DNA of 64,000 bases from Ignavibacteriota bacterium. Lineage in GTDB: Bacteria; Bacteroidota; Ignavibacteria; Ignavibacteriales; Melioribacteraceae. The stretch spans positions 186,001-250,000 of the forward strand of contig PAAX01000010.1 in the NCBI GenBank assembly GCA_002698995.1, in the 5' to 3' direction. Each line of letters begins with the position of its first letter. The stretch's first letter is position 1. Of this stretch, positions 1 through 64,000 are shown one piece after another. Made by a program: the position numbers and the translations under genes. The notes under the pieces were generated by a model. It made no database searches. It saw nothing but the letters and a program-made list of their open reading frames with translations, and had not been told where the DNA came from.

Positions 1-111
1 TTCTGTGTTGTTGTCTCCATCACCGGGTTCGGTTGGGTTATCTTCTTTAGTACAACTGGATAAAAATATTCCAACTGCTATAAAATATAATACTAACAAA
101 AAATATTTCAT
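1..111 (-). CDS. Lipoprotein, N-terminal fragment (runs off window)
   Basis: The minus strand opens with ATG at 111 and stays open to the window edge for 37 codons. The visible part is a lipoprotein signal: MKYFLLVLYFIAVGIF followed by the lipobox LSSC, then a charged, Pro/Gly/Asn-rich linker (TKEDNPTEPGDGDNN) typical of the tether after the lipidated Cys. A good ribosome binding site (AAGGAG) lies 7 bases upstream, inside the 11-base gap after the preceding T9SS-cargo gene, so the two are probably co-transcribed. The function cannot be told because the mature domain is outside the window. Confidence 0.8.
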   Translation of the reverse strand, partial: MKYFLLVLYFIAVGIFLSSCTKEDNPTEPGDGDNNTE

Positions 112-122
112 TTACACTCCTT

Positions 123-1385
123 TTATTTTATTAAGATCATTTTTCGTGATAAAATATTGTTCCCTGCTGATAATCTGTAAATATAAATTCCGCTTGTCAG
201 CGATGAAGCATCAAAGTTCATTTTATATTTACCAGCATTCTTTTGTTCATTTACTAATGTGGAAATCTCATTGCCGAGTACATCATAAACCTTTAATGTT
301 ACAAACTCACTGTTCACTAACGAAAATTCAATTATGGTGCTTGGATTAAAAGGATTAGGATAATTTTGAGAAAGATTAAAATCTGATGGAACTTCTAAGT
401 TATCATTTACAGATGTTGAAGTAAGGTTAGATTTATAAACTCCGGTGTAGTTTGGTGCAAAGATAGCAAGTCCATACAAATATGCAGTTATAGAATTTTT
501 ATGTGGTGTTATGAAATCATGAAGACCGGTAGTTATAGATTTTGGCAGCTCGGAATCATATTCAGTCCAATTTTCGCCATTATCATTGGAATGATAAATA
601 AATCCCTCAAATAAAGTAGACACAAATGCAAAAATATTATCACCGGAACTGACTAATCCTTTTGAATTGGCATAAGTTCCGGCAGTTAATTCTGGAATTC
701 CGTTATTCTTGCTTATCCAATTGCCGGAATCATCAAGTTTATAGATACCTGCACCGCCTCCGTATATTTCATTATTAAAAGTAACTACATTCCCTAAAAT
801 GGTAGGAGGATTCTTTACTTCCCAATTAACTCCTCCATCTAAAGAGACAACTGCCCCAACACCGCCGGCACTAACAAAAACCATTTTTTGTCCTGCTACT
901 GCAAAATCTATCCCCAATAAATCGCTTGAAATATCAACAAATATTGAACTCCAATTTGCACCATTATCTGTCGATTTAAAAACATAAGATCGGTTTGAAA
1001 CAGCATATAAATCTGAACCATCCGAAACCATCATCATAACTGCCCCGCTTCCCGAGGGGAAATTTATACTTCCTCTTGAACTCCATGTATTTCCATCATC
1101 CGCAGAAACCATAATATTATTTATACCTACTATACCCAACAATTCATTATTGTGGTAATGAATTGCATAAGCATCATCCTGAAAGTTACTTGTTATATCT
1201 TCAAATGTATTACCGTCATCACTTGAACGAAGCACTTTATCACCATAAACAAAAAGTGAATTTCCATTACTTTCAATCTTTCCAGTTGCACCAACATCCG
1301 CCGAATTTACTTTCAGCCATTGAGCTTCAATACTTACGTATGAATTAATGACTAAGCATAAAAATAACAAATTTATAACTCTCAT
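123..1385 (-). CDS. T9SS-exported protein with BNR/sortilin-like repeats
   Basis: A 420-residue secreted protein. Residues 1-21 form a signal peptide ending ...VSIEAQ. The body carries repeated Asp-box-like motifs (SSDDGNTFED, SADDGNTWSS, STDNGANWSS, SLDGGVNWEV, SNDNGENWTE), the signature of BNR/sortilin-type beta-propellers, also seen in Ycf48-like proteins. The last 80 or so residues are a type A T9SS C-terminal sorting domain: LSQNYPNPFNPSTIIEF, then VYDVLGNEISTLV, ending SRKMILIK. By family knowledge it is exported across the outer membrane and anchored or released. The propeller ligand or enzymatic role is unknown. Confidence 0.85.
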   Translation of the reverse strand: MRVINLLFLCLVINSYVSIEAQWLKVNSADVGATGKIESNGNSLFVYGDKVLRSSDDGNTFEDITSNFQDDAYAIHYHNNELLGIVGINNIMVSADDGNTWSSRGSINFPSGSGAVMMMVSDGSDLYAVSNRSYVFKSTDNGANWSSIFVDISSDLLGIDFAVAGQKMVFVSAGGVGAVVSLDGGVNWEVKNPPTILGNVVTFNNEIYGGGAGIYKLDDSGNWISKNNGIPELTAGTYANSKGLVSSGDNIFAFVSTLFEGFIYHSNDNGENWTEYDSELPKSITTGLHDFITPHKNSITAYLYGLAIFAPNYTGVYKSNLTSTSVNDNLEVPSDFNLSQNYPNPFNPSTIIEFSLVNSEFVTLKVYDVLGNEISTLVNEQKNAGKYKMNFDASSLTSGIYIYRLSAGNNILSRKMILIK

Positions 1386-1623
1386 TTTAGTTTCTCACTT
1401 TCTGAAAATGCTTTGGTTATTTTTGAGGATAATTACTCCAAGAATGTGCCATAAACAAATAATTACAATTTGGATTAATTTTAGAGCATTTCAGAAATTA
1501 TGTCGCTTAGAACAAACAGAAAGAGAGATTAAAGCGTCGTACAGATAAGACAATTTTCAAATAATTTTCAGATTATAATTTCTCATAATAATTAATTAAT
1601 TTTGAATTTTTGGGAGAATTGAG

Positions 1624-1938
1624 ATGGAAAAACTTATTCAAAAATTAAGAACGAATCTATTAATTACTTTTATATTAGGATTACTTTCTGTAACATGGAT
1701 TATAATCGATTACTTTGTGCTAGATACTATAATTAATGAAGGTTTAAGTAAATTTAGTCTTGAGTGGATATTAGTAATAATAAGTGGAATCGCATTTATC
1801 GCATTCCATATATCAGTTTTTGTTACAATATATTATTCATTCAGATTATTACGAAAAATAAAATCGGAGAATAAAAAAGCTATAAAATTAGATGAAGAGA
1901 AGAAACTGAATAATTCTGAAAATCAAGGGAATAAATGA
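1624..1938 (+). CDS. Small two-TM membrane protein
   Basis: A 104-residue protein with two hydrophobic segments (about residues 12-34 and 48-70) and a highly charged Lys/Glu/Asn-rich cytoplasmic tail. Its start follows a GGGAGAATTGAG ribosome-binding region. Its stop codon overlaps the start of the patatin-like gene in an ATGA, so the two are translationally coupled. I do not recognise the family. The coupling suggests a membrane partner for the phospholipase, which is an inference only. Confidence 0.7.
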   Translation: MEKLIQKLRTNLLITFILGLLSVTWIIIDYFVLDTIINEGLSKFSLEWILVIISGIAFIAFHISVFVTIYYSFRLLRKIKSENKKAIKLDEEKKLNNSENQGNK

Positions 1939-2774
1939 AAATAGGATTAGCACTTGGAGCAGGCGGAGCACGTGGTTTAGCTTTTATTGTAATTTTAGAA
2001 GCATTTGAAGAATTAGGAATAAAGCCGTCAATTATTTCGGGAGCAAGCATTGGAGCAATTGTGGGAGCAGCCTATGCCGCTGGATTAGATACTAAACAAA
2101 TGCGGGCTGCTGTGGATGAATTGGTTGAAACAAAAAATGGAAGATTTTGGGAAATTTATAAAAAATCAGATTTGATTAAACTTTTAGAATTTATTGATCC
2201 GAATACAAAATCGGGTGGAATACTTAAAGGGGAAAAAATAATTAACTACTTTAAGTCGCATGTAAAAATCAAGAAATTTGAAGAACTTAAGATTCCTCTG
2301 CTAGTTGTTGCAACAAATTATTGGGAGAAAAAACAAGAAGTATTATCCAAAGGAGATTTACTTTCTGCAGTAAAAGCAAGTTATTCATTACCCGGTATTT
2401 TTACTCCGGTTAGTAGAAACGGTAAACTATTAATAGACGGCGGCATGGTAAATCCTCTTCCCTTTGATGTTATTTCAGAAAAGTGTGATTTGACAATTGC
2501 TATAGATGTCTCAGCTAAATTAAATAATAAAGATGCGGGAATGCCTCCGGCACATGAAGTTTTATTTTCTGCTTTTCAGATAATGCAGAATTCCATACTT
2601 TCTGCAAAATTAATGCGGAGCACGCCGGATATACTTATCAAAACAGATATAAAAGAGATAAGAATGCTCGAATTCCTTAAAGCAAAAGAAATTTATAAAC
2701 AGGCAGTCCCATTTAAAGATCAATTAAAAAGTAAATTGGAATTGGTTCTAAATAGAAAAGCCTTATCTAAATAG
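1935..2774 (+). CDS. Patatin-like phospholipase (RssA-type)
   Basis: 279 residues with the complete patatin/RssA signature. The N-terminal Gly-rich oxyanion loop LALGAGGARGLA is at residues 4-15, the nucleophile elbow GASIG at about 40-44 (catalytic Ser), and the catalytic Asp in DGGMVNPLP at about 168-176. The length suits the short bacterial RssA/YlbK subgroup, which hydrolyses phospholipid or lysophospholipid acyl esters. There is no signal peptide, so it is predicted cytoplasmic or membrane-associated. Its start overlaps the stop of the small two-TM gene, and its own stop codon lies inside the loop of a strong terminator hairpin. Confidence 0.9.
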   Translation: MKIGLALGAGGARGLAFIVILEAFEELGIKPSIISGASIGAIVGAAYAAGLDTKQMRAAVDELVETKNGRFWEIYKKSDLIKLLEFIDPNTKSGGILKGEKIINYFKSHVKIKKFEELKIPLLVVATNYWEKKQEVLSKGDLLSAVKASYSLPGIFTPVSRNGKLLIDGGMVNPLPFDVISEKCDLTIAIDVSAKLNNKDAGMPPAHEVLFSAFQIMQNSILSAKLMRSTPDILIKTDIKEIRMLEFLKAKEIYKQAVPFKDQLKSKLELVLNRKALSK

Positions 2775-2790
2775 TTAGATAAGGCTTCTT
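2758..2790 (+). terminator. Rho-independent terminator after patatin gene
   Basis: A perfect 13-bp stem (AAGCCTTATCTAA / TTAGATAAGGCTT) closes over the loop ATAG and is followed by CTTAACTTATTG. The stop codon TAG of the patatin-like gene lies in the loop. It ends the two-gene plus-strand unit facing the convergent acetyl-CoA synthetase gene. Confidence 0.75.
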
Positions 2791-2826
2791 AACTTATTGT
2801 AATTTAACGAATTACTACTATTTACT

Positions 2827-4716
2827 TTATTCTTCTAAAGTGGAAATATTTCCCGGATCTGTGCCCAAAGCTCTTGCTTTCAGAACTCTTCTCATAATTT
2901 TACCGCTTCTGGTTTTTGGCAATGAATCAACAAATTCAATCTGCTCCGGTTTTGCAATCGGACCCATTTCGTGTGCCACATGTTGTCTTAAATCCTCTTT
3001 AAGTTTGTCAGATCTTTCTACTCCGGCTTTAAGAATAACATAAGTATGAATAGCATTTCCTTTAACATCATGGGGCAACCCAATTGCTGCAGCTTCAACA
3101 ACATCAGGATGACTTACTAGAGCACTTTCAATTTCGGCTGTTCCTAATCTATAACCTGAAACTTTGAGAACATCATCAATTCTGCCAATTATCCAAATAT
3201 ATCCGTCTTCATCCTTTTTAGCGCTGTCCCCTGTTAAGTACATTCCTTCAAATCTGCTCCAATACTGTTTTACAAATCTTTCCGGATCTTTATAAATAGT
3301 TCTCATCATAGATGGCCAAGGATTTTTAATAACCAAATATCCTTCTTCATTTGGTTTAACCGGATTTCCATCTTCATCCAAAACATCCATTTCAATTCCA
3401 GGGAAAGGTCGTGTTCCCGAACCGGGTTTTAGCGGGACACTAGGCATTGGAGTTATCATAAACATTCCTGTTTCAGTCTGCCACCAAGTATCCATAATGG
3501 GGCATTTTTCTTTTCCAACCACTTTATAGTACCATTTCCATGCTTCGGGATTTATCGGTTCACCAACGGAACCTAAAATTCTCAATGAAGAAAGATCATG
3601 TCTAGTTACCCAGGCATCACCAAAACGCATTAATCCCCTTAAAGCAGTGGGAGCAGTATAAAATAGATTGATTCCGTACTTCTCAATCATCTGCCACCAT
3701 CTATTAGGATAAGGGAAATTGGGAGCACCCTCGTACATAAATGATGTTGCTCCATTTAAGAGCGGACCATAAACAATGTAACTATGTCCTGTAATCCAGC
3801 CCGGATCAGCAGCACACCAATATCTGTCCTCATCCTGAATATCAAAGACATATTTTAGTGAAGTATAAGTTCCAACCATATATCCGCCATGAGTATGAAG
3901 AATAGCTTTTGGTTTTCCTGTTGTGCCTGAAGTATAAAGAATAAAAAGCGGATCTTCAGCATCTGTTTGTTCTAATGTACATTCTCGGGAAGCAATTGGA
4001 AGATTCATTAATTCGTGATACCACATATCACGACCAAATTCCATATTTATATTTTCGCCGGTTCTTTTAACGACTATTACATGTTCAATTCCTCCAGCTC
4101 TCTGCAGAGCCTCATCCGCAATTTGTTTAAGCGGAACTATTTTACCCCTTTGATATGCGCCATCTGATACAATTAAAACTTTGGACTGACTGTCTTCAAT
4201 TCTTTCATGAAGAGCTTCAACTGAAAAACCACCGTAAACTACGGAATGAATTGCTCCAACTCGTGCACAAGCAAGCATAGCAACTACAATTTCGGGAATT
4301 CTTCCCATATAAATTGTAACCCTGTCCCCTTTTTGAACCCCCATACTTTTTAATACATTAGCAAACTTACAAGTCTCTCTATGCAGAGCATAATAAGAAA
4401 AGGCTCGGAATTCACCATCTTCACCTTCCCATGTAAGCGCCAATTTATTTCGTCTATATCCTTTTACATGAACATCTAAACAATTATATGCAATATTAGT
4501 TTTTGCACCAACAAACCATTTATAAAAGGGTTTATTTGAGTCATCTAAAACTTTATCCCATTTTTGAAACCAATGTAATTCATCAGCCATTTTTTCCCAA
4601 AAAGCAAGATTATCCTCTGAAGCTTCTTTATTTAATTGTTCCCAATCTTTTATATGTGCTTTTTGAATTACTTCTTCGGATGGATAATAAACTTCTCCCG
4701 TCATTTTAGTTTCCAT
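2827..4716 (-). CDS. acs: Acetyl-CoA synthetase (acetate-CoA ligase)
   Basis: 629 residues, close to the usual 640-655 of the family. ANL-superfamily motifs are complete: the P-loop-like YTSGTTGKPKAI, the adenylate-binding DTWWQTETG, GDSAKKDEDGYIWIIGR with the hinge, and the C-terminal PKTRSGKIMRR containing the conserved Lys that protein acetylation usually controls. It activates acetate with ATP to acetyl-adenylate and then acetyl-CoA in the cytoplasm. It stands alone on the minus strand. The ATG at 4716 has a GAGGGCTGT stretch just upstream. Confidence 0.95.
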   Translation of the reverse strand: METKMTGEVYYPSEEVIQKAHIKDWEQLNKEASEDNLAFWEKMADELHWFQKWDKVLDDSNKPFYKWFVGAKTNIAYNCLDVHVKGYRRNKLALTWEGEDGEFRAFSYYALHRETCKFANVLKSMGVQKGDRVTIYMGRIPEIVVAMLACARVGAIHSVVYGGFSVEALHERIEDSQSKVLIVSDGAYQRGKIVPLKQIADEALQRAGGIEHVIVVKRTGENINMEFGRDMWYHELMNLPIASRECTLEQTDAEDPLFILYTSGTTGKPKAILHTHGGYMVGTYTSLKYVFDIQDEDRYWCAADPGWITGHSYIVYGPLLNGATSFMYEGAPNFPYPNRWWQMIEKYGINLFYTAPTALRGLMRFGDAWVTRHDLSSLRILGSVGEPINPEAWKWYYKVVGKEKCPIMDTWWQTETGMFMITPMPSVPLKPGSGTRPFPGIEMDVLDEDGNPVKPNEEGYLVIKNPWPSMMRTIYKDPERFVKQYWSRFEGMYLTGDSAKKDEDGYIWIIGRIDDVLKVSGYRLGTAEIESALVSHPDVVEAAAIGLPHDVKGNAIHTYVILKAGVERSDKLKEDLRQHVAHEMGPIAKPEQIEFVDSLPKTRSGKIMRRVLKARALGTDPGNISTLEE

Positions 4717-4848
4717 ACAGCCCTCTGGTTTGGTGATTTTCTTATTTGATTAATCAACATAAATATAAGACTATTCATACCTTTTTTTCAAATTTCTTTA
4801 CTGTATTTTTATCGCATGATTTATTCTTACTTTTTTAGAAAAACTGAA

Positions 4849-5631
4849 TTAAAAATCATAAACAAAATTTGGTCTATGGTAAGCCAATTTAAAGCCATTT
4901 TTGATAACATTTCTATAAGAAACTGAAGGTTTATCAGCAGTATCTTTAGCGGTTTCTACAACTGCATATCTGCATCCTTTAAGGAAAGCATCATTCAATC
5001 TTCTTTTTATCATTAGTGTCTGGGCTCCCTTTCCTCTTGCATTTGGTAGTGTTGCAGCTACTGCAAGCGAAGCAGTACCATCATTTATAAATAAAGATGA
5101 AACAGCAATTGGTATATCATTTTCTTTTACTAAGTAATATGACCAATTATGATTACCTATCGATTTACCAAAAAGCTGATGTGTGTTGTTTTCAAACTGA
5201 AATGCATCCAGTATTATTTTATTAAAATCATTTATCTCAAATTCCCCAATTTGCTCTATTATTGAATTTTTGTTAGAAATTTCATAAGTCGACTTTAATT
5301 CCATATATAGTTTACTCCAAAAATTATGGAGATAAAATCCATTTCTTAAAAATATTTCTTCAAAATTTCTTGGATTAGCAAAAGGACTAACTTGAATCAT
5401 AAATCTTTTTGAACCAATACTTTTATAAAAATTTATAATTTTATTCAGTTGAGAATCTGTGATTTTATTTTTTAATCCAATTAATAAAACTCTGTTAAAT
5501 GCTAATGTATCAGTTCCCGGAATTGCAAAACAAAACGCATTTTCAATCAAATCATAGTTTATACTCAAGTCTATCATTGATTTATTTTTGTAATAATCCT
5601 TCCAATAAAGCGCTTCATTATACTCAAGCAT
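4849..5631 (-). CDS. GNAT-family N-acetyltransferase
   Basis: 260 residues. The C-terminal half holds the GNAT fold: the core strand VAVAATLPNARGKGAQTLMI has the acetyl-CoA pyrophosphate-binding R-G-x-G/A loop at about residues 197-204, followed by the AVVETA strand and the typical end SYRNVIKNGFKLAY. The N-terminal half is a less conserved second lobe, as in two-lobed GNATs. The substrate cannot be predicted. It stands alone, convergent with no gene, and a short AT-rich gap separates it from acs. Confidence 0.8.
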   Translation of the reverse strand: MLEYNEALYWKDYYKNKSMIDLSINYDLIENAFCFAIPGTDTLAFNRVLLIGLKNKITDSQLNKIINFYKSIGSKRFMIQVSPFANPRNFEEIFLRNGFYLHNFWSKLYMELKSTYEISNKNSIIEQIGEFEINDFNKIILDAFQFENNTHQLFGKSIGNHNWSYYLVKENDIPIAVSSLFINDGTASLAVAATLPNARGKGAQTLMIKRRLNDAFLKGCRYAVVETAKDTADKPSVSYRNVIKNGFKLAYHRPNFVYDF

Positions 5632-5845
5632 AAGTGAAAAAGGTTTACTCAGATTTTTTTTGCAAAGTTACCTCAATAATAATTATAGAAAGAAATTAAG
5701 ACGATTCATCTAGTATATTGATTTATTGCAAATCCATTTTTTTAGAAAATTCATTAAAAGTTAATCGAAATTTTTATACAAATAGTTTTCAGATTAAATG
5801 AAAATTCTTATATTTGTTGTTCGGTTCTATATTTATTGGACTTAG

Positions 5846-5926
5846 AAATTCAGCTTTGGAGAGGTGGGTGAGTGGCTGCCATCGCCAAGGCGAGGTTCCG
5901 CCGAAGGCGGAAAAACCAACGTTCTT
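5846..5926 (+). repeat. Duplicated 5' half of tRNA-Ser gene with hairpin insert
   Basis: Bases 5846-5878 are identical over 33 bases to 6170-6202, the upstream flank and 5' part of the intact tRNA-Ser(GCU) gene. A 34-base insert follows (5879-5912) made of two small hairpins, TCGCC-AA-GGCGA and TTCCGCC-GAA-GGCGGAA. Then tRNA homology resumes for AAACCAACG, the start of the anticodon stem, and stops just before the ATG of the GIY-YIG gene. The copy lacks an anticodon loop, T arm and acceptor 3' strand, so it cannot make a tRNA. It forms the leader of the nuclease gene. Confidence 0.85.
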
Positions 5927-6169
5927 ATGTTTATTGTATATATTTTATATAGTGATAATTTCAATAGATTTTATGTTGGGCATACAAAAAACATTGCTCA
6001 GAGGTTGAAAGACCATAATAGAGGAAATGTAAGATCGACTAAAGCTTATGTTCCCTGGAGAGTAGTTTACACAGAAAAGTATGTCACAAAATCTGATGCT
6101 TTCTGCAGAGAGATGGAAATTAAAAGTTACAAAAGCGGTGAAGCATTTAGGAAATTATTACAGAAATAA
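5927..6169 (+). CDS. GIY-YIG nuclease domain protein (tRNA-gene associated)
   Basis: 80 residues from the ATG at 5927. An earlier in-frame ATG at 5864 lies inside the tRNA-like leader and would give a nonsense extension. The protein starts with the GIY-YIG signature FIVYILYSDNFNRFYVGHT, then the catalytic Arg in AQRLKDHNRG, and the C-terminal Glu helix FCREMEIKSYKSG. This is the UPF0213/YhbQ/URI-like stand-alone catalytic domain of about 80-100 residues. Its leader is a duplicated 5' half of tRNA-Ser, and the intact tRNA begins 13 bases after its stop. That placement suggests a selfish insertion that regenerates its tRNA target, which is an inference. Confidence 0.85.
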   Translation: MFIVYILYSDNFNRFYVGHTKNIAQRLKDHNRGNVRSTKAYVPWRVVYTEKYVTKSDAFCREMEIKSYKSGEAFRKLLQK

Positions 6170-6181
6170 AAATTCAGCTTT

Positions 6182-6270
6182 GGAGAGGTGGGTGAGTGGC
6201 TGAAACCAACGGTTTGCTAAACCGTCGTAGTGGGAAACTGCTACCGAGGGTTCGAATCCCTCCCTCTCCG
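6182..6270 (+). tRNA. tRNA-Ser (GCU)
   Basis: An 89-base class II tRNA. Acceptor GGAGAGG pairs with CCTCTCC (6263-6269), the discriminator base is G, and the anticodon stem-loop ACGGT-TTGCTAA-ACCGT carries anticodon GCT. There is a long variable arm, and the T loop is TTCGAATC. No CCA is encoded. Its first 21 bases and 12 bases of 5' flank are duplicated upstream of the GIY-YIG gene. Confidence 0.97.
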
Positions 6271-6282
6271 CTCTATATTTTG

Positions 6283-6325
6283 AAAAGCCCGATTTTAGTA
6301 AAAAACGCTAATTTCGGGCTTTTTT
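6283..6325 (+). terminator. Terminator after tRNA-Ser
   Basis: A 10-bp stem (AAAAGCCCGA / TCGGGCTTTT) spans a 21-base loop and is followed by further T residues. It directly follows the tRNA-Ser gene. Confidence 0.7.
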
Positions 6326-6689
6326 AGTGTCCTTTTCTAAAGATACTCATTTAGTCGATGTTGCATCCTCCCATCATAAAGAATTATATCTGAATAAATC
6401 CAAGCATTTTTGATTATTAGGGAAAGCCGATTTTTTCATAATCAAAGTCACTAAAAATAAATGCCAATCAAAGAGTTATGCCTATATGCATAATAGACTT
6501 GAATCTTCTTAAAAATGATTGTTCTAGGTTTCTTTTATACTATATCGAGACTAATACGAATTTGTATTGGGAATTTTTTATAATTATTCATAGTCCGGCT
6601 TTGATAGTAAACCTGACTGATAAGCTAAAACCTATCTAACCAATATCATTTTGTGTACTTGATTTAATAAATTAGTTTGGATTTTGTAA
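6326..6689. other. Gene-free stretch
   Basis: About 360 bases of AT-rich sequence between the tRNA-Ser terminator and the sorting-domain remnant. I see no open frame with coding character, no RNA gene and no strong hairpin in it. Confidence 0.5.
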
Positions 6690-6900
6690 AAATAAAGACT
6701 CTTAATAAATTTGAAGCATCAAATGAATTTGATAATTATCAGATTCCTTCTACTCATTAACCAACGAAGTAATTTCATTACCGATAATATCATATATTTT
6801 TAATAAACCAAATTCACTATTTAGAATTGAATAACTAATTGTTGTAGTTGGATTAAACGGGTTTGGGTAATTCTGCTCTAATGCAACCTCTGTTGGTAGA
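6690..6900 (-). pseudogene. Remnant of a T9SS C-terminal sorting domain
   Basis: Reading the minus strand from 6899 gives LPTEVALEQNYPNPFNP, TTTISYSILNSEF and KIYDIIGNEITSLVNE, which is the T9SS type A sorting domain. A TAG stop follows at 6752-6750. After it the expected continuation (NYQ, then FDASNLL) is found only after a frame change, and the terminal segment is degraded. The body of the parent protein is absent. Upstream the fragment joins a palindromic repeat at 6898. It is a dead end-piece of a secreted-protein gene. Confidence 0.75.
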
Positions 6901-6919
6901 GATGTTTTGCAAAACGTCT
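6898..6919. repeat. Palindromic repeat (AGAGAYGTT type)
   Basis: AGAGATGTTTTGCAAAACGTCT is an imperfect palindrome ending in TTTACAG. It resembles the GTAGAGAC...GTCTCTAC palindromes at 15147, 15224, 20056 and 21360 in its outer arms. It sits exactly at the edge of the broken sorting-domain fragment. Confidence 0.5.
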
Positions 6920-7003
6920 TTACAGTGATAATTTCTTAATATTTAGTCCTTAACAGACGAACATCTTTAATATGCAAACCTCCGAGGTTTTAAAATATTT
7001 TCG

Positions 7004-7120
7004 CTTCGAGTAAGGAGCAAAGCGATGCATCGAGAAGTCATAATCTGAGGTTTCTTGAAATGCAAACCTCCGAGGTTTTGTCCAAAGGACTCCTAAGGAG
7101 AAAACCTCTGAGGTTTTTAA
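7004..7120. repeat. Interspersed repeat, CTTCGAGTAAGGAGC...CCTCGGAGG family, copy 1
   Basis: Begins CTTCGAGTAAGGAGCAAAGC and runs through TAATCTGAGGTTTC to a double palindrome. That end consists of AAACCTCCGAGGTTT, two small hairpins (GTCCAAAGGAC and TCCTAAGGA), then AAACCTCTGAGGTTTTT. Near-identical copies lie at 15395-15514 and 21779-21896, with a truncated copy at 15620-15690. A solo AAACCTCCGAGGTTT also sits at 6975-6990. The structure could act as a bidirectional terminator or a REP-like element. Confidence 0.75.
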
Positions 7121-7255
7121 ATTTTTATAAACATTCTTCGTAACTAATAGAATTAGTAATAAAAATTATTATACATAAATAAAAAATACTGATCACTTAT
7201 AAACTCTAATGAAGGAGTTCCCCAATTTCGTCACTAAAAAAATCTTTCCAATACT

Positions 7256-7543
7256 TCAAACCATCATATTTTGAATATCTTCAATTACTTGAATATTAGC
7301 AGCATCAAAAAGTTTTTTTGCATTATCTTCAAAATTTTGGCAAACTACTGCACTAATACCTTTGCTAATTAAAAGTTGAGCACAAAAAATTTCCGAACTT
7401 GGAGAATTCAAAAAATTATTAGTGATTTTTTCTATCACCTTATTTTCTATGAAATCATAAATAAGAATGTACTTAGTTTCAGAAATAGAATTTGCAATAA
7501 TACTATATTTACATTCGCTTAAAGAACAAATTGCTATTTTCAT
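7256..7543 (-). CDS. NifX/NifB-type (dinitrogenase FeMo cofactor biosynthesis) domain protein
   Basis: A 95-residue single-domain protein. It begins MKIAICS and has the LIYDFIENKVIEKI strand pair, then AQLLISKGISAVVCQNF, then AKKLFDAANIQVIE, the order of the NifX/NafY/YpmR (DUF4395-like IPR003731) fold. These bind iron-sulfur or FeMo-cofactor-type clusters, or act as small redox/metal sensors in non-diazotrophs. No nif structural gene is visible here. It lies 60 bases downstream of the PAS-sigma54 activator on the same strand, so a sensory or partner role for that regulator is plausible. The GAGGAATAA ribosome binding site fits the ATG. Confidence 0.7.
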   Translation of the reverse strand: MKIAICSLSECKYSIIANSISETKYILIYDFIENKVIEKITNNFLNSPSSEIFCAQLLISKGISAVVCQNFEDNAKKLFDAANIQVIEDIQNMMV

Positions 7544-7603
7544 TTATTCCTCAATTACCAACTAAATATCACCAATAATTAGGCCAAATAAGGAAAGGTA
7601 AGT

Positions 7604-9325
7604 TTACAATAAATCAAATTTTTTCATTTTTCTCCACAAAGTTGGCTTCGATACTCCTAAAGCCGTTGCAATTTTATTACGATTTCCATCATATTTTTTT
7701 ATCATGTTAATTAAAAGATTTTTTTCAGCATTTTCTAATGGCTTTTCAACAGTCTCTTCTGCTATTAGTGAATTGGGTTTTGAAACGATTTTTTGTAATC
7801 TTTCAGGTAGATGTTCAGTTCTTATAGCATCAGAATTACATACTACAAATGCATGCTCAATTACATTTTCTAATTCTCTAATATTACCCGGCCATTCATA
7901 ACTATTTACTAACTGTAATGCATTTGGTGATATATAATGTATATCTTTTTTAAATTTCTTGTTAAACTTATCAATAAAATGATTTATCAAACTTGGAATA
8001 TCGTCTTGTCTTTCTTGAAGTGGAGGCAGATGTATATTAATTACATTTATTCTGTAATAGAGATCCTCTCTGAATCTACCCTCACTAATTTCCTTTTCCA
8101 AGTCTCTATGAGTTGCAGAAATTACTCTAGCTTTTAGCTCAATAGATTCAGTACCCCCTACTCTTTCAAATTGCCTGTTCTCCAAAACACGCAGTAATTT
8201 TACTTGTATTGACATAGGAATATCACCAATTTCATCAATAAATAATGTACCATTTGCTGCTAGTTCAAACCGTCCCGGTTTTGTACGAATTGCTCCTGTA
8301 AAAGCACCCTTTTCATGACCAAATAACTCACTTTCTAAAAGTGTTTCTGCAAATGCTGAACAATTTACGGCAACAAAAGGTGTAGATTTCCTTTCGCTGT
8401 TTAAATGAATTGAACGAGCAATAACTTCTTTACCAGTACCACTTTGTCCAGTTATAAGTATAGTGCTATCAGTATTAACTACGTTTTGCATAAGGTTATA
8501 AACCTTTAACATTGATTTGCTATGACCAATGATATTTTTAAAATGATATCTTTCGGTTATATGTGCGGTTAGATTTTTAACAATACTAATATCTTCAAAT
8601 GTAACAACACGTCCAATTTTCACTCCTTCAGTGCTTAATAGAGGCGCAGAATTTATTCTAACTGAAACACTTACTCCATCCCTTCTTATAATATTAGTCT
8701 CTCTCAATAAATTGGAATGATGTGCCGTAATAAATGATTTTAATTGAGATTCTTGTTTAACATCTTCAGATCGAAGAATTTCCCAATATTTCCTATTTAA
8801 AGCTTCATTTTCATTAAATCCTGTAATCTGCTCTGCTGCTTTATTAAAAGAAGTAATTTCCCATTCTGAATTTACTGTCAAAGTTCCTTCTAGTAAGCTA
8901 TTAAAAATAATCTCAAACTTGTTTTTTTCTTGAATTACTTCGTCTTTTTTTGCAGCTAATGCTTTTTGTAACGAATAAGTTTCGTACCTATCTCTAAAAA
9001 CAATTATAAGTCCAATAATCCCTTGATTTGGCTGAACTAAAGGTGTAATTGAAGCAGTTATTATTAATTTTTCAGTATTAGCAGAGTTAATTGTAAATGA
9101 AATATTTGAGAACATTTCTCCGGAGGATAGGCTTCTATCTATATATTCCAGTCTTTCATTTTCATTTGGTAATAAAAAACTAATATTCTTTGAAAGTGTT
9201 TCATTACTATTATACCCGGTTATTCTACAAGCTGTATCATCAAAAACAATTATTTTTTGTTCTTTATTTATAGCAATAATCCCGTCAGCAGCAAAGTAAG
9301 TTTTATTCTCCTTTATCTTTTTCAT
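7604..9325 (-). CDS. PAS-domain sigma54-dependent transcriptional activator
   Basis: 573 residues from the ATG at 9325; a GTG 6 bases further upstream is also in frame. Two PAS domains (about residues 10-115 and 135-250) are followed by an AAA+ sigma54-interaction domain. Walker A is GQSGTGKE (about 295), the intact sigma54-contact loop is GAFTGA (about 342), and Walker B is GTLFIDEIGD. A Fis-type helix-turn-helix closes the protein (KIATALGVSKPTLWRKMKKF). There is no receiver domain, so control is through the PAS ligand or cofactor, not phosphorylation. It shares a strand with the NifX-like gene and diverges from the 9622-11797 gene group, which has a sigma54-like promoter. Confidence 0.92.
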   Translation of the reverse strand: MKKIKENKTYFAADGIIAINKEQKIIVFDDTACRITGYNSNETLSKNISFLLPNENERLEYIDRSLSSGEMFSNISFTINSANTEKLIITASITPLVQPNQGIIGLIIVFRDRYETYSLQKALAAKKDEVIQEKNKFEIIFNSLLEGTLTVNSEWEITSFNKAAEQITGFNENEALNRKYWEILRSEDVKQESQLKSFITAHHSNLLRETNIIRRDGVSVSVRINSAPLLSTEGVKIGRVVTFEDISIVKNLTAHITERYHFKNIIGHSKSMLKVYNLMQNVVNTDSTILITGQSGTGKEVIARSIHLNSERKSTPFVAVNCSAFAETLLESELFGHEKGAFTGAIRTKPGRFELAANGTLFIDEIGDIPMSIQVKLLRVLENRQFERVGGTESIELKARVISATHRDLEKEISEGRFREDLYYRINVINIHLPPLQERQDDIPSLINHFIDKFNKKFKKDIHYISPNALQLVNSYEWPGNIRELENVIEHAFVVCNSDAIRTEHLPERLQKIVSKPNSLIAEETVEKPLENAEKNLLINMIKKYDGNRNKIATALGVSKPTLWRKMKKFDLL

Positions 9326-9530
9326 ATACACCTAAATTGTTATTTGGCAGTTCAATAAAATCTTTTTTAAGATTAATAAAAAATAAAGAAACAATTCATT
9401 ATTCACTATACTTTACTAAAGATATTTCAAATATGTAATCACTGCAATACATTTGATTTCATATATGCAACACTCTTAAACAAAATCCTAGTTTAAATAT
9501 TTATTTCAATTGTTTATGTAAAATTTATAC

Positions 9531-9547
9531 TTGGCCTCTTTTTTGTA
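9531..9547 (+). promoter_or_regulatory. Candidate sigma54 (-24/-12) promoter
   Basis: TTGGCCTCTTTTTTGTA has the TGG and TTG elements at the exact spacing of the sigma54 consensus TGGCAC-N5-TTGC. The final C of the -12 element is T here. It lies 75 bases before the ATG of the first gene in the small-gene group and downstream of the divergent sigma54 activator, so it is a natural target. The match is partial. Confidence 0.4.
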
Positions 9548-9621
9548 ACTAGTCAGAATGCACTAATATTTTTATTAAACTAATTGGTAAAATTTAATCA
9601 AAATTTTACAAGGAGCTAAAA

Positions 9622-9747
9622 ATGGCAAAAAATCAAAATAACAAAAAGATAACTCTCAAAAAGAAAGCAGTAAAGAGCATGAAAGAGAGGAAAGCTGAAA
9701 AAAGACAAAAAAGAGAGCAAAAAAGAATGATGGAACAAATTAAATAA
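9622..9747 (+). CDS. Small highly basic protein (41 aa)
   Basis: ATG at 9622 follows a clear AAGGAG ribosome binding site. The 41-residue product is almost entirely Lys, Arg, Gln and Glu: MAKNQNNKKITLKKKAVKSM, then a KERKAEKRQKREQKR stretch. It is likely one charged helix that binds nucleic acid or ribosomes. It is the first gene of a plus-strand group with short spacing (26 bases to the next gene). I do not recognise the family, though very basic short proteins of this kind are common in Bacteroidota. The good start signals support real translation. Confidence 0.6.
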   Translation: MAKNQNNKKITLKKKAVKSMKERKAEKRQKREQKRMMEQIK

Positions 9748-9773
9748 TCTCCTCTTCAATTTAGGGTATTGCA

Positions 9774-10289
9774 ATGGATATATTAGTAAGCGCAGTAATT
9801 ATCATGTTACTGCGTATTTGTGATGTGACCTTAGGAACATTAAGGACTGTTTTTGTGATTCAATCAAAAAAAATTCATGCTGGAATTTCAGGATTTTTCG
9901 AAGTACTAGTATGGATATTTGCAATGAAATATATTGTTGAACACATGGATAATAATTGGAATCTAATTGGATATGCTGCCGGCTTCGGGTTAGGTGCTAT
10001 ATTAGGTATAGCTATTGAACAAAAAATTGGAATTGGTCATGTTAAAGTAAGTATTATATCAAACTTAAAAACTGATTTGATAGTTAATACATTGAGAAAT
10101 AAACAATTTGGTGTAACAGTAACTGCCGCAAATGGAAGAAATGGAGATGTTAACGTTATTCAGACTGTAATTAACAAGCGTATGTTTAAAAAAGTAAAAG
10201 CTCTTGTTGAAGAAATTGACCCAACAGGGTTTATTGATTCTACACCAACAGCACCTTTAAGGGGATTTATACATGGTGCTAGAAAATAG
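9774..10289 (+). CDS. UPF0316/DUF2179-family membrane protein
   Basis: 171 residues. Three hydrophobic segments form the N-terminal DUF5698-type membrane domain (about residues 1-80), with the conserved LRICDVTLGTLRTVFVIQ motif early and AAGFGLGAILGIAIEQK closing it. A soluble DUF2179 domain of about 80 residues follows (GVTVTAANGRNGDVNVIQTV is its characteristic strand-turn). The function of UPF0316 is not established; the DUF2179 domain resembles small-ligand-binding domains of YitT proteins. The spacing suggests a transcript with the basic 41-aa gene. Confidence 0.85.
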   Translation: MDILVSAVIIMLLRICDVTLGTLRTVFVIQSKKIHAGISGFFEVLVWIFAMKYIVEHMDNNWNLIGYAAGFGLGAILGIAIEQKIGIGHVKVSIISNLKTDLIVNTLRNKQFGVTVTAANGRNGDVNVIQTVINKRMFKKVKALVEEIDPTGFIDSTPTAPLRGFIHGARK

Positions 10290-10342
10290 AGTTTTCAAAT
10301 AATAATTAATATTATTATAAGCCTTATAAAGAGAGGAAAAAA

Positions 10343-10756
10343 ATGACAGATAAAACTATTTACATAACTGAAGAAGATAGAATTAAATTGAAAAAACTTG
10401 TCACTTATTCAGGTGGATACAGATTTTTTGATAAAAAAACCCTCGGTGAACTTAAAATAGAGATTGAACGCGCCAAAGTAATTAAAAATAAAGAAAGTAT
10501 TGATGGTATCATTACTATGAATTCTAAGGTAAGGTTAAAGGACTTGGATTCAGGATTGGAATTTACCTATACATTAGTTTACCCTGATAAAGCAAATATT
10601 TCGGAAAATAGAATATCAATACTTGCACCTATTGGAACAGCAATTTTAGGATATAAAACAGGTGAAATTATTGAATGGATTGTACCTGCAGGTAAACGCA
10701 GATTGGAAGTAATTGAAGTAATGCACCCTGAACTTAGTGAACAAGATAATAATTAA
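10343..10756 (+). CDS. GreA/GreB-family protein, Rnk-like
   Basis: 137 residues. A short N-terminal helical part (ITEEDRIKLKKLVT...) precedes the GreA/GreB C-terminal FKBP-like domain, seen as MNSKVRLKDLDSGLEFTYTL, YPDKANISENRISILAPIGTAILGYKTGE and WIVPAGKRRLEVIEV. It lacks the long coiled coil of true Gre factors. That is the architecture of Rnk, which binds RNA polymerase without cleavage activity. It lies within the plus-strand small-gene group, with GAGAGG as ribosome binding site. A role in tuning transcription during a stress or anaerobic state is inferred from the family. Confidence 0.8.
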   Translation: MTDKTIYITEEDRIKLKKLVTYSGGYRFFDKKTLGELKIEIERAKVIKNKESIDGIITMNSKVRLKDLDSGLEFTYTLVYPDKANISENRISILAPIGTAILGYKTGEIIEWIVPAGKRRLEVIEVMHPELSEQDNN

Positions 10757-10777
10757 CCAAAAGTCATCGAGGCTAAA

Positions 10778-11503
10778 ATGTCGAACAAGTGCGGTTCAAA
10801 TATTATTATTGCTATTAATAATTTAAATTATCCAATAAAGGTTTTAGCAAAAAATGATTTTAACGGCATCAATACTATTGCAAAAATAAATATCGAATCT
10901 ATAACAAATACATTGAATGAAATAGAGTTTCAGAAAAAAATAATTGAGATAATAGAAAGGAATGGACAAAATTCCGGACTTATTCAACTTTCAAAAAATA
11001 TTTTGACTTATTTTAATTCGATCAACGCCATAAGCACAAAGTTAATTTTCGAATATCCTTATATTGTAAATCAATACTTTAGTGACAAAAAGACAAGTAT
11101 TTTAAAAAATTTGTGTCGTTATATTGTCCAACTTGATTCTGACGGAAAAGAGGAAAGATGGTTTGAAGTTGAAATTCCAATTTCTTTAAAAGATGTTTCC
11201 CAAAATTCGAATTGCTTTACCGATCTTCTTTGCTTACCATTTATTGTATTAGTTAAATATAAGAGTGAAGATTTGATTTTTGTTGAGGATATAATTGAAA
11301 TAATTAAAAACTCTACTTCTGATTACTTTGTAAGTAATTCGAAAAAATCGAATAATGATATATCAACAAATCAAATTATTAATAAAATATCATTACTTAA
11401 TGACATTAAAAAAAATCTCGAAACAAAATATGATGTTAGTAATTGCATTATATGTTTAAAGAATGTCAATCCCATTTTCTCATATTCTTTTGGAATTACT
11501 TAG
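10778..11503 (+). CDS. Degenerate FolE2-like (GTP cyclohydrolase IB fold) protein
   Basis: 241 residues with no clear assignment. The order of segments mirrors FolE2: NLNYPIKVLAKN (residues 15-26), TIAKINIESIT (33-43), IIEIIERN, TKLIFEYPYIVNQY (87-100), RWFEVEIPISLKDVSQ (127-142), a SEDLIFVEDIIEIIKNS helix, and a C-terminal NISLLND...YDVSNCIICLKN strand. Where FolE2 has the catalytic LCPCSK loop and HNQR, this protein has only SLKDVSQNSNC. The C-terminal E-S-x-H-x-H-x-A motif is replaced by NPIFSYSFG. If homologous, it has lost the metal and nucleophile and is no cyclohydrolase. It follows the Rnk-like gene by 21 bases. Confidence 0.4.
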   Translation: MSNKCGSNIIIAINNLNYPIKVLAKNDFNGINTIAKINIESITNTLNEIEFQKKIIEIIERNGQNSGLIQLSKNILTYFNSINAISTKLIFEYPYIVNQYFSDKKTSILKNLCRYIVQLDSDGKEERWFEVEIPISLKDVSQNSNCFTDLLCLPFIVLVKYKSEDLIFVEDIIEIIKNSTSDYFVSNSKKSNNDISTNQIINKISLLNDIKKNLETKYDVSNCIICLKNVNPIFSYSFGIT

Positions 11504-11596
11504 TATAAAAGAATTTATTCATCGTTACCGTACTATTAAATTTGTTATATAAGTAGTGAAAAACTTATTAATATTTTTATAAAAGGAATTATTAAC

Positions 11597-11797
11597 ATGA
11601 GTTCACTTGACACTTTTGTTTTAAATGAGTTAAAAAAAATAGCAAACGATTATATGGCAAGTATTAAGGGAGCAGATTTAAAAGAGATGGATTTAATAAC
11701 TGCTGAAAACTTAGTGCTTTTCGGTTATTTAAAAGCAAAAGACCATTTCTTTACAAGAAATAATAACAATAAGAATAGTAAAGGTTCAGTAGATTAG
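11597..11797 (+). CDS. Small conserved-looking protein of unknown function (66 aa)
   Basis: 66 residues, predicted mostly helical (SLDTFVLNELKKIANDYMAS, then DLITAENLVLFGYLKAKDHF) with an Asn/Lys-rich disordered tail. A good AAAGGAA ribosome binding site precedes the ATG. It is the last plus-strand gene of the small-gene group, 93 bases after the FolE2-like gene, with its own AT-rich upstream stretch. I do not recognise the family. Its coding character is supported by the start signals and the amphipathic helices. Confidence 0.55.
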   Translation: MSSLDTFVLNELKKIANDYMASIKGADLKEMDLITAENLVLFGYLKAKDHFFTRNNNNKNSKGSVD

Positions 11798-11838
11798 CGA
11801 TTTTAATTTAATATTCACGAACTTTTACTCATTTAACA

Positions 11839-11869
11839 GAGCATTTATTTTTTGGGAAAATAAATGCTC
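11839..11869 (+). terminator. Hairpin between convergent genes
   Basis: A perfect 13-bp stem GAGCATTTATTTT / AAAATAAATGCTC with loop TTGGG. It lies between the 66-aa gene and the convergent fhs gene, 9 bases before the fhs stop. The downstream T tract is weak on both strands, so it may be a Rho-independent terminator or only an mRNA 3'-end stabiliser. Confidence 0.55.
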
Positions 11870-11877
11870 CTCATTAC

Positions 11878-13560
11878 TCAAAATAATCCTGTTATCTCTC
11901 CATTTTCATCCACATCCATATTGACCGCTGCCGGTGTTTGAGGAAGCCCAGGCATTAGCATCATATCTCCGCAAATAATTACTATAAATCCTGCTCCTGC
12001 AGAAAGTTTAGCATCTGTTACAGTTAAAGTCCAGTTGACTGGAACACCAATTGCTTTTGGGTTATCTGACAAAGAAGATTGAGTTTTTGCAATACATACA
12101 GGAAGATTTCCGTATCCTAGTTCAGTAAATCTTTTAATTTTGGCTTTTGCTCTTTTTTCTAAGTAAACATCTTTTGCACCATACATTTTATTGGCAATGG
12201 CTGATATTTTTTCTTCGATCGATTGATTAAGATCATACAAGTATTTTCTATCATTAATTATATAGTTATCTGCCAGTGCAACCGTTTTCTTTGCTAAATC
12301 TAATGCACCATTGCCTCCATTAATAAATGCGCTGTGTGATGCAAATTCAACATTCATTTTTTTACACAAATCAAAAATCATTTCTATTTCTGAAGGTAGA
12401 TCAGAAGGGAATTTATTAACCGTAACTATTAAAGGTATTCCAAATATTTTCATATTATTTATATGTGCTTCTAAATTTGCTAAACCTTTTTTAAATGCCT
12501 CATTGTTTTCTTTATAGAGATTCTCTTCCGGTTTTTCACTAACACCCCCATGCAATTTAATTGCACGACAAGTTGCCACTATCACAACTGTGGAAGGATA
12601 AATATCAGCACTGCGGCAAACTATATCAAAGAATTTTTCAGCACCTAGATCAGCACCAAATCCACATTCGGTTACAACATAATCTGCCAATTTGAGAGCA
12701 ATTTTATCTGCAATTACACTATTAGTTCCATGAGCTATGTTTGCAAAAGGACCCGCATGGACTAATGCCGGTGTGTTTTCACTAGTCTGCACAAGATTGG
12801 GCATAATAGCATCATTCAATAAAACCGCCATTGCTTTATGTGCTTGAAGGTCTTTTGCTTTTACAACTTTCTTATCGTGCGAATAACCAACCACAATCTC
12901 ACCTAATCTTTCTTTTAGATCTGTACGTGAAGTTGATAACGCCAAAATTGCCATAACTTCAGACGCTGCTGTAATGACGAAATTAGATTCCCTTGGAATA
13001 CCATTCACTCTTCCACCTAATCCAATTACAATTTGTCTTAATGAGCGGTCATTAATATCCATCGTTCTATTCCACAAAATATTTGTAACATCAATGCCAA
13101 GTTTGTTTCCTTTAAGAATGTGATTATCCAACATTGCTGCCAATAAATTGTGTGCAGCAGTAATTGCGCTAAGGTCACCGTTGAAATGTAGATTTATCAT
13201 TTCCATTGGAAGTACTTGTGAATAACCACCTCCGGCAGCACCCCCTTTAATTCCGAACACTGGACCAACCGAGGGTTCTCTAATAGCTATAATTCCTTTC
13301 TTCCCAATTTTATTTAAAGCTTGCCCTAAACCAATTGTTGTAAGAGTTTTCCCTTCGCCAAAACTTGTTGGAGTAATTGCTGTTACTAATATTAATTTTC
13401 CATCAGGATTAGATTTTAGCTTTTCTAACAAGGATAACTTTATCTTACCAGTATATTTCCCATAAAATTCGAAATCATCTTCTGAAATATTTAATCGTTC
13501 AATAATATTTTTGATTTCGTGTAATTTTACTTTACGTGATATTTCGAGGCTAGTTAACAT
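11878..13560 (-). CDS. fhs: Formate-tetrahydrofolate ligase
   Basis: 560 residues, the usual length. The ATP-binding loop TPTSFGEGKTLTTIGLGQAL is at about residues 63-82, followed by the signature GIKGGAAGGGYSQV, GPFANIAHGTNSV and the C-terminal GDMMLMPGLPQTPAA. It makes 10-formyl-THF from formate, THF and ATP in the one-carbon pool. It lies 59 bases downstream of a diaminopropionate ammonia-lyase gene on the same strand, and the two may share a transcript. No other Wood-Ljungdahl gene is in the window. Confidence 0.96.
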   Translation of the reverse strand: MLTSLEISRKVKLHEIKNIIERLNISEDDFEFYGKYTGKIKLSLLEKLKSNPDGKLILVTAITPTSFGEGKTLTTIGLGQALNKIGKKGIIAIREPSVGPVFGIKGGAAGGGYSQVLPMEMINLHFNGDLSAITAAHNLLAAMLDNHILKGNKLGIDVTNILWNRTMDINDRSLRQIVIGLGGRVNGIPRESNFVITAASEVMAILALSTSRTDLKERLGEIVVGYSHDKKVVKAKDLQAHKAMAVLLNDAIMPNLVQTSENTPALVHAGPFANIAHGTNSVIADKIALKLADYVVTECGFGADLGAEKFFDIVCRSADIYPSTVVIVATCRAIKLHGGVSEKPEENLYKENNEAFKKGLANLEAHINNMKIFGIPLIVTVNKFPSDLPSEIEMIFDLCKKMNVEFASHSAFINGGNGALDLAKKTVALADNYIINDRKYLYDLNQSIEEKISAIANKMYGAKDVYLEKRAKAKIKRFTELGYGNLPVCIAKTQSSLSDNPKAIGVPVNWTLTVTDAKLSAGAGFIVIICGDMMLMPGLPQTPAAVNMDVDENGEITGLF

Positions 13561-13619
13561 GTCTTTTTTCCTAATAGTTTATCAAACTTTTTATTTAAGA
13601 TACTATTTATCGCTCTGAT

Positions 13620-14885
13620 TCATTTATTAAATGTATTTGTCATTCTGTACTCTTTTGGAACCGGATTACTTCCTTCCCATACAATTTTCCTAAAATCATT
13701 AGGGTCAGTATTCCCCTCAGTGTTTATTAATAAAACTTTGGATTCTCTATTGAGATCCAAAATACTTCTCAATTGTTCAAACTGAGGAAGAGCCATTGTA
13801 AAGATTAATGCGCCCAAAGTAACCGCACCAGATTCACCTGAAACGATGAATGGATCACCAGATAATGGCACTCCATATACACGCATTGCTTTTGCAGCAA
13901 CATAATCTGGTGAGATCATAAATACATCTGTATAATCTCGTAAAATATCCCATGCAAGCGGACTTGGATCTCCACAGGCTAGACCTGCCATCATAGTATT
14001 CAAATCTCCATTATCACTATGTACTTTTCCATCTGAGATTTTAGCAGATTGATATAGGCATTTAGCTTTTGTTGGTTCAACAATAATGAATTTTGGTGAT
14101 TGAGCACCGAACAATTGACGATAGTATCCTACAACCGATGCAGCAAGAGCGCCAACTCCGGCTTGAATAAAAATGTGAGTCGGTTTTACAATTCCGAGTG
14201 CGGCAAACTGCTCCTGACTTTCAGACAGCATAGTTGTATAGCCCTGCATCACCCATTTTGGAATATCTTCATAACCTTTCCATGAAGTATCTGAAATAAC
14301 CTGCCATCCATTCTTTTTAGAATCAAGAAATATTTTTTTAACCGCCTCATCATAAGTACCATCTACAATTACAACCTCGGCTCCGTTCTTCTTTATTGCA
14401 TTAATCCTAGCTTGTGTTGTGCTTTTGTGAACATAAATTATAGATTCAAATCCTAATTGTTTTGATGCCCAAGCTATTCCCATCCCATGATTTCCGTCTG
14501 TTGCCGCAGCAAACTTGAGATGTCCTAACTGTTTTTTGATTATTTGAGATTTCAAATCTGCTAAAAGAATGTCTTCAAAATCTAGCTTGAGAGAAGAGAT
14601 TAAATAATTATATATGGCAAAGGTCCCTCCTAACACTTTGAATGAGTTTAAATTCAGTCTTTGTGATTCATCTTTAACATATATTCCCCCTATATTTAAC
14701 ATCTCTGCAAGATGTGGTAAACTTTTTAATGGTGTAGTTTTGTAGCCATTAATTTTTTTGTGGAAATTCCTTGCTACTGTAAATATCTCTTTTGAAAAGA
14801 GTTTATCAATTACTTCAGTATTATTTTCCTTTTTATATCTTATGTTCTTAATCCATTTTATTGGCTGTACTAAACTCTTTTCCAT
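13620..14885 (-). CDS. ygeX: Diaminopropionate ammonia-lyase (PLP enzyme)
   Basis: 421 residues from the ATG at 14885; a TTG two codons upstream is also possible. It is a fold type II PLP enzyme: the Schiff-base Lys lies in LNSFKVLGG (about residue 82), followed by AAATDGNHGMGIAWASK and the phosphate-binding QAGVGALAASVVGYY. It contains ACGDPSPLAWDIL and VVSGESGAVTLGAL-like blocks typical of YgeX. It splits 2,3-diaminopropionate to pyruvate and two ammonia. The E. coli counterpart sits in a purine-degradation cluster; here it is upstream of fhs, which may consume one-carbon units from related catabolism (inference). Confidence 0.88.
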   Translation of the reverse strand: MEKSLVQPIKWIKNIRYKKENNTEVIDKLFSKEIFTVARNFHKKINGYKTTPLKSLPHLAEMLNIGGIYVKDESQRLNLNSFKVLGGTFAIYNYLISSLKLDFEDILLADLKSQIIKKQLGHLKFAAATDGNHGMGIAWASKQLGFESIIYVHKSTTQARINAIKKNGAEVVIVDGTYDEAVKKIFLDSKKNGWQVISDTSWKGYEDIPKWVMQGYTTMLSESQEQFAALGIVKPTHIFIQAGVGALAASVVGYYRQLFGAQSPKFIIVEPTKAKCLYQSAKISDGKVHSDNGDLNTMMAGLACGDPSPLAWDILRDYTDVFMISPDYVAAKAMRVYGVPLSGDPFIVSGESGAVTLGALIFTMALPQFEQLRSILDLNRESKVLLINTEGNTDPNDFRKIVWEGSNPVPKEYRMTNTFNK

Positions 14886-15146
14886 TTCCAATCCATTGTT
14901 TTATTATTCATTATACTTTCTATAAACATAGGCAATAATTCTGCCAACTATATTTCTTGGGTTTTCTGTTATTTGCTTCCATAATAACTCTTTTGAAAAG
15001 TGTGAATCCATTCTGTAATGAAATTTTAGTCCTATTTTTTCATTTGTCTTTTTTTTAATTGTAATAAATAAATGTTAGCATTTGGAATTGAAGTTTCATT
15101 TTTGAAATCTATTCTTTGGGTATACGATGTTAAAAATTATTTAGCT
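14886..15146. other. Upstream region without genes
   Basis: About 260 bases of AT-rich sequence between the ygeX start and the first palindromic repeat. It should hold the ygeX-fhs promoter, but I cannot point to a convincing element. Confidence 0.4.
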
Positions 15147-15174
15147 GGTAGAGACGTTGTCTGCAACATCTCTT
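15147..15174. repeat. Palindromic repeat (AGAGACGTTG type)
   Basis: GGTAGAGACGTTGTCTGCAACATCTCTTA is an imperfect palindrome (AGAGACGTTG-TCTG-CAACATCTCT). It belongs with the GTAGAGAC...GTCTCTAC family found at 15224, 20056 and 21360 and the diverged copy at 6898. Confidence 0.55.
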
Positions 15175-15184
15175 ATTAAATAAT

Positions 15185-15690
15185 TTTGCGACTCATTATA
15201 TATTCTTCAAGTATTCAATTAATGTAGAGACATGCCGCGGCATGTCTCTACAGAGTTTGTATGCAAATCTTAAAAAACAAACCTCCATTGCTAAGTTCTC
15301 GCCTCCCGTCCTGCCTCGCTTTGCTCAGCAAGGCGGGCCTGCCTCGACTGCGTCTTGGCAAGGCGGGTGGTCGCTCGAACTGACAACAGCGACACTTCGA
15401 GTAAGAAGCGAAGCAACTCATCGATAAGTTATAATCTGTGGTTTTCCAGAAATGCAAACCTCCGAGGTTTTGTCCAAAGGACTCCCTTCGGGAATAAACC
15501 TCGGAGGTTTTTAAAAAGCGTCACATCGAGTGAGTTCATTCCTATGAGGATTTGTACGAATCGAGATGCAGCACGTTTTGGTTCTCGACTCATTTCTTTT
15601 TTCTAAATGTTATGCGTTACTTCGAGTAAGGAGCGAAGCGACGCATCGAGAAGTCATAATCTGAGGTTTTCCTGAAATGCAAACCTTCAA
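15185..15690. repeat. Composite repeat block A
   Basis: A block with the same order of parts as 21325-21896. First a CTCATTATATATTCTTCA lead, then the perfect palindrome GTAGAGACATGCCG/CGGCATGTCTCTAC (15224-15251), AGAGTTTGTATGCAAATC and CTAAGTTCTCG. A GC-rich stretch of inverted repeats follows (CCTGCCTCGCTTTG..., GCAAGGCGGG), then the CTTCGAGTAAG...CCTCGGAGG repeat (15395-15514). A second, truncated CTTCGAGTAAGGAGC copy starts at 15620 and runs into the end of the neighbouring gene. Open frames inside it are repeat artefacts. Confidence 0.7.
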
Positions 15691-16322
15691 GTGTTAATTC
15701 TTTGCTTTAATTTTTCCATTTTTTTTGCATCGATTAATTTTCTTTTTAATAAATCTTGTTTGTCCCACGTAAAAGCTAAATTATACAATCTAACAAATAG
15801 AGTAAGTCCAGAAAAAACGAGAATCAGCATAATGAATGGATTCTTAATAAAAATAAAGCTGTAAAAAATGAGGCTAATTACAAATACAGCAAAAGATATT
15901 TTACCAATGTGAGGAAAAACTATCGGTAATTTTTGATCAAGTTCTTCGTCAATTAAATCTGATTTTATATTATCAAATTCAATCTCCAATTCATCAATTA
16001 TTTTTATGATATTTTGAGCATCCATCCTTTGAAAGTACTCCGGAAGCGTTTGTTCTAGATGTTTAAATGAAAATATGATTGATTCTATTTTTCCTAATAT
16101 TAAATCAACATCCCAAATTTTATCCGAAAGTTCAGATCGTTTTGTTGCCCTTTCACAAATTCTCGACATATTTATAGATGATTCATCAATACTTTTATAT
16201 GTCTCAATCAAAATTTGATCCTTGGGAAGTGATAATAGAAATTTTTTAACAGCAATTCCAAAATCAAATGTTTTTTTGAGTAATTCACTGCTTATTGCCG
16301 GTTCATTATATCCTATCATCAT
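15687..16322 (-). CDS. Two-TM protein with helical N-terminal domain
   Basis: 211 residues. The first 120 are predicted helical (FGIAVKKFLLSLPKD..., MSRICERATKRSELSDKIWD, a long ELEIEFDNIKSD helix), distantly reminiscent of four-helix-bundle 23S-IVP-like proteins, though not clearly so. Two transmembrane segments follow (about 135-155 and 157-178), then a basic tail (DLLKRKLIDAKKMEKLKQR). It starts 57 bases after the restriction-methylation gene on the same strand and may be co-transcribed with it. Its stop codon TGA falls within the truncated repeat that ends at about 15690, so the original C-terminus may have been altered by the repeat. Confidence 0.6.
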   Translation of the reverse strand: MMIGYNEPAISSELLKKTFDFGIAVKKFLLSLPKDQILIETYKSIDESSINMSRICERATKRSELSDKIWDVDLILGKIESIIFSFKHLEQTLPEYFQRMDAQNIIKIIDELEIEFDNIKSDLIDEELDQKLPIVFPHIGKISFAVFVISLIFYSFIFIKNPFIMLILVFSGLTLFVRLYNLAFTWDKQDLLKRKLIDAKKMEKLKQRINT

Positions 16323-16389
16323 TTAACCCACCTTTATTTTTCGTTAGTAAACAAGTTCAACCCTGTTAGTTCTATATAAATCAGTAGAT

Positions 16390-19300
16390 TTAAAAATCTA
16401 TTTTATCTATCTCTTTCATTAAGCGGTCTGTTTCGGTTAGGGCTTTTATTATTTTTTGATAATGTTCTATTTCTTCATTGGTAAGGATTCTTCCTTTTCT
16501 ATCTTTAAGCCATTTTTGCGCTGGCTGATAGCCGCCAATGTAAAACTCCCATGCTGTTTGTGGAACATTGCCAAAATATTGCTCATCGTTTATCCAAACT
16601 TTCCCCTCTTTGTATTTGATCTTTTCTACTTCATCATTCCCCATTTTAGGGAAGCTTGTTATTAGCTCATTTACTTTTGGAGATTCAAGCAGATGGATTA
16701 ACCTTAGTTCTGTTCCAAGCTTTACAAGTTTCTTAAATGTTTCTTTATCTTTTGGATATGGTACACGGGGAAAATCTATCTTTAAAAACTCTTTGTATTT
16801 TTCTCTGTAGCTTGGCGAGTGCAGCACAGCATATATATAATCTAATATATCTTCCGGTTCAGTTTTACCGGTTATCTTTTCTATCTTTTCAACTATCTCG
16901 GTATTTAAGTTAGACTCTCTTTCTGAAAATTTCTTATTGAAATTTTGAGCATCTTGTTCATACAAATACAGTGGAAATAAATAGGATTGATCTGCTAATA
17001 AATTAATATCTACAAAAGAATTAGCAACAAATAAATGTTTGAAGTCTTTTGTACCAATTAATCTAGACCTTTTATAAATTATACCCAAATTATCTTTACC
17101 TATGAAATGACTTGCTGTTTTTTTACCAGGTGTTCCTATAAATCCTCGTGTAGTTCCTGTATAATAAGTATATCTAAAATCAAATGGTCGATAGAGGAAT
17201 TTTTGAAACATATTACTCGAATCGTTTTCAATCAAATCTTGAATTGCATTATTTAGTTTCCAATCGCGACTATCTTTCTTCAGTTTGTATTTTATTTTTA
17301 ATTCTTCTTTGGGCAACTGTCTAAAGTCAAAAACTACCTTTTTAATTTCCTCTTTTCGAAAATGTACGCATAAAAAATCTCTTTCTGTTTTTATTCCTGA
17401 ACTAAAGACATTAAACAACTTTTTAAGTTCAATAAAACAATCATATTGTTCTTGAATAGCTTCATCTTTATTAATAAAAAAGTAATATGGTGAGCTGTAA
17501 TTGACTTTACTCCATAGAATTTCATCCAACTTATTTTCAACTAATAAATCAAATTTATGCGATCGCTCTCCATATATTTCAGCAAAATTAACTTCTGCAT
17601 GTTTAATATTATTTTTACTTTTCTTAACCATAATCGAAATTGCAACACCCTGCATAATATCAAAAACATTTTCATCTTTGGTTCCATCTGGTGCGGTTTC
17701 TTTTATATTGCTATTACCATGTAAATCAAGAATATAGATTTCATCAAAAGTTTCAAGAAGATGTTTTCTCATCTGCCTGTGTGTAATGCCGTCAATAAAA
17801 GAATTGTTTGTAATCATTGCTACAATACCGCTTTTATTCTTTTCAATATAATGTTCGGCATAACGGATAAACTTTATATAATCATCATCAAGATTAATTT
17901 TTCTCTCATTCAAATCTTTTTTATAATCTTTAATCAAATCAATAATCCACTCCCCTTTATTAGAAGAACTAACGCTGTAAGGAGGGTTTCCGATTACAAC
18001 CATAATCGGGGTATCATTTTTTATTACGGCAGCTTCTTTAGATTCTTCTGCAATAGTATCTGCAAAACCAAAACCTGTAAAGAGATCACCAATCTGGTCG
18101 GCTTCTTCCAAAGAATTTGTAAGGTAAATTCCTAATCTTCTGTTAAAGTGTTTAAAGCCGGTAGCTCTAAAAGCCATACTTAACTTAAGATGCGCAATTG
18201 TATAAGGAGCCATCATAATTTCAAAACCATGTATGCGCGGCAGCAGATCATGATGCACATAAGAAGTCCATCTTCCCAACTGGTCTTTCTCTTTTAGGTG
18301 CAGATAAATGTTTCTAATAACCGCACTTAAAAAAGTCCCCGTCCCAACTGCCGGATCAAGTATTTGAACTTTATGTGTACCATTTTCAAGTTTTGTTGTA
18401 TCGGCTAAACCCGAAGGAAGATTAAATTCTTTCTGCAATATGTAATCAACTGAGCGGACAATAAATCTTACCACCGGCTGAGGTGTATAATACGCACCTA
18501 ATTTTTTTCGTAAATCGGGATCATATTCCCTTAAAAAATCTTCATAAAAATGAATAACGGGATCGGGACCTTCATTAGTATTTCCCCATAAATCATCTTG
18601 AAAATACTGCTTCATTAATTCCCGTACATTTGCATGAGAAAAAACTTGGCAGAGTTCATTTACAATATATTCAAGCCTTTTGTCAAAATCGGGACCGACA
18701 ATATGATCAAAAAAGTGACGTAAAAAAGGATTAGAGTTTGGAACTAAGTCGCGTGCTTCCTGTCTGGAGAAATTATCCGGCGATGAATCATGATACCTTG
18801 CAACAAAGAGACCATAAACAAGAGTTTGAGCATACATATCGGCAAAGGCATCTATTTTTAAGTCATGAACAAGAAGCTTTTTTAATGTATTAAAAATCTT
18901 ATTTATTTCGGTATTCTTATCGGCTTTTGAAGAGAGAAAATGAAGAAGATTATCCCTAATACGCTGTGCTTTACCCCCCATAATTTTAGCAAGATGCAAA
19001 CCGCTTTTAATCGGTTCTTTGTATTCTTGGGTAAATTCGATTAAAGTTTTTTCTACTAAATCAAAATATTCGGGTAAAGGATTAATGGTTCTGCTGTTCA
19101 AATCATATTCGGCAATTTTAATTGAATCACCATAACGTTGACCGTTTCTGTAAAAACGGAACTCGAGGTAATCTGTTAAAACTAAATTAGCATAACCGAA
19201 ATAACGAGCCATCTGTTCTGATTTTTCAATTTTATCAAGAGAAACTCCAACAGCTTTCGTTTCAATGTAAAGAATTGGAACATCATACTTAACCACAACA

Positions 19301-19479
19301 AAATCGGGTTTATTACCTGCTTTTGCTTTTGGATCATGATCGAACCTTGTAACATTTATAGCAATAAAAATTTCTTTTAACAAATTCTCAAAATCGGTTC
19401 TGTAACCCATTTCGGAAGTTTCTTGATTGGCAAATTTCTTTGATACCGAGGCTAAATAACTTTCAAATATTGTTTTCAT
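16390..19479 (-). CDS. Restriction-modification enzyme, type ISP/IIG-like, no helicase
   Basis: 1029 residues from the ATG at 19479; a TTG three codons upstream is possible. The N-terminal PD-(D/E)xK nuclease has PDFVVV...ILYIETKAVG (about residues 58-80). A helical linker (YYTPQPVVRFIVRSVDYIL) leads to an N6-adenine methyltransferase with motif I LDPAVGTGTFL and motif IV GNPPYSVSS. A long target-recognition part ends in the type ISP C-terminal domain (LHSPSYREKYKEFLKIDFPR, YIGGYQPAQKWLKDR). Classic type ISP enzymes carry a helicase between nuclease and methylase; none is here. It should both methylate and cut DNA. It lies in the repeat-dense island, as expected for horizontally moved defence genes. 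Confidence 0.88.
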   Translation of the reverse strand: MKTIFESYLASVSKKFANQETSEMGYRTDFENLLKEIFIAINVTRFDHDPKAKAGNKPDFVVVKYDVPILYIETKAVGVSLDKIEKSEQMARYFGYANLVLTDYLEFRFYRNGQRYGDSIKIAEYDLNSRTINPLPEYFDLVEKTLIEFTQEYKEPIKSGLHLAKIMGGKAQRIRDNLLHFLSSKADKNTEINKIFNTLKKLLVHDLKIDAFADMYAQTLVYGLFVARYHDSSPDNFSRQEARDLVPNSNPFLRHFFDHIVGPDFDKRLEYIVNELCQVFSHANVRELMKQYFQDDLWGNTNEGPDPVIHFYEDFLREYDPDLRKKLGAYYTPQPVVRFIVRSVDYILQKEFNLPSGLADTTKLENGTHKVQILDPAVGTGTFLSAVIRNIYLHLKEKDQLGRWTSYVHHDLLPRIHGFEIMMAPYTIAHLKLSMAFRATGFKHFNRRLGIYLTNSLEEADQIGDLFTGFGFADTIAEESKEAAVIKNDTPIMVVIGNPPYSVSSSNKGEWIIDLIKDYKKDLNERKINLDDDYIKFIRYAEHYIEKNKSGIVAMITNNSFIDGITHRQMRKHLLETFDEIYILDLHGNSNIKETAPDGTKDENVFDIMQGVAISIMVKKSKNNIKHAEVNFAEIYGERSHKFDLLVENKLDEILWSKVNYSSPYYFFINKDEAIQEQYDCFIELKKLFNVFSSGIKTERDFLCVHFRKEEIKKVVFDFRQLPKEELKIKYKLKKDSRDWKLNNAIQDLIENDSSNMFQKFLYRPFDFRYTYYTGTTRGFIGTPGKKTASHFIGKDNLGIIYKRSRLIGTKDFKHLFVANSFVDINLLADQSYLFPLYLYEQDAQNFNKKFSERESNLNTEIVEKIEKITGKTEPEDILDYIYAVLHSPSYREKYKEFLKIDFPRVPYPKDKETFKKLVKLGTELRLIHLLESPKVNELITSFPKMGNDEVEKIKYKEGKVWINDEQYFGNVPQTAWEFYIGGYQPAQKWLKDRKGRILTNEEIEHYQKIIKALTETDRLMKEIDKIDF

Positions 19480-19840
19480 AATTGACAAAAGTAATAAAAT
19501 TTACTTTAATATTTAGCAGTTATAATTCCAATACAGTTATTATACGGATAATGGAAATAAATCTTATCCCTCAAATCGTTTTTTAAAGTGCCGGTAAGCA
19601 AACAATAATACTTAAAACTATTACTCTTTTATTTTGTATTTGATTTCAATTTTGGTATTTTTTAAATAGTTCTTTAATTATTGGATTATCATTTAATTGA
19701 TTTGCAAATGATGGTTTTTCATGTTTATAGATTTCACCCTATTAATTAATTAATGATAATATCTAATATTACAGCGTAATTTGTTCTGTTTAGAAGTCTA
19801 TTAACATTTTCACAAAAAGAAGAGTTGAAAAGAGAACCAT
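19480..19840. other. Gene-free stretch upstream of the restriction gene
   Basis: About 360 AT-rich bases between the restriction enzyme start and the 41-bp tandem array. The promoter of the restriction gene must lie here. I see no other gene or clear regulatory element. Confidence 0.4.
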
Positions 19841-20034
19841 CGTACAAATGACGATTGGAGAAAAAGTGTTTGGCGGGCATTCGTACAAATGACGATTGAA
19901 GAAAAATTGTTTGGTGAGCTTTCGTACAAATGACGATTGGAGAAAAAGTGTTTGGCGGGCATTCGTACAAATGACGATTGAAGAAAAAGTGTTTGGCGGG
20001 CATTCGTACAAATGACGATTGGAGAAAAAGTGTT
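19841..20034. repeat. 41-bp tandem repeat, five units
   Basis: Units start at 19841, 19882, 19923, 19964 and 20005, an exact 41-base period. The core is CGTACAAATGACGATTGGAG, followed by AAAAAGTGTTTGGCGGGCATT. Units differ by single substitutions (GGAG/GAAG, GGCGGGCA/GGTGAGCT). The last unit is cut off after GTGTTT. There are no unique spacers, so it is a plain tandem array. The periodic open frames on the minus strand are by-products of the repeat. Confidence 0.9.
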
Positions 20035-20055
20035 TTATGAATTCAATATATATTG

Positions 20056-20083
20056 GTAGAGACACGCCGCGGCGTGTCTCTAC
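20056..20083. repeat. Perfect 28-base palindrome, GTAGAGAC family
   Basis: GTAGAGACACGCCG/CGGCGTGTCTCTAC, perfect 14-bp arms, followed by AGTATG. It differs from the copies at 15224 and 21360 by compensating A-to-C and T-to-G changes in both arms, which is what selection or gene conversion on the hairpin would give. Confidence 0.8.
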
Positions 20084-20099
20084 AGTATGAAATCACTCA

Positions 20100-20345
20100 A
20101 CCAATTCCGAAGGAATGAGATATCTTTCATTGTCGCTAAGATCTCTCCTCCTTTCAGTCGTTGAGATGACAGATTATTAAATCTAGTAAAACGAATAATT
20201 TAATAATGAAAAAGGAAGTTGCGTTTAAAGTACCACTGATGAAAAAAATCTCTGTCATATCGAATTCCGAAGGAATGAGATATCTTACGAGTAGCTAAGC
20301 TCTCTCCTTCTTTCAGTCTTTGAGATGACAAATTATTAAATCTAT
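20100..20345. repeat. Pair of ATTCCGAAGGAATGAGATATC repeats
   Basis: Two related copies, 20103-20190 and 20268-20345. Both start with the palindrome ATTCCGAAGGAAT, continue GAGATATCTT, then CTAAG-CTCTC-TCCTTTCAGTC, and end TTGAGATGACA-ATTATTAAATCTA. They look like an interspersed noncoding repeat, perhaps imperfectly hairpin-forming, of the GAGATGACA kind seen in many Bacteroidota. Confidence 0.6.
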
Positions 20346-20439
20346 TTACAAGACCACTTTGAAAATGAAAAACTAAAGGGAGAGTAATTATATCCCTCAG
20401 TTAATAAGTAACATTCTTTAATAAAATAAGGAGTAAGAA

Positions 20440-21171
20440 ATGATTACCATAAGCAAACTTAGAGCAGCCTGTAGAACTACAGAAATTGATGCTGTATCAG
20501 ACCGGTTAGTAATTGAATTTGACAAAGGGGACTGGAGCAGTGATACAACCTTAACATCAATATTTGCCGATTTAAAAATTGCATCCGATAAAATAACCGC
20601 TGCTATTAACCGTATTAAAGCGGAAAGCATTCTTGAAGAAAAGGATGAGCAGAGGGATAATATAATAAAATCGATAAATTATTTGGTTTTTGGGTTTGTT
20701 CATCATCCTGATACAGCAATAAGTAATGCGGCAAAGGCTGTAAGTGGTGTATTTGATAACTATGGTTTAAGGATAATAGGTGAAAGCTATGCAACCGAAT
20801 CATCATTAATTGAATCACTTCTATTGGATTTTGAAAATGCTGATTTACTCCCTTCAATTGGAGCAATCCCCGGCTTAACGGAATTAATTGCAAATTTAAG
20901 AACAGCACAAACTGAATTTGAAGAAGCAAAAGTAGAGTTTGAAAGTGAAAAAGCAAAAGAAGGGAATCAAGTTACTGCTTCCGAAATTAAGGTTGATATT
21001 TTAGATATTATTAACAACAGATTAATTGTTTATTTAAGAGCTATGGTAATGGTAAATGAAGCGGTTTACGGATCATTTTCACAAACAATAGCTCAAATAA
21101 TTGATGATATGAATATGATAGTAAAGAAAAGAATAAAGAGTAATTCAACTGATGATGAAGGAACCAATTAA
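20440..21171 (+). CDS. DUF6261-family-like protein
   Basis: 243 residues with a good AAGGAG ribosome binding site. The sequence is predicted all-helical: ISKLRAACRTTEIDAVSDRL at the start, EKDEQRDNIIKSINYLVFGF and HHPDTAISNAAKAVSGVFDNYG mid-protein, then a Glu/Lys coiled coil (EFEEAKVEFESEKAKEG) and a C-terminal helix. The D-x-x-R-D...HPD...A...YG pattern is what I recall of the Bacteroidota family DUF6261, whose function is unknown and which is often linked to repetitive or mobile surroundings. It is alone between repeats; a miniature inverted-repeat element begins 7 bases after its stop. Confidence 0.6.
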   Translation: MITISKLRAACRTTEIDAVSDRLVIEFDKGDWSSDTTLTSIFADLKIASDKITAAINRIKAESILEEKDEQRDNIIKSINYLVFGFVHHPDTAISNAAKAVSGVFDNYGLRIIGESYATESSLIESLLLDFENADLLPSIGAIPGLTELIANLRTAQTEFEEAKVEFESEKAKEGNQVTASEIKVDILDIINNRLIVYLRAMVMVNEAVYGSFSQTIAQIIDDMNMIVKKRIKSNSTDDEGTN

Positions 21172-21178
21172 TTTTGTA

Positions 21179-21307
21179 GGGGCTGTCTCAAAAAGAGTTA
21201 AGTCATCACGAGCGAAGCGAAGTGATCTCATTTTCTAACTAAAAACGAAAGATTGCTTCAGCAAAAATCGCTTCGCAATGACGATTTTGGATATTTGAGA
21301 CAGCCCC
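21179..21307. mobile_element. Miniature inverted-repeat element, copy 1
   Basis: A 129-base element bounded by 14-base perfect terminal inverted repeats GGGGCTGTCTCAAA / TTTGAGACAGCCCC. The interior holds TCATCACGAGCGAAGCGAAGTGATCTCAT and AAGATTGCTTCAGCAAAAATCGCTTCGCAATGACGAT-type inverted repeats, too short for a transposase. A second copy is at 50268-50394. It probably moves in trans with a DDE transposase whose ends match; none is in the window. Confidence 0.8.
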
Positions 21308-21324
21308 TTATTAAAAATTCTACG

Positions 21325-21896
21325 GTTCATTATATATTCTTCATGTCAACAATTAAAGAGTAGAGACATGCCGCGGCATGTCTCTACAGAGTTTGTATGC
21401 AAATCATAAAAATCAAACCTACATCGCTAAGTTCTCGATTCCAGTCCTGCTTTGCTTTACAAGGCTGGACTGCTTCGACTGCGTCTCAGCAAGGCGGGCA
21501 GTTCGCGCAAAATGACCTAGTGTGGATTTTTAGGCCACATTTGAATTTTATTGGTGCATTATTTTTATTAGCCCCGACTTTTAAGTCGGGGATTAAGTTT
21601 ATTAATTTTTATAAGGGCTTTAGCCCCATTTCCTACTTTTAATGGGACTAAAGTCCCCTGATTGTTTGAGATTTTGTAAACCCGTGGCTAAAGCCACGGG
21701 CAATTAGGAATTATATTTTGCTGGTTTATTTATTCCTTCCAACTTTCTATTTTCAGTCATTCATACTGATAAGATTCACTTCGAGTAAGGAGCAGAGCGA
21801 CGCATCGAGAAGTTATGATCTGAGGTTTTCTTGAAATGCAAACCTCCGAGGTTTTGTCCAAAGGACTCCTAAGGAGAAAACCTCGGAGGTTTTTAA
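21325..21896. repeat. Composite repeat block B
   Basis: Same order as block A at 15185: CATTATATATTCTTCA, perfect palindrome GTAGAGACATGCCG/CGGCATGTCTCTAC (21360-21387), AGAGTTTGTATGCAAATC, a GC-rich inverted-repeat stretch (21430-21500), and finally the CTTCGAGTAAGGAGC...CCTCGGAGG unit (21779-21896). Here the middle also holds four small palindromes not present in block A (21572-21700). The open frame of 81 codons inside is an artefact. Confidence 0.7.
21572..21700. repeat. Cluster of four GGGGCTAAAGCCC-type palindromes
   Basis: CCCCGACTTTTAAGTCGGGG (21572-21591), GGGCTTTAGCCC (21615-21626), GGGACTAAAGTCCC (21644-21657) and CCCGTGGCTAAAGCCACGGG (21681-21700). All share a CTAAAG/CTTTAG or AAGT centre and could form consecutive hairpins in either strand. 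Confidence 0.75.
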
Positions 21897-21961
21897 ATGT
21901 TTTACTCTACGTCTCAACTTCTATACATCTCTAGAAATGTACTCTGAATAAATCTAAATCA

Positions 21962-21988
21962 AAAAAAGGCTGCACAATGGCAGCCTTT
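21962..21988 (-). terminator. Terminator of the etfBA-acd operon
   Basis: On the minus strand a 9-bp stem AAAGGCTGC / GCAGCCTTT with a 6-base loop is followed by a T run, 20 bases after the acyl-CoA dehydrogenase stop. Confidence 0.85.
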
Positions 21989-22007
21989 GAAAAAGTATAA
22001 TTATAAA

Positions 22008-23729
22008 TTAGACTAGAATTTTATCTGCATGGAGAAGATCGTTAAATAATTCATTTTTTATTGAAGCAGCATTCTTCTGAGCATTTGAAAGTGAGTTGAT
22101 GATATATCTGTTTGCAATAAATACTTTGCGAGGATCTTCTTCTGCTTCTTCTAAAACCAAGTAACCAATATATAAATATGAATATAGTTCAACTAAGTCT
22201 TTTGCAGCAACATCTTGGAATGTAGAATCTTTTTTTTCTATTACATAGTGAAGACTATCTTCAAAAATTACTCTTATTTCTTTTAAGTAATTATTTAATC
22301 TTTGAAGCGCCCCTTTATATTCTTTTGCAGCTTTCTGAGCAAAATGATCTTTAAGAATATCATTTATCACTCCACCAATAGCAGCTACAATCTGAAGCTG
22401 GGAAGTTCCTTCATAAATGTTTGTGATTCTTGCATCGCGGGCTAAGCGTTCAACTTTGAACTCTTTCATATAACCGGTACCGCCGTGGATCTGCAGAGAA
22501 TCATAAGTAATTTTATTTGAAGCCTCGGTAATAGTATATTTTGAAAGAGGTGTTAAAAAGTTAGCAAGTTTTGTAAGCTCTTTTAACTTCTTGTTTTCTT
22601 CTGTAAAAGGTTCCCCTTTTGCTTTAAGCTTATTTATTTTTTCATCAATTTTTTCTTTAAGATCAACGCATTGAGCAGCATTATAGAACAACGATCTGCA
22701 GGTTTCTAATGAAACACGCATATCTATAAGCATATTTGTAACTACCGGAATATCATAAATCGGTTTGCCGAACTGCTCACGTTCTTTTGCATATTTTAAT
22801 GCTTCTTCATAAGCAGCTTGAGAAACACCAAGAGCCTGTGCTGAAACTCCCATCCTTGCGCGGAACATCAAATCAATAACATACTTAATTAAACCAAGTT
22901 TTCTTTGTCCAACCAGTTCGCATGGAGTATCATTAAACTGCAGTTCGCATGTAGGTGAACCATGAATACCCAATTTATTTTCTATTCTTCTAACTTTAAC
23001 GGTAGAATCGGCATGACATGCAAACATACTTAAACCTCTGCCATCTTTAGTTCCGGGTTCAGAACGAGCAAGAACTAAAAGTACATCACCGTTTCCATTT
23101 GTAATAAAACGCTTCATACCTCTTAAACGCCATTGTCCGTTTTCATCCTGATAAGCATGAATCTTAACAGCTTGAAGATCAGAGCCGGCATCAGGTTCTG
23201 TTAAAGCCATTGCACCGGTATGTTCTCCGGTACAGAATTTAGGAAGATATTTTTCTCTTTGTTCTTCAGTCCCAAATTTATTGATAGTATCACCAATATC
23301 TTGAAGTCCAAAAATATTCATTAATGAAGCATCCGCACGGGATACCATTTCGATTCCAATCATATACATAGTAAAAGGAAAATTCAATCCGCCGAATCTT
23401 CTAGGGAGAATCATTCCCATTAAATCGGCTTGAGAAAGTCGTTTTAGATTTTCCAGAGTGCCGCTTGCATAAATAACTTTTCCATCAACAAAATGAGCCC
23501 CTTCTTCATCAACACCTGAAGATCTTTCATTGATATAATTTCCTGAAATATCACCAATTATTTCCAGGACTTTATAATAATTTTCCTTAGCATCTTCATA
23601 ATTATGTGGAGCAAAATTGAATTCTTTAGCTTGTTCATAATTATCTTCCGCAATATCTACAACCTCTTTAATATCTATTCTATTAAAGTGAAATTGAATA
23701 TCTGAGTTTTCAGTGAAAAAATTCGGCAT
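22008..23729 (-). CDS. Acyl-CoA dehydrogenase
   Basis: 573 residues, the long form with a C-terminal extension beyond the usual 380. The ACAD domain shows FAD- and substrate-contact blocks TGAMALTEPDAGSDLQAVK and KRFITNGNGDVLLVLARSEPG. It also has QLQIHGGTGYMKEFKVERL-like sequence near the end of the core and the catalytic-base motif IYEGTSQLQ (Glu). The helical C-terminal part (NNYLKEIRVIFEDSLHYVIEKK) is common in bacterial fatty-acid or benzoyl/branched substrates of this subgroup. It passes electrons to the ETF encoded immediately upstream, so it acts in beta-oxidation. The gap to etfA is 8 bases. Confidence 0.92.
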   Translation of the reverse strand: MPNFFTENSDIQFHFNRIDIKEVVDIAEDNYEQAKEFNFAPHNYEDAKENYYKVLEIIGDISGNYINERSSGVDEEGAHFVDGKVIYASGTLENLKRLSQADLMGMILPRRFGGLNFPFTMYMIGIEMVSRADASLMNIFGLQDIGDTINKFGTEEQREKYLPKFCTGEHTGAMALTEPDAGSDLQAVKIHAYQDENGQWRLRGMKRFITNGNGDVLLVLARSEPGTKDGRGLSMFACHADSTVKVRRIENKLGIHGSPTCELQFNDTPCELVGQRKLGLIKYVIDLMFRARMGVSAQALGVSQAAYEEALKYAKEREQFGKPIYDIPVVTNMLIDMRVSLETCRSLFYNAAQCVDLKEKIDEKINKLKAKGEPFTEENKKLKELTKLANFLTPLSKYTITEASNKITYDSLQIHGGTGYMKEFKVERLARDARITNIYEGTSQLQIVAAIGGVINDILKDHFAQKAAKEYKGALQRLNNYLKEIRVIFEDSLHYVIEKKDSTFQDVAAKDLVELYSYLYIGYLVLEEAEEDPRKVFIANRYIINSLSNAQKNAASIKNELFNDLLHADKILV

Positions 23730-23737
23730 CGCATCCT

Positions 23738-24763
23738 CTACTTAAGTTTATGTTTGAGTGTGTCGATAAACATTGGTATAACTTCTTCAGCTTTTCCAAC
23801 TATTCCGTAATGAGCTACAGAAAATATTGGTGCATCAGGATCGCTGTTAATTGCAATAATTTTGTTAGCATCCTGCATTCCGGCTCTATGTTGAATTGCT
23901 CCGGAAATTCCAACAGAAAAAATTAGTTTTGGTCTAACAGTAACACCAGTTTGACCAATCTGTCTGTCTCTATCAATAAAACCGGCATCAACAGCGGCGC
24001 GGCTTCCGGCAACTTCACCGCCTACAGCCTTTGCCAAATCATGAACAAGCTGAAAGCTTTCCTTGCTTCCTAATCCGTATCCGCCTGCAACAATTATTGG
24101 AGACGCTTTTAAGTTTACCTTTTTCTCTTCATGATGCTGTTCAATAATTTGTATTACTTCATCTAATGGTCCCGCTTCATAAGTGACTTCAGTAATTTTA
24201 ATTGGATTTGGATTTTCAACTTCGTGCATTTCCATTACACCTTCTCTAACAGTAGCCATCTGTACAGGGTTATCAGGTGTAATAATTGTGGCGATAATAT
24301 TTCCGCCAAAAGCAGGACGGATCTGCAATAATAATTCTTTATAATCTTCTTTTAAGTATGTAACATCAGAGATCTGCAGATCGGTACAATCGGCAGTTAA
24401 ACCGCTTAACGTATTAGAAGCAACTCTTGGAGCTAGTCCCCTGCCAACAACCGTAGCACCAAAAAGAACAATACGAGGCTGATGTTCTTTCACTAATTTA
24501 TTAAGCACCGAACTGTATGGCATTGCTCTATATTTTTCAAGTGCCGGATGAACAACAACAATAGCTTCATCTGTTCCATATTTAAAAGTAAGTTCAGCAA
24601 TTGATTTTACATTATGACCAAGAACTACAGCTTTTACTACTCCATTTAAATTATCAGCCAGCTTTCTACCTTTGCTTAAAAGCTCAAGACTAACATCAGC
24701 AGGTTTTCCGCTATGCTGTTCAATAAATACCCAAACTTCTTTAGAGAGATTTTTCATAAACAT
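23738..24763 (-). CDS. etfA: Electron transfer flavoprotein, alpha subunit
   Basis: 341 residues. The C-terminal FAD domain is clear: VAGGYGLGSKESF, GSRAAVDAGFIDRDRQIGQTG, VRPKLIFSVGISGAIQHRAGM and AINSDPDAPIFSVAHYGIVG. The N-terminal half is the structural domain I. It transfers electrons from acyl-CoA dehydrogenase towards the quinone pool. Its ATG overlaps the etfB stop by one base (TAATG), and the downstream acyl-CoA dehydrogenase follows after 8 bases, so the three form one operon. Confidence 0.94.
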   Translation of the reverse strand: MFMKNLSKEVWVFIEQHSGKPADVSLELLSKGRKLADNLNGVVKAVVLGHNVKSIAELTFKYGTDEAIVVVHPALEKYRAMPYSSVLNKLVKEHQPRIVLFGATVVGRGLAPRVASNTLSGLTADCTDLQISDVTYLKEDYKELLLQIRPAFGGNIIATIITPDNPVQMATVREGVMEMHEVENPNPIKITEVTYEAGPLDEVIQIIEQHHEEKKVNLKASPIIVAGGYGLGSKESFQLVHDLAKAVGGEVAGSRAAVDAGFIDRDRQIGQTGVTVRPKLIFSVGISGAIQHRAGMQDANKIIAINSDPDAPIFSVAHYGIVGKAEEVIPMFIDTLKHKLK

Positions 24764-25653
24764 TATCCCAATATATGATCATTCAATAATTCATCTATTA
24801 ATTTAGATATCCCATCACGGCTGGGATCAATTTTTGAAAACTCGCCGCCGCTAAGTACCACTGATTCTACTTTATGAACTTTTGTTGGTGAACCATGTAA
24901 CCCGAGTCTTGAAGTATCAAGTTCTTTAAGATCATCTGCGGTAATTGTTGAGATATACATATTTTTATTTTTGTACTCAAAGAGTAATTCATCAAGATAA
25001 AGGAGAGAATTTTCATCACACAATTTTTGAAGATCGAGCAAAGTCTTTGCATTTTTATAAATCATTACTCTTTTTGAACTGAAAGGACGAGGCTGGTTTG
25101 CCCCTTTAACCACAGTAATAAGAAGAGGTAGTTTTCCTTCAAGAATTTCAAATCCACCATCAATTGCTCTGCGAATTCGAACTGTTTTATCTTTTAATTC
25201 CAAAATTTCTTCTGCATAAGTAATTTGCGGTAGACCAAGTTTTTCTGCAGTCTGCGGACCAACTTGAGCAGTATCTCCATCAATTGCTTGTCTTCCTGCA
25301 AAAACAAAATCAAATTCACCTAAAGATTTTATTGCTTCACTAAGTACATAAGAAGTTGCAAGAGTATCAGAACCGGCAAATTTTCTATCGCTTATTAAAT
25401 AAGCATTATCTGCCCCCATATATAAGCATTCTTTCAGCATATCGGATGCACGAGGAGGACCCATTGTAATTACGCTTACAGTTCCGCCAAACTTTTCCTT
25501 AACCTGCAATGCCATTTCTAAAGCTTCTTTATCTTCATGATTAAAAATAGCAGGGAGTTTAGCTCTATTAACGGTTCCATCTTCCTTCATTACTTTACCC
25601 GAAATATTTGCTGTATCGGGGACTTGTTTTACCATAACTATAGATCTGTACAT
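24763..25653 (-). CDS. etfB: Electron transfer flavoprotein, beta subunit
   Basis: 296 residues, somewhat longer than the usual 250-260. It has the N-terminal VMVKQVPDTANISGKV, FNHEDKEALEMALQVKE, VITMGPPRASDMLKECLYMG, the AMP-binding FAGRQAIDGDTAQVGPQTAEKL, and VVKGANQPRPFSSKR. The extra C-terminal residues (about 40) resemble the FixA-like tail. It pairs with EtfA and is the first gene of the three-gene operon. Confidence 0.94.
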   Translation of the reverse strand: MYRSIVMVKQVPDTANISGKVMKEDGTVNRAKLPAIFNHEDKEALEMALQVKEKFGGTVSVITMGPPRASDMLKECLYMGADNAYLISDRKFAGSDTLATSYVLSEAIKSLGEFDFVFAGRQAIDGDTAQVGPQTAEKLGLPQITYAEEILELKDKTVRIRRAIDGGFEILEGKLPLLITVVKGANQPRPFSSKRVMIYKNAKTLLDLQKLCDENSLLYLDELLFEYKNKNMYISTITADDLKELDTSRLGLHGSPTKVHKVESVVLSGGEFSKIDPSRDGISKLIDELLNDHILG

Positions 25654-25835
25654 AATATTTCCTGAATTTTTAGACTGTAGAAAATATTCAAAAATACTTT
25701 TATATCCTATATTACAAAAAGATTTTTATCCGATTATAAGATATGATTTTTGTTACTTGAGAGAACTAATTTACGGGATTAACTTGAAAGGTAATCTTTA
25801 TTAAATTGTGGTGATTTAATAATGTAAAAGAAACA

Positions 25836-26612
25836 CTAGTTTTTAATTCCTTTAATTGTATATACTAATGGAATATCTTCCCCTTTGTGAGTTAAATAAA
25901 ATTTACCTTTTTCTCGTTCTATCATACCTTCAAAGCAATTGTATGGACTGTAAGAATATTCATTGAACAATATAATTTGAATTCCTGCTTTTAATAATGA
26001 ATTAACCACTTCGCTTATTGGATGAGACCAGCAGGCTATTTCAGATTTTTCACCATTATCATTTTCTGTATAAGTCCCTTCTTTCTCAATAATTGGCTGT
26101 TGATTATAAAAGTAAGGATAACCAGAAAAGATATCATAAAAAGGATGAAATTCTGCTATGTAAAATGTACCCCCCGGTTTTAGATTTTTTGCTATTGTTT
26201 CCGCCCATTTTTCAAGATCAGGAATCCAGCATACTGCACCATACGAGGTAAAAACGATGTCATATTTTTCTGTTGAAGTTTCACCAAAGCTATAAATATC
26301 ACTGCAAATAAAATCGGCTTCCAAACCGGTATTTAAGGTTAGCTTTTTTGCAGTTTCTATAGCAGTTGATGATAAATCAACTCCGGTAACTTTAGCCCCC
26401 AACCGAGCCCATGATAAAGTATCCAGTCCAAAGTGGCATTGCAGATGAAGTAGAGTTTTTCCTTTCACATCACCAAGTTCATTGATTTCAATTTCATTCA
26501 GAACATTCTTCCCTTTAAGAAAACCATCAACATCGTAGAACTTAGATTTTACATGAATCTCCGTCCTCTTATTCCACGCTTCTTTATTGATTTCTAAATA
26601 ATCCAATTGCAA
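25836..26612 (-). CDS. Class I SAM-dependent methyltransferase
   Basis: 258 residues. Motif I variant LLHLQCHFGLDTLSWARLGA (about 54-73) is followed by the acidic ribose-binding VTGVDLSS, then FICSDIYSFGE and VFTSYGAVCWIPDLEKWAETI, and LKPGGTFYIAEFHPF. The substrate is unknown. No ATG is available near the start: both candidate initiators (26612 and 26606) are TTG, behind an AAAGG ribosome-binding motif. Single gene. Confidence 0.82.
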   Translation of the reverse strand: MQLDYLEINKEAWNKRTEIHVKSKFYDVDGFLKGKNVLNEIEINELGDVKGKTLLHLQCHFGLDTLSWARLGAKVTGVDLSSTAIETAKKLTLNTGLEADFICSDIYSFGETSTEKYDIVFTSYGAVCWIPDLEKWAETIAKNLKPGGTFYIAEFHPFYDIFSGYPYFYNQQPIIEKEGTYTENDNGEKSEIACWSHPISEVVNSLLKAGIQIILFNEYSYSPYNCFEGMIEREKGKFYLTHKGEDIPLVYTIKGIKN

Positions 26613-26699
26613 TGCCTTTAATTAATTTTTTGTAAATAAAATTAAGTCTATGCAGCTTAAAGAATACAAAATAATTTTATGATAACTTTCCACTTTCTA

Positions 26700-27611
26700 T
26701 TATTCGTTTATTATTTGAACTACAACATTTCCCCTTTTGTGACCTTGTTCAACATAACTATGAGCTTCGCGTATCTCTTCGAGAGAATATATTTTATCAA
26801 TGATTGGTTTTAATTTTTTCTCATTAATCATCTCTGCAATTAATTCCATGTAATCAGCTTTTTCTTTAGTCATATTTTTAACCGATAAATAGGAACCATT
26901 TTCCTTCAAAATATTCTTGCATTTTGATTTCGAAATTTTTCCGACTGCATCAAATATTACATCGTACTTAATATTTCCGTTAGTGAAATCTTCTTTTGTA
27001 TAATCAATTACTTTATCAGCCCCAATAGAATTAACCATAGAAATATTTTTTGTACTGCAGATTCCGGTCACATTTGCTTCAAAATATTTTGCAATTTGAA
27101 CAGCATAAGAACCAACAGAACCGGATGCACCATAAATCAATACTTCTTTATTCTTGTATTCAGAAACTTTCTTCAAGAGATGTAAGGCAGTCATAGCACC
27201 AACCGGAATTGCTGCCGCTTCATTAAATGAAATTCCATCCGGCATTTTTTTAATAACTCCCATTTTACTTTTTTCAGGAACACTAACAAATTCAGCGTTA
27301 GCACCATATTTCAATCCGGTTGTTGTTCCAAAAACTTTATCCCCCTTTTTAAGGTTAATAACAGAATTCCCGGTTTCTTCAATTATGCCGGCAAACTCAA
27401 CACCTGTTATATCCATTGGTTTGAATCCGATAACCAATCCAACTATATAAAGAACAAAGCGAGGAATTTTTCTAAGATTGACATCTCCTCTTGTAACAGT
27501 TGAGGCATAAACTTTTATAAGAACTTCATTAGCATTGGGAATCGGTTTTTCAACATTTATTAGATTAAGAACTTTTGGTGAACCTGTTTTTTTACATACT
27601 ATTGCTTTCAT
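26700..27611 (-). CDS. NAD(P)-dependent quinone oxidoreductase/alcohol dehydrogenase (MDR)
   Basis: 303 residues of the zinc-free medium-chain dehydrogenase/reductase superfamily. The GroES-like N-terminal part shows VYASTVTRGDVNLRK and DITGVEFAGIIEETG. The nucleotide-binding loop YGASGSVGSYAVQIAKYF is at about residues 155-172. The C-terminal EIREAHSYVEQGHKRGNVVV is typical. Zinc-ligand Cys residues are missing, which fits the quinone-reductase/enoyl-reductase branch. The exact substrate is unknown. Single gene. Confidence 0.85.
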   Translation of the reverse strand: MKAIVCKKTGSPKVLNLINVEKPIPNANEVLIKVYASTVTRGDVNLRKIPRFVLYIVGLVIGFKPMDITGVEFAGIIEETGNSVINLKKGDKVFGTTTGLKYGANAEFVSVPEKSKMGVIKKMPDGISFNEAAAIPVGAMTALHLLKKVSEYKNKEVLIYGASGSVGSYAVQIAKYFEANVTGICSTKNISMVNSIGADKVIDYTKEDFTNGNIKYDVIFDAVGKISKSKCKNILKENGSYLSVKNMTKEKADYMELIAEMINEKKLKPIIDKIYSLEEIREAHSYVEQGHKRGNVVVQIINE

Positions 27612-27730
27612 AAATTCCTTTCAAACTAATCTTGACATTTTGATAAATTACAAATACTACTCTTACAAAATTTACCTTATAAAATTCCATCAGTCTAACT
27701 TGACTTTCTCAAATAAAAGAGGACTACACT

Positions 27731-28789
27731 TTAGTCCCAAAACAAATTATTCATAAACTCGAGCATTCTATCCAAAGCAGGCGGAGCATCTTTTCTAAAT
27801 TCGGTGCCTAGAAATTGATTTTTCCACGAATCAAGAAATGCATGAGGTCTTCCCTCATGTTCCCAATATTCCGCAGTATGTCCTTTTTCTTCTAATTGGG
27901 ATATATACTTTTTAATAGATAATGGTGTGGTTAAATTATCATTAGTTCCAACAATAAATAAATGCGGAGGATAAGTCATTTCAGATTTATCTTTAAGCAG
28001 ATAGTTTGTAGATACTGCTTTGTATAATTCCGAATTTTCTTCAACATTAAAATCATTACCAAAAATTCCACGCGGATTTCCTTGACCAAGCATCCAGAAA
28101 ATATTGCTCGGTTTTTCCATTCCACCAAGACAAGCTTCATATATATCAAATGCAGGATAACTTAAAATTGCAGCTTGAACTTCAAGTAAATTATCAGCAG
28201 CAACATCTTCTGCTCTCTTTCCTTCCGGGAGGAAAGTCGGATTAAACCCAAGCGATTCACCGCCAAATCCGTCACTCTCCAGCATTGTTCCGGCAGTAAT
28301 AATCATTTCTGCTAAATGTCCTCCTGCGCTGTCACCTGTAAGAATTATCTTTGAAGGATTTCCTTTGTAATTTGAGATATGAGTTTTAATCCATAATACT
28401 GCTCCCATTGCATCTTCAACAATTTGATTCATTGTAACAGTATTAGATTGATCTACTAATAATCTATAATTGATATTACAAACTATATAATCTCCATGCT
28501 GAACAATATAGGTTGACATACTGTCCATTACACTATTATTATTTATTAACCATCCTCCTCCGTGGAAAATAGCTAACACAGGATAACTATCCTTTCCAGT
28601 TTGCGGAACATAAATATCCATTGTTAAACTGTGTCCATTTGGATTTGCCCATTCAATATTTTTGGTAACTTCAAATTGGTTCATTTCGTTGAAAGATGTT
28701 TCTGTAATTAAATTATTATCACATCCATTCGAAAATATTGTAATAGGAATGAGCAAAAGAGCAAAAATTATTTTTGATAAGTAGTTCAT
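27731..28789 (-). CDS. Lipoprotein alpha/beta hydrolase (carboxylesterase-like)
   Basis: 352 residues. The N-terminal lipoprotein signal ends in IFSNGC (Cys about 23). The alpha/beta-hydrolase fold of the HSL/carboxylesterase type shows the oxyanion motif FHGGGWLI (about 79), the nucleophile elbow LTGDSAGGH (about 151), and the catalytic His in HEGRPHAFLDSW near the C-terminus; the acid is likely the Asp of VGTNDNLTTP. It probably hydrolyses ester or xylan acetyl groups at the periplasmic face or outer membrane. Single gene. Confidence 0.85.
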   Translation of the reverse strand: MNYLSKIIFALLLIPITIFSNGCDNNLITETSFNEMNQFEVTKNIEWANPNGHSLTMDIYVPQTGKDSYPVLAIFHGGGWLINNNSVMDSMSTYIVQHGDYIVCNINYRLLVDQSNTVTMNQIVEDAMGAVLWIKTHISNYKGNPSKIILTGDSAGGHLAEMIITAGTMLESDGFGGESLGFNPTFLPEGKRAEDVAADNLLEVQAAILSYPAFDIYEACLGGMEKPSNIFWMLGQGNPRGIFGNDFNVEENSELYKAVSTNYLLKDKSEMTYPPHLFIVGTNDNLTTPLSIKKYISQLEEKGHTAEYWEHEGRPHAFLDSWKNQFLGTEFRKDAPPALDRMLEFMNNLFWD

Positions 28790-29295
28790 TTTATACCAGA
28801 GAATTTTTTTAAAATATTTTTTTAGTCGTATGAATGTTTTCTTTTTTAAATCTCAAATCTGTATTATGGTTATTCATTTTAATGTGAAAATTATATTCAG
28901 CCAATAAAATTAACTCTCTAATTTCCAATCAACAATTAAAAATTTTTCTTTTTTCACGTATGAGCTAATTCGTAAAGTTGATTCATACTGCTTTTTGTAA
29001 TTGTTTCACTGTCAAAGAAATCAACAATCCTCATTTATAGAATCTGAATTACTTATTTAGTGAAAATACTTTTCTTTACAACCTCAGCTTAATAAATAAG
29101 TCTACTATCTTCAAGAATATATATTATGATTGAACTAAAGTATCAAAAAATATACAGAGGGATTAAGTGATTTCAAGTTGAGTAAGGATAAATTAATTAC
29201 TTGATTCAACCATCAAATTAATTTTTGAAAAATGTAATAATTCTTATAATTTCCTATTTTATAAACAGAATGAATAAATTTAAAAGAGGGTGCAA
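28790..29295. other. Gene-free stretch
   Basis: About 500 AT-rich bases between divergently oriented genes. I see no gene, no RNA and no strong repeat. It must hold the promoters of both neighbours. Confidence 0.4.
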
Positions 29296-29754
29296 ATGAA
29301 AAAAATCTGGAGTAAAATTTTAATCCTACTTATTGTTTTATTTGTTCTAATTCAGTTCTATTCTTACGGAAGAGACCACAATAATCCCGAAGTGACCTAT
29401 AAAGTTAAGTGGGATAGTGATTTTACTAAAGAAACATTTTTTAATGCTTGTGCCGATTGCCACAGCAATGAAACAAAGTGGCCTTGGTACAGCAGTGTTG
29501 CACCGGTTTCATGGCTTGTTCAAAGTGATGTTGATAACGGAAGAAAGCATTTTAATATATCCATACCGGAAGGATTAAGAGAAGCAAATGAAGCTTATGA
29601 AGAAGTTGAAAAAGGTAAAATGCCCTTAGCTGTTTACCTTCCAATGCACCCGGAAGCAAGATTAAATGAAGAACAAAAAACAAAATTTATTGAGGGATTA
29701 AAAGCAACATTTAATAGAAATGAATCAGGAGATAAATCAGAGAAACATAATTAA
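29296..29754 (+). CDS. Haem-binding domain (c-type cytochrome-like) membrane protein
   Basis: 152 residues from ATG 29296, behind an AAGAGGG ribosome binding site; an upstream in-frame GTG is less likely. One N-terminal TM/signal segment (residues 3-25) is followed by a Haem_bd-type domain. The CADCHSNETKWPWYSSVAPVSWLV stretch carries the CxxCH haem attachment at about residue 49-53, then HFNIS and KGKMPLAVYLPMHPEA, where a Met may be the distal ligand. It is predicted periplasmic and membrane-anchored, with a role in electron transfer or haem sensing. Single gene. Confidence 0.85.
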   Translation: MKKIWSKILILLIVLFVLIQFYSYGRDHNNPEVTYKVKWDSDFTKETFFNACADCHSNETKWPWYSSVAPVSWLVQSDVDNGRKHFNISIPEGLREANEAYEEVEKGKMPLAVYLPMHPEARLNEEQKTKFIEGLKATFNRNESGDKSEKHN

Positions 29755-29929
29755 TCCTTAGGTCTATTTTTCTATATTATTTCAATATTTTCTAACATAT
29801 ATAGCTTCAAAATTTATTTAATAATTTAGTGTTTATTTGATTCACAAGATTAGATAAGCAACACCAAATAAAGTATCTTCACAAGATATAAAACAAGTAT
29901 TCGATAATTATACTAAATAAGTATTTTTG

Positions 29930-30244
29930 GTGGACTTCCGACAAAACTTCACACAAAATTCTTCTTTCGGTCTTGATGAAAATAATTCTATCTGCGAACT
30001 TCGTCCCGGTTATTCTGAGTCTCCTCTTGATCTTACTGTTAAAATTCGGCTTGTCTTAGAATATGGTTATGATAAACATCCCGAACTATAATTTTATTCT
30101 GACCAGTATGTGGATGATTATCCTGTAGATGATCATATTCATCTTTCTGTTAATCCTACAGATAAACTCATCGATTCTCTTGATATAATTCTTTATCCTT
30201 TTTCTGACAGTATTAATGATTGCAAAATCAGAGTTGAAGAATAG
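29930..30244 (+). pseudogene. Decayed reading frame with internal stop
   Basis: From GTG 29930 the frame reads DFRQNFTQNSSFGLDENN, then SICELRPGYSESPLDLTV and RLVLEYGYDKHPEL, then TAA at 30089. Without a frame change it continues coherently (FYSDQYVDDYPVDDHIHLSV, DKLIDSLDIILYPFSD) to TAG at 30242. Codon use and composition across the stop match, so this is one protein broken by a nonsense mutation, or a selenocysteine-free readthrough is needed. I do not recognise the family. The N-terminus is probably also missing. Confidence 0.5.
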
Positions 30245-30499
30245 CATTTTAGTTAAATTTTTGAAAAGCTATGGTCAATTTAGCTTGTCGCCAGTAGTAA
30301 AAAAATCTAATTTTAGGAGATGATTTTAAGTACTTCAAAAATTTGGAGTAATATTTAAATAATATTATCTTCTGTAACGAAGATATTTACTGCGAGTACT
30401 TTAATTTGATTTCATTCATCTCTTTTAGCCGACCAATAGAATTAATATTCGCTTCATATTTTTCTCATTTAATCACTAAATACAAAGAAATTATTTAAT
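30245..30499. other. Gene-free stretch
   Basis: About 255 AT-rich bases upstream of the 607-residue gene. I find no gene or hairpin; the promoter of that gene is presumably here. Confidence 0.35.
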
Positions 30500-32323
30500 A
30501 TGATAAAAGCACATTCTTTTCATATCCCAGTAATGGGAATTGGATTTACAATAGATACACCATTAAAAGTCTCTCAATACGGAATCGATTCTGTTATTTC
30601 GCTAGTAGATGATATTCTTCTTGAGAGAATGAGAAAGATGTACTGCGGAAAATATGGAATTCATTACGATGAAATTACTGATAAAACTGAAGATTATAGA
30701 GCAAAGAGAATTACATCATATCTAAATCTTATTAATGAACTAGCAGAAAAAAAATTTGAAGAAGTTAAAAATTCAATTTCAGAAAAAGGAAATGAAATTA
30801 AAGATTATTTCAATATGCTGCCTGATAGTTCTACAATCAAAAAAGAATTCAAGAATTTTACAGATAAATATCTGCATTTAGATGAAGTAAAAAATTGGTT
30901 AAAAGAAAATCTATCAATGGGAAGTATTGATGTAAATATTATGACAAAAGTTGATAAAGAAAATTATCTAAATAATGAAAAACTTCCTGTAGAATTTAAT
31001 GATGCTCATGCAGCTTTAAGAGGTTTTGCCAATTCCAATTTAAGTTCTTCTTTAATTCTATCTGCTGGAATGAATCCGAGATTATACAGTTATATAGAAA
31101 ATTTTGATGATTTTTATCCTGATCAAAACGGGAAAATCAAAAAGAAAATTGTTCTAAAAGTAAGTGATTATAGATCAGCATTAATTCAAGGAAAATTCCT
31201 TGCAAAAAAAGGTTTATGGGTTTCCGAATTCAGAATTGAATCAGGTTTAAATTGCGGCGGACATGCTTTTGCCACTGATGGTTTTTTAATGGGACCAATT
31301 TTAGAAGAATTTAAAACTAAGCGAAATGAATTGATTCAATCAATGGACCAGATTTTTAAAAAAGCGATAGTTGATAAAAACCGTTTTGTTTTTCAATCTG
31401 AATTACCTCTTAGTATTACAGCCCAAGGGGGTGTTGGAACTGCTGAAGAACACAGCTTTTTGATTGACTATTTTGAAGTTGACTCTGTGGGCTGGGGAAC
31501 TCCTTTTTTACTTGTTCCGGAAGCAACTAATGTTGATGATTATACTTTAGATTTGTTAACTTCTGCTAAAGAAGAGGATTTATATCTTAGCAATATTTCT
31601 CCGTTAGGTGTTCCTTTTAACTGCTTAAAGGGAAATACAAAAGATGTTGAAAAATTAGCTCTAATTGAAAAAGGGAGACCGGGAAGTTCTTGTCCAAAAA
31701 AATATGTTGAATTAAATAACAGAGAATTTACAGAAAGAAGTATTTGTTTGGCATCGCGTCAATACCAGCATTTAAAAATTAAACAAATTGAAAAGGAATC
31801 AATATCAGAATCTGATTACAATTCAAAATTTGAGAAGATTGTAGAAAAATCATGTATTTGTGTTGGATTGGGTACTTCAGCTTTATTGGTAAATAATTTA
31901 GAAACAAAAATTGAAGGTAAAGGAGTTTCTGTTTGTCCAGGACCAAATATTGCATACTTTTCCAAAAGAATGAGTTTGAAAGAAATGGTTGATCATATTT
32001 ATGGAAGAATAAATGTAATTGAAAGGGGGGATAGACCAAATATGTTTATAAAAGAATTAAATCTTTACATAGATTTTCTAAAGAATAAAGTTACTGAACT
32101 TGAAGATTCTTTTTCTGCAAATCAACATAAATATTTACTTACGTTTGAAAGAAATCTTAATGATGGGATAAATTATTATAATAAGTTATTTAGTAAAATG
32201 AAAAACAAATTCGCAAGAACTAAATCGGAAATTTTAAGTGATTTAGAAAAAAGCAGTAACGCTCTCCAGCAATTAAAAACAAAAATTGAAAATATAACAA
32301 GAGCAGCAGTTTCATTGAAATAA
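30500..32323 (+). CDS. Conserved protein resembling nitronate-monooxygenase-type FMN TIM barrels
   Basis: 607 residues. The N-terminus HSFHIPVMGIGFTIDTPLKV resembles the first strand of TIM-barrel flavoenzymes. Further on, SGLNCGGHAFATDG (about 251-264) matches the G-x-x-x-GGH substrate loop of nitronate monooxygenases. Then AQGGVGTAEEHSFL and VDSVGWGTPFLLVPEAT (about 310-350) look like the FMN-phosphate strands. The last third has spaced Cys residues (FNCLKG, SSCPKK, SICLAS, SCICVG, VSVCPG), possibly a metal or iron-sulfur site. It ends in a coiled coil. I recall near-identical hypothetical proteins in Bacteroidota, but no established function. Alone on the strand. Confidence 0.6.
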   Translation: MIKAHSFHIPVMGIGFTIDTPLKVSQYGIDSVISLVDDILLERMRKMYCGKYGIHYDEITDKTEDYRAKRITSYLNLINELAEKKFEEVKNSISEKGNEIKDYFNMLPDSSTIKKEFKNFTDKYLHLDEVKNWLKENLSMGSIDVNIMTKVDKENYLNNEKLPVEFNDAHAALRGFANSNLSSSLILSAGMNPRLYSYIENFDDFYPDQNGKIKKKIVLKVSDYRSALIQGKFLAKKGLWVSEFRIESGLNCGGHAFATDGFLMGPILEEFKTKRNELIQSMDQIFKKAIVDKNRFVFQSELPLSITAQGGVGTAEEHSFLIDYFEVDSVGWGTPFLLVPEATNVDDYTLDLLTSAKEEDLYLSNISPLGVPFNCLKGNTKDVEKLALIEKGRPGSSCPKKYVELNNREFTERSICLASRQYQHLKIKQIEKESISESDYNSKFEKIVEKSCICVGLGTSALLVNNLETKIEGKGVSVCPGPNIAYFSKRMSLKEMVDHIYGRINVIERGDRPNMFIKELNLYIDFLKNKVTELEDSFSANQHKYLLTFERNLNDGINYYNKLFSKMKNKFARTKSEILSDLEKSSNALQQLKTKIENITRAAVSLK

Positions 32324-32345
32324 GATTTTGTTATTGATTAAAAGT

Positions 32346-32405
32346 AAAAGACTAATTTATTGGTTTACAACTTACTATCAAACAATACAACCGAGTTAGT
32401 CTTTT
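32346..32405 (+). terminator. Weak terminator-like hairpin
   Basis: AAAAGACTAA pairs with TTAGTCTTTT across a 40-base loop and is followed by AATTTC. It lies just after the 607-residue gene. The long loop makes it a weak candidate. Confidence 0.3.
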
Positions 32406-32693
32406 AATTTCTGCTATTATATATTTTTAGATGAAATAAGTTTTACATAGTCCTCCCCTATATGATGAGAATAGACCAATGTTGAATTATTATATGTTTG
32501 GTCCTCTGTTTTATAAAATTCCGTAAGCAAATTTTTATTATAAATAGAATTTTGGTTTTTCTAAAAAGATTTAGTATGGGTCAATTACATTCTTTAGTTT
32601 TGTATAATCATATTATTTACATTCTTTAGAACAACACTAAACTTAGTCCCTTAATTTTTCTCACTTAGTACATTAATATCTGCATTAAGGACA

Positions 32694-32977
32694 TCACAAT
32701 ATTTTTTTGACTAAAGCCAGTCCTAATCCAGTACCATCAAATTTTCTGCTATAACCATGTTCTTCTTGACTAAAAGGAGTAAATAAATTCTTTAAATATT
32801 CTTTAGAAATTCCAATTCCGGTATCTTCAATTTCAATAGTAACTTCACAAGTTTTTGATTCTATTACTCTTACTTTCACTGAACCTTGGTTTGTATATTT
32901 TATTGCATTATCTAATAAAATAGCTATTGATTGATTTAGTAAATAATCATCAGATTTAATTTTGAATTCAAGTAGAT
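32694..32977 (-). pseudogene. Histidine kinase ATPase-domain fragment
   Basis: The minus strand reads YLLNQSIAILLDNAIKYTNQ (N box), then IEIEDTGIGISKEYLKNLF (G1), then KFDGTGLGLALVKKIL (G2) and a stop. It has no start, no DHp helix and lacks the final beta strands. It is closest in wording to the end of the PAS kinase at 60918-62966, so it may be a fragment of a related kinase. Its upstream end coincides with the point where the plus-strand integrase remnant begins, suggesting that insertion and decay broke the gene. Confidence 0.7.
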
Positions 32978-32979
32978 GA

Positions 32980-33378
32980 TTTCAAGAATAAGATTTTCAT
33001 AGCAAATAATGTAAAGAAGGAGAGAGAATTTTTATTTAATCTCACATCAGAAGTTGAGAATTTGCTGCGGGAGTTCCAGACCATAAGCAAAAATCTTCAT
33101 GATGTATTCACATTTTCAAAAGATGGTTTGAAGTTTTACTGGAGGCTGCAGGACAAATTAATATCAGAAGAAAAGTTTTCAAAAAGATATACTCTTCATC
33201 AAATAAAAAAACCTTTATAACCAGGATGCTGGAAGTCGGTGTTCCATTGCATGATGTAAAGGCATTAGGTGAGCACAGAAATATCAGCTCCACATTAAAT
33301 TATTACACCACATTAAATAGAGAAAAGATGCAGGATGAATTAGAGCAGGTAAAAATAATAAATAATCCAGCCCTATAG
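32980..33378 (+). pseudogene. Tyrosine recombinase (integrase) C-terminal remnant, frameshifted
   Basis: Plus-strand reading gives VDDFKNKIFIANNVKKEREF, LLREFQTISKNLHDVF and SKRYTLHQIKK, the middle of the catalytic domain. A lost base in the A run near 33211 then shifts the frame. It resumes TFITRMLEVGVPLHDVKALG, EHRNISSTLNYYT to the stop at 33376. HQIKK corresponds to the H-x-x-R motif with R changed to K, EHRN to the second His and LNYY to the catalytic Tyr. The N-terminal half is missing. It lies 95 bases from tRNA-Lys, a usual integration site. Confidence 0.8.
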
Positions 33379-33430
33379 AATTCGGGGACATTTTCGGGGA
33401 CAGTATGAAAAAATCAAAAATCTTTAAAAT

Positions 33431-33466
33431 AAAAAAGCCTTGCAAGTTATTATCCTACAAGGCTTT
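33431..33466 (-). terminator. Terminator after tRNA-Lys
   Basis: On the minus strand AAAGCCTTG / CAAGGCTTT form a stem over a 15-base loop, followed by TTTATTTT. It is 7 bases after the tRNA-Lys 3' end. Confidence 0.75.
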
Positions 33467-33472
33467 ATCTTG

Positions 33473-33544
33473 TGAGCGCGGGTGGTCTCGAACCACCGAC
33501 CCTCTGCTTAAAAGGCAGATGCTCTACCACTGAGCTACGCGCCC
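33473..33544 (-). tRNA. tRNA-Lys (UUU)
   Basis: 72 bases on the minus strand. Acceptor GGGCGCG pairs with CGCGCTC (one G-U), the discriminator is A, the D arm is GCTCAGTGGTAGAGC, the anticodon stem-loop TCTGC-CTTTTAA-GCAGA carries anticodon TTT, and the T arm is GGTGGTTCGAGACCACC. No CCA is encoded. A decayed integrase abuts its 3' side. Confidence 0.96.
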
Positions 33545-33610
33545 AACCAAAATTTCAAGACTCCAAATATAAAAGTTTTCTTAAAAAAACACAAGTGCTG
33601 CTATTTATAT

Positions 33611-34387
33611 CTAATTATTTATTGCATTAACTAGCAGCTGCATTCCCTTATTTCTATCCACAACATGATCAAATACTTTTTTATCTTCATCATCTAGTAC
33701 AGGATTTCTCTTTATCGCAAATATTACAACCTTATAATTTCCGGAAAAGTTCTTAATTTTTTGCGCTAATAACTTTTCATTAATAATTTTTAATCCTTCT
33801 CCTATACAAACTGTTGAAGGTTTTTTTTCCATAAAAAGTTGTAATCCTTCTGCTCCTGTGCTTGCTGTATAAACATCATATTTTTCTTTTATCTTATCCT
33901 TGAGAAGATTAACAAATTGATCATCGGTATCGACAATTAAAATTCTATTATCATATAGATTTTCAGCTTCTCTTTCTTTTAATCTTTTCTTTAACTCGGT
34001 TTCTATTTTATAAGCTTTTATTTTCTCAAATAATTCTTTTATTCTTGTAACTGTAACTTCATAAACTAACGGTTTAAGCATATAATCAAATACACCTAAA
34101 GACATTACCTTAGCTACTACACTTTTTTCACTTACAGCTGTAAGCATAATAACCGGAATTTCTCTTAAATTCTCGTCGCTTCTTAAAGCCTCTAAGGTTT
34201 CCATTCCGTTCATTACAGGCATTGTTACATCTAAAAAAATTACATCTGCCCCTTCTTCTTTAAGTGTATTTAATGCTTCCAAACCATTTAGAGCACTAAT
34301 AACATTGCAAGCAAATTTTTTCTTTAATAAACGGCTTACAAACATGTTTACACTTTCGTCATCATCAACAACAAGTACTTTAAACAT
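33611..34387 (-). CDS. Response regulator with active and degenerate receiver domains
   Basis: 258 residues. The first receiver (1-125) is complete: DDDE acidic pair, phospho-Asp in VIFLDVTMPVMNG (about 54), Thr in IMLTAVSE, Lys in MLKPL. A charged linker follows. The second domain (145-258) starts RILIVDTDDQFVNLL and keeps the fold, but where the phospho-Asp belongs it reads STVCIGEG, so it cannot be phosphorylated. There is no output domain, so it probably acts by protein contacts. It diverges from the sigma54 regulator gene at 34547. Confidence 0.85.
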   Translation of the reverse strand: MFKVLVVDDDESVNMFVSRLLKKKFACNVISALNGLEALNTLKEEGADVIFLDVTMPVMNGMETLEALRSDENLREIPVIMLTAVSEKSVVAKVMSLGVFDYMLKPLVYEVTVTRIKELFEKIKAYKIETELKKRLKEREAENLYDNRILIVDTDDQFVNLLKDKIKEKYDVYTASTGAEGLQLFMEKKPSTVCIGEGLKIINEKLLAQKIKNFSGNYKVVIFAIKRNPVLDDEDKKVFDHVVDRNKGMQLLVNAINN

Positions 34388-34546
34388 TATTCTCCATATA
34401 ATTTATGAAAATGAAAGTAATATTTCTTATAATGATTATCGGAAAAACCATAACAAATTTAACAATTCTACAGTGAATTAAGTAGAAAACTATTACTTAA
34501 TATTTAGATTTTTTTTTCGAAAATAGAACTAAAAATAAGAGAAATT

Positions 34547-35896
34547 ATGTACATAAACTCAAAAATACTTTTAGCAGACGACGATGAAACCATGTGTTAC
34601 CTTTTAAAGGAAGAATTAGTTAACAGCGGATTTCAAGTTGATATTGTTTATGACGGCAAATATGCAATTGATAATTTAAAGAAAAAAAATTACGATCTGG
34701 TACTTCTGGATTTGGAAATGAAAGAAGTAAATGGCGACCAAGTTCTTGAATTTATTAGAGAAACCTACCCTGAAACAATCAGTATTATACTTACAGGCGT
34801 TAATGACATTAGAACAGCTGTTAAGTGTGTAAAAATTGGGGCATTTGACTATCTTACAAAACCATACGAATTTGATGAACTAGAATTAGTTATTAAAAAG
34901 GCACTTGATTTCAGAAAACTTAAGGTTGATAACGAATTATTAAAACGTAAAATTGATACCGAAAAACCGACGAGAATAATCGGTGATAGTTCTTCAATTA
35001 AAGAGGTAATCAATCTTTCTTTAAAAGCCTCAAATTCTGACTCAAATATTCTTCTGCAAGGTGAAACCGGAACCGGTAAAGAACTTTTTGCAGAGTTTAT
35101 TCACAAATCATCAAATAGAAAAGATAAGCCGTTTGTTGCTATTAATTGTGCTTCTCTGCCTGATCAACTAATTGAGAGCGAATTATTCGGACATGAGAAA
35201 GGTGCTTTTACTGACGCAAGAAATTCTAAACAAGGTCTCGTTGAAATTGCTGACGGCGGAACATTATTTCTAGATGAAATTGGTGAACTCAGTTTATCAC
35301 TTCAGCCTAAGTTACTAAGGTTTCTTGAAAATGGCGAGTTCAGAAGAATTGGTGGTATCAACAATTTGAAGTCGAACGTAAGAGTAATTGGTGCAACAAA
35401 CAAAGACTTAATGGAAGAAGCAGAAAAGAAAACTTTCCGTCGTGATCTTTTATTCCGTCTGAATGTAATTACCTTAACAATTCCTCCCTTAAGAGATAGG
35501 GGTAAAGATAAATTAGTTTTGGCCAAATATTTTCTAGATAAAAAATCATCTGTTCATCATCCCAAGCATCTTTCTTCGGAAGCAGAAAAAGAGCTTCTAA
35601 ATTATAACTTTCCTGGTAATGTTAGAGAATTAGAACACATAATCGAAAGATCAATTATCTTTTCTGAAGGTGAAGAAATACTTCCTAAGGATTTGAGTTT
35701 GACAAAAGAATTTACTTCTTTATCTGAGGATACATTTGCTACTGAAGAAGGAATTCTTTCTATGGAAGATGTTGAAAAAGTACATATCAGAAAAGCTTTA
35801 GTCTATTATAATTGGAACAGAGAAAATACAGCTAGAGCATTAGGTGTAAGTCAAAAAACTCTTTATTCGAAAATCAAGAAATATAACTTGAAGTAG
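34547..35896 (+). CDS. NtrC-family sigma54-dependent response regulator
   Basis: 449 residues. Receiver domain 1-120 has DDDE, phospho-Asp in [14 protein letters not shown] in ILTGV and K in LTKPYEF. The AAA+ domain has Walker A GETGTGKE (about 175), sigma54-contact loop GAFTDA (about 222; Asp in place of the usual last Gly) and Walker [12 protein letters not shown] Fis-type HTH at the C-terminus reads [20 protein letters not shown]. The gene is followed after one base by a kinase-receiver gene, making a two-gene two-component unit. It could act on the sigma54-like promoter before the pilins, which is an inference. Confidence 0.93.
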
Positions 35897-35897
35897 T

Positions 35898-37121
35898 ATG
35901 AAAGAAATTAATGAGTTTGAATATATTCCTATTAGTAAACTTCTAGAAATTTTAACTGCACTAGATATTCCATTTCTATTAAAAGAAAAAGGGATACCAA
36001 TTAATTCAAATCATATTGAATCGGCAAGTATAGATAATGGAAAAATAAATTCGCGAGAGTTGATTTTAAATTCAGTAATCACCTTAATTATTTTTGAAAG
36101 CGACAACAAACTTATTAAAGATAAAGTTAGAAATGCCCGGCATGATATTTACAATCTCATTAATACTTCTCTACTTGGATTTGATTACATAAAATCAAAA
36201 TTCTCTTTAAAGAATGATATCCACCGATGCGAAGTAATTGAGAAAAACCTAAACTCTGTAACCAGACTGCTAGAAACTGTTTTCGATGAATCAAATCAAA
36301 AACCGAAAGAACAGTTCCTATTAAACAAAGTACTATTAGATCTCGCCAGAATTTTTTCAACTGCAATCTCAAAAGATAAGAATTTTGTTTACAGTATAAG
36401 TGATCAAGAATTTTACTTAAGTGGAATAAGAGAGGATATTTTCAATTCTGTTCTCAATCTTTTAATTAATGCCGATGAGGCCACCAGTGAAAACGGTGCA
36501 ATTAAATTATCATTTGAGGTTGATGAACATGCAAAAATTATTGTTGAAGATAATGGATCAGGTATTTCAATTGAAAATCAACAGAAGGTTTTTGAGAGAG
36601 GATTTTCTACCAAAAATAAAAAACATGAATCCGGGATAGGGCTTTTTAACGTTAAGAAAATTATTGAGGAACATGGCGGAAAAATCAATTTAGATAGTAA
36701 AGAAAACAACTACACAAAATTTGATATTACTTTTACACAAAATGTAATTAGAGCAAATCAAACCGGAGCAAAAACAATTCTGTTTGCAGATGATGATGAA
36801 ATGCTACTTGAATTAATTTATGATCTTCTTTCTTCTTATGATTTCAAAATTATTACAGTTAAAAACGGGAATGAGCTTATAAGCAAGTTTAATAATGAGA
36901 TAGATTTGATAATAGCGGATAGAAACATGCCAAATCTTGATGGAATAAGTGCAGTTAAAGAAATTCGTAAAATGAACAACAAAGTACCGGTAATAATATC
37001 AACGGGTTTAACTAAGGATGAATCAGACATCGATTCATTAAAAAATTACAACAACATTCATTTTATTGATAAGCCTTACAATTTTGAAAAATTACTGAAT
37101 CTCATCAATTCCATTATTTAG
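35898..37121 (+). CDS. Histidine kinase-receiver hybrid (no input domain recognised)
   Basis: 407 residues. An atypical DHp region with the likely phospho-His in ARHDIYNLINTSLLGFDYIK (about 75) is followed by HATPase_c: NSVLNLLINADEATSENGAI (N box), IIVEDNGSGISIENQ (G1), ESGIGLFNVKKIIEEHGG (G2). A receiver domain closes the protein (285-407): FADDDEM, phospho-Asp in LIIADRNMPNLDG, IDKPYN Lys. There is no transmembrane segment or sensor domain, so input must come from a partner. It starts one base after the NtrC-like gene; its 3' end overlaps the convergent REC-HisKA gene by 30 bases. Confidence 0.85.
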   Translation: MKEINEFEYIPISKLLEILTALDIPFLLKEKGIPINSNHIESASIDNGKINSRELILNSVITLIIFESDNKLIKDKVRNARHDIYNLINTSLLGFDYIKSKFSLKNDIHRCEVIEKNLNSVTRLLETVFDESNQKPKEQFLLNKVLLDLARIFSTAISKDKNFVYSISDQEFYLSGIREDIFNSVLNLLINADEATSENGAIKLSFEVDEHAKIIVEDNGSGISIENQQKVFERGFSTKNKKHESGIGLFNVKKIIEEHGGKINLDSKENNYTKFDITFTQNVIRANQTGAKTILFADDDEMLLELIYDLLSSYDFKIITVKNGNELISKFNNEIDLIIADRNMPNLDGISAVKEIRKMNNKVPVIISTGLTKDESDIDSLKNYNNIHFIDKPYNFEKLLNLINSII

Positions 37122-37799
37122 ATTTTCGTTCGTATGTTTTTTCAGATCAATCATTTTTATGTTATTTATATAATCAGTTAGAACCGGTTTTTTTATCGCG
37201 CTGTAAACTTCTAAAAATTTGAGTATATCTCTAGCAGCAGTTTCAATAATTGAAATTCTCTTTTCGATTGACTGCCTGTTTAATTCATCCTTTGATACTT
37301 CCCTTTTTAAAGCTGCTACAGAAAGATTAATTAGAGTAAGAGGCTGTTTAATTTCGTGGTTTGTTGTTACAACCGATGCTGCAAAAGTATTAATTTTTTC
37401 TATATCTAATATAAGTTTTGCAGTTTCTCTAAATCTTAAAGCAGAGTTTATTCTTGCAATTAGTTCAACTTTGTTAAAAGGTTTTTTAATATAATCATAA
37501 GCACCGGCTTGAAATCCCTCTTTGATATCTTTCGGTTCTACCAAAGCAGTTAAAAGAATTATCGGAATCTCTCGAGTTTTTTCATTTCCGGATATTCTTT
37601 TACAAACTTCAAATCCACTCATTTCCGGCATCATTACATCAAGTAGAATGAGATCCGGAATTTCAGTTAATGATTTTAAAATTGCCTCTTCACCGCTGTA
37701 TGCAGTTGAAATTTCAAATCCTTCATTTTCCAATCTCTCTCTAAGAATTATTACGTTATCCTTAGAATCATCAACAACTAAAATTTTGTGTTTCCGCAT
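37092..37799 (-). CDS. Receiver plus HisKA-like dimerisation domain, no ATPase
   Basis: 235 residues. The receiver (1-125) is complete with DDSK, phospho-Asp in LILLDVMMPEMSG, ILLTA and IKKPFN. Residues about 135-205 form a DHp-like helical hairpin with the H-box FAASVVTTNHEIKQPLTLIN, but no HATPase follows; the protein ends in a polar tail. It could act as a phosphotransfer node between the hybrid kinase directly upstream (one base apart) and another regulator. It is the last gene of the long pilus-signalling run. Confidence 0.82.
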   Translation of the reverse strand: MRKHKILVVDDSKDNVIILRERLENEGFEISTAYSGEEAILKSLTEIPDLILLDVMMPEMSGFEVCKRISGNEKTREIPIILLTALVEPKDIKEGFQAGAYDYIKKPFNKVELIARINSALRFRETAKLILDIEKINTFAASVVTTNHEIKQPLTLINLSVAALKREVSKDELNRQSIEKRISIIETAARDILKFLEVYSAIKKPVLTDYINNIKMIDLKKHTNENLNNGIDEIQ

Positions 37800-37800
37800 A

Positions 37801-40455
37801 TTATTTACTTTGAAATATTTTTATAAGAACATCTTCTAAATCTTCATTAATAATTGGTTTTGTAATTATTCCGTTAAAACCATTTCGTTCAACTATCTCT
37901 TTATTTTCCAGCATCGCATGTGCCGTAACCGCATAAACAATAAGCGATTTATAATTAGGATTATTACGTATATCTTTTATTGTATCAAATCCGTTCTTTA
38001 TCGGCATCATTATATCAAGTAGAATTAAATCCGGTTTATAGTTGCTTTCTAATAAAGATAAACACTCAACACCGTTTTTTGCAGTCTTAAATTGAAATCC
38101 CATTGTTCTAATAATTTCCGAAATTGAGTATAATGTATCATCGTCATCATCAACAATAAGTATATTCATTTCTGAACTTACAGCAGACAAAGTTTCTGTA
38201 GAATCATTTTTATTTTCATTTAAAATTATATTTGGTATTGAAACAGTTATTGAAGTACCAATATTCAACTGACTTCTTAAAGTTATAAAACCGTTGAGCA
38301 AATCGACATATTTTTTACAAATTGATAATCCCAATCCGCTCCCTTTATTTTTTATTTTTGAATTGGAATTAAGTTGTTTGAACTCTTCAAAAATTATTTT
38401 TTGATCGGATTCCGAAATACCAATACCAGTATCGGCAATTTCTATTCTTAAAATTTTATCATGCGTTGAAGTTACATTAATTCTTATTTCACCTGTGTTA
38501 GTATATTTTGCAGAATTAGAAAGTAGATTATTAATAATTTGTTCGAACTTTATTTTGTCAGTTAATACTTCGTATTCTTTTTCCAGATTTACTTTTATTT
38601 CAATCGGTTTTTCATTTATTAAGGATCTTATTTGTTCAATGTTTTCGTTTACAATTTCAGATACGAAAAACTTTTCAGCTTTTATCTCGATTTTTCCGCT
38701 TTCAATTTTACTAAACTCTAGAATATTATTGATCAAGGATAATAATTTTTTCCCGTTTCTGCTTACAACCGATAATCTTTCAGCATCTTCCTCTTGAGAA
38801 AGATTTCTTTTAACAAGTTCTGTTAATGTTAAGATTGCCGTCAACGGTGTTTTTAATTCGTGAGACATTCCTGCTAAAAACTGCGATTTAACTTTGGTTA
38901 ATTCTTCAGCATTTTGCTTCTCTTTTTCAAGCTCATAAGCCTTTATTTTAAGTTCCTTATGAAGTTCGAGCAGTCTGCTGTTCTGCTCCTTTATCTGTCT
39001 ATTTTGATTTTCATAAGTAATATTCAATTCTTTCAATTGATCTACTAAAACGGATAATCTTTCGAAAGCACTTGAATTTACTATTCCCAAAGCAAGTTGA
39101 TCATGAAGTTTTTCCAAGTACTCTGAAATATTAAATGAAGGTTCTGATTCGGATACAATTTCAATTAAGGCTATTATTGAATTGTTATAATTTATAGGAT
39201 AAACTAATTGATACTCTATAGAAATCTCAGAGAATCCAAAATTGATTTTTGGTTTTTCTTCCCGATAAAATATTTCAGAATAATTTTTTGAATCATAACA
39301 ATTTTTGTAATTACCGCTTAATTCAATTTCATTTTTAGGTAGATTCAATCCAGCAGAGGAAAGAATACGTAGTTTATTTTCATCAATTAAATAAATTGCA
39401 CCAAATCTTATTTTAGTATGGTTTAAAATTTTCAATAAAACTGCTTCACTAATTTTTTCCAAGCTCGGATTCTGATTAATTAAAGAAAGCAGTTCAGTAT
39501 ATTCTCTTTCATCATCATGTTTTCTTTTTAGTTCACTTAACATATTATTAAAAGCCAAACCAAGTTTTCCAAGTTCATCTTTAGAAATTATTTTAACTCT
39601 GGTTTCCAAATTCCCTTTTGCAGCTTCTTCTGCAGATTTATATAAGAAAGAAATCTGGGTTCTTAATTTAGAAGTGAATAAAAGTATAAAAATTAAGGAA
39701 AGCAAAATCCCTGTTACAACCAATATAATTAAGAGCGAAGTACTGAAAAATCTGAACTCACTAAGTTCTTTTGAATTAATAAATAGTGCAAACTTAGAAC
39801 TATTATTTTCTTGGATGGAAATGTTCTCTATTTTTGAAATCAATATTTCGCTTTCATTCTCGCGCCAGCTCTTCTCTTTATCCGAAAATATATTTTTATT
39901 GATCTCATCCAAAAGAGTAAAATTAAAATCTTTGTTAGAAACAGCTATAACTGAATCTTTATTGTAGCAGACAATATCAGCTTGAATGGATTCTGATATT
40001 CTATCTAAAAAATCATTATTGATTACCTTTCCGTATAAATATAAATTTTGTTCGTGTGTATAGTAAAGAGAAATCAAGTCAGGCGAGTTTTCAAACAAAT
40101 TGCGTATTTCAATATTGGTATTAAATCTTCCAGCAACTTTATCTTTAGCAGTATAAATTATGGGGGATGTTGAATTATCCTCCTTGCTAACAATAATAAA
40201 ATCAAGAATAGAGTTTTCAACATCAAAATTTCTTAAAGATTTTTTTGAAGTTAAGAAATTGTTGAACTCATTTTTAAGACTATCATTAAAACTTTTATAG
40301 AAGAATTGAAGTTTGTTAACGGCAACATTGAGATTTGATTCCTGCTGCTTTTTTAAAATATTGTTTGTAGTTGAATAGTAAATAAGGTTAGTTGTAACTG
40401 TGATTAACAGAACAACCGCAAATGTAATTATAATGAGGCGATAACTTATTTTCAT
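37801..40455 (-). CDS. Membrane-bound hybrid sensor histidine kinase
   Basis: 884 residues. TM1 (7-27), an extracytoplasmic sensor of about 205 residues, TM2 (about 236-260), HAMP (about 262-315, with SKDELGKLGLAFNNML), a GAF-like domain (about 325-460) and a coiled coil. HisKA has LAGMSHELKTPLTAILTL, HATPase has NNLLSNSAKYTN, IEIADTGIGISESD and GSGLGLSICKKYV, and the C-terminal receiver has DDDDD and phospho-Asp LILLDIMMPIKNG. Its start overlaps the stop of the preceding REC gene (ATGA), which itself follows the secretin gene. The placement argues it regulates, or is regulated by, pilus or secretion function. Confidence 0.92.
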   Translation of the reverse strand: MKISYRLIIITFAVVLLITVTTNLIYYSTTNNILKKQQESNLNVAVNKLQFFYKSFNDSLKNEFNNFLTSKKSLRNFDVENSILDFIIVSKEDNSTSPIIYTAKDKVAGRFNTNIEIRNLFENSPDLISLYYTHEQNLYLYGKVINNDFLDRISESIQADIVCYNKDSVIAVSNKDFNFTLLDEINKNIFSDKEKSWRENESEILISKIENISIQENNSSKFALFINSKELSEFRFFSTSLLIILVVTGILLSLIFILLFTSKLRTQISFLYKSAEEAAKGNLETRVKIISKDELGKLGLAFNNMLSELKRKHDDEREYTELLSLINQNPSLEKISEAVLLKILNHTKIRFGAIYLIDENKLRILSSAGLNLPKNEIELSGNYKNCYDSKNYSEIFYREEKPKINFGFSEISIEYQLVYPINYNNSIIALIEIVSESEPSFNISEYLEKLHDQLALGIVNSSAFERLSVLVDQLKELNITYENQNRQIKEQNSRLLELHKELKIKAYELEKEKQNAEELTKVKSQFLAGMSHELKTPLTAILTLTELVKRNLSQEEDAERLSVVSRNGKKLLSLINNILEFSKIESGKIEIKAEKFFVSEIVNENIEQIRSLINEKPIEIKVNLEKEYEVLTDKIKFEQIINNLLSNSAKYTNTGEIRINVTSTHDKILRIEIADTGIGISESDQKIIFEEFKQLNSNSKIKNKGSGLGLSICKKYVDLLNGFITLRSQLNIGTSITVSIPNIILNENKNDSTETLSAVSSEMNILIVDDDDDTLYSISEIIRTMGFQFKTAKNGVECLSLLESNYKPDLILLDIMMPIKNGFDTIKDIRNNPNYKSLIVYAVTAHAMLENKEIVERNGFNGIITKPIINEDLEDVLIKIFQSK

Positions 40456-40820
40456 TGTTCATCTGCTTGTAAAACCTTACGGATAGCAATAATCAGTTCA
40501 TCCAAATCATATGGTTTACTTATAAAATCAAGTGCGCCAAGTTTTGCAGATTCCATCGCACCGTTTACATCCGCAAAAGCAGTTAATACAATTGTTTTAA
40601 CATTTGTATCAAGTTCTTTTAATTTATGAAGAACATAAAATCCGTCTTTATCCGGCATCTTTAAATCCAGCAGCATCAGATCAACAATTTTACTTTTAAC
40701 AAAATTGATTGCATCATCAGCAGTAGTAACATAATCTGCATTGTAACCAATTTCGTTAAGTTCTTCACTAAGAACTTCACAAAGTTTTTTATCGTCATCT
40801 ACAACTAATAGATTAAACAT
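40452..40820 (-). CDS. Single-domain response regulator (CheY-like)
   Basis: 122 residues, one receiver domain: DDDK at 8-11, phospho-Asp in LMLLDLKMPDKDG (about 54), Thr in IVLTAFAD, Lys in ISKPYD. It starts 3 bases after the secretin gene stop and overlaps the hybrid kinase start by 4 bases, so it bridges the pilus genes and the kinase. It most resembles receivers that act by binding a partner (CheY, PilG/PilH type). Confidence 0.9.
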   Translation of the reverse strand: MFNLLVVDDDKKLCEVLSEELNEIGYNADYVTTADDAINFVKSKIVDLMLLDLKMPDKDGFYVLHKLKELDTNVKTIVLTAFADVNGAMESAKLGALDFISKPYDLDELIIAIRKVLQADEQ

Positions 40821-40823
40821 TTT

Positions 40824-42074
40824 TCATCTCAGTTCTTCTTTGAGATTGTTTAATTTGTATTTTTCTATTTCGTTTACGTCTTCTTTTATTTTGTCTCTAA
40901 TAAGATTTTCTTTCTTGATTTCAATTCTATCTTTAAGCGGAGGAACAATATTAGCTTTTATTAATATTATAACTTCTTTCTTAATAATTTGTTTGGAATC
41001 AAAACCAAATAAATATTTCAAACCAAAGAACCACCAAGGAAGATCTTTTAGAATTGGAATTCCCCTTCTAACATTTGTTTCTTGATTATCATACAATCCG
41101 CCGATGACTACTTCTTCGCCATTAAGTAAAAGTACCTCGGTAGTGGCTTCTGTTTTTCTAATTTCGGTACTTACTACATCCGGATTAGCAGATGATCTTT
41201 CAACTTTTAATTTCAGCAGAACATAATCAACACCGTCTTCTCTGTAAATATAAGGAGTTACATTGATAATTGTACCTGTAGAAACAAATACATCAATTAC
41301 GTTACCGGCAAAATCTCTCTGCTTAATTGAAATATCGGAACCTATTTGAATTCTACCTTCTTTTTTATCTCTTACTGTAATAGAAGGTCGCGCAATAACT
41401 TCACCAAGATTTTCACTTTCAAAAAACTTAAATGCTGCTGTTAAATCGCCGGAAAAATCACCTGATGTAAAACTTGATTTGCCGGAAACAGTAAAGTCAG
41501 AAAACTGTCCAGACTGTTCACTTGTTTCACCGCCGGTTGTAGATTCTTGATTTGCATTATCACCAAAAGTAATAAAGTTGGTTCCAAGTTCAAGTCCAGA
41601 TTTAGAAAGAACTAAATCCCAATTAATTCCTCTTTCTCTCATCTCAGTAACACCGGCTTCAAAAATTACTGCACTTATCTGAACTTCTCTCGAATCAACT
41701 GCAGCATAAACATCATCACTTAGATTTTCATTAGCACCAGCATCTTTAGATGAAATAACAATCACTTCTGCTCTTTCTTCAAATTGAAGATTATTGTATT
41801 GTACAATAATTAAAAGTGCTTTCATGTAAGGCATTTTATCAATTTGAATTCCGATTGGTGTTTCAATCTGCATAGTTGAAACAATCTTTTTACCTGTCAA
41901 TTTTTCACTTACTTTGCTAAGTACATCAACAGCTTTATTAAAAGGAATTGTTTCTGATAATGTAACAAGTTCATCGGGATTAGTATAACCGCTTAATTCT
42001 TTTTCAAGATAGTTCTGTGCATTAGCAGAAAGAATTAAAAAGGTTAGTGCAATAAAAATTTTTAAGCTTTTCAT
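40824..42074 (-). CDS. Short secretin (PilQ/GspD-like)
   Basis: 416 residues from ATG 42074, the start with a signal peptide (MKSLKIFIALTFLILSANAQ); a longer frame exists but overlaps the previous gene. After one N0/STN-like domain (about 25-110, VDVLSKVSEKLTGKKIV) the secretin core follows: VQISAVIFEAGVTEMRERGI, IARPSITVRDKKEGRIQIG, NVTPYIYR and EVVIGGLYDNQETNVRRGIPILKDLPWWF, the conserved beta-barrel end. It forms the outer-membrane channel. At 416 residues it is shorter than typical PilQ (around 700) and lacks AMIN and extra N domains. Stop of the PilO-P gene is one base before its start. Confidence 0.88.
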   Translation of the reverse strand: MKSLKIFIALTFLILSANAQNYLEKELSGYTNPDELVTLSETIPFNKAVDVLSKVSEKLTGKKIVSTMQIETPIGIQIDKMPYMKALLIIVQYNNLQFEERAEVIVISSKDAGANENLSDDVYAAVDSREVQISAVIFEAGVTEMRERGINWDLVLSKSGLELGTNFITFGDNANQESTTGGETSEQSGQFSDFTVSGKSSFTSGDFSGDLTAAFKFFESENLGEVIARPSITVRDKKEGRIQIGSDISIKQRDFAGNVIDVFVSTGTIINVTPYIYREDGVDYVLLKLKVERSSANPDVVSTEIRKTEATTEVLLLNGEEVVIGGLYDNQETNVRRGIPILKDLPWWFFGLKYLFGFDSKQIIKKEVIILIKANIVPPLKDRIEIKKENLIRDKIKEDVNEIEKYKLNNLKEELR

Positions 42075-42075
42075 T

Positions 42076-42963
42076 TTATTGGTCCATCTTATTTTCTTTT
42101 TCAAGTGATAAAACAACTTTTTCAATTATTCCCCCTTTATTTAGAATAAAGTGGACTTCATTACTTTCAAAATCAATTTCGGTTAAATATCCTAAATAAA
42201 CTTCATCCCCTTCCCACAACAAATAAGTATTTCCTTTAGAATCGGATATAAAAGCGCCGTCGGGAATTAAAGCCAGCAGTTTTCCACTTTGCACATCTAA
42301 TAAATTATCGACATTTGGAGGAATCTCATTTCTAATTAAAGGATAAAAGAAATCGAATAAAGGATTCGGTTTAAGTCTATTTTCTCTTAATTCTGAAGTT
42401 GCAAATCTGTCATCCGCAGAAAAATAGACTGACACAGTAAATTTAAAACTGACTAAATATAACGGGAACCCTTCTTCATTTACTTTAACAAGATTTGTAA
42501 TTGATCCCGATGATATTTTTTTCAATTCCTTACTTTGTTCAATTGCGTAAATCAATGAATAAAGATCATTAAAACTTGCGGTTCCGTTAATTGTAAAAAC
42601 GTAATACTTGAAAAAATCTTCTTCAACTAAATTTTGATATTCAATATTAACAAACGAGTTTGGAGAAAAATTAAAACTTACCCGGTTTACAAAATCATAA
42701 AATCTTGATTGAGGAAGATTTACCGGTACATTAAATTTTCTTAAAGCTAAAACGGAATCAAGTTTGGCTGAACGTTTTTTAATTTCTTCCAATTGATATA
42801 ATAATTCTTCGGTATCGTAAGCATTTACTTGCAATTCTTTTATCTGATTTTCCTTTTCACCAATTTCACTCTGCTGATAAAAAGAAGTAAAAAGAATGCC
42901 GCCGGCAATAATCAATATTAATATTGATATAAGTACAAGAGTATTTTTAAGTTTACGGTCCAT
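42076..42963 (-). CDS. PilO-like alignment protein with PilP-like C-terminal domain
   Basis: 295 residues. One N-terminal TM segment (about 8-28) and a coiled coil (KENQIKELQVNAYDTEELLY) are followed by a ferredoxin-like PilO domain (about 75-190, with VEEDFFKYYVFTINGTASF and YSLIYAIEQ). After a linker, residues 215-290 read LLDVQSGKLLALIPDGAFIS, then GDEVYLGYLTEIDFESNEV and a KVVLSLEKE end, which resembles the PilP beta-sandwich that contacts the secretin. It would thus be a PilO-PilP fusion. It starts directly at the PilM-N stop. Confidence 0.65.
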   Translation of the reverse strand: MDRKLKNTLVLISILILIIAGGILFTSFYQQSEIGEKENQIKELQVNAYDTEELLYQLEEIKKRSAKLDSVLALRKFNVPVNLPQSRFYDFVNRVSFNFSPNSFVNIEYQNLVEEDFFKYYVFTINGTASFNDLYSLIYAIEQSKELKKISSGSITNLVKVNEEGFPLYLVSFKFTVSVYFSADDRFATSELRENRLKPNPLFDFFYPLIRNEIPPNVDNLLDVQSGKLLALIPDGAFISDSKGNTYLLWEGDEVYLGYLTEIDFESNEVHFILNKGGIIEKVVLSLEKENKMDQ

Positions 42964-44501
42964 TATTCTTCTTTTTTACTGTTATCAGTTAGACCAAATG
43001 TTAAATTAAATGAGTAAGCATTCATTTCTCTTAATGGATCATAAATGACGCTTCTCAAAATAGGAGTATAATTAAAATCAGCATATTCAGTTAGAACACT
43101 TCTATTAACAGAATAACCATTAACTGTAATAGTATTTGGTCCTGTAGATTCAAATTTTGTTATCCAGAAATTTCTTCTTCTTTCAATAAAATCGGAAGTT
43201 CTATCAATTATATTACTCCAAACTTCAGTACCCTCAACTACTTTATCAAGCAGCATCATTGTATTATCGAAACTGCTTATTCTATTTTCTAATGGAGTAA
43301 TTTGATCTAATATTTCTTGATTTTGCTTTCTTAACTCAGTTAGTCTTTCAATTTCAAAATCAAGTTTGTTGATCTCTTGATAATTCGACAAAATGTTTAT
43401 AGTAAAATAAAATGTAGCTCCAAAAATTAAAGGAAGAATTGCATAACTATGCCAGCCAAATTGAAATGCTTTCTGATTTTCGACAATATATTTAGGAAGA
43501 ATATTTATTCCGCTGAATTCTTTAGCTTCTTCGGCAAAGTATTCTAATCCGGCTGCTATTGGAATTGCAAAGGCACTAATTTCTTCAGCTTTTTCGGGAG
43601 TTAAAGAAGAAAAGTCTAGTCCATCAAATTTCAATTCAGTCACATTTGCTTCGGGAAAAGTACCGTAAAATGATAAGATCAAATTTTCCGAATTATCTTC
43701 ACCGCAAAGAATTACATTATCTAATCTAGGAATTCCTCCATTCTCCATTTCAAGAAGAATCTTTGAGAAATAAACATCATATGTATGCAGATTTGAAGTT
43801 CCGATATCTAATGTTGATCCGACATGTTTTAATTTATTTCCTTCAAGAAATATTAGTTTTGAATATTCTTTCCCGGTATAAATTATTAATGTAAAATCTT
43901 CCGGGAAAAATTTTGTATTTCTTGAAACCAAAAAGGCAAGCGAAACATCAGCACTTTTTATTGAATTAATTTTGTAATATCGTTTATTATTACTTGCTGC
44001 CAACTGATTAATTAAACTAACACAAGGAACATCTTCTTCAATAAATGAAGCTAAAGTAGAATTTCCGTTAAGCGCAACGGAATCAATATGATCTTTTTGT
44101 ATTGTTAAATTTTTTGTGTCATAAATTTCTTTAATGATATTTTCATGCAGTTTTTTCTTATCCTTAATTCTTTCACCGTCGTAAACATGATAGTTAATAA
44201 CCGGTTCCGTTATTACAGGAAGAAAAATAGACTTGCTTAGGTTAAATTCTTTTAATTCGGATGCCAAAGTAGAGGCAATATCTCCGGAAGTTTCTTTGGA
44301 AGCGGGAGTTTCATCAAATGAAAAATCATCACCGCCATCTCCTAAAGTAAAATCAGAAATTGATTCGGCTTTGGGAGAATCTAGCCCAAAATTTCCGGTA
44401 ATAGATACCGTTTTTAAAACTTTAATACCGGATTTCTCTTTAACAAAAACAACTGCTTTAGTTTCTGTACCTTCACAATATATGCTTATTATCGGTTTCA
44501 T
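42963..44501 (-). CDS. PilM-PilN fusion (GspL-like) platform protein
   Basis: 512 residues. The N-terminal two thirds look like the actin-like cytoplasmic PilM/GspL module (MKPIISIYCEGTETKAVVFV, a mid-domain FTLIIYTGKEYSKLIFLEG, VILCGEDNSENLILSFYG). A single TM segment lies at about 352-374 (YAILPLIFGATFYFTINIL). A PilN-type periplasmic part follows, with a coiled coil (LDFEIERLTELRKQNQEIL) and a ferredoxin-like domain (WITKFESTGPNTITVNGYSV). It joins the ATPases to the PilO-P-like protein and secretin. The gap to pilT is 3 bases, and the start of the next gene overlaps its stop by one base. Confidence 0.78.
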   Translation of the reverse strand: MKPIISIYCEGTETKAVVFVKEKSGIKVLKTVSITGNFGLDSPKAESISDFTLGDGGDDFSFDETPASKETSGDIASTLASELKEFNLSKSIFLPVITEPVINYHVYDGERIKDKKKLHENIIKEIYDTKNLTIQKDHIDSVALNGNSTLASFIEEDVPCVSLINQLAASNNKRYYKINSIKSADVSLAFLVSRNTKFFPEDFTLIIYTGKEYSKLIFLEGNKLKHVGSTLDIGTSNLHTYDVYFSKILLEMENGGIPRLDNVILCGEDNSENLILSFYGTFPEANVTELKFDGLDFSSLTPEKAEEISAFAIPIAAGLEYFAEEAKEFSGINILPKYIVENQKAFQFGWHSYAILPLIFGATFYFTINILSNYQEINKLDFEIERLTELRKQNQEILDQITPLENRISSFDNTMMLLDKVVEGTEVWSNIIDRTSDFIERRRNFWITKFESTGPNTITVNGYSVNRSVLTEYADFNYTPILRSVIYDPLREMNAYSFNLTFGLTDNSKKEE

Positions 44502-44504
44502 TTA

Positions 44505-45731
44505 CTAAACAGCCTTTAATAATTGCAGCATTCTTGTTTTATTATTTGAATATGCCAAAGCGTTATCCCTAGAAATTTTTCTTTGCTGATATAAATTAAG
44601 CAAATCTTGTTCCATTGTAATCATCCCTTGCTGGGCACCTTGATTTATCATTCCATAAATTTCACTTGTGTTATTATTTTTGATTGCCGCTTTAACACTT
44701 GGAGTAACAATTAAAACTTCTTTTGCCATTACTCTTTTACCATCTAAACTTGGAACTAATTTCTGTGATGCAACACTTACCAAAACATCAGCTAATCTAT
44801 TTCTAACACGTTCTTGTTCAATTGGATTTACTTCTGCAATAATTCTATCAATTGATTCAACTGCCGAAGAAGTATGAAGAGTTGAAAAAACTTTATGTCC
44901 AGTATCAGTAACTTCTAAAGCAGCCATTATTGTATCGGGATCTCTCATTTCTCCAATTACTATAATATCGGGATCTTGACGAAGTGCCTGTATTACCCCT
45001 TCTTTAAATGATAAAACATCTCTTCCCACTTCTCTATGTCTTACTATACTTACATTCGATTTATGAACATACTCGATTGGAGCTGCAATAATCACAATAT
45101 GCGCAGGATCAAACTTGTTGTGATAATCAATTACAGAATCAAGTGTTGTTGATTTTCCTGAACCTGTTATTCCGGTTACTAATGATAAACCAAATTTCAT
45201 ATAGTTATGACTCATCATCTTTACTGCATAAGGATGAAATCCCAACGAATCTATTGATCTAACTTCCGCAGAAATTGAACGCATATTTAAAGCAATTGTA
45301 TCGAGATCAAAATATGCATCTGCTCTAAATCGTATTGCTTTATTAAGAGTTTCATAATGGAATGAATAACTAAAATCCAAATTTCTGCTGATAAGTAAAT
45401 GCTTACTTTGATTCAGATTCAGAAGACTAATAATCAACACTGTTGATTCATCCGGAGTTAAAGTAGGTAAATCTTTTGCTCTCTCTTTTTTGCCATAAAT
45501 TCTAAACCATATATAATTTCCACATCCGTAACCGCCTAGTTCAATATCGGAAGCGTTTCTTTCTACCATTGTTGTTAAAACATGATTTATAAATTTATGT
45601 AAAAGCAGCTTTTGATCTTGCGGAATTTCTTTTATATGTTCAACAATAAAATTAACCTTCTCAGGTCCAATAACCGTGGGGGGAATTTTACTTACAAATC
45701 CTGACAGAATATTTTTTATGTCTTGAATCAT
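44505..45731 (-). CDS. pilT: Type IV pilus retraction ATPase PilT/PilU
   Basis: 408 residues. The N-terminal domain contains ASDIELGGYGCGNYIWFRIYG. The ATPase core has Walker A GITGSGKSTTLDSV (about 182), the Asp box with EYVHKSNVSIVRHREVGRDV, Walker B IIVIGEMRDPDTIMAALE and the His box TGHKVFSTLHTSS. PilT-type features are the AIRAEG-related region (here SRDNALAYSNNKTRMLQLL) and no zinc Cys motif. It powers pilus retraction. It lies between PilB and PilM-N in the operon. Confidence 0.9.
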   Translation of the reverse strand: MIQDIKNILSGFVSKIPPTVIGPEKVNFIVEHIKEIPQDQKLLLHKFINHVLTTMVERNASDIELGGYGCGNYIWFRIYGKKERAKDLPTLTPDESTVLIISLLNLNQSKHLLISRNLDFSYSFHYETLNKAIRFRADAYFDLDTIALNMRSISAEVRSIDSLGFHPYAVKMMSHNYMKFGLSLVTGITGSGKSTTLDSVIDYHNKFDPAHIVIIAAPIEYVHKSNVSIVRHREVGRDVLSFKEGVIQALRQDPDIIVIGEMRDPDTIMAALEVTDTGHKVFSTLHTSSAVESIDRIIAEVNPIEQERVRNRLADVLVSVASQKLVPSLDGKRVMAKEVLIVTPSVKAAIKNNNTSEIYGMINQGAQQGMITMEQDLLNLYQQRKISRDNALAYSNNKTRMLQLLKAV

Positions 45732-45809
45732 AATTTGAATATAATATTTAATTGAAATATTTTGTTAATAATCTTGGTACTTAATTTACTTACAATAATA
45801 TCGAAAATT

Positions 45810-47600
45810 TTAATCTTCGGTTGTAGCAGCAACAACTTCTTGAAGCGAAGTCAATCCTAACCTAACTTTTTCCAAACCGGAATCTCTAAGAGTTAAAGTA
45901 CCGTCTTTTTTAGATTGTCTTCTAATTGCATCCTCATCAACTTCATTACCGGATTTAACAACCATTTCTCTAATTTCTTTTGTAAAATAAAGAGCTTCAT
46001 GAATTGCCATTCTTCCTTTATAACCTGTTTTGTTGCAGAATTCACAACCAACTGCATCATAAATTTCATACTGCGACCATTCTTCCAAATTAATTCCGGC
46101 AGATTCCGCAACTTTAGGATCAATCTGTACTACTCTCTTTTTACATTTATCGCATAGTTTTCTTATCAAACGCTGAGCAACAATTATATTAATTGCATAG
46201 GCAATTAAAAAGGGTTCAATTCCCATTTTATAAAGACGAGCAACCGCGCTGGGTGCATCATTAGTATGAAGCGTAGAGAATGTTAAGTGACCGGTATTAG
46301 CAAGTTTAATAGCTGTTTCGGCAGTTTCTTTATCACGCATTTCTCCAACAAGAACAATATCAGGATCATGTCTTAAAATTGATCTTATTGCCTGTTCAAA
46401 ATTCATTTTATGACCAATCTTTAACTGTCTTGCTCCTTCAATAACATACTCAACAGGATCTTCAACAGTTAAAACATTTTTAGTAGGATCAATAACTTGA
46501 TATAATGCGGCAACTAGAGTTGTACTTTTACCGCTTCCGGTTGGACCCGTTAAAATTATCATTCCCTGCGGCTGGCTAATTGCTTTTTCGAATGATCTTC
46601 TTGCATAACCGGTTAATCCAAGTTTGTTTAAATCAGTTATAACTTTTCGATCATCAAGAATTCTTATAACTATACTTTCAAATTTATTTCTTAATTCAGT
46701 ACCAACCATAGGAAGAACGGAAACACGAAATCTTATAACATGTCCGTCAATTTCTCTTTGAATAAATCCATCCTGCGCACGTTCTCTTTCAAATCTATCC
46801 ATTCCTTTCGATCTATCTTTAACTACTGCCATAACTGCTTCGGGAAGAGTTCCTTCCTGTGCATGCCACAGCATAAGTTTACCATCAAGTCTAAAATGAA
46901 ATTCGGTTCTTTTTGATGATCTTGGAATTATATGAATATCACTTACCCCTTTTCTAACACCTTCAACCAGACAAGCTTCAACCAAATTGATTAATGCACT
47001 TTTATTAATTTCAGCATCAAGTTCTTCTTCATCAAGATTAGTTTCTTCCGGTTCAACTGAAATTTCTTCAGCATGTTCTTCAATCATTTTAAGAAATTCA
47101 TTTTCCGGCGGGACTAATATTTGAATCAGTTTATCATAATCGCGTTTGCGTAAATAGTTGATCTCAAACTTTTTTGCATTTAATCCGTATGCTATTTTTG
47201 TAAGAGCTCTATCGGTTGGATCTACAGCGGCTAAAACGAGTTTATCTTTTTGTCTGTCATCATATCTGTACGGAATTACCCTATGTTCAACAAGAAGATT
47301 TTTAAATTCATCCCCTTCGCTGTTCATAAGTTTTTTTATTTCATCAATTCTCTCTTCGGATAAATCTTCAATCTTTACATTTAGTTCTTTGAACGCATAA
47401 AGAACAGCAACTTCTCTAAATATTGTATCATGATCGAAGTTAAAATCTTGTACTAAAATTTGAGCAAGATTTCTTTTTAATTTTGATTGATCACTATTTT
47501 TTACTTGAAGTGATTTTTCTAAAATTTGAGTATCGATTATTCCTTTCTTAAGAAGTAAATAACCAATCTTGTCGGTCATTTCTAAATTAGTCTCAATCAT
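45810..47600 (-). CDS. pilB: Type IV pilus assembly / type II secretion ATPase PilB/GspE
   Basis: 596 residues. The N-terminal GSPII_E_N-type domain is followed by the ATPase: GVSDIHIIPRSSKRTEFHFR, LPMVGTELRNKFESIVIRIL, Walker A ILTGPTGSGKSTTLVAALYQ, Walker B DIVLVGEMRDKETAE, and the His box TGHLTFSTLHTNDAP. A tetracysteine zinc motif is present as CDKCKKR and CEFCNKTGYKGR, as in GspE/PilB. It drives pilus polymerisation. It is 8 bases from the pilC stop and 78 bases from pilT. Confidence 0.94.
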   Translation of the reverse strand: MIETNLEMTDKIGYLLLKKGIIDTQILEKSLQVKNSDQSKLKRNLAQILVQDFNFDHDTIFREVAVLYAFKELNVKIEDLSEERIDEIKKLMNSEGDEFKNLLVEHRVIPYRYDDRQKDKLVLAAVDPTDRALTKIAYGLNAKKFEINYLRKRDYDKLIQILVPPENEFLKMIEEHAEEISVEPEETNLDEEELDAEINKSALINLVEACLVEGVRKGVSDIHIIPRSSKRTEFHFRLDGKLMLWHAQEGTLPEAVMAVVKDRSKGMDRFERERAQDGFIQREIDGHVIRFRVSVLPMVGTELRNKFESIVIRILDDRKVITDLNKLGLTGYARRSFEKAISQPQGMIILTGPTGSGKSTTLVAALYQVIDPTKNVLTVEDPVEYVIEGARQLKIGHKMNFEQAIRSILRHDPDIVLVGEMRDKETAETAIKLANTGHLTFSTLHTNDAPSAVARLYKMGIEPFLIAYAINIIVAQRLIRKLCDKCKKRVVQIDPKVAESAGINLEEWSQYEIYDAVGCEFCNKTGYKGRMAIHEALYFTKEIREMVVKSGNEVDEDAIRRQSKKDGTLTLRDSGLEKVRLGLTSLQEVVAATTED

Positions 47601-47608
47601 AATTATCC

Positions 47609-48952
47609 TTAAGTGCTCATAGGTGATTTAGGACTTATAGTAGCAGTTTCGGCTGAAACTAATGTTAGGGCAATCATAACAATCATAATTACCATTGCAA
47701 TAACTACTTGAATAAGTTCAATAACATTTTTTAATCTGAATACTGTTTCGCTTTCATAATAATTTGCCAATTGCAAAGCAGTATTTTTTATAGTTCCGGT
47801 TTCTTCACCTGAATGAAATCTTGATATCGCTGTATCAGTAAACACATTTGCGGCTTCAAAAGCTTCTGTTAAGCCTACACCTTTCTTAATCATTAAAGGA
47901 ATTGCAACTTGTTTAATTTGTTTTTCAAAATAAGAATTTCCTGTGGCTTCAGCAGCAATTCTAATTGGTTCAATACTTTCCGCTGCTCCTGTATATAAAG
48001 TATAAAATACTCTGCAGAAAACTTCAATGTTTGTTTTATGAATTAATGATCCCATAATTGGAATTTTATATTGATATTTATCAATGAATAATCTCCCTTT
48101 TTTTGTAGTACCAAACCGCCAAAATGCGACAACTGGAGCAATAATTGCGATGGTTACCAAAATCATATTATTCATTAGAAAATCTGAGAAGACTAATGTG
48201 GCAGCAGTCATTGGAGGTAACGGAATATCAAATTTCAAAAATAATTTTGCAGTTTCGGGGAAGATATATCCTACATAAAATAGAACTGCAAGAAAAAGTA
48301 TAAACAATGTAATTACCGGAGTAATTAAGGCGCTTCTTAAATTTTTATTAAACTCCATTTGTCTTTCAAGAAACTTAGCAGTTGCTTTGTAAATTTCTGC
48401 CATGTTACCACTTTTGGAAGCAAGTCCAAGCATATAGGCAGTAAACTTACCAAAAACATTTTGATAGCGCATGAATGTTGTTTCGCTGTCTGCCCCTTTT
48501 TTCAAATCATTATTTATCTGCTTTAATGTTTCTTTAAGAGTTTTATTTTCAAGATCATTTATAAGTAATGTAATAATTTCACTAAAAGGGAGTTTTTGTT
48601 CGAGTAGTTCGGCAGTAATTTTAACAAAGGAAACAATTGCCTGCTGCGGCGGTTTCATTTGAAAATCAAATAATTTCTTATTTACAGAAATTACTTGATA
48701 TCCAAGTTTATTAAGCGCATTTACAACTTCCTGTTTGTTAAAAGCACGCTGTTCACCGGTAACCGGTTTTTCATTTCCCTTTCTAATTTTATAAAGGAAT
48801 GTAGATTTCTTTTCAATCTTTTTAACTTTTAGCTGGTGTTTTTGGGCGAGCTGATTTATCTTCTTTTTCCCTTCGGAAAAAGACTCAACATTAAAATTTC
48901 CGGAAACTGCTTGTCCGTTTGTCTTTTGAGCTGTAAATCTTAGTTCAATCAT
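47609..48952 (-). CDS. pilC: Inner-membrane platform protein PilC/GspF
   Basis: 447 residues from ATG 48952; a TTG at 48964 is an alternative, and neither has a strong ribosome binding site. Two T2SSF domains: the first holds the KLPFSEIITLLINDLENKTL region and TFMRYQNVFGKFTAYMLGLASKSG with the following TM (TPVITLFILFLAVLFYVGYI). The second has FCRVFYTLYTGAAESIEPIR, FEAANVFTDTAISRFHSGEETG and the last TM (VIAMVIMIVMIALTLVS). It is a polytopic protein that couples the ATPases to the pilin fibre. It lies between the pilins and PilB. Confidence 0.92.
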   Translation of the reverse strand: MIELRFTAQKTNGQAVSGNFNVESFSEGKKKINQLAQKHQLKVKKIEKKSTFLYKIRKGNEKPVTGEQRAFNKQEVVNALNKLGYQVISVNKKLFDFQMKPPQQAIVSFVKITAELLEQKLPFSEIITLLINDLENKTLKETLKQINNDLKKGADSETTFMRYQNVFGKFTAYMLGLASKSGNMAEIYKATAKFLERQMEFNKNLRSALITPVITLFILFLAVLFYVGYIFPETAKLFLKFDIPLPPMTAATLVFSDFLMNNMILVTIAIIAPVVAFWRFGTTKKGRLFIDKYQYKIPIMGSLIHKTNIEVFCRVFYTLYTGAAESIEPIRIAAEATGNSYFEKQIKQVAIPLMIKKGVGLTEAFEAANVFTDTAISRFHSGEETGTIKNTALQLANYYESETVFRLKNVIELIQVVIAMVIMIVMIALTLVSAETATISPKSPMST

Positions 48953-48973
48953 TTGGTTTTTCAATATTAAGTT

Positions 48974-48999
48974 GGCTAACCACAGTTAAATGGTTAGCC
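48974..48999 (-). terminator. Hairpin between pilin genes and pilC
   Basis: A 9-bp stem GGCTAACCA / TGGTTAGCC with an 8-base loop lies right after the second pilin stop. There is no T run, so it may act as a partial terminator or as an mRNA end-stabiliser. Either would give more pilin message than pilC message, as pilus systems usually need. Confidence 0.4.
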
Positions 49000-49014
49000 T
49001 TAATATAATCTAGA

Positions 49015-49413
49015 TTAATCATTCACATTTGTACTTACAACTCTTAAGTCAGAAGGTTCTACTCTCAAAGATACCAATAAAGTATCCCCTGAATTATTCA
49101 CTTCGTTACCTTTTCCTTGCAAAACTATATAAGTTGCAGTTGAACCACTGTCAGAAACTGAATAAGTCCCATTAGGTGTCGAAACTAATTTACCTGGAAT
49201 TTTCCAACCACCGAAATCTTGTCCACCACCACCTAATTGACTTGGTTTTCTATAATATTGCTGTGCCATTGAACCCATATTTGTCAAATCGGCGATAACT
49301 GCATCATTATTTGCTTGTAATGAACTAGCTGAAAATACATTAATACCAACAACTACTGCGATACCAACTATGATAACGCCAAGAACGATTAATAAAAGCT
49401 GCTGTTGACCCAT
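49015..49413 (-). CDS. Pilin-like subunit, atypical N-terminus (2nd of pair)
   Basis: 132 residues. The N-terminus reads MGQQQLLLIVLGVIIVGIAV followed by VGINVF, a hydrophobic helix as in pilins but with only a Met-Gly leader and without the GFTLIE motif. A helical stretch (NNDAVIADLTNMGSMAQQYY) leads to a Gly-rich segment (KPSQLGGGGQDFGGWKIP) and a small beta domain ending in SDLRVVSTN. It is about 30% identical by eye to its neighbour, the other pilin. It is probably the major or a minor pilin of the adjacent machine. The gap between the two is 29 bases. Confidence 0.7.
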   Translation of the reverse strand: MGQQQLLLIVLGVIIVGIAVVVGINVFSASSLQANNDAVIADLTNMGSMAQQYYRKPSQLGGGGQDFGGWKIPGKLVSTPNGTYSVSDSGSTATYIVLQGKGNEVNNSGDTLLVSLRVEPSDLRVVSTNVND

Positions 49414-49442
49414 TGTGTAACTCCTTTATTTGTTGTGTGTTG

Positions 49443-49829
49443 TTAATTTATTATAGTAACATTATAATTATTAGGTAAAACTTTTATATTTACTTTTACT
49501 GTATCATTATCAGTAATTACTTCAGTTCCTGTGCCAATTATATTTATTTCGTCATCTAAGATTTCACCATCAATCTCAAATGAACCACTTGAAGTGTTTG
49601 CTAATTGCCTAGGAACCGACCAGCCAATAAAAGAATTAGAACCACCTCCATATTCTCTTGGTTTCCTAAAATACTTTTGTGCATCAGCTGCCAGGTTTAC
49701 TAGTTCATTTGTTACATTATTCCTATTTGTTTCTATTGAATTAGCATGATAAATATTTATTCCTATTATCACAGCTATTCCTACAATAATGATTCCAACT
49801 ACTATCAGCAATAATTGCTGCTGACCCAT
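49443..49829 (-). CDS. Pilin-like subunit, atypical N-terminus (1st of pair)
   Basis: 128 residues. N-terminus MGQQQLLLIVVGIIIVGIAV, then IGINIYHANSIETNRNNVTN and the AADAQKYFRKPREYGGGSNS segment shared with its neighbour, then GWSVPRQLANTSSGSFEIDG. Like the other copy it lacks a canonical prepilin peptidase site beyond the Gly at position 2. As the first gene of the long run from 49829 to 37092 it follows the candidate sigma54 promoter, with a GAGAAG ribosome-binding motif next to the ATG. Confidence 0.7.
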   Translation of the reverse strand: MGQQQLLLIVVGIIIVGIAVIIGINIYHANSIETNRNNVTNELVNLAADAQKYFRKPREYGGGSNSFIGWSVPRQLANTSSGSFEIDGEILDDEINIIGTGTEVITDNDTVKVNIKVLPNNYNVTIIN

Positions 49830-49859
49830 ATGCTTCTCAAATTATTTTATAATAGATAA

Positions 49860-49876
49860 CACAAAAACTGAACCAA
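49860..49876 (-). promoter_or_regulatory. Candidate sigma54 promoter of the pilin operon
   Basis: On the minus strand TTGGTTCAGTTTTTGTG has TGG and TTG spaced exactly as in the -24/-12 consensus TGGCAC-N5-TTGC, with T for the final C of the -12 element and no CAC. It would start the transcript about 20 bases before the first pilin ATG, just enough for the GAGAAG ribosome binding site. Sigma54 control of pilin genes is common. The same deviating -12 (TTGT) occurs in the candidate at 9531. Confidence 0.4.
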
Positions 49877-49879
49877 GTA

Positions 49880-50267
49880 TTTTAGGATATGTCCCTCTCT
49901 CTTTTGTCGAAAATAAATCGAATTATTTAAAAAAGCACGAACTTTTTTAAGTAAATCGGTAAAATGTACAATACATCACATCGACTGTTTTTGTCTATAA
50001 GAAGTTTTTACATGTAGATTTTACGCAATTGGACATTTTTACACTATTTTTTTCCAAATACATCATATTATCGGAATGAAAAATTTTATTTAAAGTATTT
50101 TCTTAACTGTGATTTATTTTTAATTGAGAGCTGAACTTTAATTTAAATCAAATTGGAGATGACAATTTTACTTGTAAAATTTGCATAATGATGTGGAAAT
50201 TTTTTCTTGTTTATCTGATAATAAAGGAATGATTAATTGACAAGATGAAACTTTAACCTATTTAAAA
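49880..50267. other. Gene-free stretch upstream of pilin operon
   Basis: About 390 AT-rich bases between the pilin promoter candidate and the miniature element. I see no gene. An upstream activator site for a sigma54 regulator would be expected here but none is obvious. Confidence 0.35.
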
Positions 50268-50394
50268 GGGGCTGTCTCAAATTGACTTTTGTCATCACGA
50301 GCGAAGCGAAGTGATCTCATTTTTTAGCTAAAAAAAAGATTGCTTCAGCAAAAATCGCTTCGCAATGACGATTTTCGATATTTGAGACAGCCCC
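50268..50394. mobile_element. Miniature inverted-repeat element, copy 2
   Basis: 127 bases with the same 14-base terminal inverted repeats GGGGCTGTCTCAAA / TTTGAGACAGCCCC as the copy at 21179-21307, and almost the same interior (TCATCACGAGCGAAGCGAAG, TCGCTTCGCAATGACGAT). It lies 15 bases after the aspS stop. The right-hand end with its flanking CCCC-TTT may also serve as the aspS terminator. Confidence 0.8.
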
Positions 50395-50409
50395 TTTGCA
50401 TGGGAATAT

Positions 50410-52176
50410 CTATCTTAATTTTATATGAAGTTCTTTTAACTGATGTTCATCAACAATTGATGGTGAATCATCCATCAAAGAAGCACCGCTTGAAGTTTTA
50501 GGGAATGCAATCACTTCTCTAATCGAATTTTCTCCGGCAAATAGCATTACTAATCTATCAAAACCAAATGCAATTCCACCATGAGGAGGAGCACCGTACT
50601 TAAATGCATTCATTAAAAATCCGAATTTCATTTGAGCTTCTTCATCTGAAATACCAAGAGCTTTAAACATTTTCGCCTGTAATTCAGAATTATGAATTCT
50701 TATACTTCCTCCGGCAATTTCATTTCCGTTCAGTACTAAATCGTATGCTCTTGCTCTTACATCACCGGGATTAGCTTCCATCTTATCAATATCTTCAAGA
50801 TACGGAGATGTAAATGGATGATGCATAGCATAAAATCTTTGTGTTTCTTCATCCCATTCAAATAATGGAAAATCAGTAACCCAAAGTAAAGCTGGCTTTG
50901 CATCAGATTTAATTAATTCTAATCTCTTAGCCATTTCCAATCTTAAAGATCCCATAATTGAAAGAGTTTTTAATCTTTTGCCGGAAAGAATAAAAATTAA
51001 ATCACCGGTTTCTGCATTTAAGGTCGATCTTAAATTTTTAATTTCTTCATCAGTGAAAAATTTAGCAACAGGTGCTTCAATTGTATCTTCCTTAACACGC
51101 ATCCAAATTAATCCGCCGGAACCAAGTTTTTTAACAAAATCAGTTAACCCGTCTAATTGATTTCTGGTGTATTCTCCGCATCCTTTAGCTAAAAGTCCGG
51201 TGATAATCCCATCACTTTCAATAGTATCTTTAAATACTCTGAAATCAGAATTTTTGAATACCTCATTTAGAGTAACCATTTCCAAATCAAATCTTAAATC
51301 AGGTTTATCGCTGCCATATTTTTCCATAGCCTCTTTAAATGAAAGTCTTGGAATTGGAAGTTTCAAATCATAATCCAACACTTCTTTAAACATAACTTTC
51401 ATTAAACCTTCCATTACCTCAAAAACATCTTCAGTATCAACGAATGACATTTCAACGTCTATCTGTGTAAATTCCGGCTGTCTATCGGCGCGTAAATCTT
51501 CATCTCTAAAACATTTTACAATCTGAAAATATCTATCTAAACCGGAAACCATTAACAACTGTTTATACTGCTGAGGTGATTGCGGAAGAGCATAAAATTT
51601 CCCTTTGTGCATTCTGCTTGGAACAAGAAAATCTCTAGCTCCTTCAGGAGTTGATTTCATTAGAACCGGGGTTTCAACTTCACAGAAATTTTGAGTATCA
51701 AAATAGTTTCTTGCAATCTGATACATTTTATGACGAAGCAGAATATTTTGCTGCATTTCATTTCTTCTTAAATCCAAGTATCTATATTTTAATCTAAGAT
51801 CTTCATTCACATCCAAGCCGTCTTTTATCTGAAACGGAGGGGTTTTAGCTTCATTAAGAAGAACAATCTTATCAACCATTACATCAACTAATCCGGTTGG
51901 AATAGCAGAATTTTCTGTACCTTCGGGGCGTTGTCTAACTTTACCTTCAACAGAAATTACATATTCGCTTCTTAAATCTTTACCAATTTCATAAGCTTCG
52001 TTATTGTATGTCGGCTCGAATACAATTTGAGTAATTCCGTATCTATCTCTAAGATCAATAAAAATCACTCCCCCTAAATCTCTTCTGGTATCAACCCAGC
52101 CGTTTAATACAACAGATTCTTCTATATGAGATTCTCGTAATTCTCCGCATGTATGTGTTCTTCTTTTGAACTGCAT
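50410..52176 (-). CDS. aspS: Aspartyl-tRNA synthetase
   Basis: 588 residues, the bacterial length. The N-terminal OB-fold (HIEESVVLNGWVDTRRDLGG), motif 2 FRDEDLRADRQPEFTQIDVE, the GAD insertion domain typical of bacterial-type enzymes (EYTRNQLDGLTDFVKKLGSGG) and motif 3 GGIAFGFDRLVMLF are all present. It charges tRNA-Asp. Single minus-strand gene. Confidence 0.97.
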   Translation of the reverse strand: MQFKRRTHTCGELRESHIEESVVLNGWVDTRRDLGGVIFIDLRDRYGITQIVFEPTYNNEAYEIGKDLRSEYVISVEGKVRQRPEGTENSAIPTGLVDVMVDKIVLLNEAKTPPFQIKDGLDVNEDLRLKYRYLDLRRNEMQQNILLRHKMYQIARNYFDTQNFCEVETPVLMKSTPEGARDFLVPSRMHKGKFYALPQSPQQYKQLLMVSGLDRYFQIVKCFRDEDLRADRQPEFTQIDVEMSFVDTEDVFEVMEGLMKVMFKEVLDYDLKLPIPRLSFKEAMEKYGSDKPDLRFDLEMVTLNEVFKNSDFRVFKDTIESDGIITGLLAKGCGEYTRNQLDGLTDFVKKLGSGGLIWMRVKEDTIEAPVAKFFTDEEIKNLRSTLNAETGDLIFILSGKRLKTLSIMGSLRLEMAKRLELIKSDAKPALLWVTDFPLFEWDEETQRFYAMHHPFTSPYLEDIDKMEANPGDVRARAYDLVLNGNEIAGGSIRIHNSELQAKMFKALGISDEEAQMKFGFLMNAFKYGAPPHGGIAFGFDRLVMLFAGENSIREVIAFPKTSSGASLMDDSPSIVDEHQLKELHIKLR

Positions 52177-52332
52177 AAATAAATTCTACTCCATTCTGAT
52201 TAAATTAAGCCTCAAAAATAATCAATTATGAAAGGTTTCCCAAATGCATTAATTTAGGTGTAAAAATTATTTGTTAGAAAATGAATAAAAATTAAGAACT
52301 ATTCTGTAAAATCAATTTGATGAAGTACAGCT

Positions 52333-53442
52333 ATGAAAAGTTTAAATATAATATGCGATGAAAATATAACATACGCAAAAGAAGCTTTTTCATCTTTTGG
52401 AAATCTAACTCTTTTACCCGGAAGAGAAATTACGAATAACCATTTACTTTCCGCAGATATTTTAATTGTTCGATCCGTAACAAATGTAAATGAAGAACTT
52501 CTGAAAAACTCTAAAATTCAATTTGTCGGTACAACTACAATTGGTGACGATCATTTGGATAAATCTTATCTATTAAATAAAGGAATTAAATTTGCGAGTG
52601 CTCCAGGTTGTAATTCTTATGCGGTTTCCGAATGGGTTATAACTTCTTTATTAAATATAATTGTTAAGAATAATTTGTATCCAGAATCTGCCGCTGTTAT
52701 TGGTTATGGAAATATCGGAAGTAAAGTAGCTGAAAATTTTGAAGCTATTGGATTGCAGACAAAAATTGTTGATCCGTTAAAGGAAGATATTTTCCCGGAG
52801 ATTAATTTTTATAGTATTGATGAAATTTTAGATTGCGATATTATTACTTTTCATACTCCTTTAGTCAAAAATGGTGAATATCCAACTTTTCACTTGATGA
52901 ATAAAGAAAGAATAAATGAGCTAAAAGATAAATCTATTTTGATTAATTCATCAAGAGGAGCCGTTGTTGATAATTCAGCTTTAAACAAAATATTGGAAAC
53001 TAAAAAAATATTTACCGCTTTTGATGTTTGGGAAAATGAACCTGAGATTAATATATCTCTTATGAATAAAACAGATATTGCAACACCTCATATAGCGGGA
53101 TACTCATTTGAAGGAAAAGTTAACGGTACAAAAATTATTTATGATGAACTTTGCTCCTTCTTAAAAATTAATAACAAATGGGAACCAGAATTACCGACAG
53201 TAACTGAAAATGAAATCATTCCCAATAAAAAAAATAATTATGATGTTTTACATGAAATAACAAACCGGATTTACAACATCACAAATGATGATGCTGATTT
53301 AAGAAAAAATCCGGATAAGTTTGATTTGCTTAGAAAAAATTATAAGGTAAGAAGAGAATTTAATAATTACCTTGTTAAAGGAAATAAGATAAACGATGAC
53401 TTGAAAAAAATATTGCAAGCATTAAGATTAGTTTTAGTCTAA
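52333..53442 (+). CDS. pdxB: Erythronate-4-phosphate dehydrogenase
   Basis: 369 residues. It starts LNIICDENITYAKEAFSSFG and has the PdxB-type VGTTTIGDDHLDKSYLLNKG. The NAD-binding loop VIGYGNIGSKVAENFEAIGL is followed by the catalytic SSRGAVVDNSAL, FDVWENEPEI and TPHIAGYSFEGKVNGT. The C-terminal dimerisation part is PdxB-specific. It oxidises 4-phosphoerythronate in the DXP-dependent pyridoxal phosphate pathway. Its 3' end overlaps the convergent methyltransferase gene by 4 bases. Alone on its strand. Confidence 0.93.
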   Translation: MKSLNIICDENITYAKEAFSSFGNLTLLPGREITNNHLLSADILIVRSVTNVNEELLKNSKIQFVGTTTIGDDHLDKSYLLNKGIKFASAPGCNSYAVSEWVITSLLNIIVKNNLYPESAAVIGYGNIGSKVAENFEAIGLQTKIVDPLKEDIFPEINFYSIDEILDCDIITFHTPLVKNGEYPTFHLMNKERINELKDKSILINSSRGAVVDNSALNKILETKKIFTAFDVWENEPEINISLMNKTDIATPHIAGYSFEGKVNGTKIIYDELCSFLKINNKWEPELPTVTENEIIPNKKNNYDVLHEITNRIYNITNDDADLRKNPDKFDLLRKNYKVRREFNNYLVKGNKINDDLKKILQALRLVLV

Positions 53443-54059
53443 GTTAATTTTGTTAAAACAGTAATTTGACTTGAAACCGGTTTCTTATTTATCTCTTTTA
53501 TGATATTCAATTCGCATTTTTCTGCTATTCCCTTTATCCCATTATTTCTCAAATAATTTTTATAATTCTTGTAATGATTTTTTCCGGCTGCAAACTCTAC
53601 AATTTCATTCAAGAATTTCCAAATTCCATTCGACTGCGGTGCTTCATAATCAATTATAATTATTTGATCGGCAATATTGGATGCTTCATTCAGAATTTTA
53701 CATCTCAAATTTTCATCGACTTCATGAATTACAAATGATAAAACAGCAAAATCAAACTTCTCTTTATTTTTTATTACAAACTGATGAATGTCAGAATGAA
53801 AAAACTCAACATTATTAATATCGGTTTCAGAAAGTTTCTTTTTGGCTCTTTCAACATTCTTAAAGGAAAGATCAATTCCAACAACTTTACTGCATTTTGA
53901 AGCAATCTGAAATTCTAATCTCCCCGTTCCAAAACCAATATCCAATACAGTTGAATTATCATGAATTAAATTTTTGATAATCGCAAATGATTCATCCTGA
54001 TTAGGAGCAATAAAGATATCGTAAAACCATCCGTCATACCAATGAGTTAAATTGTTCAT
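53439..54059 (-). CDS. Class I SAM-dependent methyltransferase
   Basis: 206 residues. Motif I TVLDIGFGTGRLEFQIA (about 38-54) is followed by VVGIDLSFKNVERAKKKL, FFHSDIHQFVIKNKEKFDFA and LSFVIHEVDENLRCKILNEA, with IIIDYEAPQSNG as the late strand. The enzyme likely methylates a small molecule (UbiE/COQ5-like wording), substrate unknown. Convergent with pdxB. Confidence 0.85.
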   Translation of the reverse strand: MNNLTHWYDGWFYDIFIAPNQDESFAIIKNLIHDNSTVLDIGFGTGRLEFQIASKCSKVVGIDLSFKNVERAKKKLSETDINNVEFFHSDIHQFVIKNKEKFDFAVLSFVIHEVDENLRCKILNEASNIADQIIIIDYEAPQSNGIWKFLNEIVEFAAGKNHYKNYKNYLRNNGIKGIAEKCELNIIKEINKKPVSSQITVLTKLT

Positions 54060-54292
54060 TAAAATTTTCTCTCAAATATTTATATTCTGTTTGATACAGT
54101 AAAACGAAAAATGATTCATACAATAAATTAAGATTGATTAAGATTTTTAAAAGAGTTATAATTAACTGCGTTTTCTGATAATCAAAATAATCCTTCTCAA
54201 AAAATATTTCTTATCGACATTCTGATTTTTATCTATTTACTCTTTTACTAGTAAAAATAGTTTCTGTTAAACGTTTTTAATAGGTAAATGTG

Positions 54293-55270
54293 ATGAGCTT
54301 AAAAATCACTTGCAAAAGCAGTATAGATCAAAATGAAAATCTTTGGGGAATAGTGCTTGCCGGTGGAGATGGAAATAGATTAAGAAATTTCGTTCAAAAA
54401 ATTTATGGTTATTATAGACCTAAACAATTCTGTAAAATAATCGGGACAAGATCTTTATTGCAGCATACAATCGATAGAACAAAAATTGTAATGCCTGATG
54501 AAAGGATTTTTGTTGTACTTACTAAACATCACATAAATTTTATTAAAGAAGAAATTCAAGATCATCCAAAAGAATGTTTAATAATTCAGCCTTCCCCTAA
54601 GGATACGGGAGCTGGAATAATTTTCCCTTTAATCAAAGTATTTAAAAGAGATAATGATTCTACTGTTATAATTCTTCCTTCCGATCATTTTATTGAAGAA
54701 GAAATAAAATTTATGAATTATGTTAATGAGGCATCTTACTTTATTGAAAAAAATAAAGATCAAATTTTATTGGTGGGGATAAAACCTAAGCAGTTAGAAA
54801 GCGGGTGCGGATGGATACTAAAAGGGTCAAGAATATTTCATGAATCATTAAAAATAAATGAGGTAAACGAATTTGTGGAGAAACCCGATTTACAAACTAC
54901 AAGAGAACTTTTTAATAAAGATAGTTTATTAAACACCTTTATTATGATTGGAAAAAGCAGAACTTTTCTAAACTACTTAAGAAAATATACTCCAAAACTT
55001 TTCAATTCCTTTCTTCCACTATTAATAAACAAAATTCCGGAAAGAGAAAGATTTTTAGTAGGTAGAATTTTTCTTACTGTACCTATGATAAATTTCTCAT
55101 ACGATTTTCTAACAAAAATCTGTAAACATCTTTCAGTAGTTGAATTATCAGATATTTATTGGAGTGATTGGGGAGATGAAAATAGAATTATTAATGACTT
55201 AAAAAGAATCTACAATAATAAAGAATATGAAATACCTCTTTCCGTAGAAGAGGTTATAATTTTTAATTAA
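54293..55270 (+). CDS. Mannose-1-phosphate guanylyltransferase-like nucleotidyltransferase
   Basis: 325 residues from ATG 54293; a GTG one codon upstream is also in frame. The nucleotide-binding motif GIVLAGGDGNRLRNFVQKIY (about 21-40) is followed by YYRPKQFCKIIGTRSLLQHT, QPSPKDTGAGIIFPLIKVF and ILPSDHFI. A later ...CGWILKGSRI and VNEFVEKPDL fit GDP-mannose or UDP-glucose pyrophosphorylases. It lacks a clear C-terminal isomerase domain. Likely in surface polysaccharide synthesis, though no neighbour supports a specific sugar. Confidence 0.82.
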   Translation: MSLKITCKSSIDQNENLWGIVLAGGDGNRLRNFVQKIYGYYRPKQFCKIIGTRSLLQHTIDRTKIVMPDERIFVVLTKHHINFIKEEIQDHPKECLIIQPSPKDTGAGIIFPLIKVFKRDNDSTVIILPSDHFIEEEIKFMNYVNEASYFIEKNKDQILLVGIKPKQLESGCGWILKGSRIFHESLKINEVNEFVEKPDLQTTRELFNKDSLLNTFIMIGKSRTFLNYLRKYTPKLFNSFLPLLINKIPERERFLVGRIFLTVPMINFSYDFLTKICKHLSVVELSDIYWSDWGDENRIINDLKRIYNNKEYEIPLSVEEVIIFN

Positions 55271-55299
55271 AGTTATAGCCAATATTTCTATTTTATTTT

Positions 55300-55337
55300 A
55301 AAAAATGGGATAACAATTATAAATCAGATTGTTATCC
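55300..55337 (-). terminator. Terminator of the large T9SS cargo gene
   Basis: Stem GGATAACAAT / ATTGTTATCC with a 10-base loop, followed on the minus strand by CCATTTTTT. It lies 23 bases after the stop of the 891-residue gene and may also serve the convergent nucleotidyltransferase gene. Confidence 0.65.
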
Positions 55338-55360
55338 ACTTACTTCATCACACAAAAAAG

Positions 55361-58036
55361 TTATTTGATTAACAGCATTTTCCCAATCCGGTTAAAAGTG
55401 CCGGCATTCAATTTATAAAAATAAACTCCGGATGAAAGCTGTGATGCATCAAAATTAACTTTATAACTTCCCGCATCTTTCTTCTCATTTACTAAAGTCG
55501 CAACTTCATTTCCCAAAATATCATAAACCTTCAAAATAACATACTCACTACTCGGTACCACACACTCAATACTGGTAGTTGGATTAAACGGATTAGGATA
55601 ATTCTGCTTTAATTCAAATTTAGCTGGAGTTACAATTTCATCCGAAACAGAAACCGGAGTATCAAAGAACTCAAATGAATTTTTTATCAATGAAGAAAAT
55701 ACTGAATCATCAGAAATAGTTTCTACCGGAAATGCTATATAAATCAACTTACCTACTTTATCTGATGAACCGAATTTACCGCTGTAGTAAATCCCGGCTC
55801 CTTTATTATTTGAATAATTAAGACAAAGTTCACTTCCGTTAATCGGACTTATTACATCGGGATAATCTTCTTCATATGTTTGACCAAATCTAATAGATAA
55901 TCCATCAAACAGAGTTTCATTAATACCAACAGCATTAAGAACATTTGCATTATCAGAAACAAATTGAGCTTTAAGGTAATTGGAATAAAAAGATTTATCA
56001 TCATCGCTGCCTCTATAGCTTAAATCCCATCCAATCTCGCTTCCTGATACAAAGAAGCTGCCTCCATTTTCTAAATAATTTTTTATAATATTTTGTTCAG
56101 TTGAATTAAATGTTTCATCAATAGTGCTCTCATCTCCTATAATCCAATAGACTGCTTTGTAATCATTAAGTGATATTAATTCATCAATCACAATTTTATG
56201 GTTAACTGATTCAAACGAAATATTTTCTTCGCTTAATACTTCCGCATATTTACTAATGAATGTATGTCCGTCGCCATGCCAGCTTCCGCTTCCATAATCT
56301 CGTTCAAAACCGTCAACTATCAAAATTTTAGAATCATTATTACTTGAAAAAGCAGATAAAGAATTTGACCAATTTCCTTCAGCATTTTCTGTTACTGCAG
56401 AAATTCTAAAAGAAAAATAATCTTCTGAGTTAGGAATTAATGTTGAGACAGTTTCTTTTGATTCGGAAGCAATATGAGTCCAATCAACTCCATTTTTCGA
56501 AACGTAAATATTAAATGCGATAACTCCGGTTGTGTCGCAATCCCAAGTAATTTCCGTATTATTATCTAATATTTTTGCTGACAATAATTCAGGCTGTATA
56601 AATGTATAATCATCAGACATATTATTGTAATAACGTGGAGTGTAAGAAGATAAATCGGACAGTGAATAGGACCAGAAAGAAACTCCCCAATCTCTTGCAG
56701 AAGCTTCAACAATTCTGAAACTACCATCCGAATTTCTATTTATGAATAATCTTACATGCCCAACTTTATGAATTGCATCGCCGGGTTTAAGCTGATTCCA
56801 ATCTGAGTATTGAGTTGTTATATTAGGCATCATACTAGTTGCAGAGTGATAAGTTAACTGCCAGCATCTGCTTACAAATCCTGAGCAGTCAACTCCAACA
56901 GCATAATTTGAAACTCCCGAAGTATGAATATCACCGGCATAGCGATTATATTGAAGCTGACCCGTAAACTGTTCTAAGGTTTGAAATCCTCCCCATTTAT
57001 AAGGGACTTTAGCATTTGCACCAACAACTAACCATGGGGGAGTTTTTATAATATCTCCATCCGGAGCAGTAATATTATTTGGAGCTAAATTCGCAGAAGT
57101 AACATTATACTTATGAAGAACATACTTTTCACCAAGTTTAATTGCAGCTAATCTGCTTGAGAGTTTTTTTATCTCTTGTGGTTCATCCCCTTTGTATTCA
57201 TCTGTTGAAACAAAATTATTAAAATGCACTTCTTTTTGAAGTTCTAAAGGATATGATGTATCACCATTAATTTTAGTCAAATTTTCTATTTTAATAACAG
57301 ATAATTTTTCTTCTTCTGTATAAAGATGGTAAAGATTTCCATCGCCATCAATTTGAAATTCTTTAATAAGTGAAAGATATTTTACCATCGGTACGGATAA
57401 TTGAGTTAATACTTCCGCCTTTGAATTTATCACTAAAATTTTTCTGGCAACTTTCAGCGGAATTTGCGATTCAACTTCTTCAGTCAGAATAAAATGATTC
57501 GAATGTTTATCTATTCCAATTATGGAAGCATAACCAAGAGAGTTGTTAAAAAATATTTCAATTTGCTTTTTATCTAAATACTCGGAGAAAAGAATAAGTT
57601 TATCCGGACTAACATTCACAAAGGCAACTTCTGAATTATTAAAAATCAGTTTACCATTTTTATCAACTACAGAAATTTGATTTTCACCAACAAATATTTT
57701 TTTCGAAATAAGAATTTCTTCATCTTCACTAATTGATTCAGCATATTCTAAAATGTTTATATCATTATTCAATAAAGCATCATATTTAAAAAGAGATTTC
57801 TCTTGATTGACTATATCGCTTTGTAGTCCAAACTTATATGCATCATTATTATCATATGTTTTAAAGACAATATTATTTTGATCGACATCAAAACTTGAAA
57901 TCGAATAAATACCTGAGTTTTCAATTCTTAACCCAAACGGAAGTTCAGAATAATTTCTTTCAAATATTTTTTCAAATGTTACTTGAGCGTTTATTGTTGT
58001 TAATAGAATAAAAAAAACTGAAAATACAAATCGCAT
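55361..58036 (-). CDS. T9SS-exported NlpC/P60-like multi-domain protein
   Basis: 891 residues with an N-terminal signal peptide (MRFVFSVFFILLTTINAQ). A beta-rich N-terminal part is followed by an NlpC/P60-like papain fold: VPYKWGGFQTLEQF, the nucleophile Cys in VGVDCSGFVSRCW (about 380), and GDAIHKVGHVRLFI with the catalytic His. A fibronectin-type region follows (ITWDCDTTGVIAFNIYVSKN), then a flavodoxin-like/ThuA-like segment (ILIVDGFERDYGSGSWHGDG, GGSFFVSGSEIGWDL). It ends in the T9SS sorting domain (LKQNYPNPFNPTTSIE, GKMLLIK). It is probably a secreted cell-wall peptidase. Confidence 0.82.
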   Translation of the reverse strand: MRFVFSVFFILLTTINAQVTFEKIFERNYSELPFGLRIENSGIYSISSFDVDQNNIVFKTYDNNDAYKFGLQSDIVNQEKSLFKYDALLNNDINILEYAESISEDEEILISKKIFVGENQISVVDKNGKLIFNNSEVAFVNVSPDKLILFSEYLDKKQIEIFFNNSLGYASIIGIDKHSNHFILTEEVESQIPLKVARKILVINSKAEVLTQLSVPMVKYLSLIKEFQIDGDGNLYHLYTEEEKLSVIKIENLTKINGDTSYPLELQKEVHFNNFVSTDEYKGDEPQEIKKLSSRLAAIKLGEKYVLHKYNVTSANLAPNNITAPDGDIIKTPPWLVVGANAKVPYKWGGFQTLEQFTGQLQYNRYAGDIHTSGVSNYAVGVDCSGFVSRCWQLTYHSATSMMPNITTQYSDWNQLKPGDAIHKVGHVRLFINRNSDGSFRIVEASARDWGVSFWSYSLSDLSSYTPRYYNNMSDDYTFIQPELLSAKILDNNTEITWDCDTTGVIAFNIYVSKNGVDWTHIASESKETVSTLIPNSEDYFSFRISAVTENAEGNWSNSLSAFSSNNDSKILIVDGFERDYGSGSWHGDGHTFISKYAEVLSEENISFESVNHKIVIDELISLNDYKAVYWIIGDESTIDETFNSTEQNIIKNYLENGGSFFVSGSEIGWDLSYRGSDDDKSFYSNYLKAQFVSDNANVLNAVGINETLFDGLSIRFGQTYEEDYPDVISPINGSELCLNYSNNKGAGIYYSGKFGSSDKVGKLIYIAFPVETISDDSVFSSLIKNSFEFFDTPVSVSDEIVTPAKFELKQNYPNPFNPTTSIECVVPSSEYVILKVYDILGNEVATLVNEKKDAGSYKVNFDASQLSSGVYFYKLNAGTFNRIGKMLLIK

Positions 58037-58054
58037 TGTTTCCCCAAAAATTTA

Positions 58055-58558
58055 TTAAGGTAAATACTGTTCTTTTATTAAGGTTATTTTATTATTAGAA
58101 GTCTTTATAAAAAATGGAAAGTTGATATAATTTCTTTCGGTTGATTTGGATAAAAGTTCTATAAGTTTATTGATAGTTATTTCTTCATTTGCATGATAAT
58201 TTCCATAATCATCGTATGTTAAAGTCTGCATAAATATTTTAACATTTTCATCAATTTCCAGTTCCTCAACTTTTTGATCTTTATTTCTTATATAAATATC
58301 ATTCGGAATAAATTCATCTTCTTCAAGCAAACCATCTTCAATCATAGCCTCTTTTGCTTTTTCCGAAAAAAGAAAATCAACTTTATCAAACTGTAATTCT
58401 AATTTTTCTTGATTAGATAAGATTCCCTTTGCATAACAAAAAAATGAGTCAATTTGATTTTGACTTTGATTTTGCTGGAGTGGAATATTCTCTTTTACTT
58501 CTTGAGTGCAAGCAAAAAGTATAATAATTAGAATAAATGCAGAATAGAATTTCTTCAT
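58055..58558 (-). CDS. Small lipoprotein of unknown function
   Basis: 167 residues from ATG 58558; an in-frame start 4 codons earlier is possible. Lipoprotein signal MKKFYSAFILIIILFAC with the lipobox Cys at about residue 17. The mature part has no recognisable domain (FDKVDFLFSEKAKEAMIEDG, then EELEIDENVKIFMQTLTY). It lies 18 bases upstream of the NlpC/P60 gene on the same strand, so it may be a co-expressed immunity or accessory protein, which is speculative. Confidence 0.65.
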   Translation of the reverse strand: MKKFYSAFILIIILFACTQEVKENIPLQQNQSQNQIDSFFCYAKGILSNQEKLELQFDKVDFLFSEKAKEAMIEDGLLEEDEFIPNDIYIRNKDQKVEELEIDENVKIFMQTLTYDDYGNYHANEEITINKLIELLSKSTERNYINFPFFIKTSNNKITLIKEQYLP

Positions 58559-58820
58559 TGTAAAAGCCATAATAAATTAAACCGATTAACAATATATAAT
58601 TTTTTGAGATATAAGACATCACAGTAATTTTATGACTGCCAAATATAAAATGCTATAAACTTGTTTTTCATTTATACGATAATACTAAAAAGTAATTTTC
58701 TTGAGTTTGCAGAAGCATTAAGCTATTTTGATGCAACAGAAAGAAGTAAATATCTAATTATCGTATTTTTTTAACTATCAAAAATAATGTTTCTTTGAGA
58801 GAGAGAACTGCTGAGGGGAA

Positions 58821-60896
58821 ATGATAGTTATTGAATTAGTCTATAATTTGGCAGTACTTGTTGCTTTAAGTGTACTATCCGGATTTATAGATGCAAAGTT
58901 TGACCGGATAAAATTAACCGGAAAAATTCTACAAGGAATTCTATTTGGCTGTACTGCCATAATTGGAATGATGTATCCATTTGTTTGGGGCGAAGGAATT
59001 ATTTTTGACGGACGATCAATTGTAATCAGTCTTTCTTCATTATTCTTCGGTCCAATTTCCGGAGCTATTTCATCTCTGTTTGCAATTTTATACAGATTAA
59101 GTTTAGGAGGCGGCGGTGCATTAACAGGTACTTTAGTAATTCTTTCATCATTTCTAATCGGAGTTATTTTTCATTTCAGAAAAATTAATTCCGTTAAAAA
59201 TGAAATCACTAAAAGAGAAATTTACTTATTAGGATTAATTGTTCATGTTGTAATGCTCTTATTGTTTCTATTACTTCCTTCTAAAAATTTGGGAAATATA
59301 TTTAAGACAATTTCTCTCACAGTAGTTGGAATCTATCCCTTTGTTACTTTATTAATAGGTACAATTCTTTTAGATCAAGAAAAAAACAAAGCATTTATAA
59401 GTAAGCTGAAAGAAAGCGAAAAAAAATTCAGAGAAATTTTTAATTCAAGTTCAGAAGCAATTTTTATTCATGAAATTGAAAGCGGCAAAACTATAGATGT
59501 TAATTATGCCATGTTGAAAATGTACGGATACAATTCCATTGATGAAGTTAGAGAATTAAACATCGGCAATTTAAGTGCGGGTACCGGTAAATACACAAAT
59601 GATGAAGCTAAAAAGCTTATTAAAAAAGCTGTTGACGAAGGTCCGCAATATTTTGAATGGATTGGTAAAAGAAAAAACAACTCAACATTCTGGCTTGAAG
59701 TTACATTAAAAAAGACAACAATTGATAACAAAGAATATGTACTGGCTGTTGCAAGAGATATTTCAATAAGAAAAAATGCAGAAAAAGCAGTTATTGAAAA
59801 TGAAAGATTGCTAGCTATTGGTCAGACTGCATCTGCAGTTGCGCATGATTTTAACAATTCGCTTCAGGCAATTTTTAGTAATATAGAATTAGGATTGTTA
59901 TCAAAAGAATTAACACCAAAATTGAAAGCGAGATTAGAAACAATTCAAAAATTAACTTCGGATGCAGCTGCAAGAGTTCAGTTATTACAAAGATTATCAG
60001 GTAAAAATTATAAACCCCATGAATTAAAACCAACCAACATTAATAATGTAATTAAAGAAGTTATTGAACAGACAAGACCAATGTGGAAGGATGAGCAGGA
60101 AAAAGAAGGTAAAAAAATTACTATTGTACCTATTCTTTCCGAAGTACCAATTATTAATGGAAATGAAAACGAATTAAGATCTGCTGTTTATAATCTTGTT
60201 AAAAATGCTGTTGAAGCAATGCCAAGCGGTGGTGAAATAAAAATTCAAACGGGCAAAAGTGAAGATAATGTTTTTATTAGAATTACCGATACCGGAAAGG
60301 GAATGGATGAAGAAACTAGATTAAAAGCATTCCAGCCTTTCTTTACAACAAAGGGAAACGAATCGGGCAGAGGTATTGGCTTAAGCGGTGTATTTAATAT
60401 TATTAAAGAACATTCGGGAATTATTTATATAAAAGAAACTGAAGTTGGAATCGGTACAACAATTGAAATTTTAATTCCCGCTGCAAATAAAACTGAAATT
60501 AAAGATTTAGTTGAAGAAAAAAATTTGAATCAAAAAAAAGCAAAAATTTTATGGGTAGATGATGATAAATCAATTAGAGAAATCGCTTCAGAAATCCTAT
60601 TAGTTCTAGATCATGAAGGAACGGTAGTTGAAAGCGGTACAAAAGCATTGGAACTGATTCAGTTGAATGATTATGATTTGGTAATTACTGATATTGGAAT
60701 GGCAGAGATGAACGGCTGGGAACTTGCCGAAAAAATTAAAGGAATAAATACCAATCTAAAAGTTGCAATTATTTCCGGCTGGGGAAATCAAATTGAAGAT
60801 GATAAACTAAAAAAATCGGGTGCAGATTATATTTTGGGAAAACCGGTAAAGATTGAACAAGTTGCAGAAATTATCGAAAAGATTATCGTTTCTTAA
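58821..60896 (+). CDS. Hybrid sensor kinase with 5TMR-LYT-type membrane input
   Basis: 691 residues. Residues about 5-190 form several TM segments with the 5TMR-LYT wording (LSGFIDAKFDRIKLTGKILQ, FDGRSIVISLSSLFFGPISG). One PAS domain (about 205-320) is followed by HisKA with the His in ASAVAHDFNNSLQAIFSNIE, HATPase with YNLVKNAVEAMPSGGEI and ITDTGKGMDEET, and a C-terminal receiver with DDDK and phospho-Asp LVITDIGMAEMNG. It likely senses a cell-envelope or peptidoglycan-linked signal, a role assigned to LytS-type relatives. Good ribosome binding site GAGGGGAA. Neighbour to, and convergent with, the second kinase at 60918. Confidence 0.88.
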   Translation: MIVIELVYNLAVLVALSVLSGFIDAKFDRIKLTGKILQGILFGCTAIIGMMYPFVWGEGIIFDGRSIVISLSSLFFGPISGAISSLFAILYRLSLGGGGALTGTLVILSSFLIGVIFHFRKINSVKNEITKREIYLLGLIVHVVMLLLFLLLPSKNLGNIFKTISLTVVGIYPFVTLLIGTILLDQEKNKAFISKLKESEKKFREIFNSSSEAIFIHEIESGKTIDVNYAMLKMYGYNSIDEVRELNIGNLSAGTGKYTNDEAKKLIKKAVDEGPQYFEWIGKRKNNSTFWLEVTLKKTTIDNKEYVLAVARDISIRKNAEKAVIENERLLAIGQTASAVAHDFNNSLQAIFSNIELGLLSKELTPKLKARLETIQKLTSDAAARVQLLQRLSGKNYKPHELKPTNINNVIKEVIEQTRPMWKDEQEKEGKKITIVPILSEVPIINGNENELRSAVYNLVKNAVEAMPSGGEIKIQTGKSEDNVFIRITDTGKGMDEETRLKAFQPFFTTKGNESGRGIGLSGVFNIIKEHSGIIYIKETEVGIGTTIEILIPAANKTEIKDLVEEKNLNQKKAKILWVDDDKSIREIASEILLVLDHEGTVVESGTKALELIQLNDYDLVITDIGMAEMNGWELAEKIKGINTNLKVAIISGWGNQIEDDKLKKSGADYILGKPVKIEQVAEIIEKIIVS

Positions 60897-60917
60897 ATAA
60901 ATATTTTCACATTCAAA

Positions 60918-62966
60918 TTATTTTTTAGGAAACCTTACCTTAAAAATACTTCCTTTTCCTTTTTCACTTTCAACGAAAATACCTGCGTAATTTATATCGC
61001 AATATTTTTTTACCAGAGCCAAACCTAAACCGTTGCCGTCATATCTTCTGGAATAACCGGATTCTTCTTGCGAAAATGGTTTGAAAAGATTCTCTAAAAA
61101 ATCTTCACTCATTCCTATCCCTGTATCTTTTACGGAAAGGATTAAAGAGTTATTATATTCGGTAATATTCAAATCGATTTGCCCTTCAGCCGTATATTTC
61201 ACAGCATTATCCAAAAGGTTGATTATTATTTGATGAACTGAATATTCATCAACTTTAAGAATTGTACTTGCAGCACTATTATTAAAATTAATTTTAAGCT
61301 TTTTGATTTCACCAAGATGCTTAATCTGGTTGATACAATCTGATGAAATTTTTGCGATATCTAAATCAACATACTGCGGAATATAAGATTTAGTCTGCAG
61401 TTCGGACATATTAAGAATCAAATCAATTGTTCTTATAATTCTTGATGAACTAATTTCAATTCCATCAAAAATAAACTTAAGTTCACCCCCCATTTTTAAA
61501 GAACATTCATCCTTCAGCAGGTATGAATAGTTTATCATTGCGTTGATTGGAGTTCTAATTTCATGACTCATTTGAGCAAGGAATTCAGTTTTTATTTTTT
61601 CAGAATTTTCTGCTTTATTTTTCGCATCTATTATATCGGAAAGCATTTTTTTTCTTTCGGAAATATCCTGTACAAATGCGAATGTTATCGATCTCCCTTC
61701 AAACTGGAAATTATTAATTGTAACTTCAACAGGAAATGTTGAACCATCCTTCTTTTTATGAACAGTTTCAAACGTATCTGTTCCAGCATCATTTATTTTC
61801 TTGAGGTAATTGGTCCATTCTTCTTTAGTTAAATTTACATCTATCGACTTTATATTTAACTTCGTTAACTCAGCTTTTGAATAACCTAAAAGTTTGCATG
61901 CATATTCGTTTACATAAATAAAGCTGCCGTCATCATTTAATTGGAAAACTCCGATTTGTGATTTTTCAACTCCAATTCTGGTTAATCTAAGCTGTTGTTC
62001 AGCTTTTATTCTTGCTGTTATATCATTTATTAAAACTAATCTTGAAGTTTTGCCTTGAATATTTATTGCTTGTGATTTTATTTCAACAAAAATTATTGTT
62101 CCGTCTTTTAATTTATGCTTCCAAGGACTGGAAACCTGCACTTCATTTTTATAGAATTTTACGTCATTACGTAATCTTTCATGTTCTTCTTCCGGACGAA
62201 TATCAAGCAAAGTCATTGCTAAGAATTCATCTTTACTGTATCCATACTTTTCTATTGCCGCTTGGTTTACATCAAGAAATTTTAATGTTTCTAATTCGTA
62301 AATCCACATTGGTAAAGGATTTTCATCAAATAATTTTTTATACCTTTCGGCATTTTCTTCTAGCATTTTCCTTGTTTTAATTCGTTCCGTAACATCTCTC
62401 GAAATTCCTTGAAACGCTTCAATTTCATTTGCGTTGTTATAAATGGGAGTAAGTTGTAGTTCCGTCCAAACAGTTTCCCCGTCTTTTCTTATCGTTTTAA
62501 GAATTACAGGCTCTGTAAAATTATCCAGCATATTTTTACTTTTCTTTACATCATCAGGATGAATGATTTTGAGATTCAATTCATTATCTTCGTAAAATTC
62601 TTCCGGCGAGTATCCTAAAATTTTTAATGAAGAAGGACTTACATATTCGAACTTTGGGGATGGTTTAATTCTGTAAACAAAAATAAGATCGTTTGAATTT
62701 TCTGCTAACTTACTAAACTTGAATTCGCTCTCTTCCCTTTTAGCCTTTTCTTTATTATAACTATAAACAAAGTGTTTTAACAATCCGAAAAGAAAAAGTG
62801 AGGTGACAAAAATAAATAGAAGTCCTTTGTATGTCTGAAGCAGACTTATCTCATCTCCGGCTATTGAGTTGAGAATGGAATCTGAAAAGTAAATCCATAA
62901 TGAACCGAAGAGGGCATAGCTTAAAACAGTTCTGATAATGTAACGGTTATTGTATAATCTGCCCAT
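60918..62966 (-). CDS. PAS-rich membrane sensor histidine kinase
   Basis: 682 residues. Two TM segments near the start (about 13-33 and 45-66) are followed by three PAS domains (about 75-195, 200-320 and 325-440). HisKA has FLAQMSHEIRTPINAMINYS, and HATPase has IINLLDNAVKYTAEGQIDL, VKDTGIGMSEDF and YDGNGLGLALVKKY. There is no receiver. It is orphan: no response regulator lies beside it. The ATPase-domain pseudogene at 32694 reads like a broken relative of its C-terminal part. Confidence 0.9.
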   Translation of the reverse strand: MGRLYNNRYIIRTVLSYALFGSLWIYFSDSILNSIAGDEISLLQTYKGLLFIFVTSLFLFGLLKHFVYSYNKEKAKREESEFKFSKLAENSNDLIFVYRIKPSPKFEYVSPSSLKILGYSPEEFYEDNELNLKIIHPDDVKKSKNMLDNFTEPVILKTIRKDGETVWTELQLTPIYNNANEIEAFQGISRDVTERIKTRKMLEENAERYKKLFDENPLPMWIYELETLKFLDVNQAAIEKYGYSKDEFLAMTLLDIRPEEEHERLRNDVKFYKNEVQVSSPWKHKLKDGTIIFVEIKSQAINIQGKTSRLVLINDITARIKAEQQLRLTRIGVEKSQIGVFQLNDDGSFIYVNEYACKLLGYSKAELTKLNIKSIDVNLTKEEWTNYLKKINDAGTDTFETVHKKKDGSTFPVEVTINNFQFEGRSITFAFVQDISERKKMLSDIIDAKNKAENSEKIKTEFLAQMSHEIRTPINAMINYSYLLKDECSLKMGGELKFIFDGIEISSSRIIRTIDLILNMSELQTKSYIPQYVDLDIAKISSDCINQIKHLGEIKKLKINFNNSAASTILKVDEYSVHQIIINLLDNAVKYTAEGQIDLNITEYNNSLILSVKDTGIGMSEDFLENLFKPFSQEESGYSRRYDGNGLGLALVKKYCDINYAGIFVESEKGKGSIFKVRFPKK

Positions 62967-63117
62967 TAGTGTTTGCTTAAATTTTTAGAGTTAATTAATA
63001 ATTATAATCGAAACAAAACAAAAAATAGTTAATTATGTAAGAGAAAAAAGTTTTTTTTCGAAAATACATCAATTTTAAAATCTGTGTTGAAGTGAAACTG
63101 CTGATTTTAATTATTAA

Positions 63118-64000
63118 TTAAAGGTAAGCAAGTCTAAGTTTTTCTTTACCAAGCGAGCTTACAAGACTTATTTCATCATACTCAAGTGGTTTTTCCGATT
63201 CACCGAAGAAGTCTTTATTTGTTCTATCTTTCTGAGTTATTGATGCCGCTTTTGCTGCAGATAGGACTGAAAGTTTTTTCACAATTATATTATTTCCTTC
63301 TTCCGCATCAACTATTCCTTCAATTAAATATGGTCCCATTGAAACTGTAAGCTCAGCATATTTTTCATAAGCATCGGGAAAAATAACTGCTTCAAATGTA
63401 CCGGTAAGGTCTTCAAGAGAAAGAAATTTCATAACCTTCCCTTTACTTGTTACAACTCTTTTAGCTGCCATATACCATCCGGTCATCTTCACTCTTTTGT
63501 TATGATATTTTTCTATATCTGCGGCTTTAATAATACTTGGGTGATTCGTCTCAGCAAAAAAGTTAAGCGGATGGGCAGAAACCATATAACCAAAAATTTC
63601 AAACTCGTGTGTGCAAGCTTCTTCAATAGTAAAATTTGTAGTGGTAATTAAATCTTTTTCTAAATGAGTTGTGGTTCCGGCAAAGAGATTAAAATTATCC
63701 CCTTCCAAAAAATCTCTGTTATAGAAATAGAGATCAAGCAGACGAAGAAGCGTAGGGCGTGTCTGTTTGAATATATCCATAGCACCGCATTTTATAAGAA
63801 GTTCTGTCTGCTCAAAAGTAAGATGAGTACGGGAAAGAAATTCCGACAAAGAAAAAAAATCTCCTCTTCTTTTTCTATCCTCAATAATTATATCGGCACT
63901 TTTTTTATTAAAATTTTTGATGGCAATAAATCCGATTCTAATCTCATTTCCTATTCCGATGTAATTATATTCGCTTTTGTTTACACACGGAAGAAGAATT
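63118..64000 (-). CDS. dnaE: DNA polymerase III alpha subunit, C-terminal part
   Basis: The frame is open from the window edge (5' part missing) to the stop at 63118. The beginning reads LLPCVNKSEYNYIGIGNEIR, IGFIAIKNFNKKSADIIIED and FLSRTHLTFEQTELLIKCGAMD, the HhH/thumb-adjacent region of DnaE. An internal in-frame TTG is not the true start. The later FEIFGYMVSAHPLNFF and the C-terminal OB-fold (GKVMKFLSLEDLTGTFEAVI, FPDAYEKY) are DnaE hallmarks. It is the replicative polymerase catalytic subunit, though a DnaE2-type paralogue cannot be excluded. Nothing is seen between its stop and the kinase at 62966. Confidence 0.88.
   Translation of the reverse strand, partial: ILLPCVNKSEYNYIGIGNEIRIGFIAIKNFNKKSADIIIEDRKRRGDFFSLSEFLSRTHLTFEQTELLIKCGAMDIFKQTRPTLLRLLDLYFYNRDFLEGDNFNLFAGTTTHLEKDLITTTNFTIEEACTHEFEIFGYMVSAHPLNFFAETNHPSIIKAADIEKYHNKRVKMTGWYMAAKRVVTSKGKVMKFLSLEDLTGTFEAVIFPDAYEKYAELTVSMGPYLIEGIVDAEEGNNIIVKKLSVLSAAKAASITQKDRTNKDFFGESEKPLEYDEISLVSSLGKEKLRLAYL

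Follow-up and report, generated by a model that had tools for sequence, protein, structure and literature searches.

A small GIY-YIG nuclease gene beside tRNA-Ser probably belongs to a minimal homing-like element that restores the tRNA gene it enters

Introduction

Genomic islands with tyrosine integrases insert into tRNA genes, carry a replacement half for the gene and leave the displaced part at their far end. tRNA group I introns with homing endonucleases are also selfish insertions aimed at tRNA genes. RAYTs are Y1 transposases. SLX1, a larger repair nuclease of the host, has a C-terminal zinc-finger domain and works with SLX4, and UPF0213 (YhbQ-like) proteins are small GIY-YIG proteins of a single domain.

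Free-standing GIY-YIG homing endonucleases, the Seg proteins, are encoded by T-even phages. Seg genes are enriched in tRNA neighbourhoods across phages, and one of the proteins, SegB, drives tandem amplification of a unit of tRNA plus segB that is 718 bp long in T6 (PMC13096335). GIY-YIG genes also occur in non-intron insertions in the rRNA genes of CPR bacteria, mostly at the tops or bases of stem-loops; the paper on these insertions makes no mention of tRNA (PMC11270868). Homing GIY-YIG genes, restoration of tRNA halves by integrating islands and tRNA introns are known separately. Here we describe a locus that is probably a minimal selfish element of a homing-like kind, directed at tRNA genes; its sole gene product is an 80-aa GIY-YIG nuclease, and it has its own copy of a tRNA half.

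Results

The DNA analysed (the window) is a stretch of 64,000 nucleotides from an Ignavibacteriota bacterium (assembly GCA_002698995.1, contig PAAX01000010.1). An earlier note on this DNA had reported an exact 33-base repeat of flank and tRNA 5' end, followed in the upstream copy by a 34-base double-hairpin insert, nine further bases of tRNA homology and a GIY-YIG gene, with an intact tRNA-Ser downstream. We recovered every one of these features, all on the forward strand. The repeat (5846-5878 and 6170-6202) is exact over 33 nt and reaches 36 nt at 97% identity if extended to 5843 and 6167. Its upstream copy consists of the native 5' flank of the tRNA, AAATTCAGCTTT (5846..5857), and a displaced piece of tRNA-Ser, nucleotides 1-21 (5858..5878, identical to 6182-6202). 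The insert (5879-5912) interrupts the D loop between nucleotides 21 and 22, with a first hairpin, CC-A-TCGCC AA GGCGA-GG, at 5879..5895 and a second, TTCCGCC GAA GGCGGAA, at 5896..5912. Alignment to the tRNA places displaced nucleotides 22-30, AAACCAACG, at 5913..5921. The nuclease gene (5927..6169) runs from an ATG at 5927 to a TAA at 6167-6169, which abuts the second, exact copy of the flank (6170..6181); the program-listed reading frame starts at a GTG at 5864, within the tRNA piece, and homologues start at the ATG at 5927. ARAGORN finds the intact tRNA-Ser(GCT) at 6182..6271, and repeat finding and the sequence itself reveal a terminator-like inverted repeat (I7) with a T-run 3' of it (6283..6330). 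The locus has the upstream form: displaced 5' piece, gene, intact tRNA.

The 21-nt tRNA part occurs at two places only in the window, where shuffled sequence gives a chance expectation of 0, and in the 4.23-Mb genome the leader search matched nothing beyond the full leader itself and the 33-nt copy. The whole insertion is about 320 bases long and contains little besides the one small nuclease gene. An integrase island was rejected because the insertion holds a single ORF, with a GIY-YIG domain and no integrase, and a group I or II intron because Rfam shows only tRNA at the locus and the tRNA is uninterrupted and rebuilt beside the gene. The tRNA-Ser(GCT) at 6182..6271 is the only copy that genome searches found, so a destructive insertion should be lethal. 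Further 3' of the tRNA, an intergenic stretch of the window (6960-7140) contains nested short palindromes, AAACCTCCGAGGTTTT, GTCCAAAGGAC and CTCCTAAGGAG.

The protein matches Pfam PF01541 (GIY-YIG) at 1.1e-14 and matches no NCBIfam model. The Pfam match, the residues and the fold all place it in the GIY-YIG superfamily, which is defined by a domain with catalytic Tyr, Arg and Glu; Y5, Y16, R26, H30 and E62 are invariant in 20 relatives. The predicted structure (pLDDT 94.5) is a bare GIY-YIG domain, with no residue outside the catalytic fold. The solved folds closest to the model are At-HIGLE, SLX1, UPF0213 and I-TevI, with VIA Z of 7-8.2 for the SLX1/HIGLE/UPF0213 group, and the top Foldseek match is 1zg2, to which phmmer gives 4e-4. 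This 80-aa single domain has no separate DNA-binding region such as that of I-TevI or SegB, and on the model there is scant room for recognition of a long sequence. SLX1 and HIGLE are structure-selective nucleases (PMC9071465). Unlike SLX1, the proteins here are 80 aa long, single-domain and tRNA-linked, with no second domain. The bare domain suggests that cutting would follow DNA structure and that the tRNA halves, acting as homology arms, would give the aim.

When 97 related genomes were searched with the protein, 85 yielded relatives, and about 80 places from related genomes, together with the GIY-YIG genes of the bacterium's own genome, made up a first set. Within the window's order and the own genome, 78 of 93 loci had a GIY-YIG gene no more than 400 bp from a tRNA gene, the distance being mostly 4-66 bp in the first set. 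With 42 tRNA genes in 4.23 Mb, fewer than 1% of random genes would be expected to lie so near. Adjacency to tRNA recurred at 33 of 34 loci in a phylum-wide set from outside the window's order and, in a collection of named genomes, at 77 of 80. The nearest GIY-YIG gene was co-oriented with the tRNA at every one of the 78 first-set loci, and the same held in the phylum-wide and named sets. Removing duplicates left 176 non-redundant tRNA-linked loci from many bacterial phyla, and around 15 tRNA isotypes bear the gene with a displaced piece. The named set covers Ignavibacteria, many CPR genomes, Omnitrophota, one Acidobacteriota MAG and isolates of Arenibacter, Maribacter, Psychroflexus and Pontimicrobium; binning errors are possible for its MAGs and do not affect the isolates.

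The leader and nuclease, which the earlier note had proposed to look for away from tRNA genes, were found nowhere beyond tRNA and tmRNA genes, except on contigs cut near a tRNA-derived piece; strong matches without a tRNA were mostly contig ends still bearing such pieces, or lay at tmRNA. In related genome G057 (L094:1036-1723) a GIY-YIG gene lies 16 nt 3' of tmRNA and is followed by a displaced tmRNA 3' end with an insert in the T loop. In G071 (L368:643-1380) the gene is again 3' of tmRNA, and no displaced piece was found at that locus. As many matches lie at contig ends we considered an element of rRNA operons, which was rejected when Rfam showed no rRNA, but tmRNA, in the loci tested. Some of the weaker matches in four complete genomes are genes that lie near neither a tRNA nor a tRNA piece, so not all small GIY-YIG genes belong to the tRNA-linked family. 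Family matches number as many as 18 in one genome, and the strong ones lie mostly at different tRNAs. The own genome has four more tRNA-linked GIY-YIG genes, at tRNA Cys (L007:1746-1908), Leu (L009:1389-2233), Met (L010:1369-1790) and Arg (L017:1407-1638); hairpinned tRNA pieces are present at the first three loci, and the gene beside tRNA-Arg is degraded. No family relatives were found on plasmids or on viral contigs, and among phages there were only two weak matches, in Staphylococcus phages at 37%.

Outside the window, the own genome also contains a second clade of small GIY-YIG genes, which lie in REP-like palindrome arrays and not near tRNAs (L003:900-2157, L004:1300-1980, L005:1250-2030 and L008:1458-2040). 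This clade is possibly a parallel to RAYT/REP systems, which it resembles in having a nuclease-type gene amid palindromes. The nuclease of the window was rejected as a RAYT because it is GIY-YIG and tRNA-linked, not Y1.

Empty tRNA-Ser sites, a further check proposed in the earlier note, are common in relatives, and occupied and empty alleles were both found at one conserved target site. The outcomes of both checks favour the note's interpretation. In genus g37 the tRNA-Ser(TGA) site is empty in L358, has one copy in L354 and three copies of 323 bp in L356, and retains a gene-less scar in L355. In the occupied allele, it is the outermost displaced piece that aligns with the native flank and tRNA nucleotides 1-15 of the empty allele; the sequence preceding the intact tRNA does not. 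The displaced piece thus adjoins the native flank, and the 5' half of the intact tRNA arrived with the inserted DNA, as had been proposed for the window. By this comparison in a sister genus, the 5' part of the window's intact tRNA-Ser(GCT) was probably supplied by the insertion. The tRNA is fully regenerated in occupied alleles.

A mirror form, with the gene downstream and the 3' half displaced, could not be seen from the window alone and is at least as frequent as the upstream form. Here too the native flank marks the displaced part: in L130 compared with L129, and in L137 compared with L138, the native 3' flank follows the displaced 3' piece. Duplicated flank in single upstream insertions is mostly 0-12 nt, which puts the element boundary at the tRNA end. 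Among 55 inspected tRNA-Ser(GCT) loci without the gene, nine carry pieces, several of which are hairpinned scars. Hairpinned partial tRNAs without a nuclease also lie beside tRNA-Ser at L128, L129, L138, L142, L147 and L355; nuclease-less pieces of this kind are probably scars or non-autonomous derivatives. L053 and L169 were rejected as an empty-site pair, since their upstream neighbourhoods differ.

Two or more copies stand in tandem on one side of the tRNA at 41 of the 176 loci, and the periods can be exact, for example 5 x 315 bp and 3 x 323 bp. Arrays are what insertion predicts if the target is regenerated intact and can be attacked again, and T6 SegB provides an experimental precedent for GIY-YIG-driven tandem amplification of a tRNA-nuclease unit (PMC13096335). 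The exact periods would equally follow if a chance duplication of a tRNA region had caught a GIY-YIG gene and replication slippage had later built the arrays, with no mobility at all, and repeats of at least 33 bp favour unequal exchange. Such an origin is unlikely. It does not account for one architecture, always co-oriented, at some 15 isotypes in many phyla, for single upstream copies whose unit stops at the tRNA end, or for nuclease lineages bound to their tRNA target.

A partial tRNA copy lies nearby at 74 of 78 first-set loci, 31 of 33 in the phylum-wide set and 74 of 77 in the named set. As a general rule, an upstream gene is preceded by a 5' piece and a downstream gene is followed by a 3' piece; sometimes the displaced piece is undetectable though the nuclease gene is present, as at L063 and L068. 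Of 73 displaced 5' pieces, 27 stop within the anticodon loop and 24 within the D loop, 51 in all, against a background of about 20% of positions. Among 92 unique inserts of the first set, 61% have a stem of at least 6 bp, compared with 6.6% of random segments. In a wider set of 116 inserts, one or both ends fall in a tRNA loop for 92%, compared with 35% of positions. In Asp and Asn lineages (L118:1398-2870 and, 3' of the tRNA, L064) the tRNA terminator hairpin has been duplicated with the 3' piece and separates the tRNA from the nuclease gene, which must therefore be expressed by read-through or from another promoter.

The leader of the window, folded alone, gave no signal above chance (z -1.3), and support for its hairpins is therefore comparative. 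Hairpin position is constant within a tRNA lineage across genera, and both sides of a stem change together. The position of hairpin 1 is kept in related Ser elements, with compensatory changes, and hairpin 2 was likewise placed by comparison with related elements; Ser elements from Ignavibacteria to one Berkelbacteria genome share the double hairpin at 21|22. In tRNA-Asp elements 99% of cells pair, with eight double-sided changes, and in tRNA-Ser upstream elements 98.7% pair, with five; both covariation scores exceed those of all shuffles, but kinship among the rows inflates them and they are support, not proof, for a conserved structure.

Two other readings start from the hairpins. Small palindromes might themselves be the mobile agent, invading the loops of displaced tRNAs with the nuclease as mobiliser or passenger. 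The inserts do lie in tRNA loops, and the own genome's other GIY-YIG clade does sit inside REP-like palindrome arrays, but constant positions across genera and compensatory changes fit inheritance with the element better than fresh insertion, and we regard this as very unlikely. Alternatively the locus could act at the level of RNA, for example as a type III toxin-antitoxin system in which tRNA is the target of the nuclease and the hairpinned tRNA-like RNA keeps the enzyme in check. A structured tRNA-like RNA and a nuclease in one likely transcript, with covarying hairpins, would suit such a system. The fold, however, is nearest to DNA structure-specific nucleases, and the gene persists where no displaced piece can be detected (L063, L068), making an RNA-level system extremely unlikely.

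We built a nuclease tree with one row per locus; the proteins are short and many forks are poorly supported. On it tRNA isotype changes 11 times, against at least 34 in 200 shuffles, and gene side (upstream or downstream) nine times, against at least 15. Isotype tracking was repeated in the named set (17 changes, at least 34 in shuffles). Host group changes nine times, against at least 21 in shuffles, a signal that implies some crossing of major groups, yet much vertical or within-group spread; this partial fit of the tree to host group leaves limited scope for recent long-range transfer.

The nuclease gene is under purifying selection: the median dN/dS of 120 pairs is 0.18, and most Arenibacter pairs lie at 0.04-0.12. 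Selection of this kind, the SLX1/UPF0213-like fold and co-orientation with the tRNA would all be expected of a useful host gene that is retained in tRNA transcripts because it serves repair, stress response or defence, the tRNA pieces being by-products. We think this improbable, as the gene is patchy within genera, leaves gene-less scars and many empty sites, and occurs in multiple copies per genome at different tRNAs; purifying selection is also seen in homing genes under turnover.

The earlier note had suggested that the gene uses the tRNA promoter, and the distribution of a Bacteroidota-type motif, TAnnTTTG, lends this modest support. The motif precedes the displaced piece at 15 of 63 upstream-class loci and the intact tRNA at 2 of 63 (control about 3%). 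In the window a -7 promoter-like sequence that fits it, TATATTTG (5809..5816), is probably the native tRNA promoter, remaining 5' of the displaced piece. Retention of the motif at that place suggests that gene and tRNA are transcribed together from the native promoter, and that the nuclease is probably expressed via the tRNA's own transcript.

Discussion

The picture that best fits these results is of a homing-like element whose GIY-YIG nuclease would cut or nick tRNA genes. The break would be repaired by recombination with an occupied copy, in which tRNA sequence on either side of the gene provides homology arms. In the upstream form the left arm would pair with the displaced 5' piece and the right arm with the intact tRNA's 3' part, whereupon the repair copy would bring in the gene and a new 5' half; the downstream form would be its mirror image, with intact tRNA, gene and displaced 3' half in that order. 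As comparison of alleles shows, the inserted DNA supplies the missing half, leaving a whole tRNA on one side of the gene; the displaced half stays with its native flank and holds hairpins in the D, anticodon or T loop. The hairpins probably keep the displaced half from being folded, processed or cut as a tRNA.

Several findings count against this picture: the nuclease has no DNA-binding region beyond its catalytic domain, no relatives were found on plasmids or viral contigs, with only the two weak phage matches, and the nuclease tree in part follows host group. It also has a problem of self-protection, as the regenerated tRNA should stay cleavable.

The element shares features with each of the described systems. 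Like tRNA-targeting integrative elements, it has a restored half and a displaced half at the far end. It differs from integrase islands in its size of about 320 bp, in that either half can be replaced, in the hairpins of the displaced half and in forming arrays. With tRNA group I introns it shares a nuclease gene and would share selfish insertion aimed at tRNA genes. As in the Seg systems, a GIY-YIG gene adjoins tRNA genes, but Seg genes are phage-borne whereas the elements here are chromosomal and encode only about 80 aa, and the accessible account of Seg reports no restored tRNA half or hairpinned displaced tRNA (PMC13096335). The CPR rRNA insertions also pair GIY-YIG genes with stable RNA genes as targets; they lie inside the rRNA genes and are sparse, and the accessible text describes no restored half (PMC11270868).

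The earlier note knew of no described element of this form, and we too found no account of such elements in the open-access literature, a scope that leaves out preprints and most subscription journals. As far as we found, a one-gene element that combines these properties with hairpinned displaced tRNAs is new. It is probably a homing-type selfish element and may form a class of its own. More tentatively, and stopping just short of calling it probable, we propose a novel class of mobile DNA, made up of elements of about 300-450 bp that have one gene each and range across Bacteroidota, Ignavibacteriota, CPR and other phyla. Their nuclease would open tRNA and tmRNA genes at foldable structures. 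The elements' own tRNA halves would provide both repair and aim, with no integrase, intron or DNA-binding domain, and hairpins would disarm the displaced tRNA.

Few DNA targets in life are as conserved as tRNA genes, which every species must keep whole. If our reading is true, a one-gene element that rebuilds the tRNA it has broken could enter almost any genome cheaply. It would account for many of the small genes annotated as 'GIY-YIG nuclease family' in Bacteroidota and CPR genomes, for tRNA fragments beside tRNA genes and for some of the contig breaks at tRNAs. With only one 80-aa enzyme and one 90-bp target, the system lends itself to reconstitution, which would open direct tests of how a homing element coexists with an indestructible target and of whether homology alone can aim a nuclease that has no DNA-binding domain.
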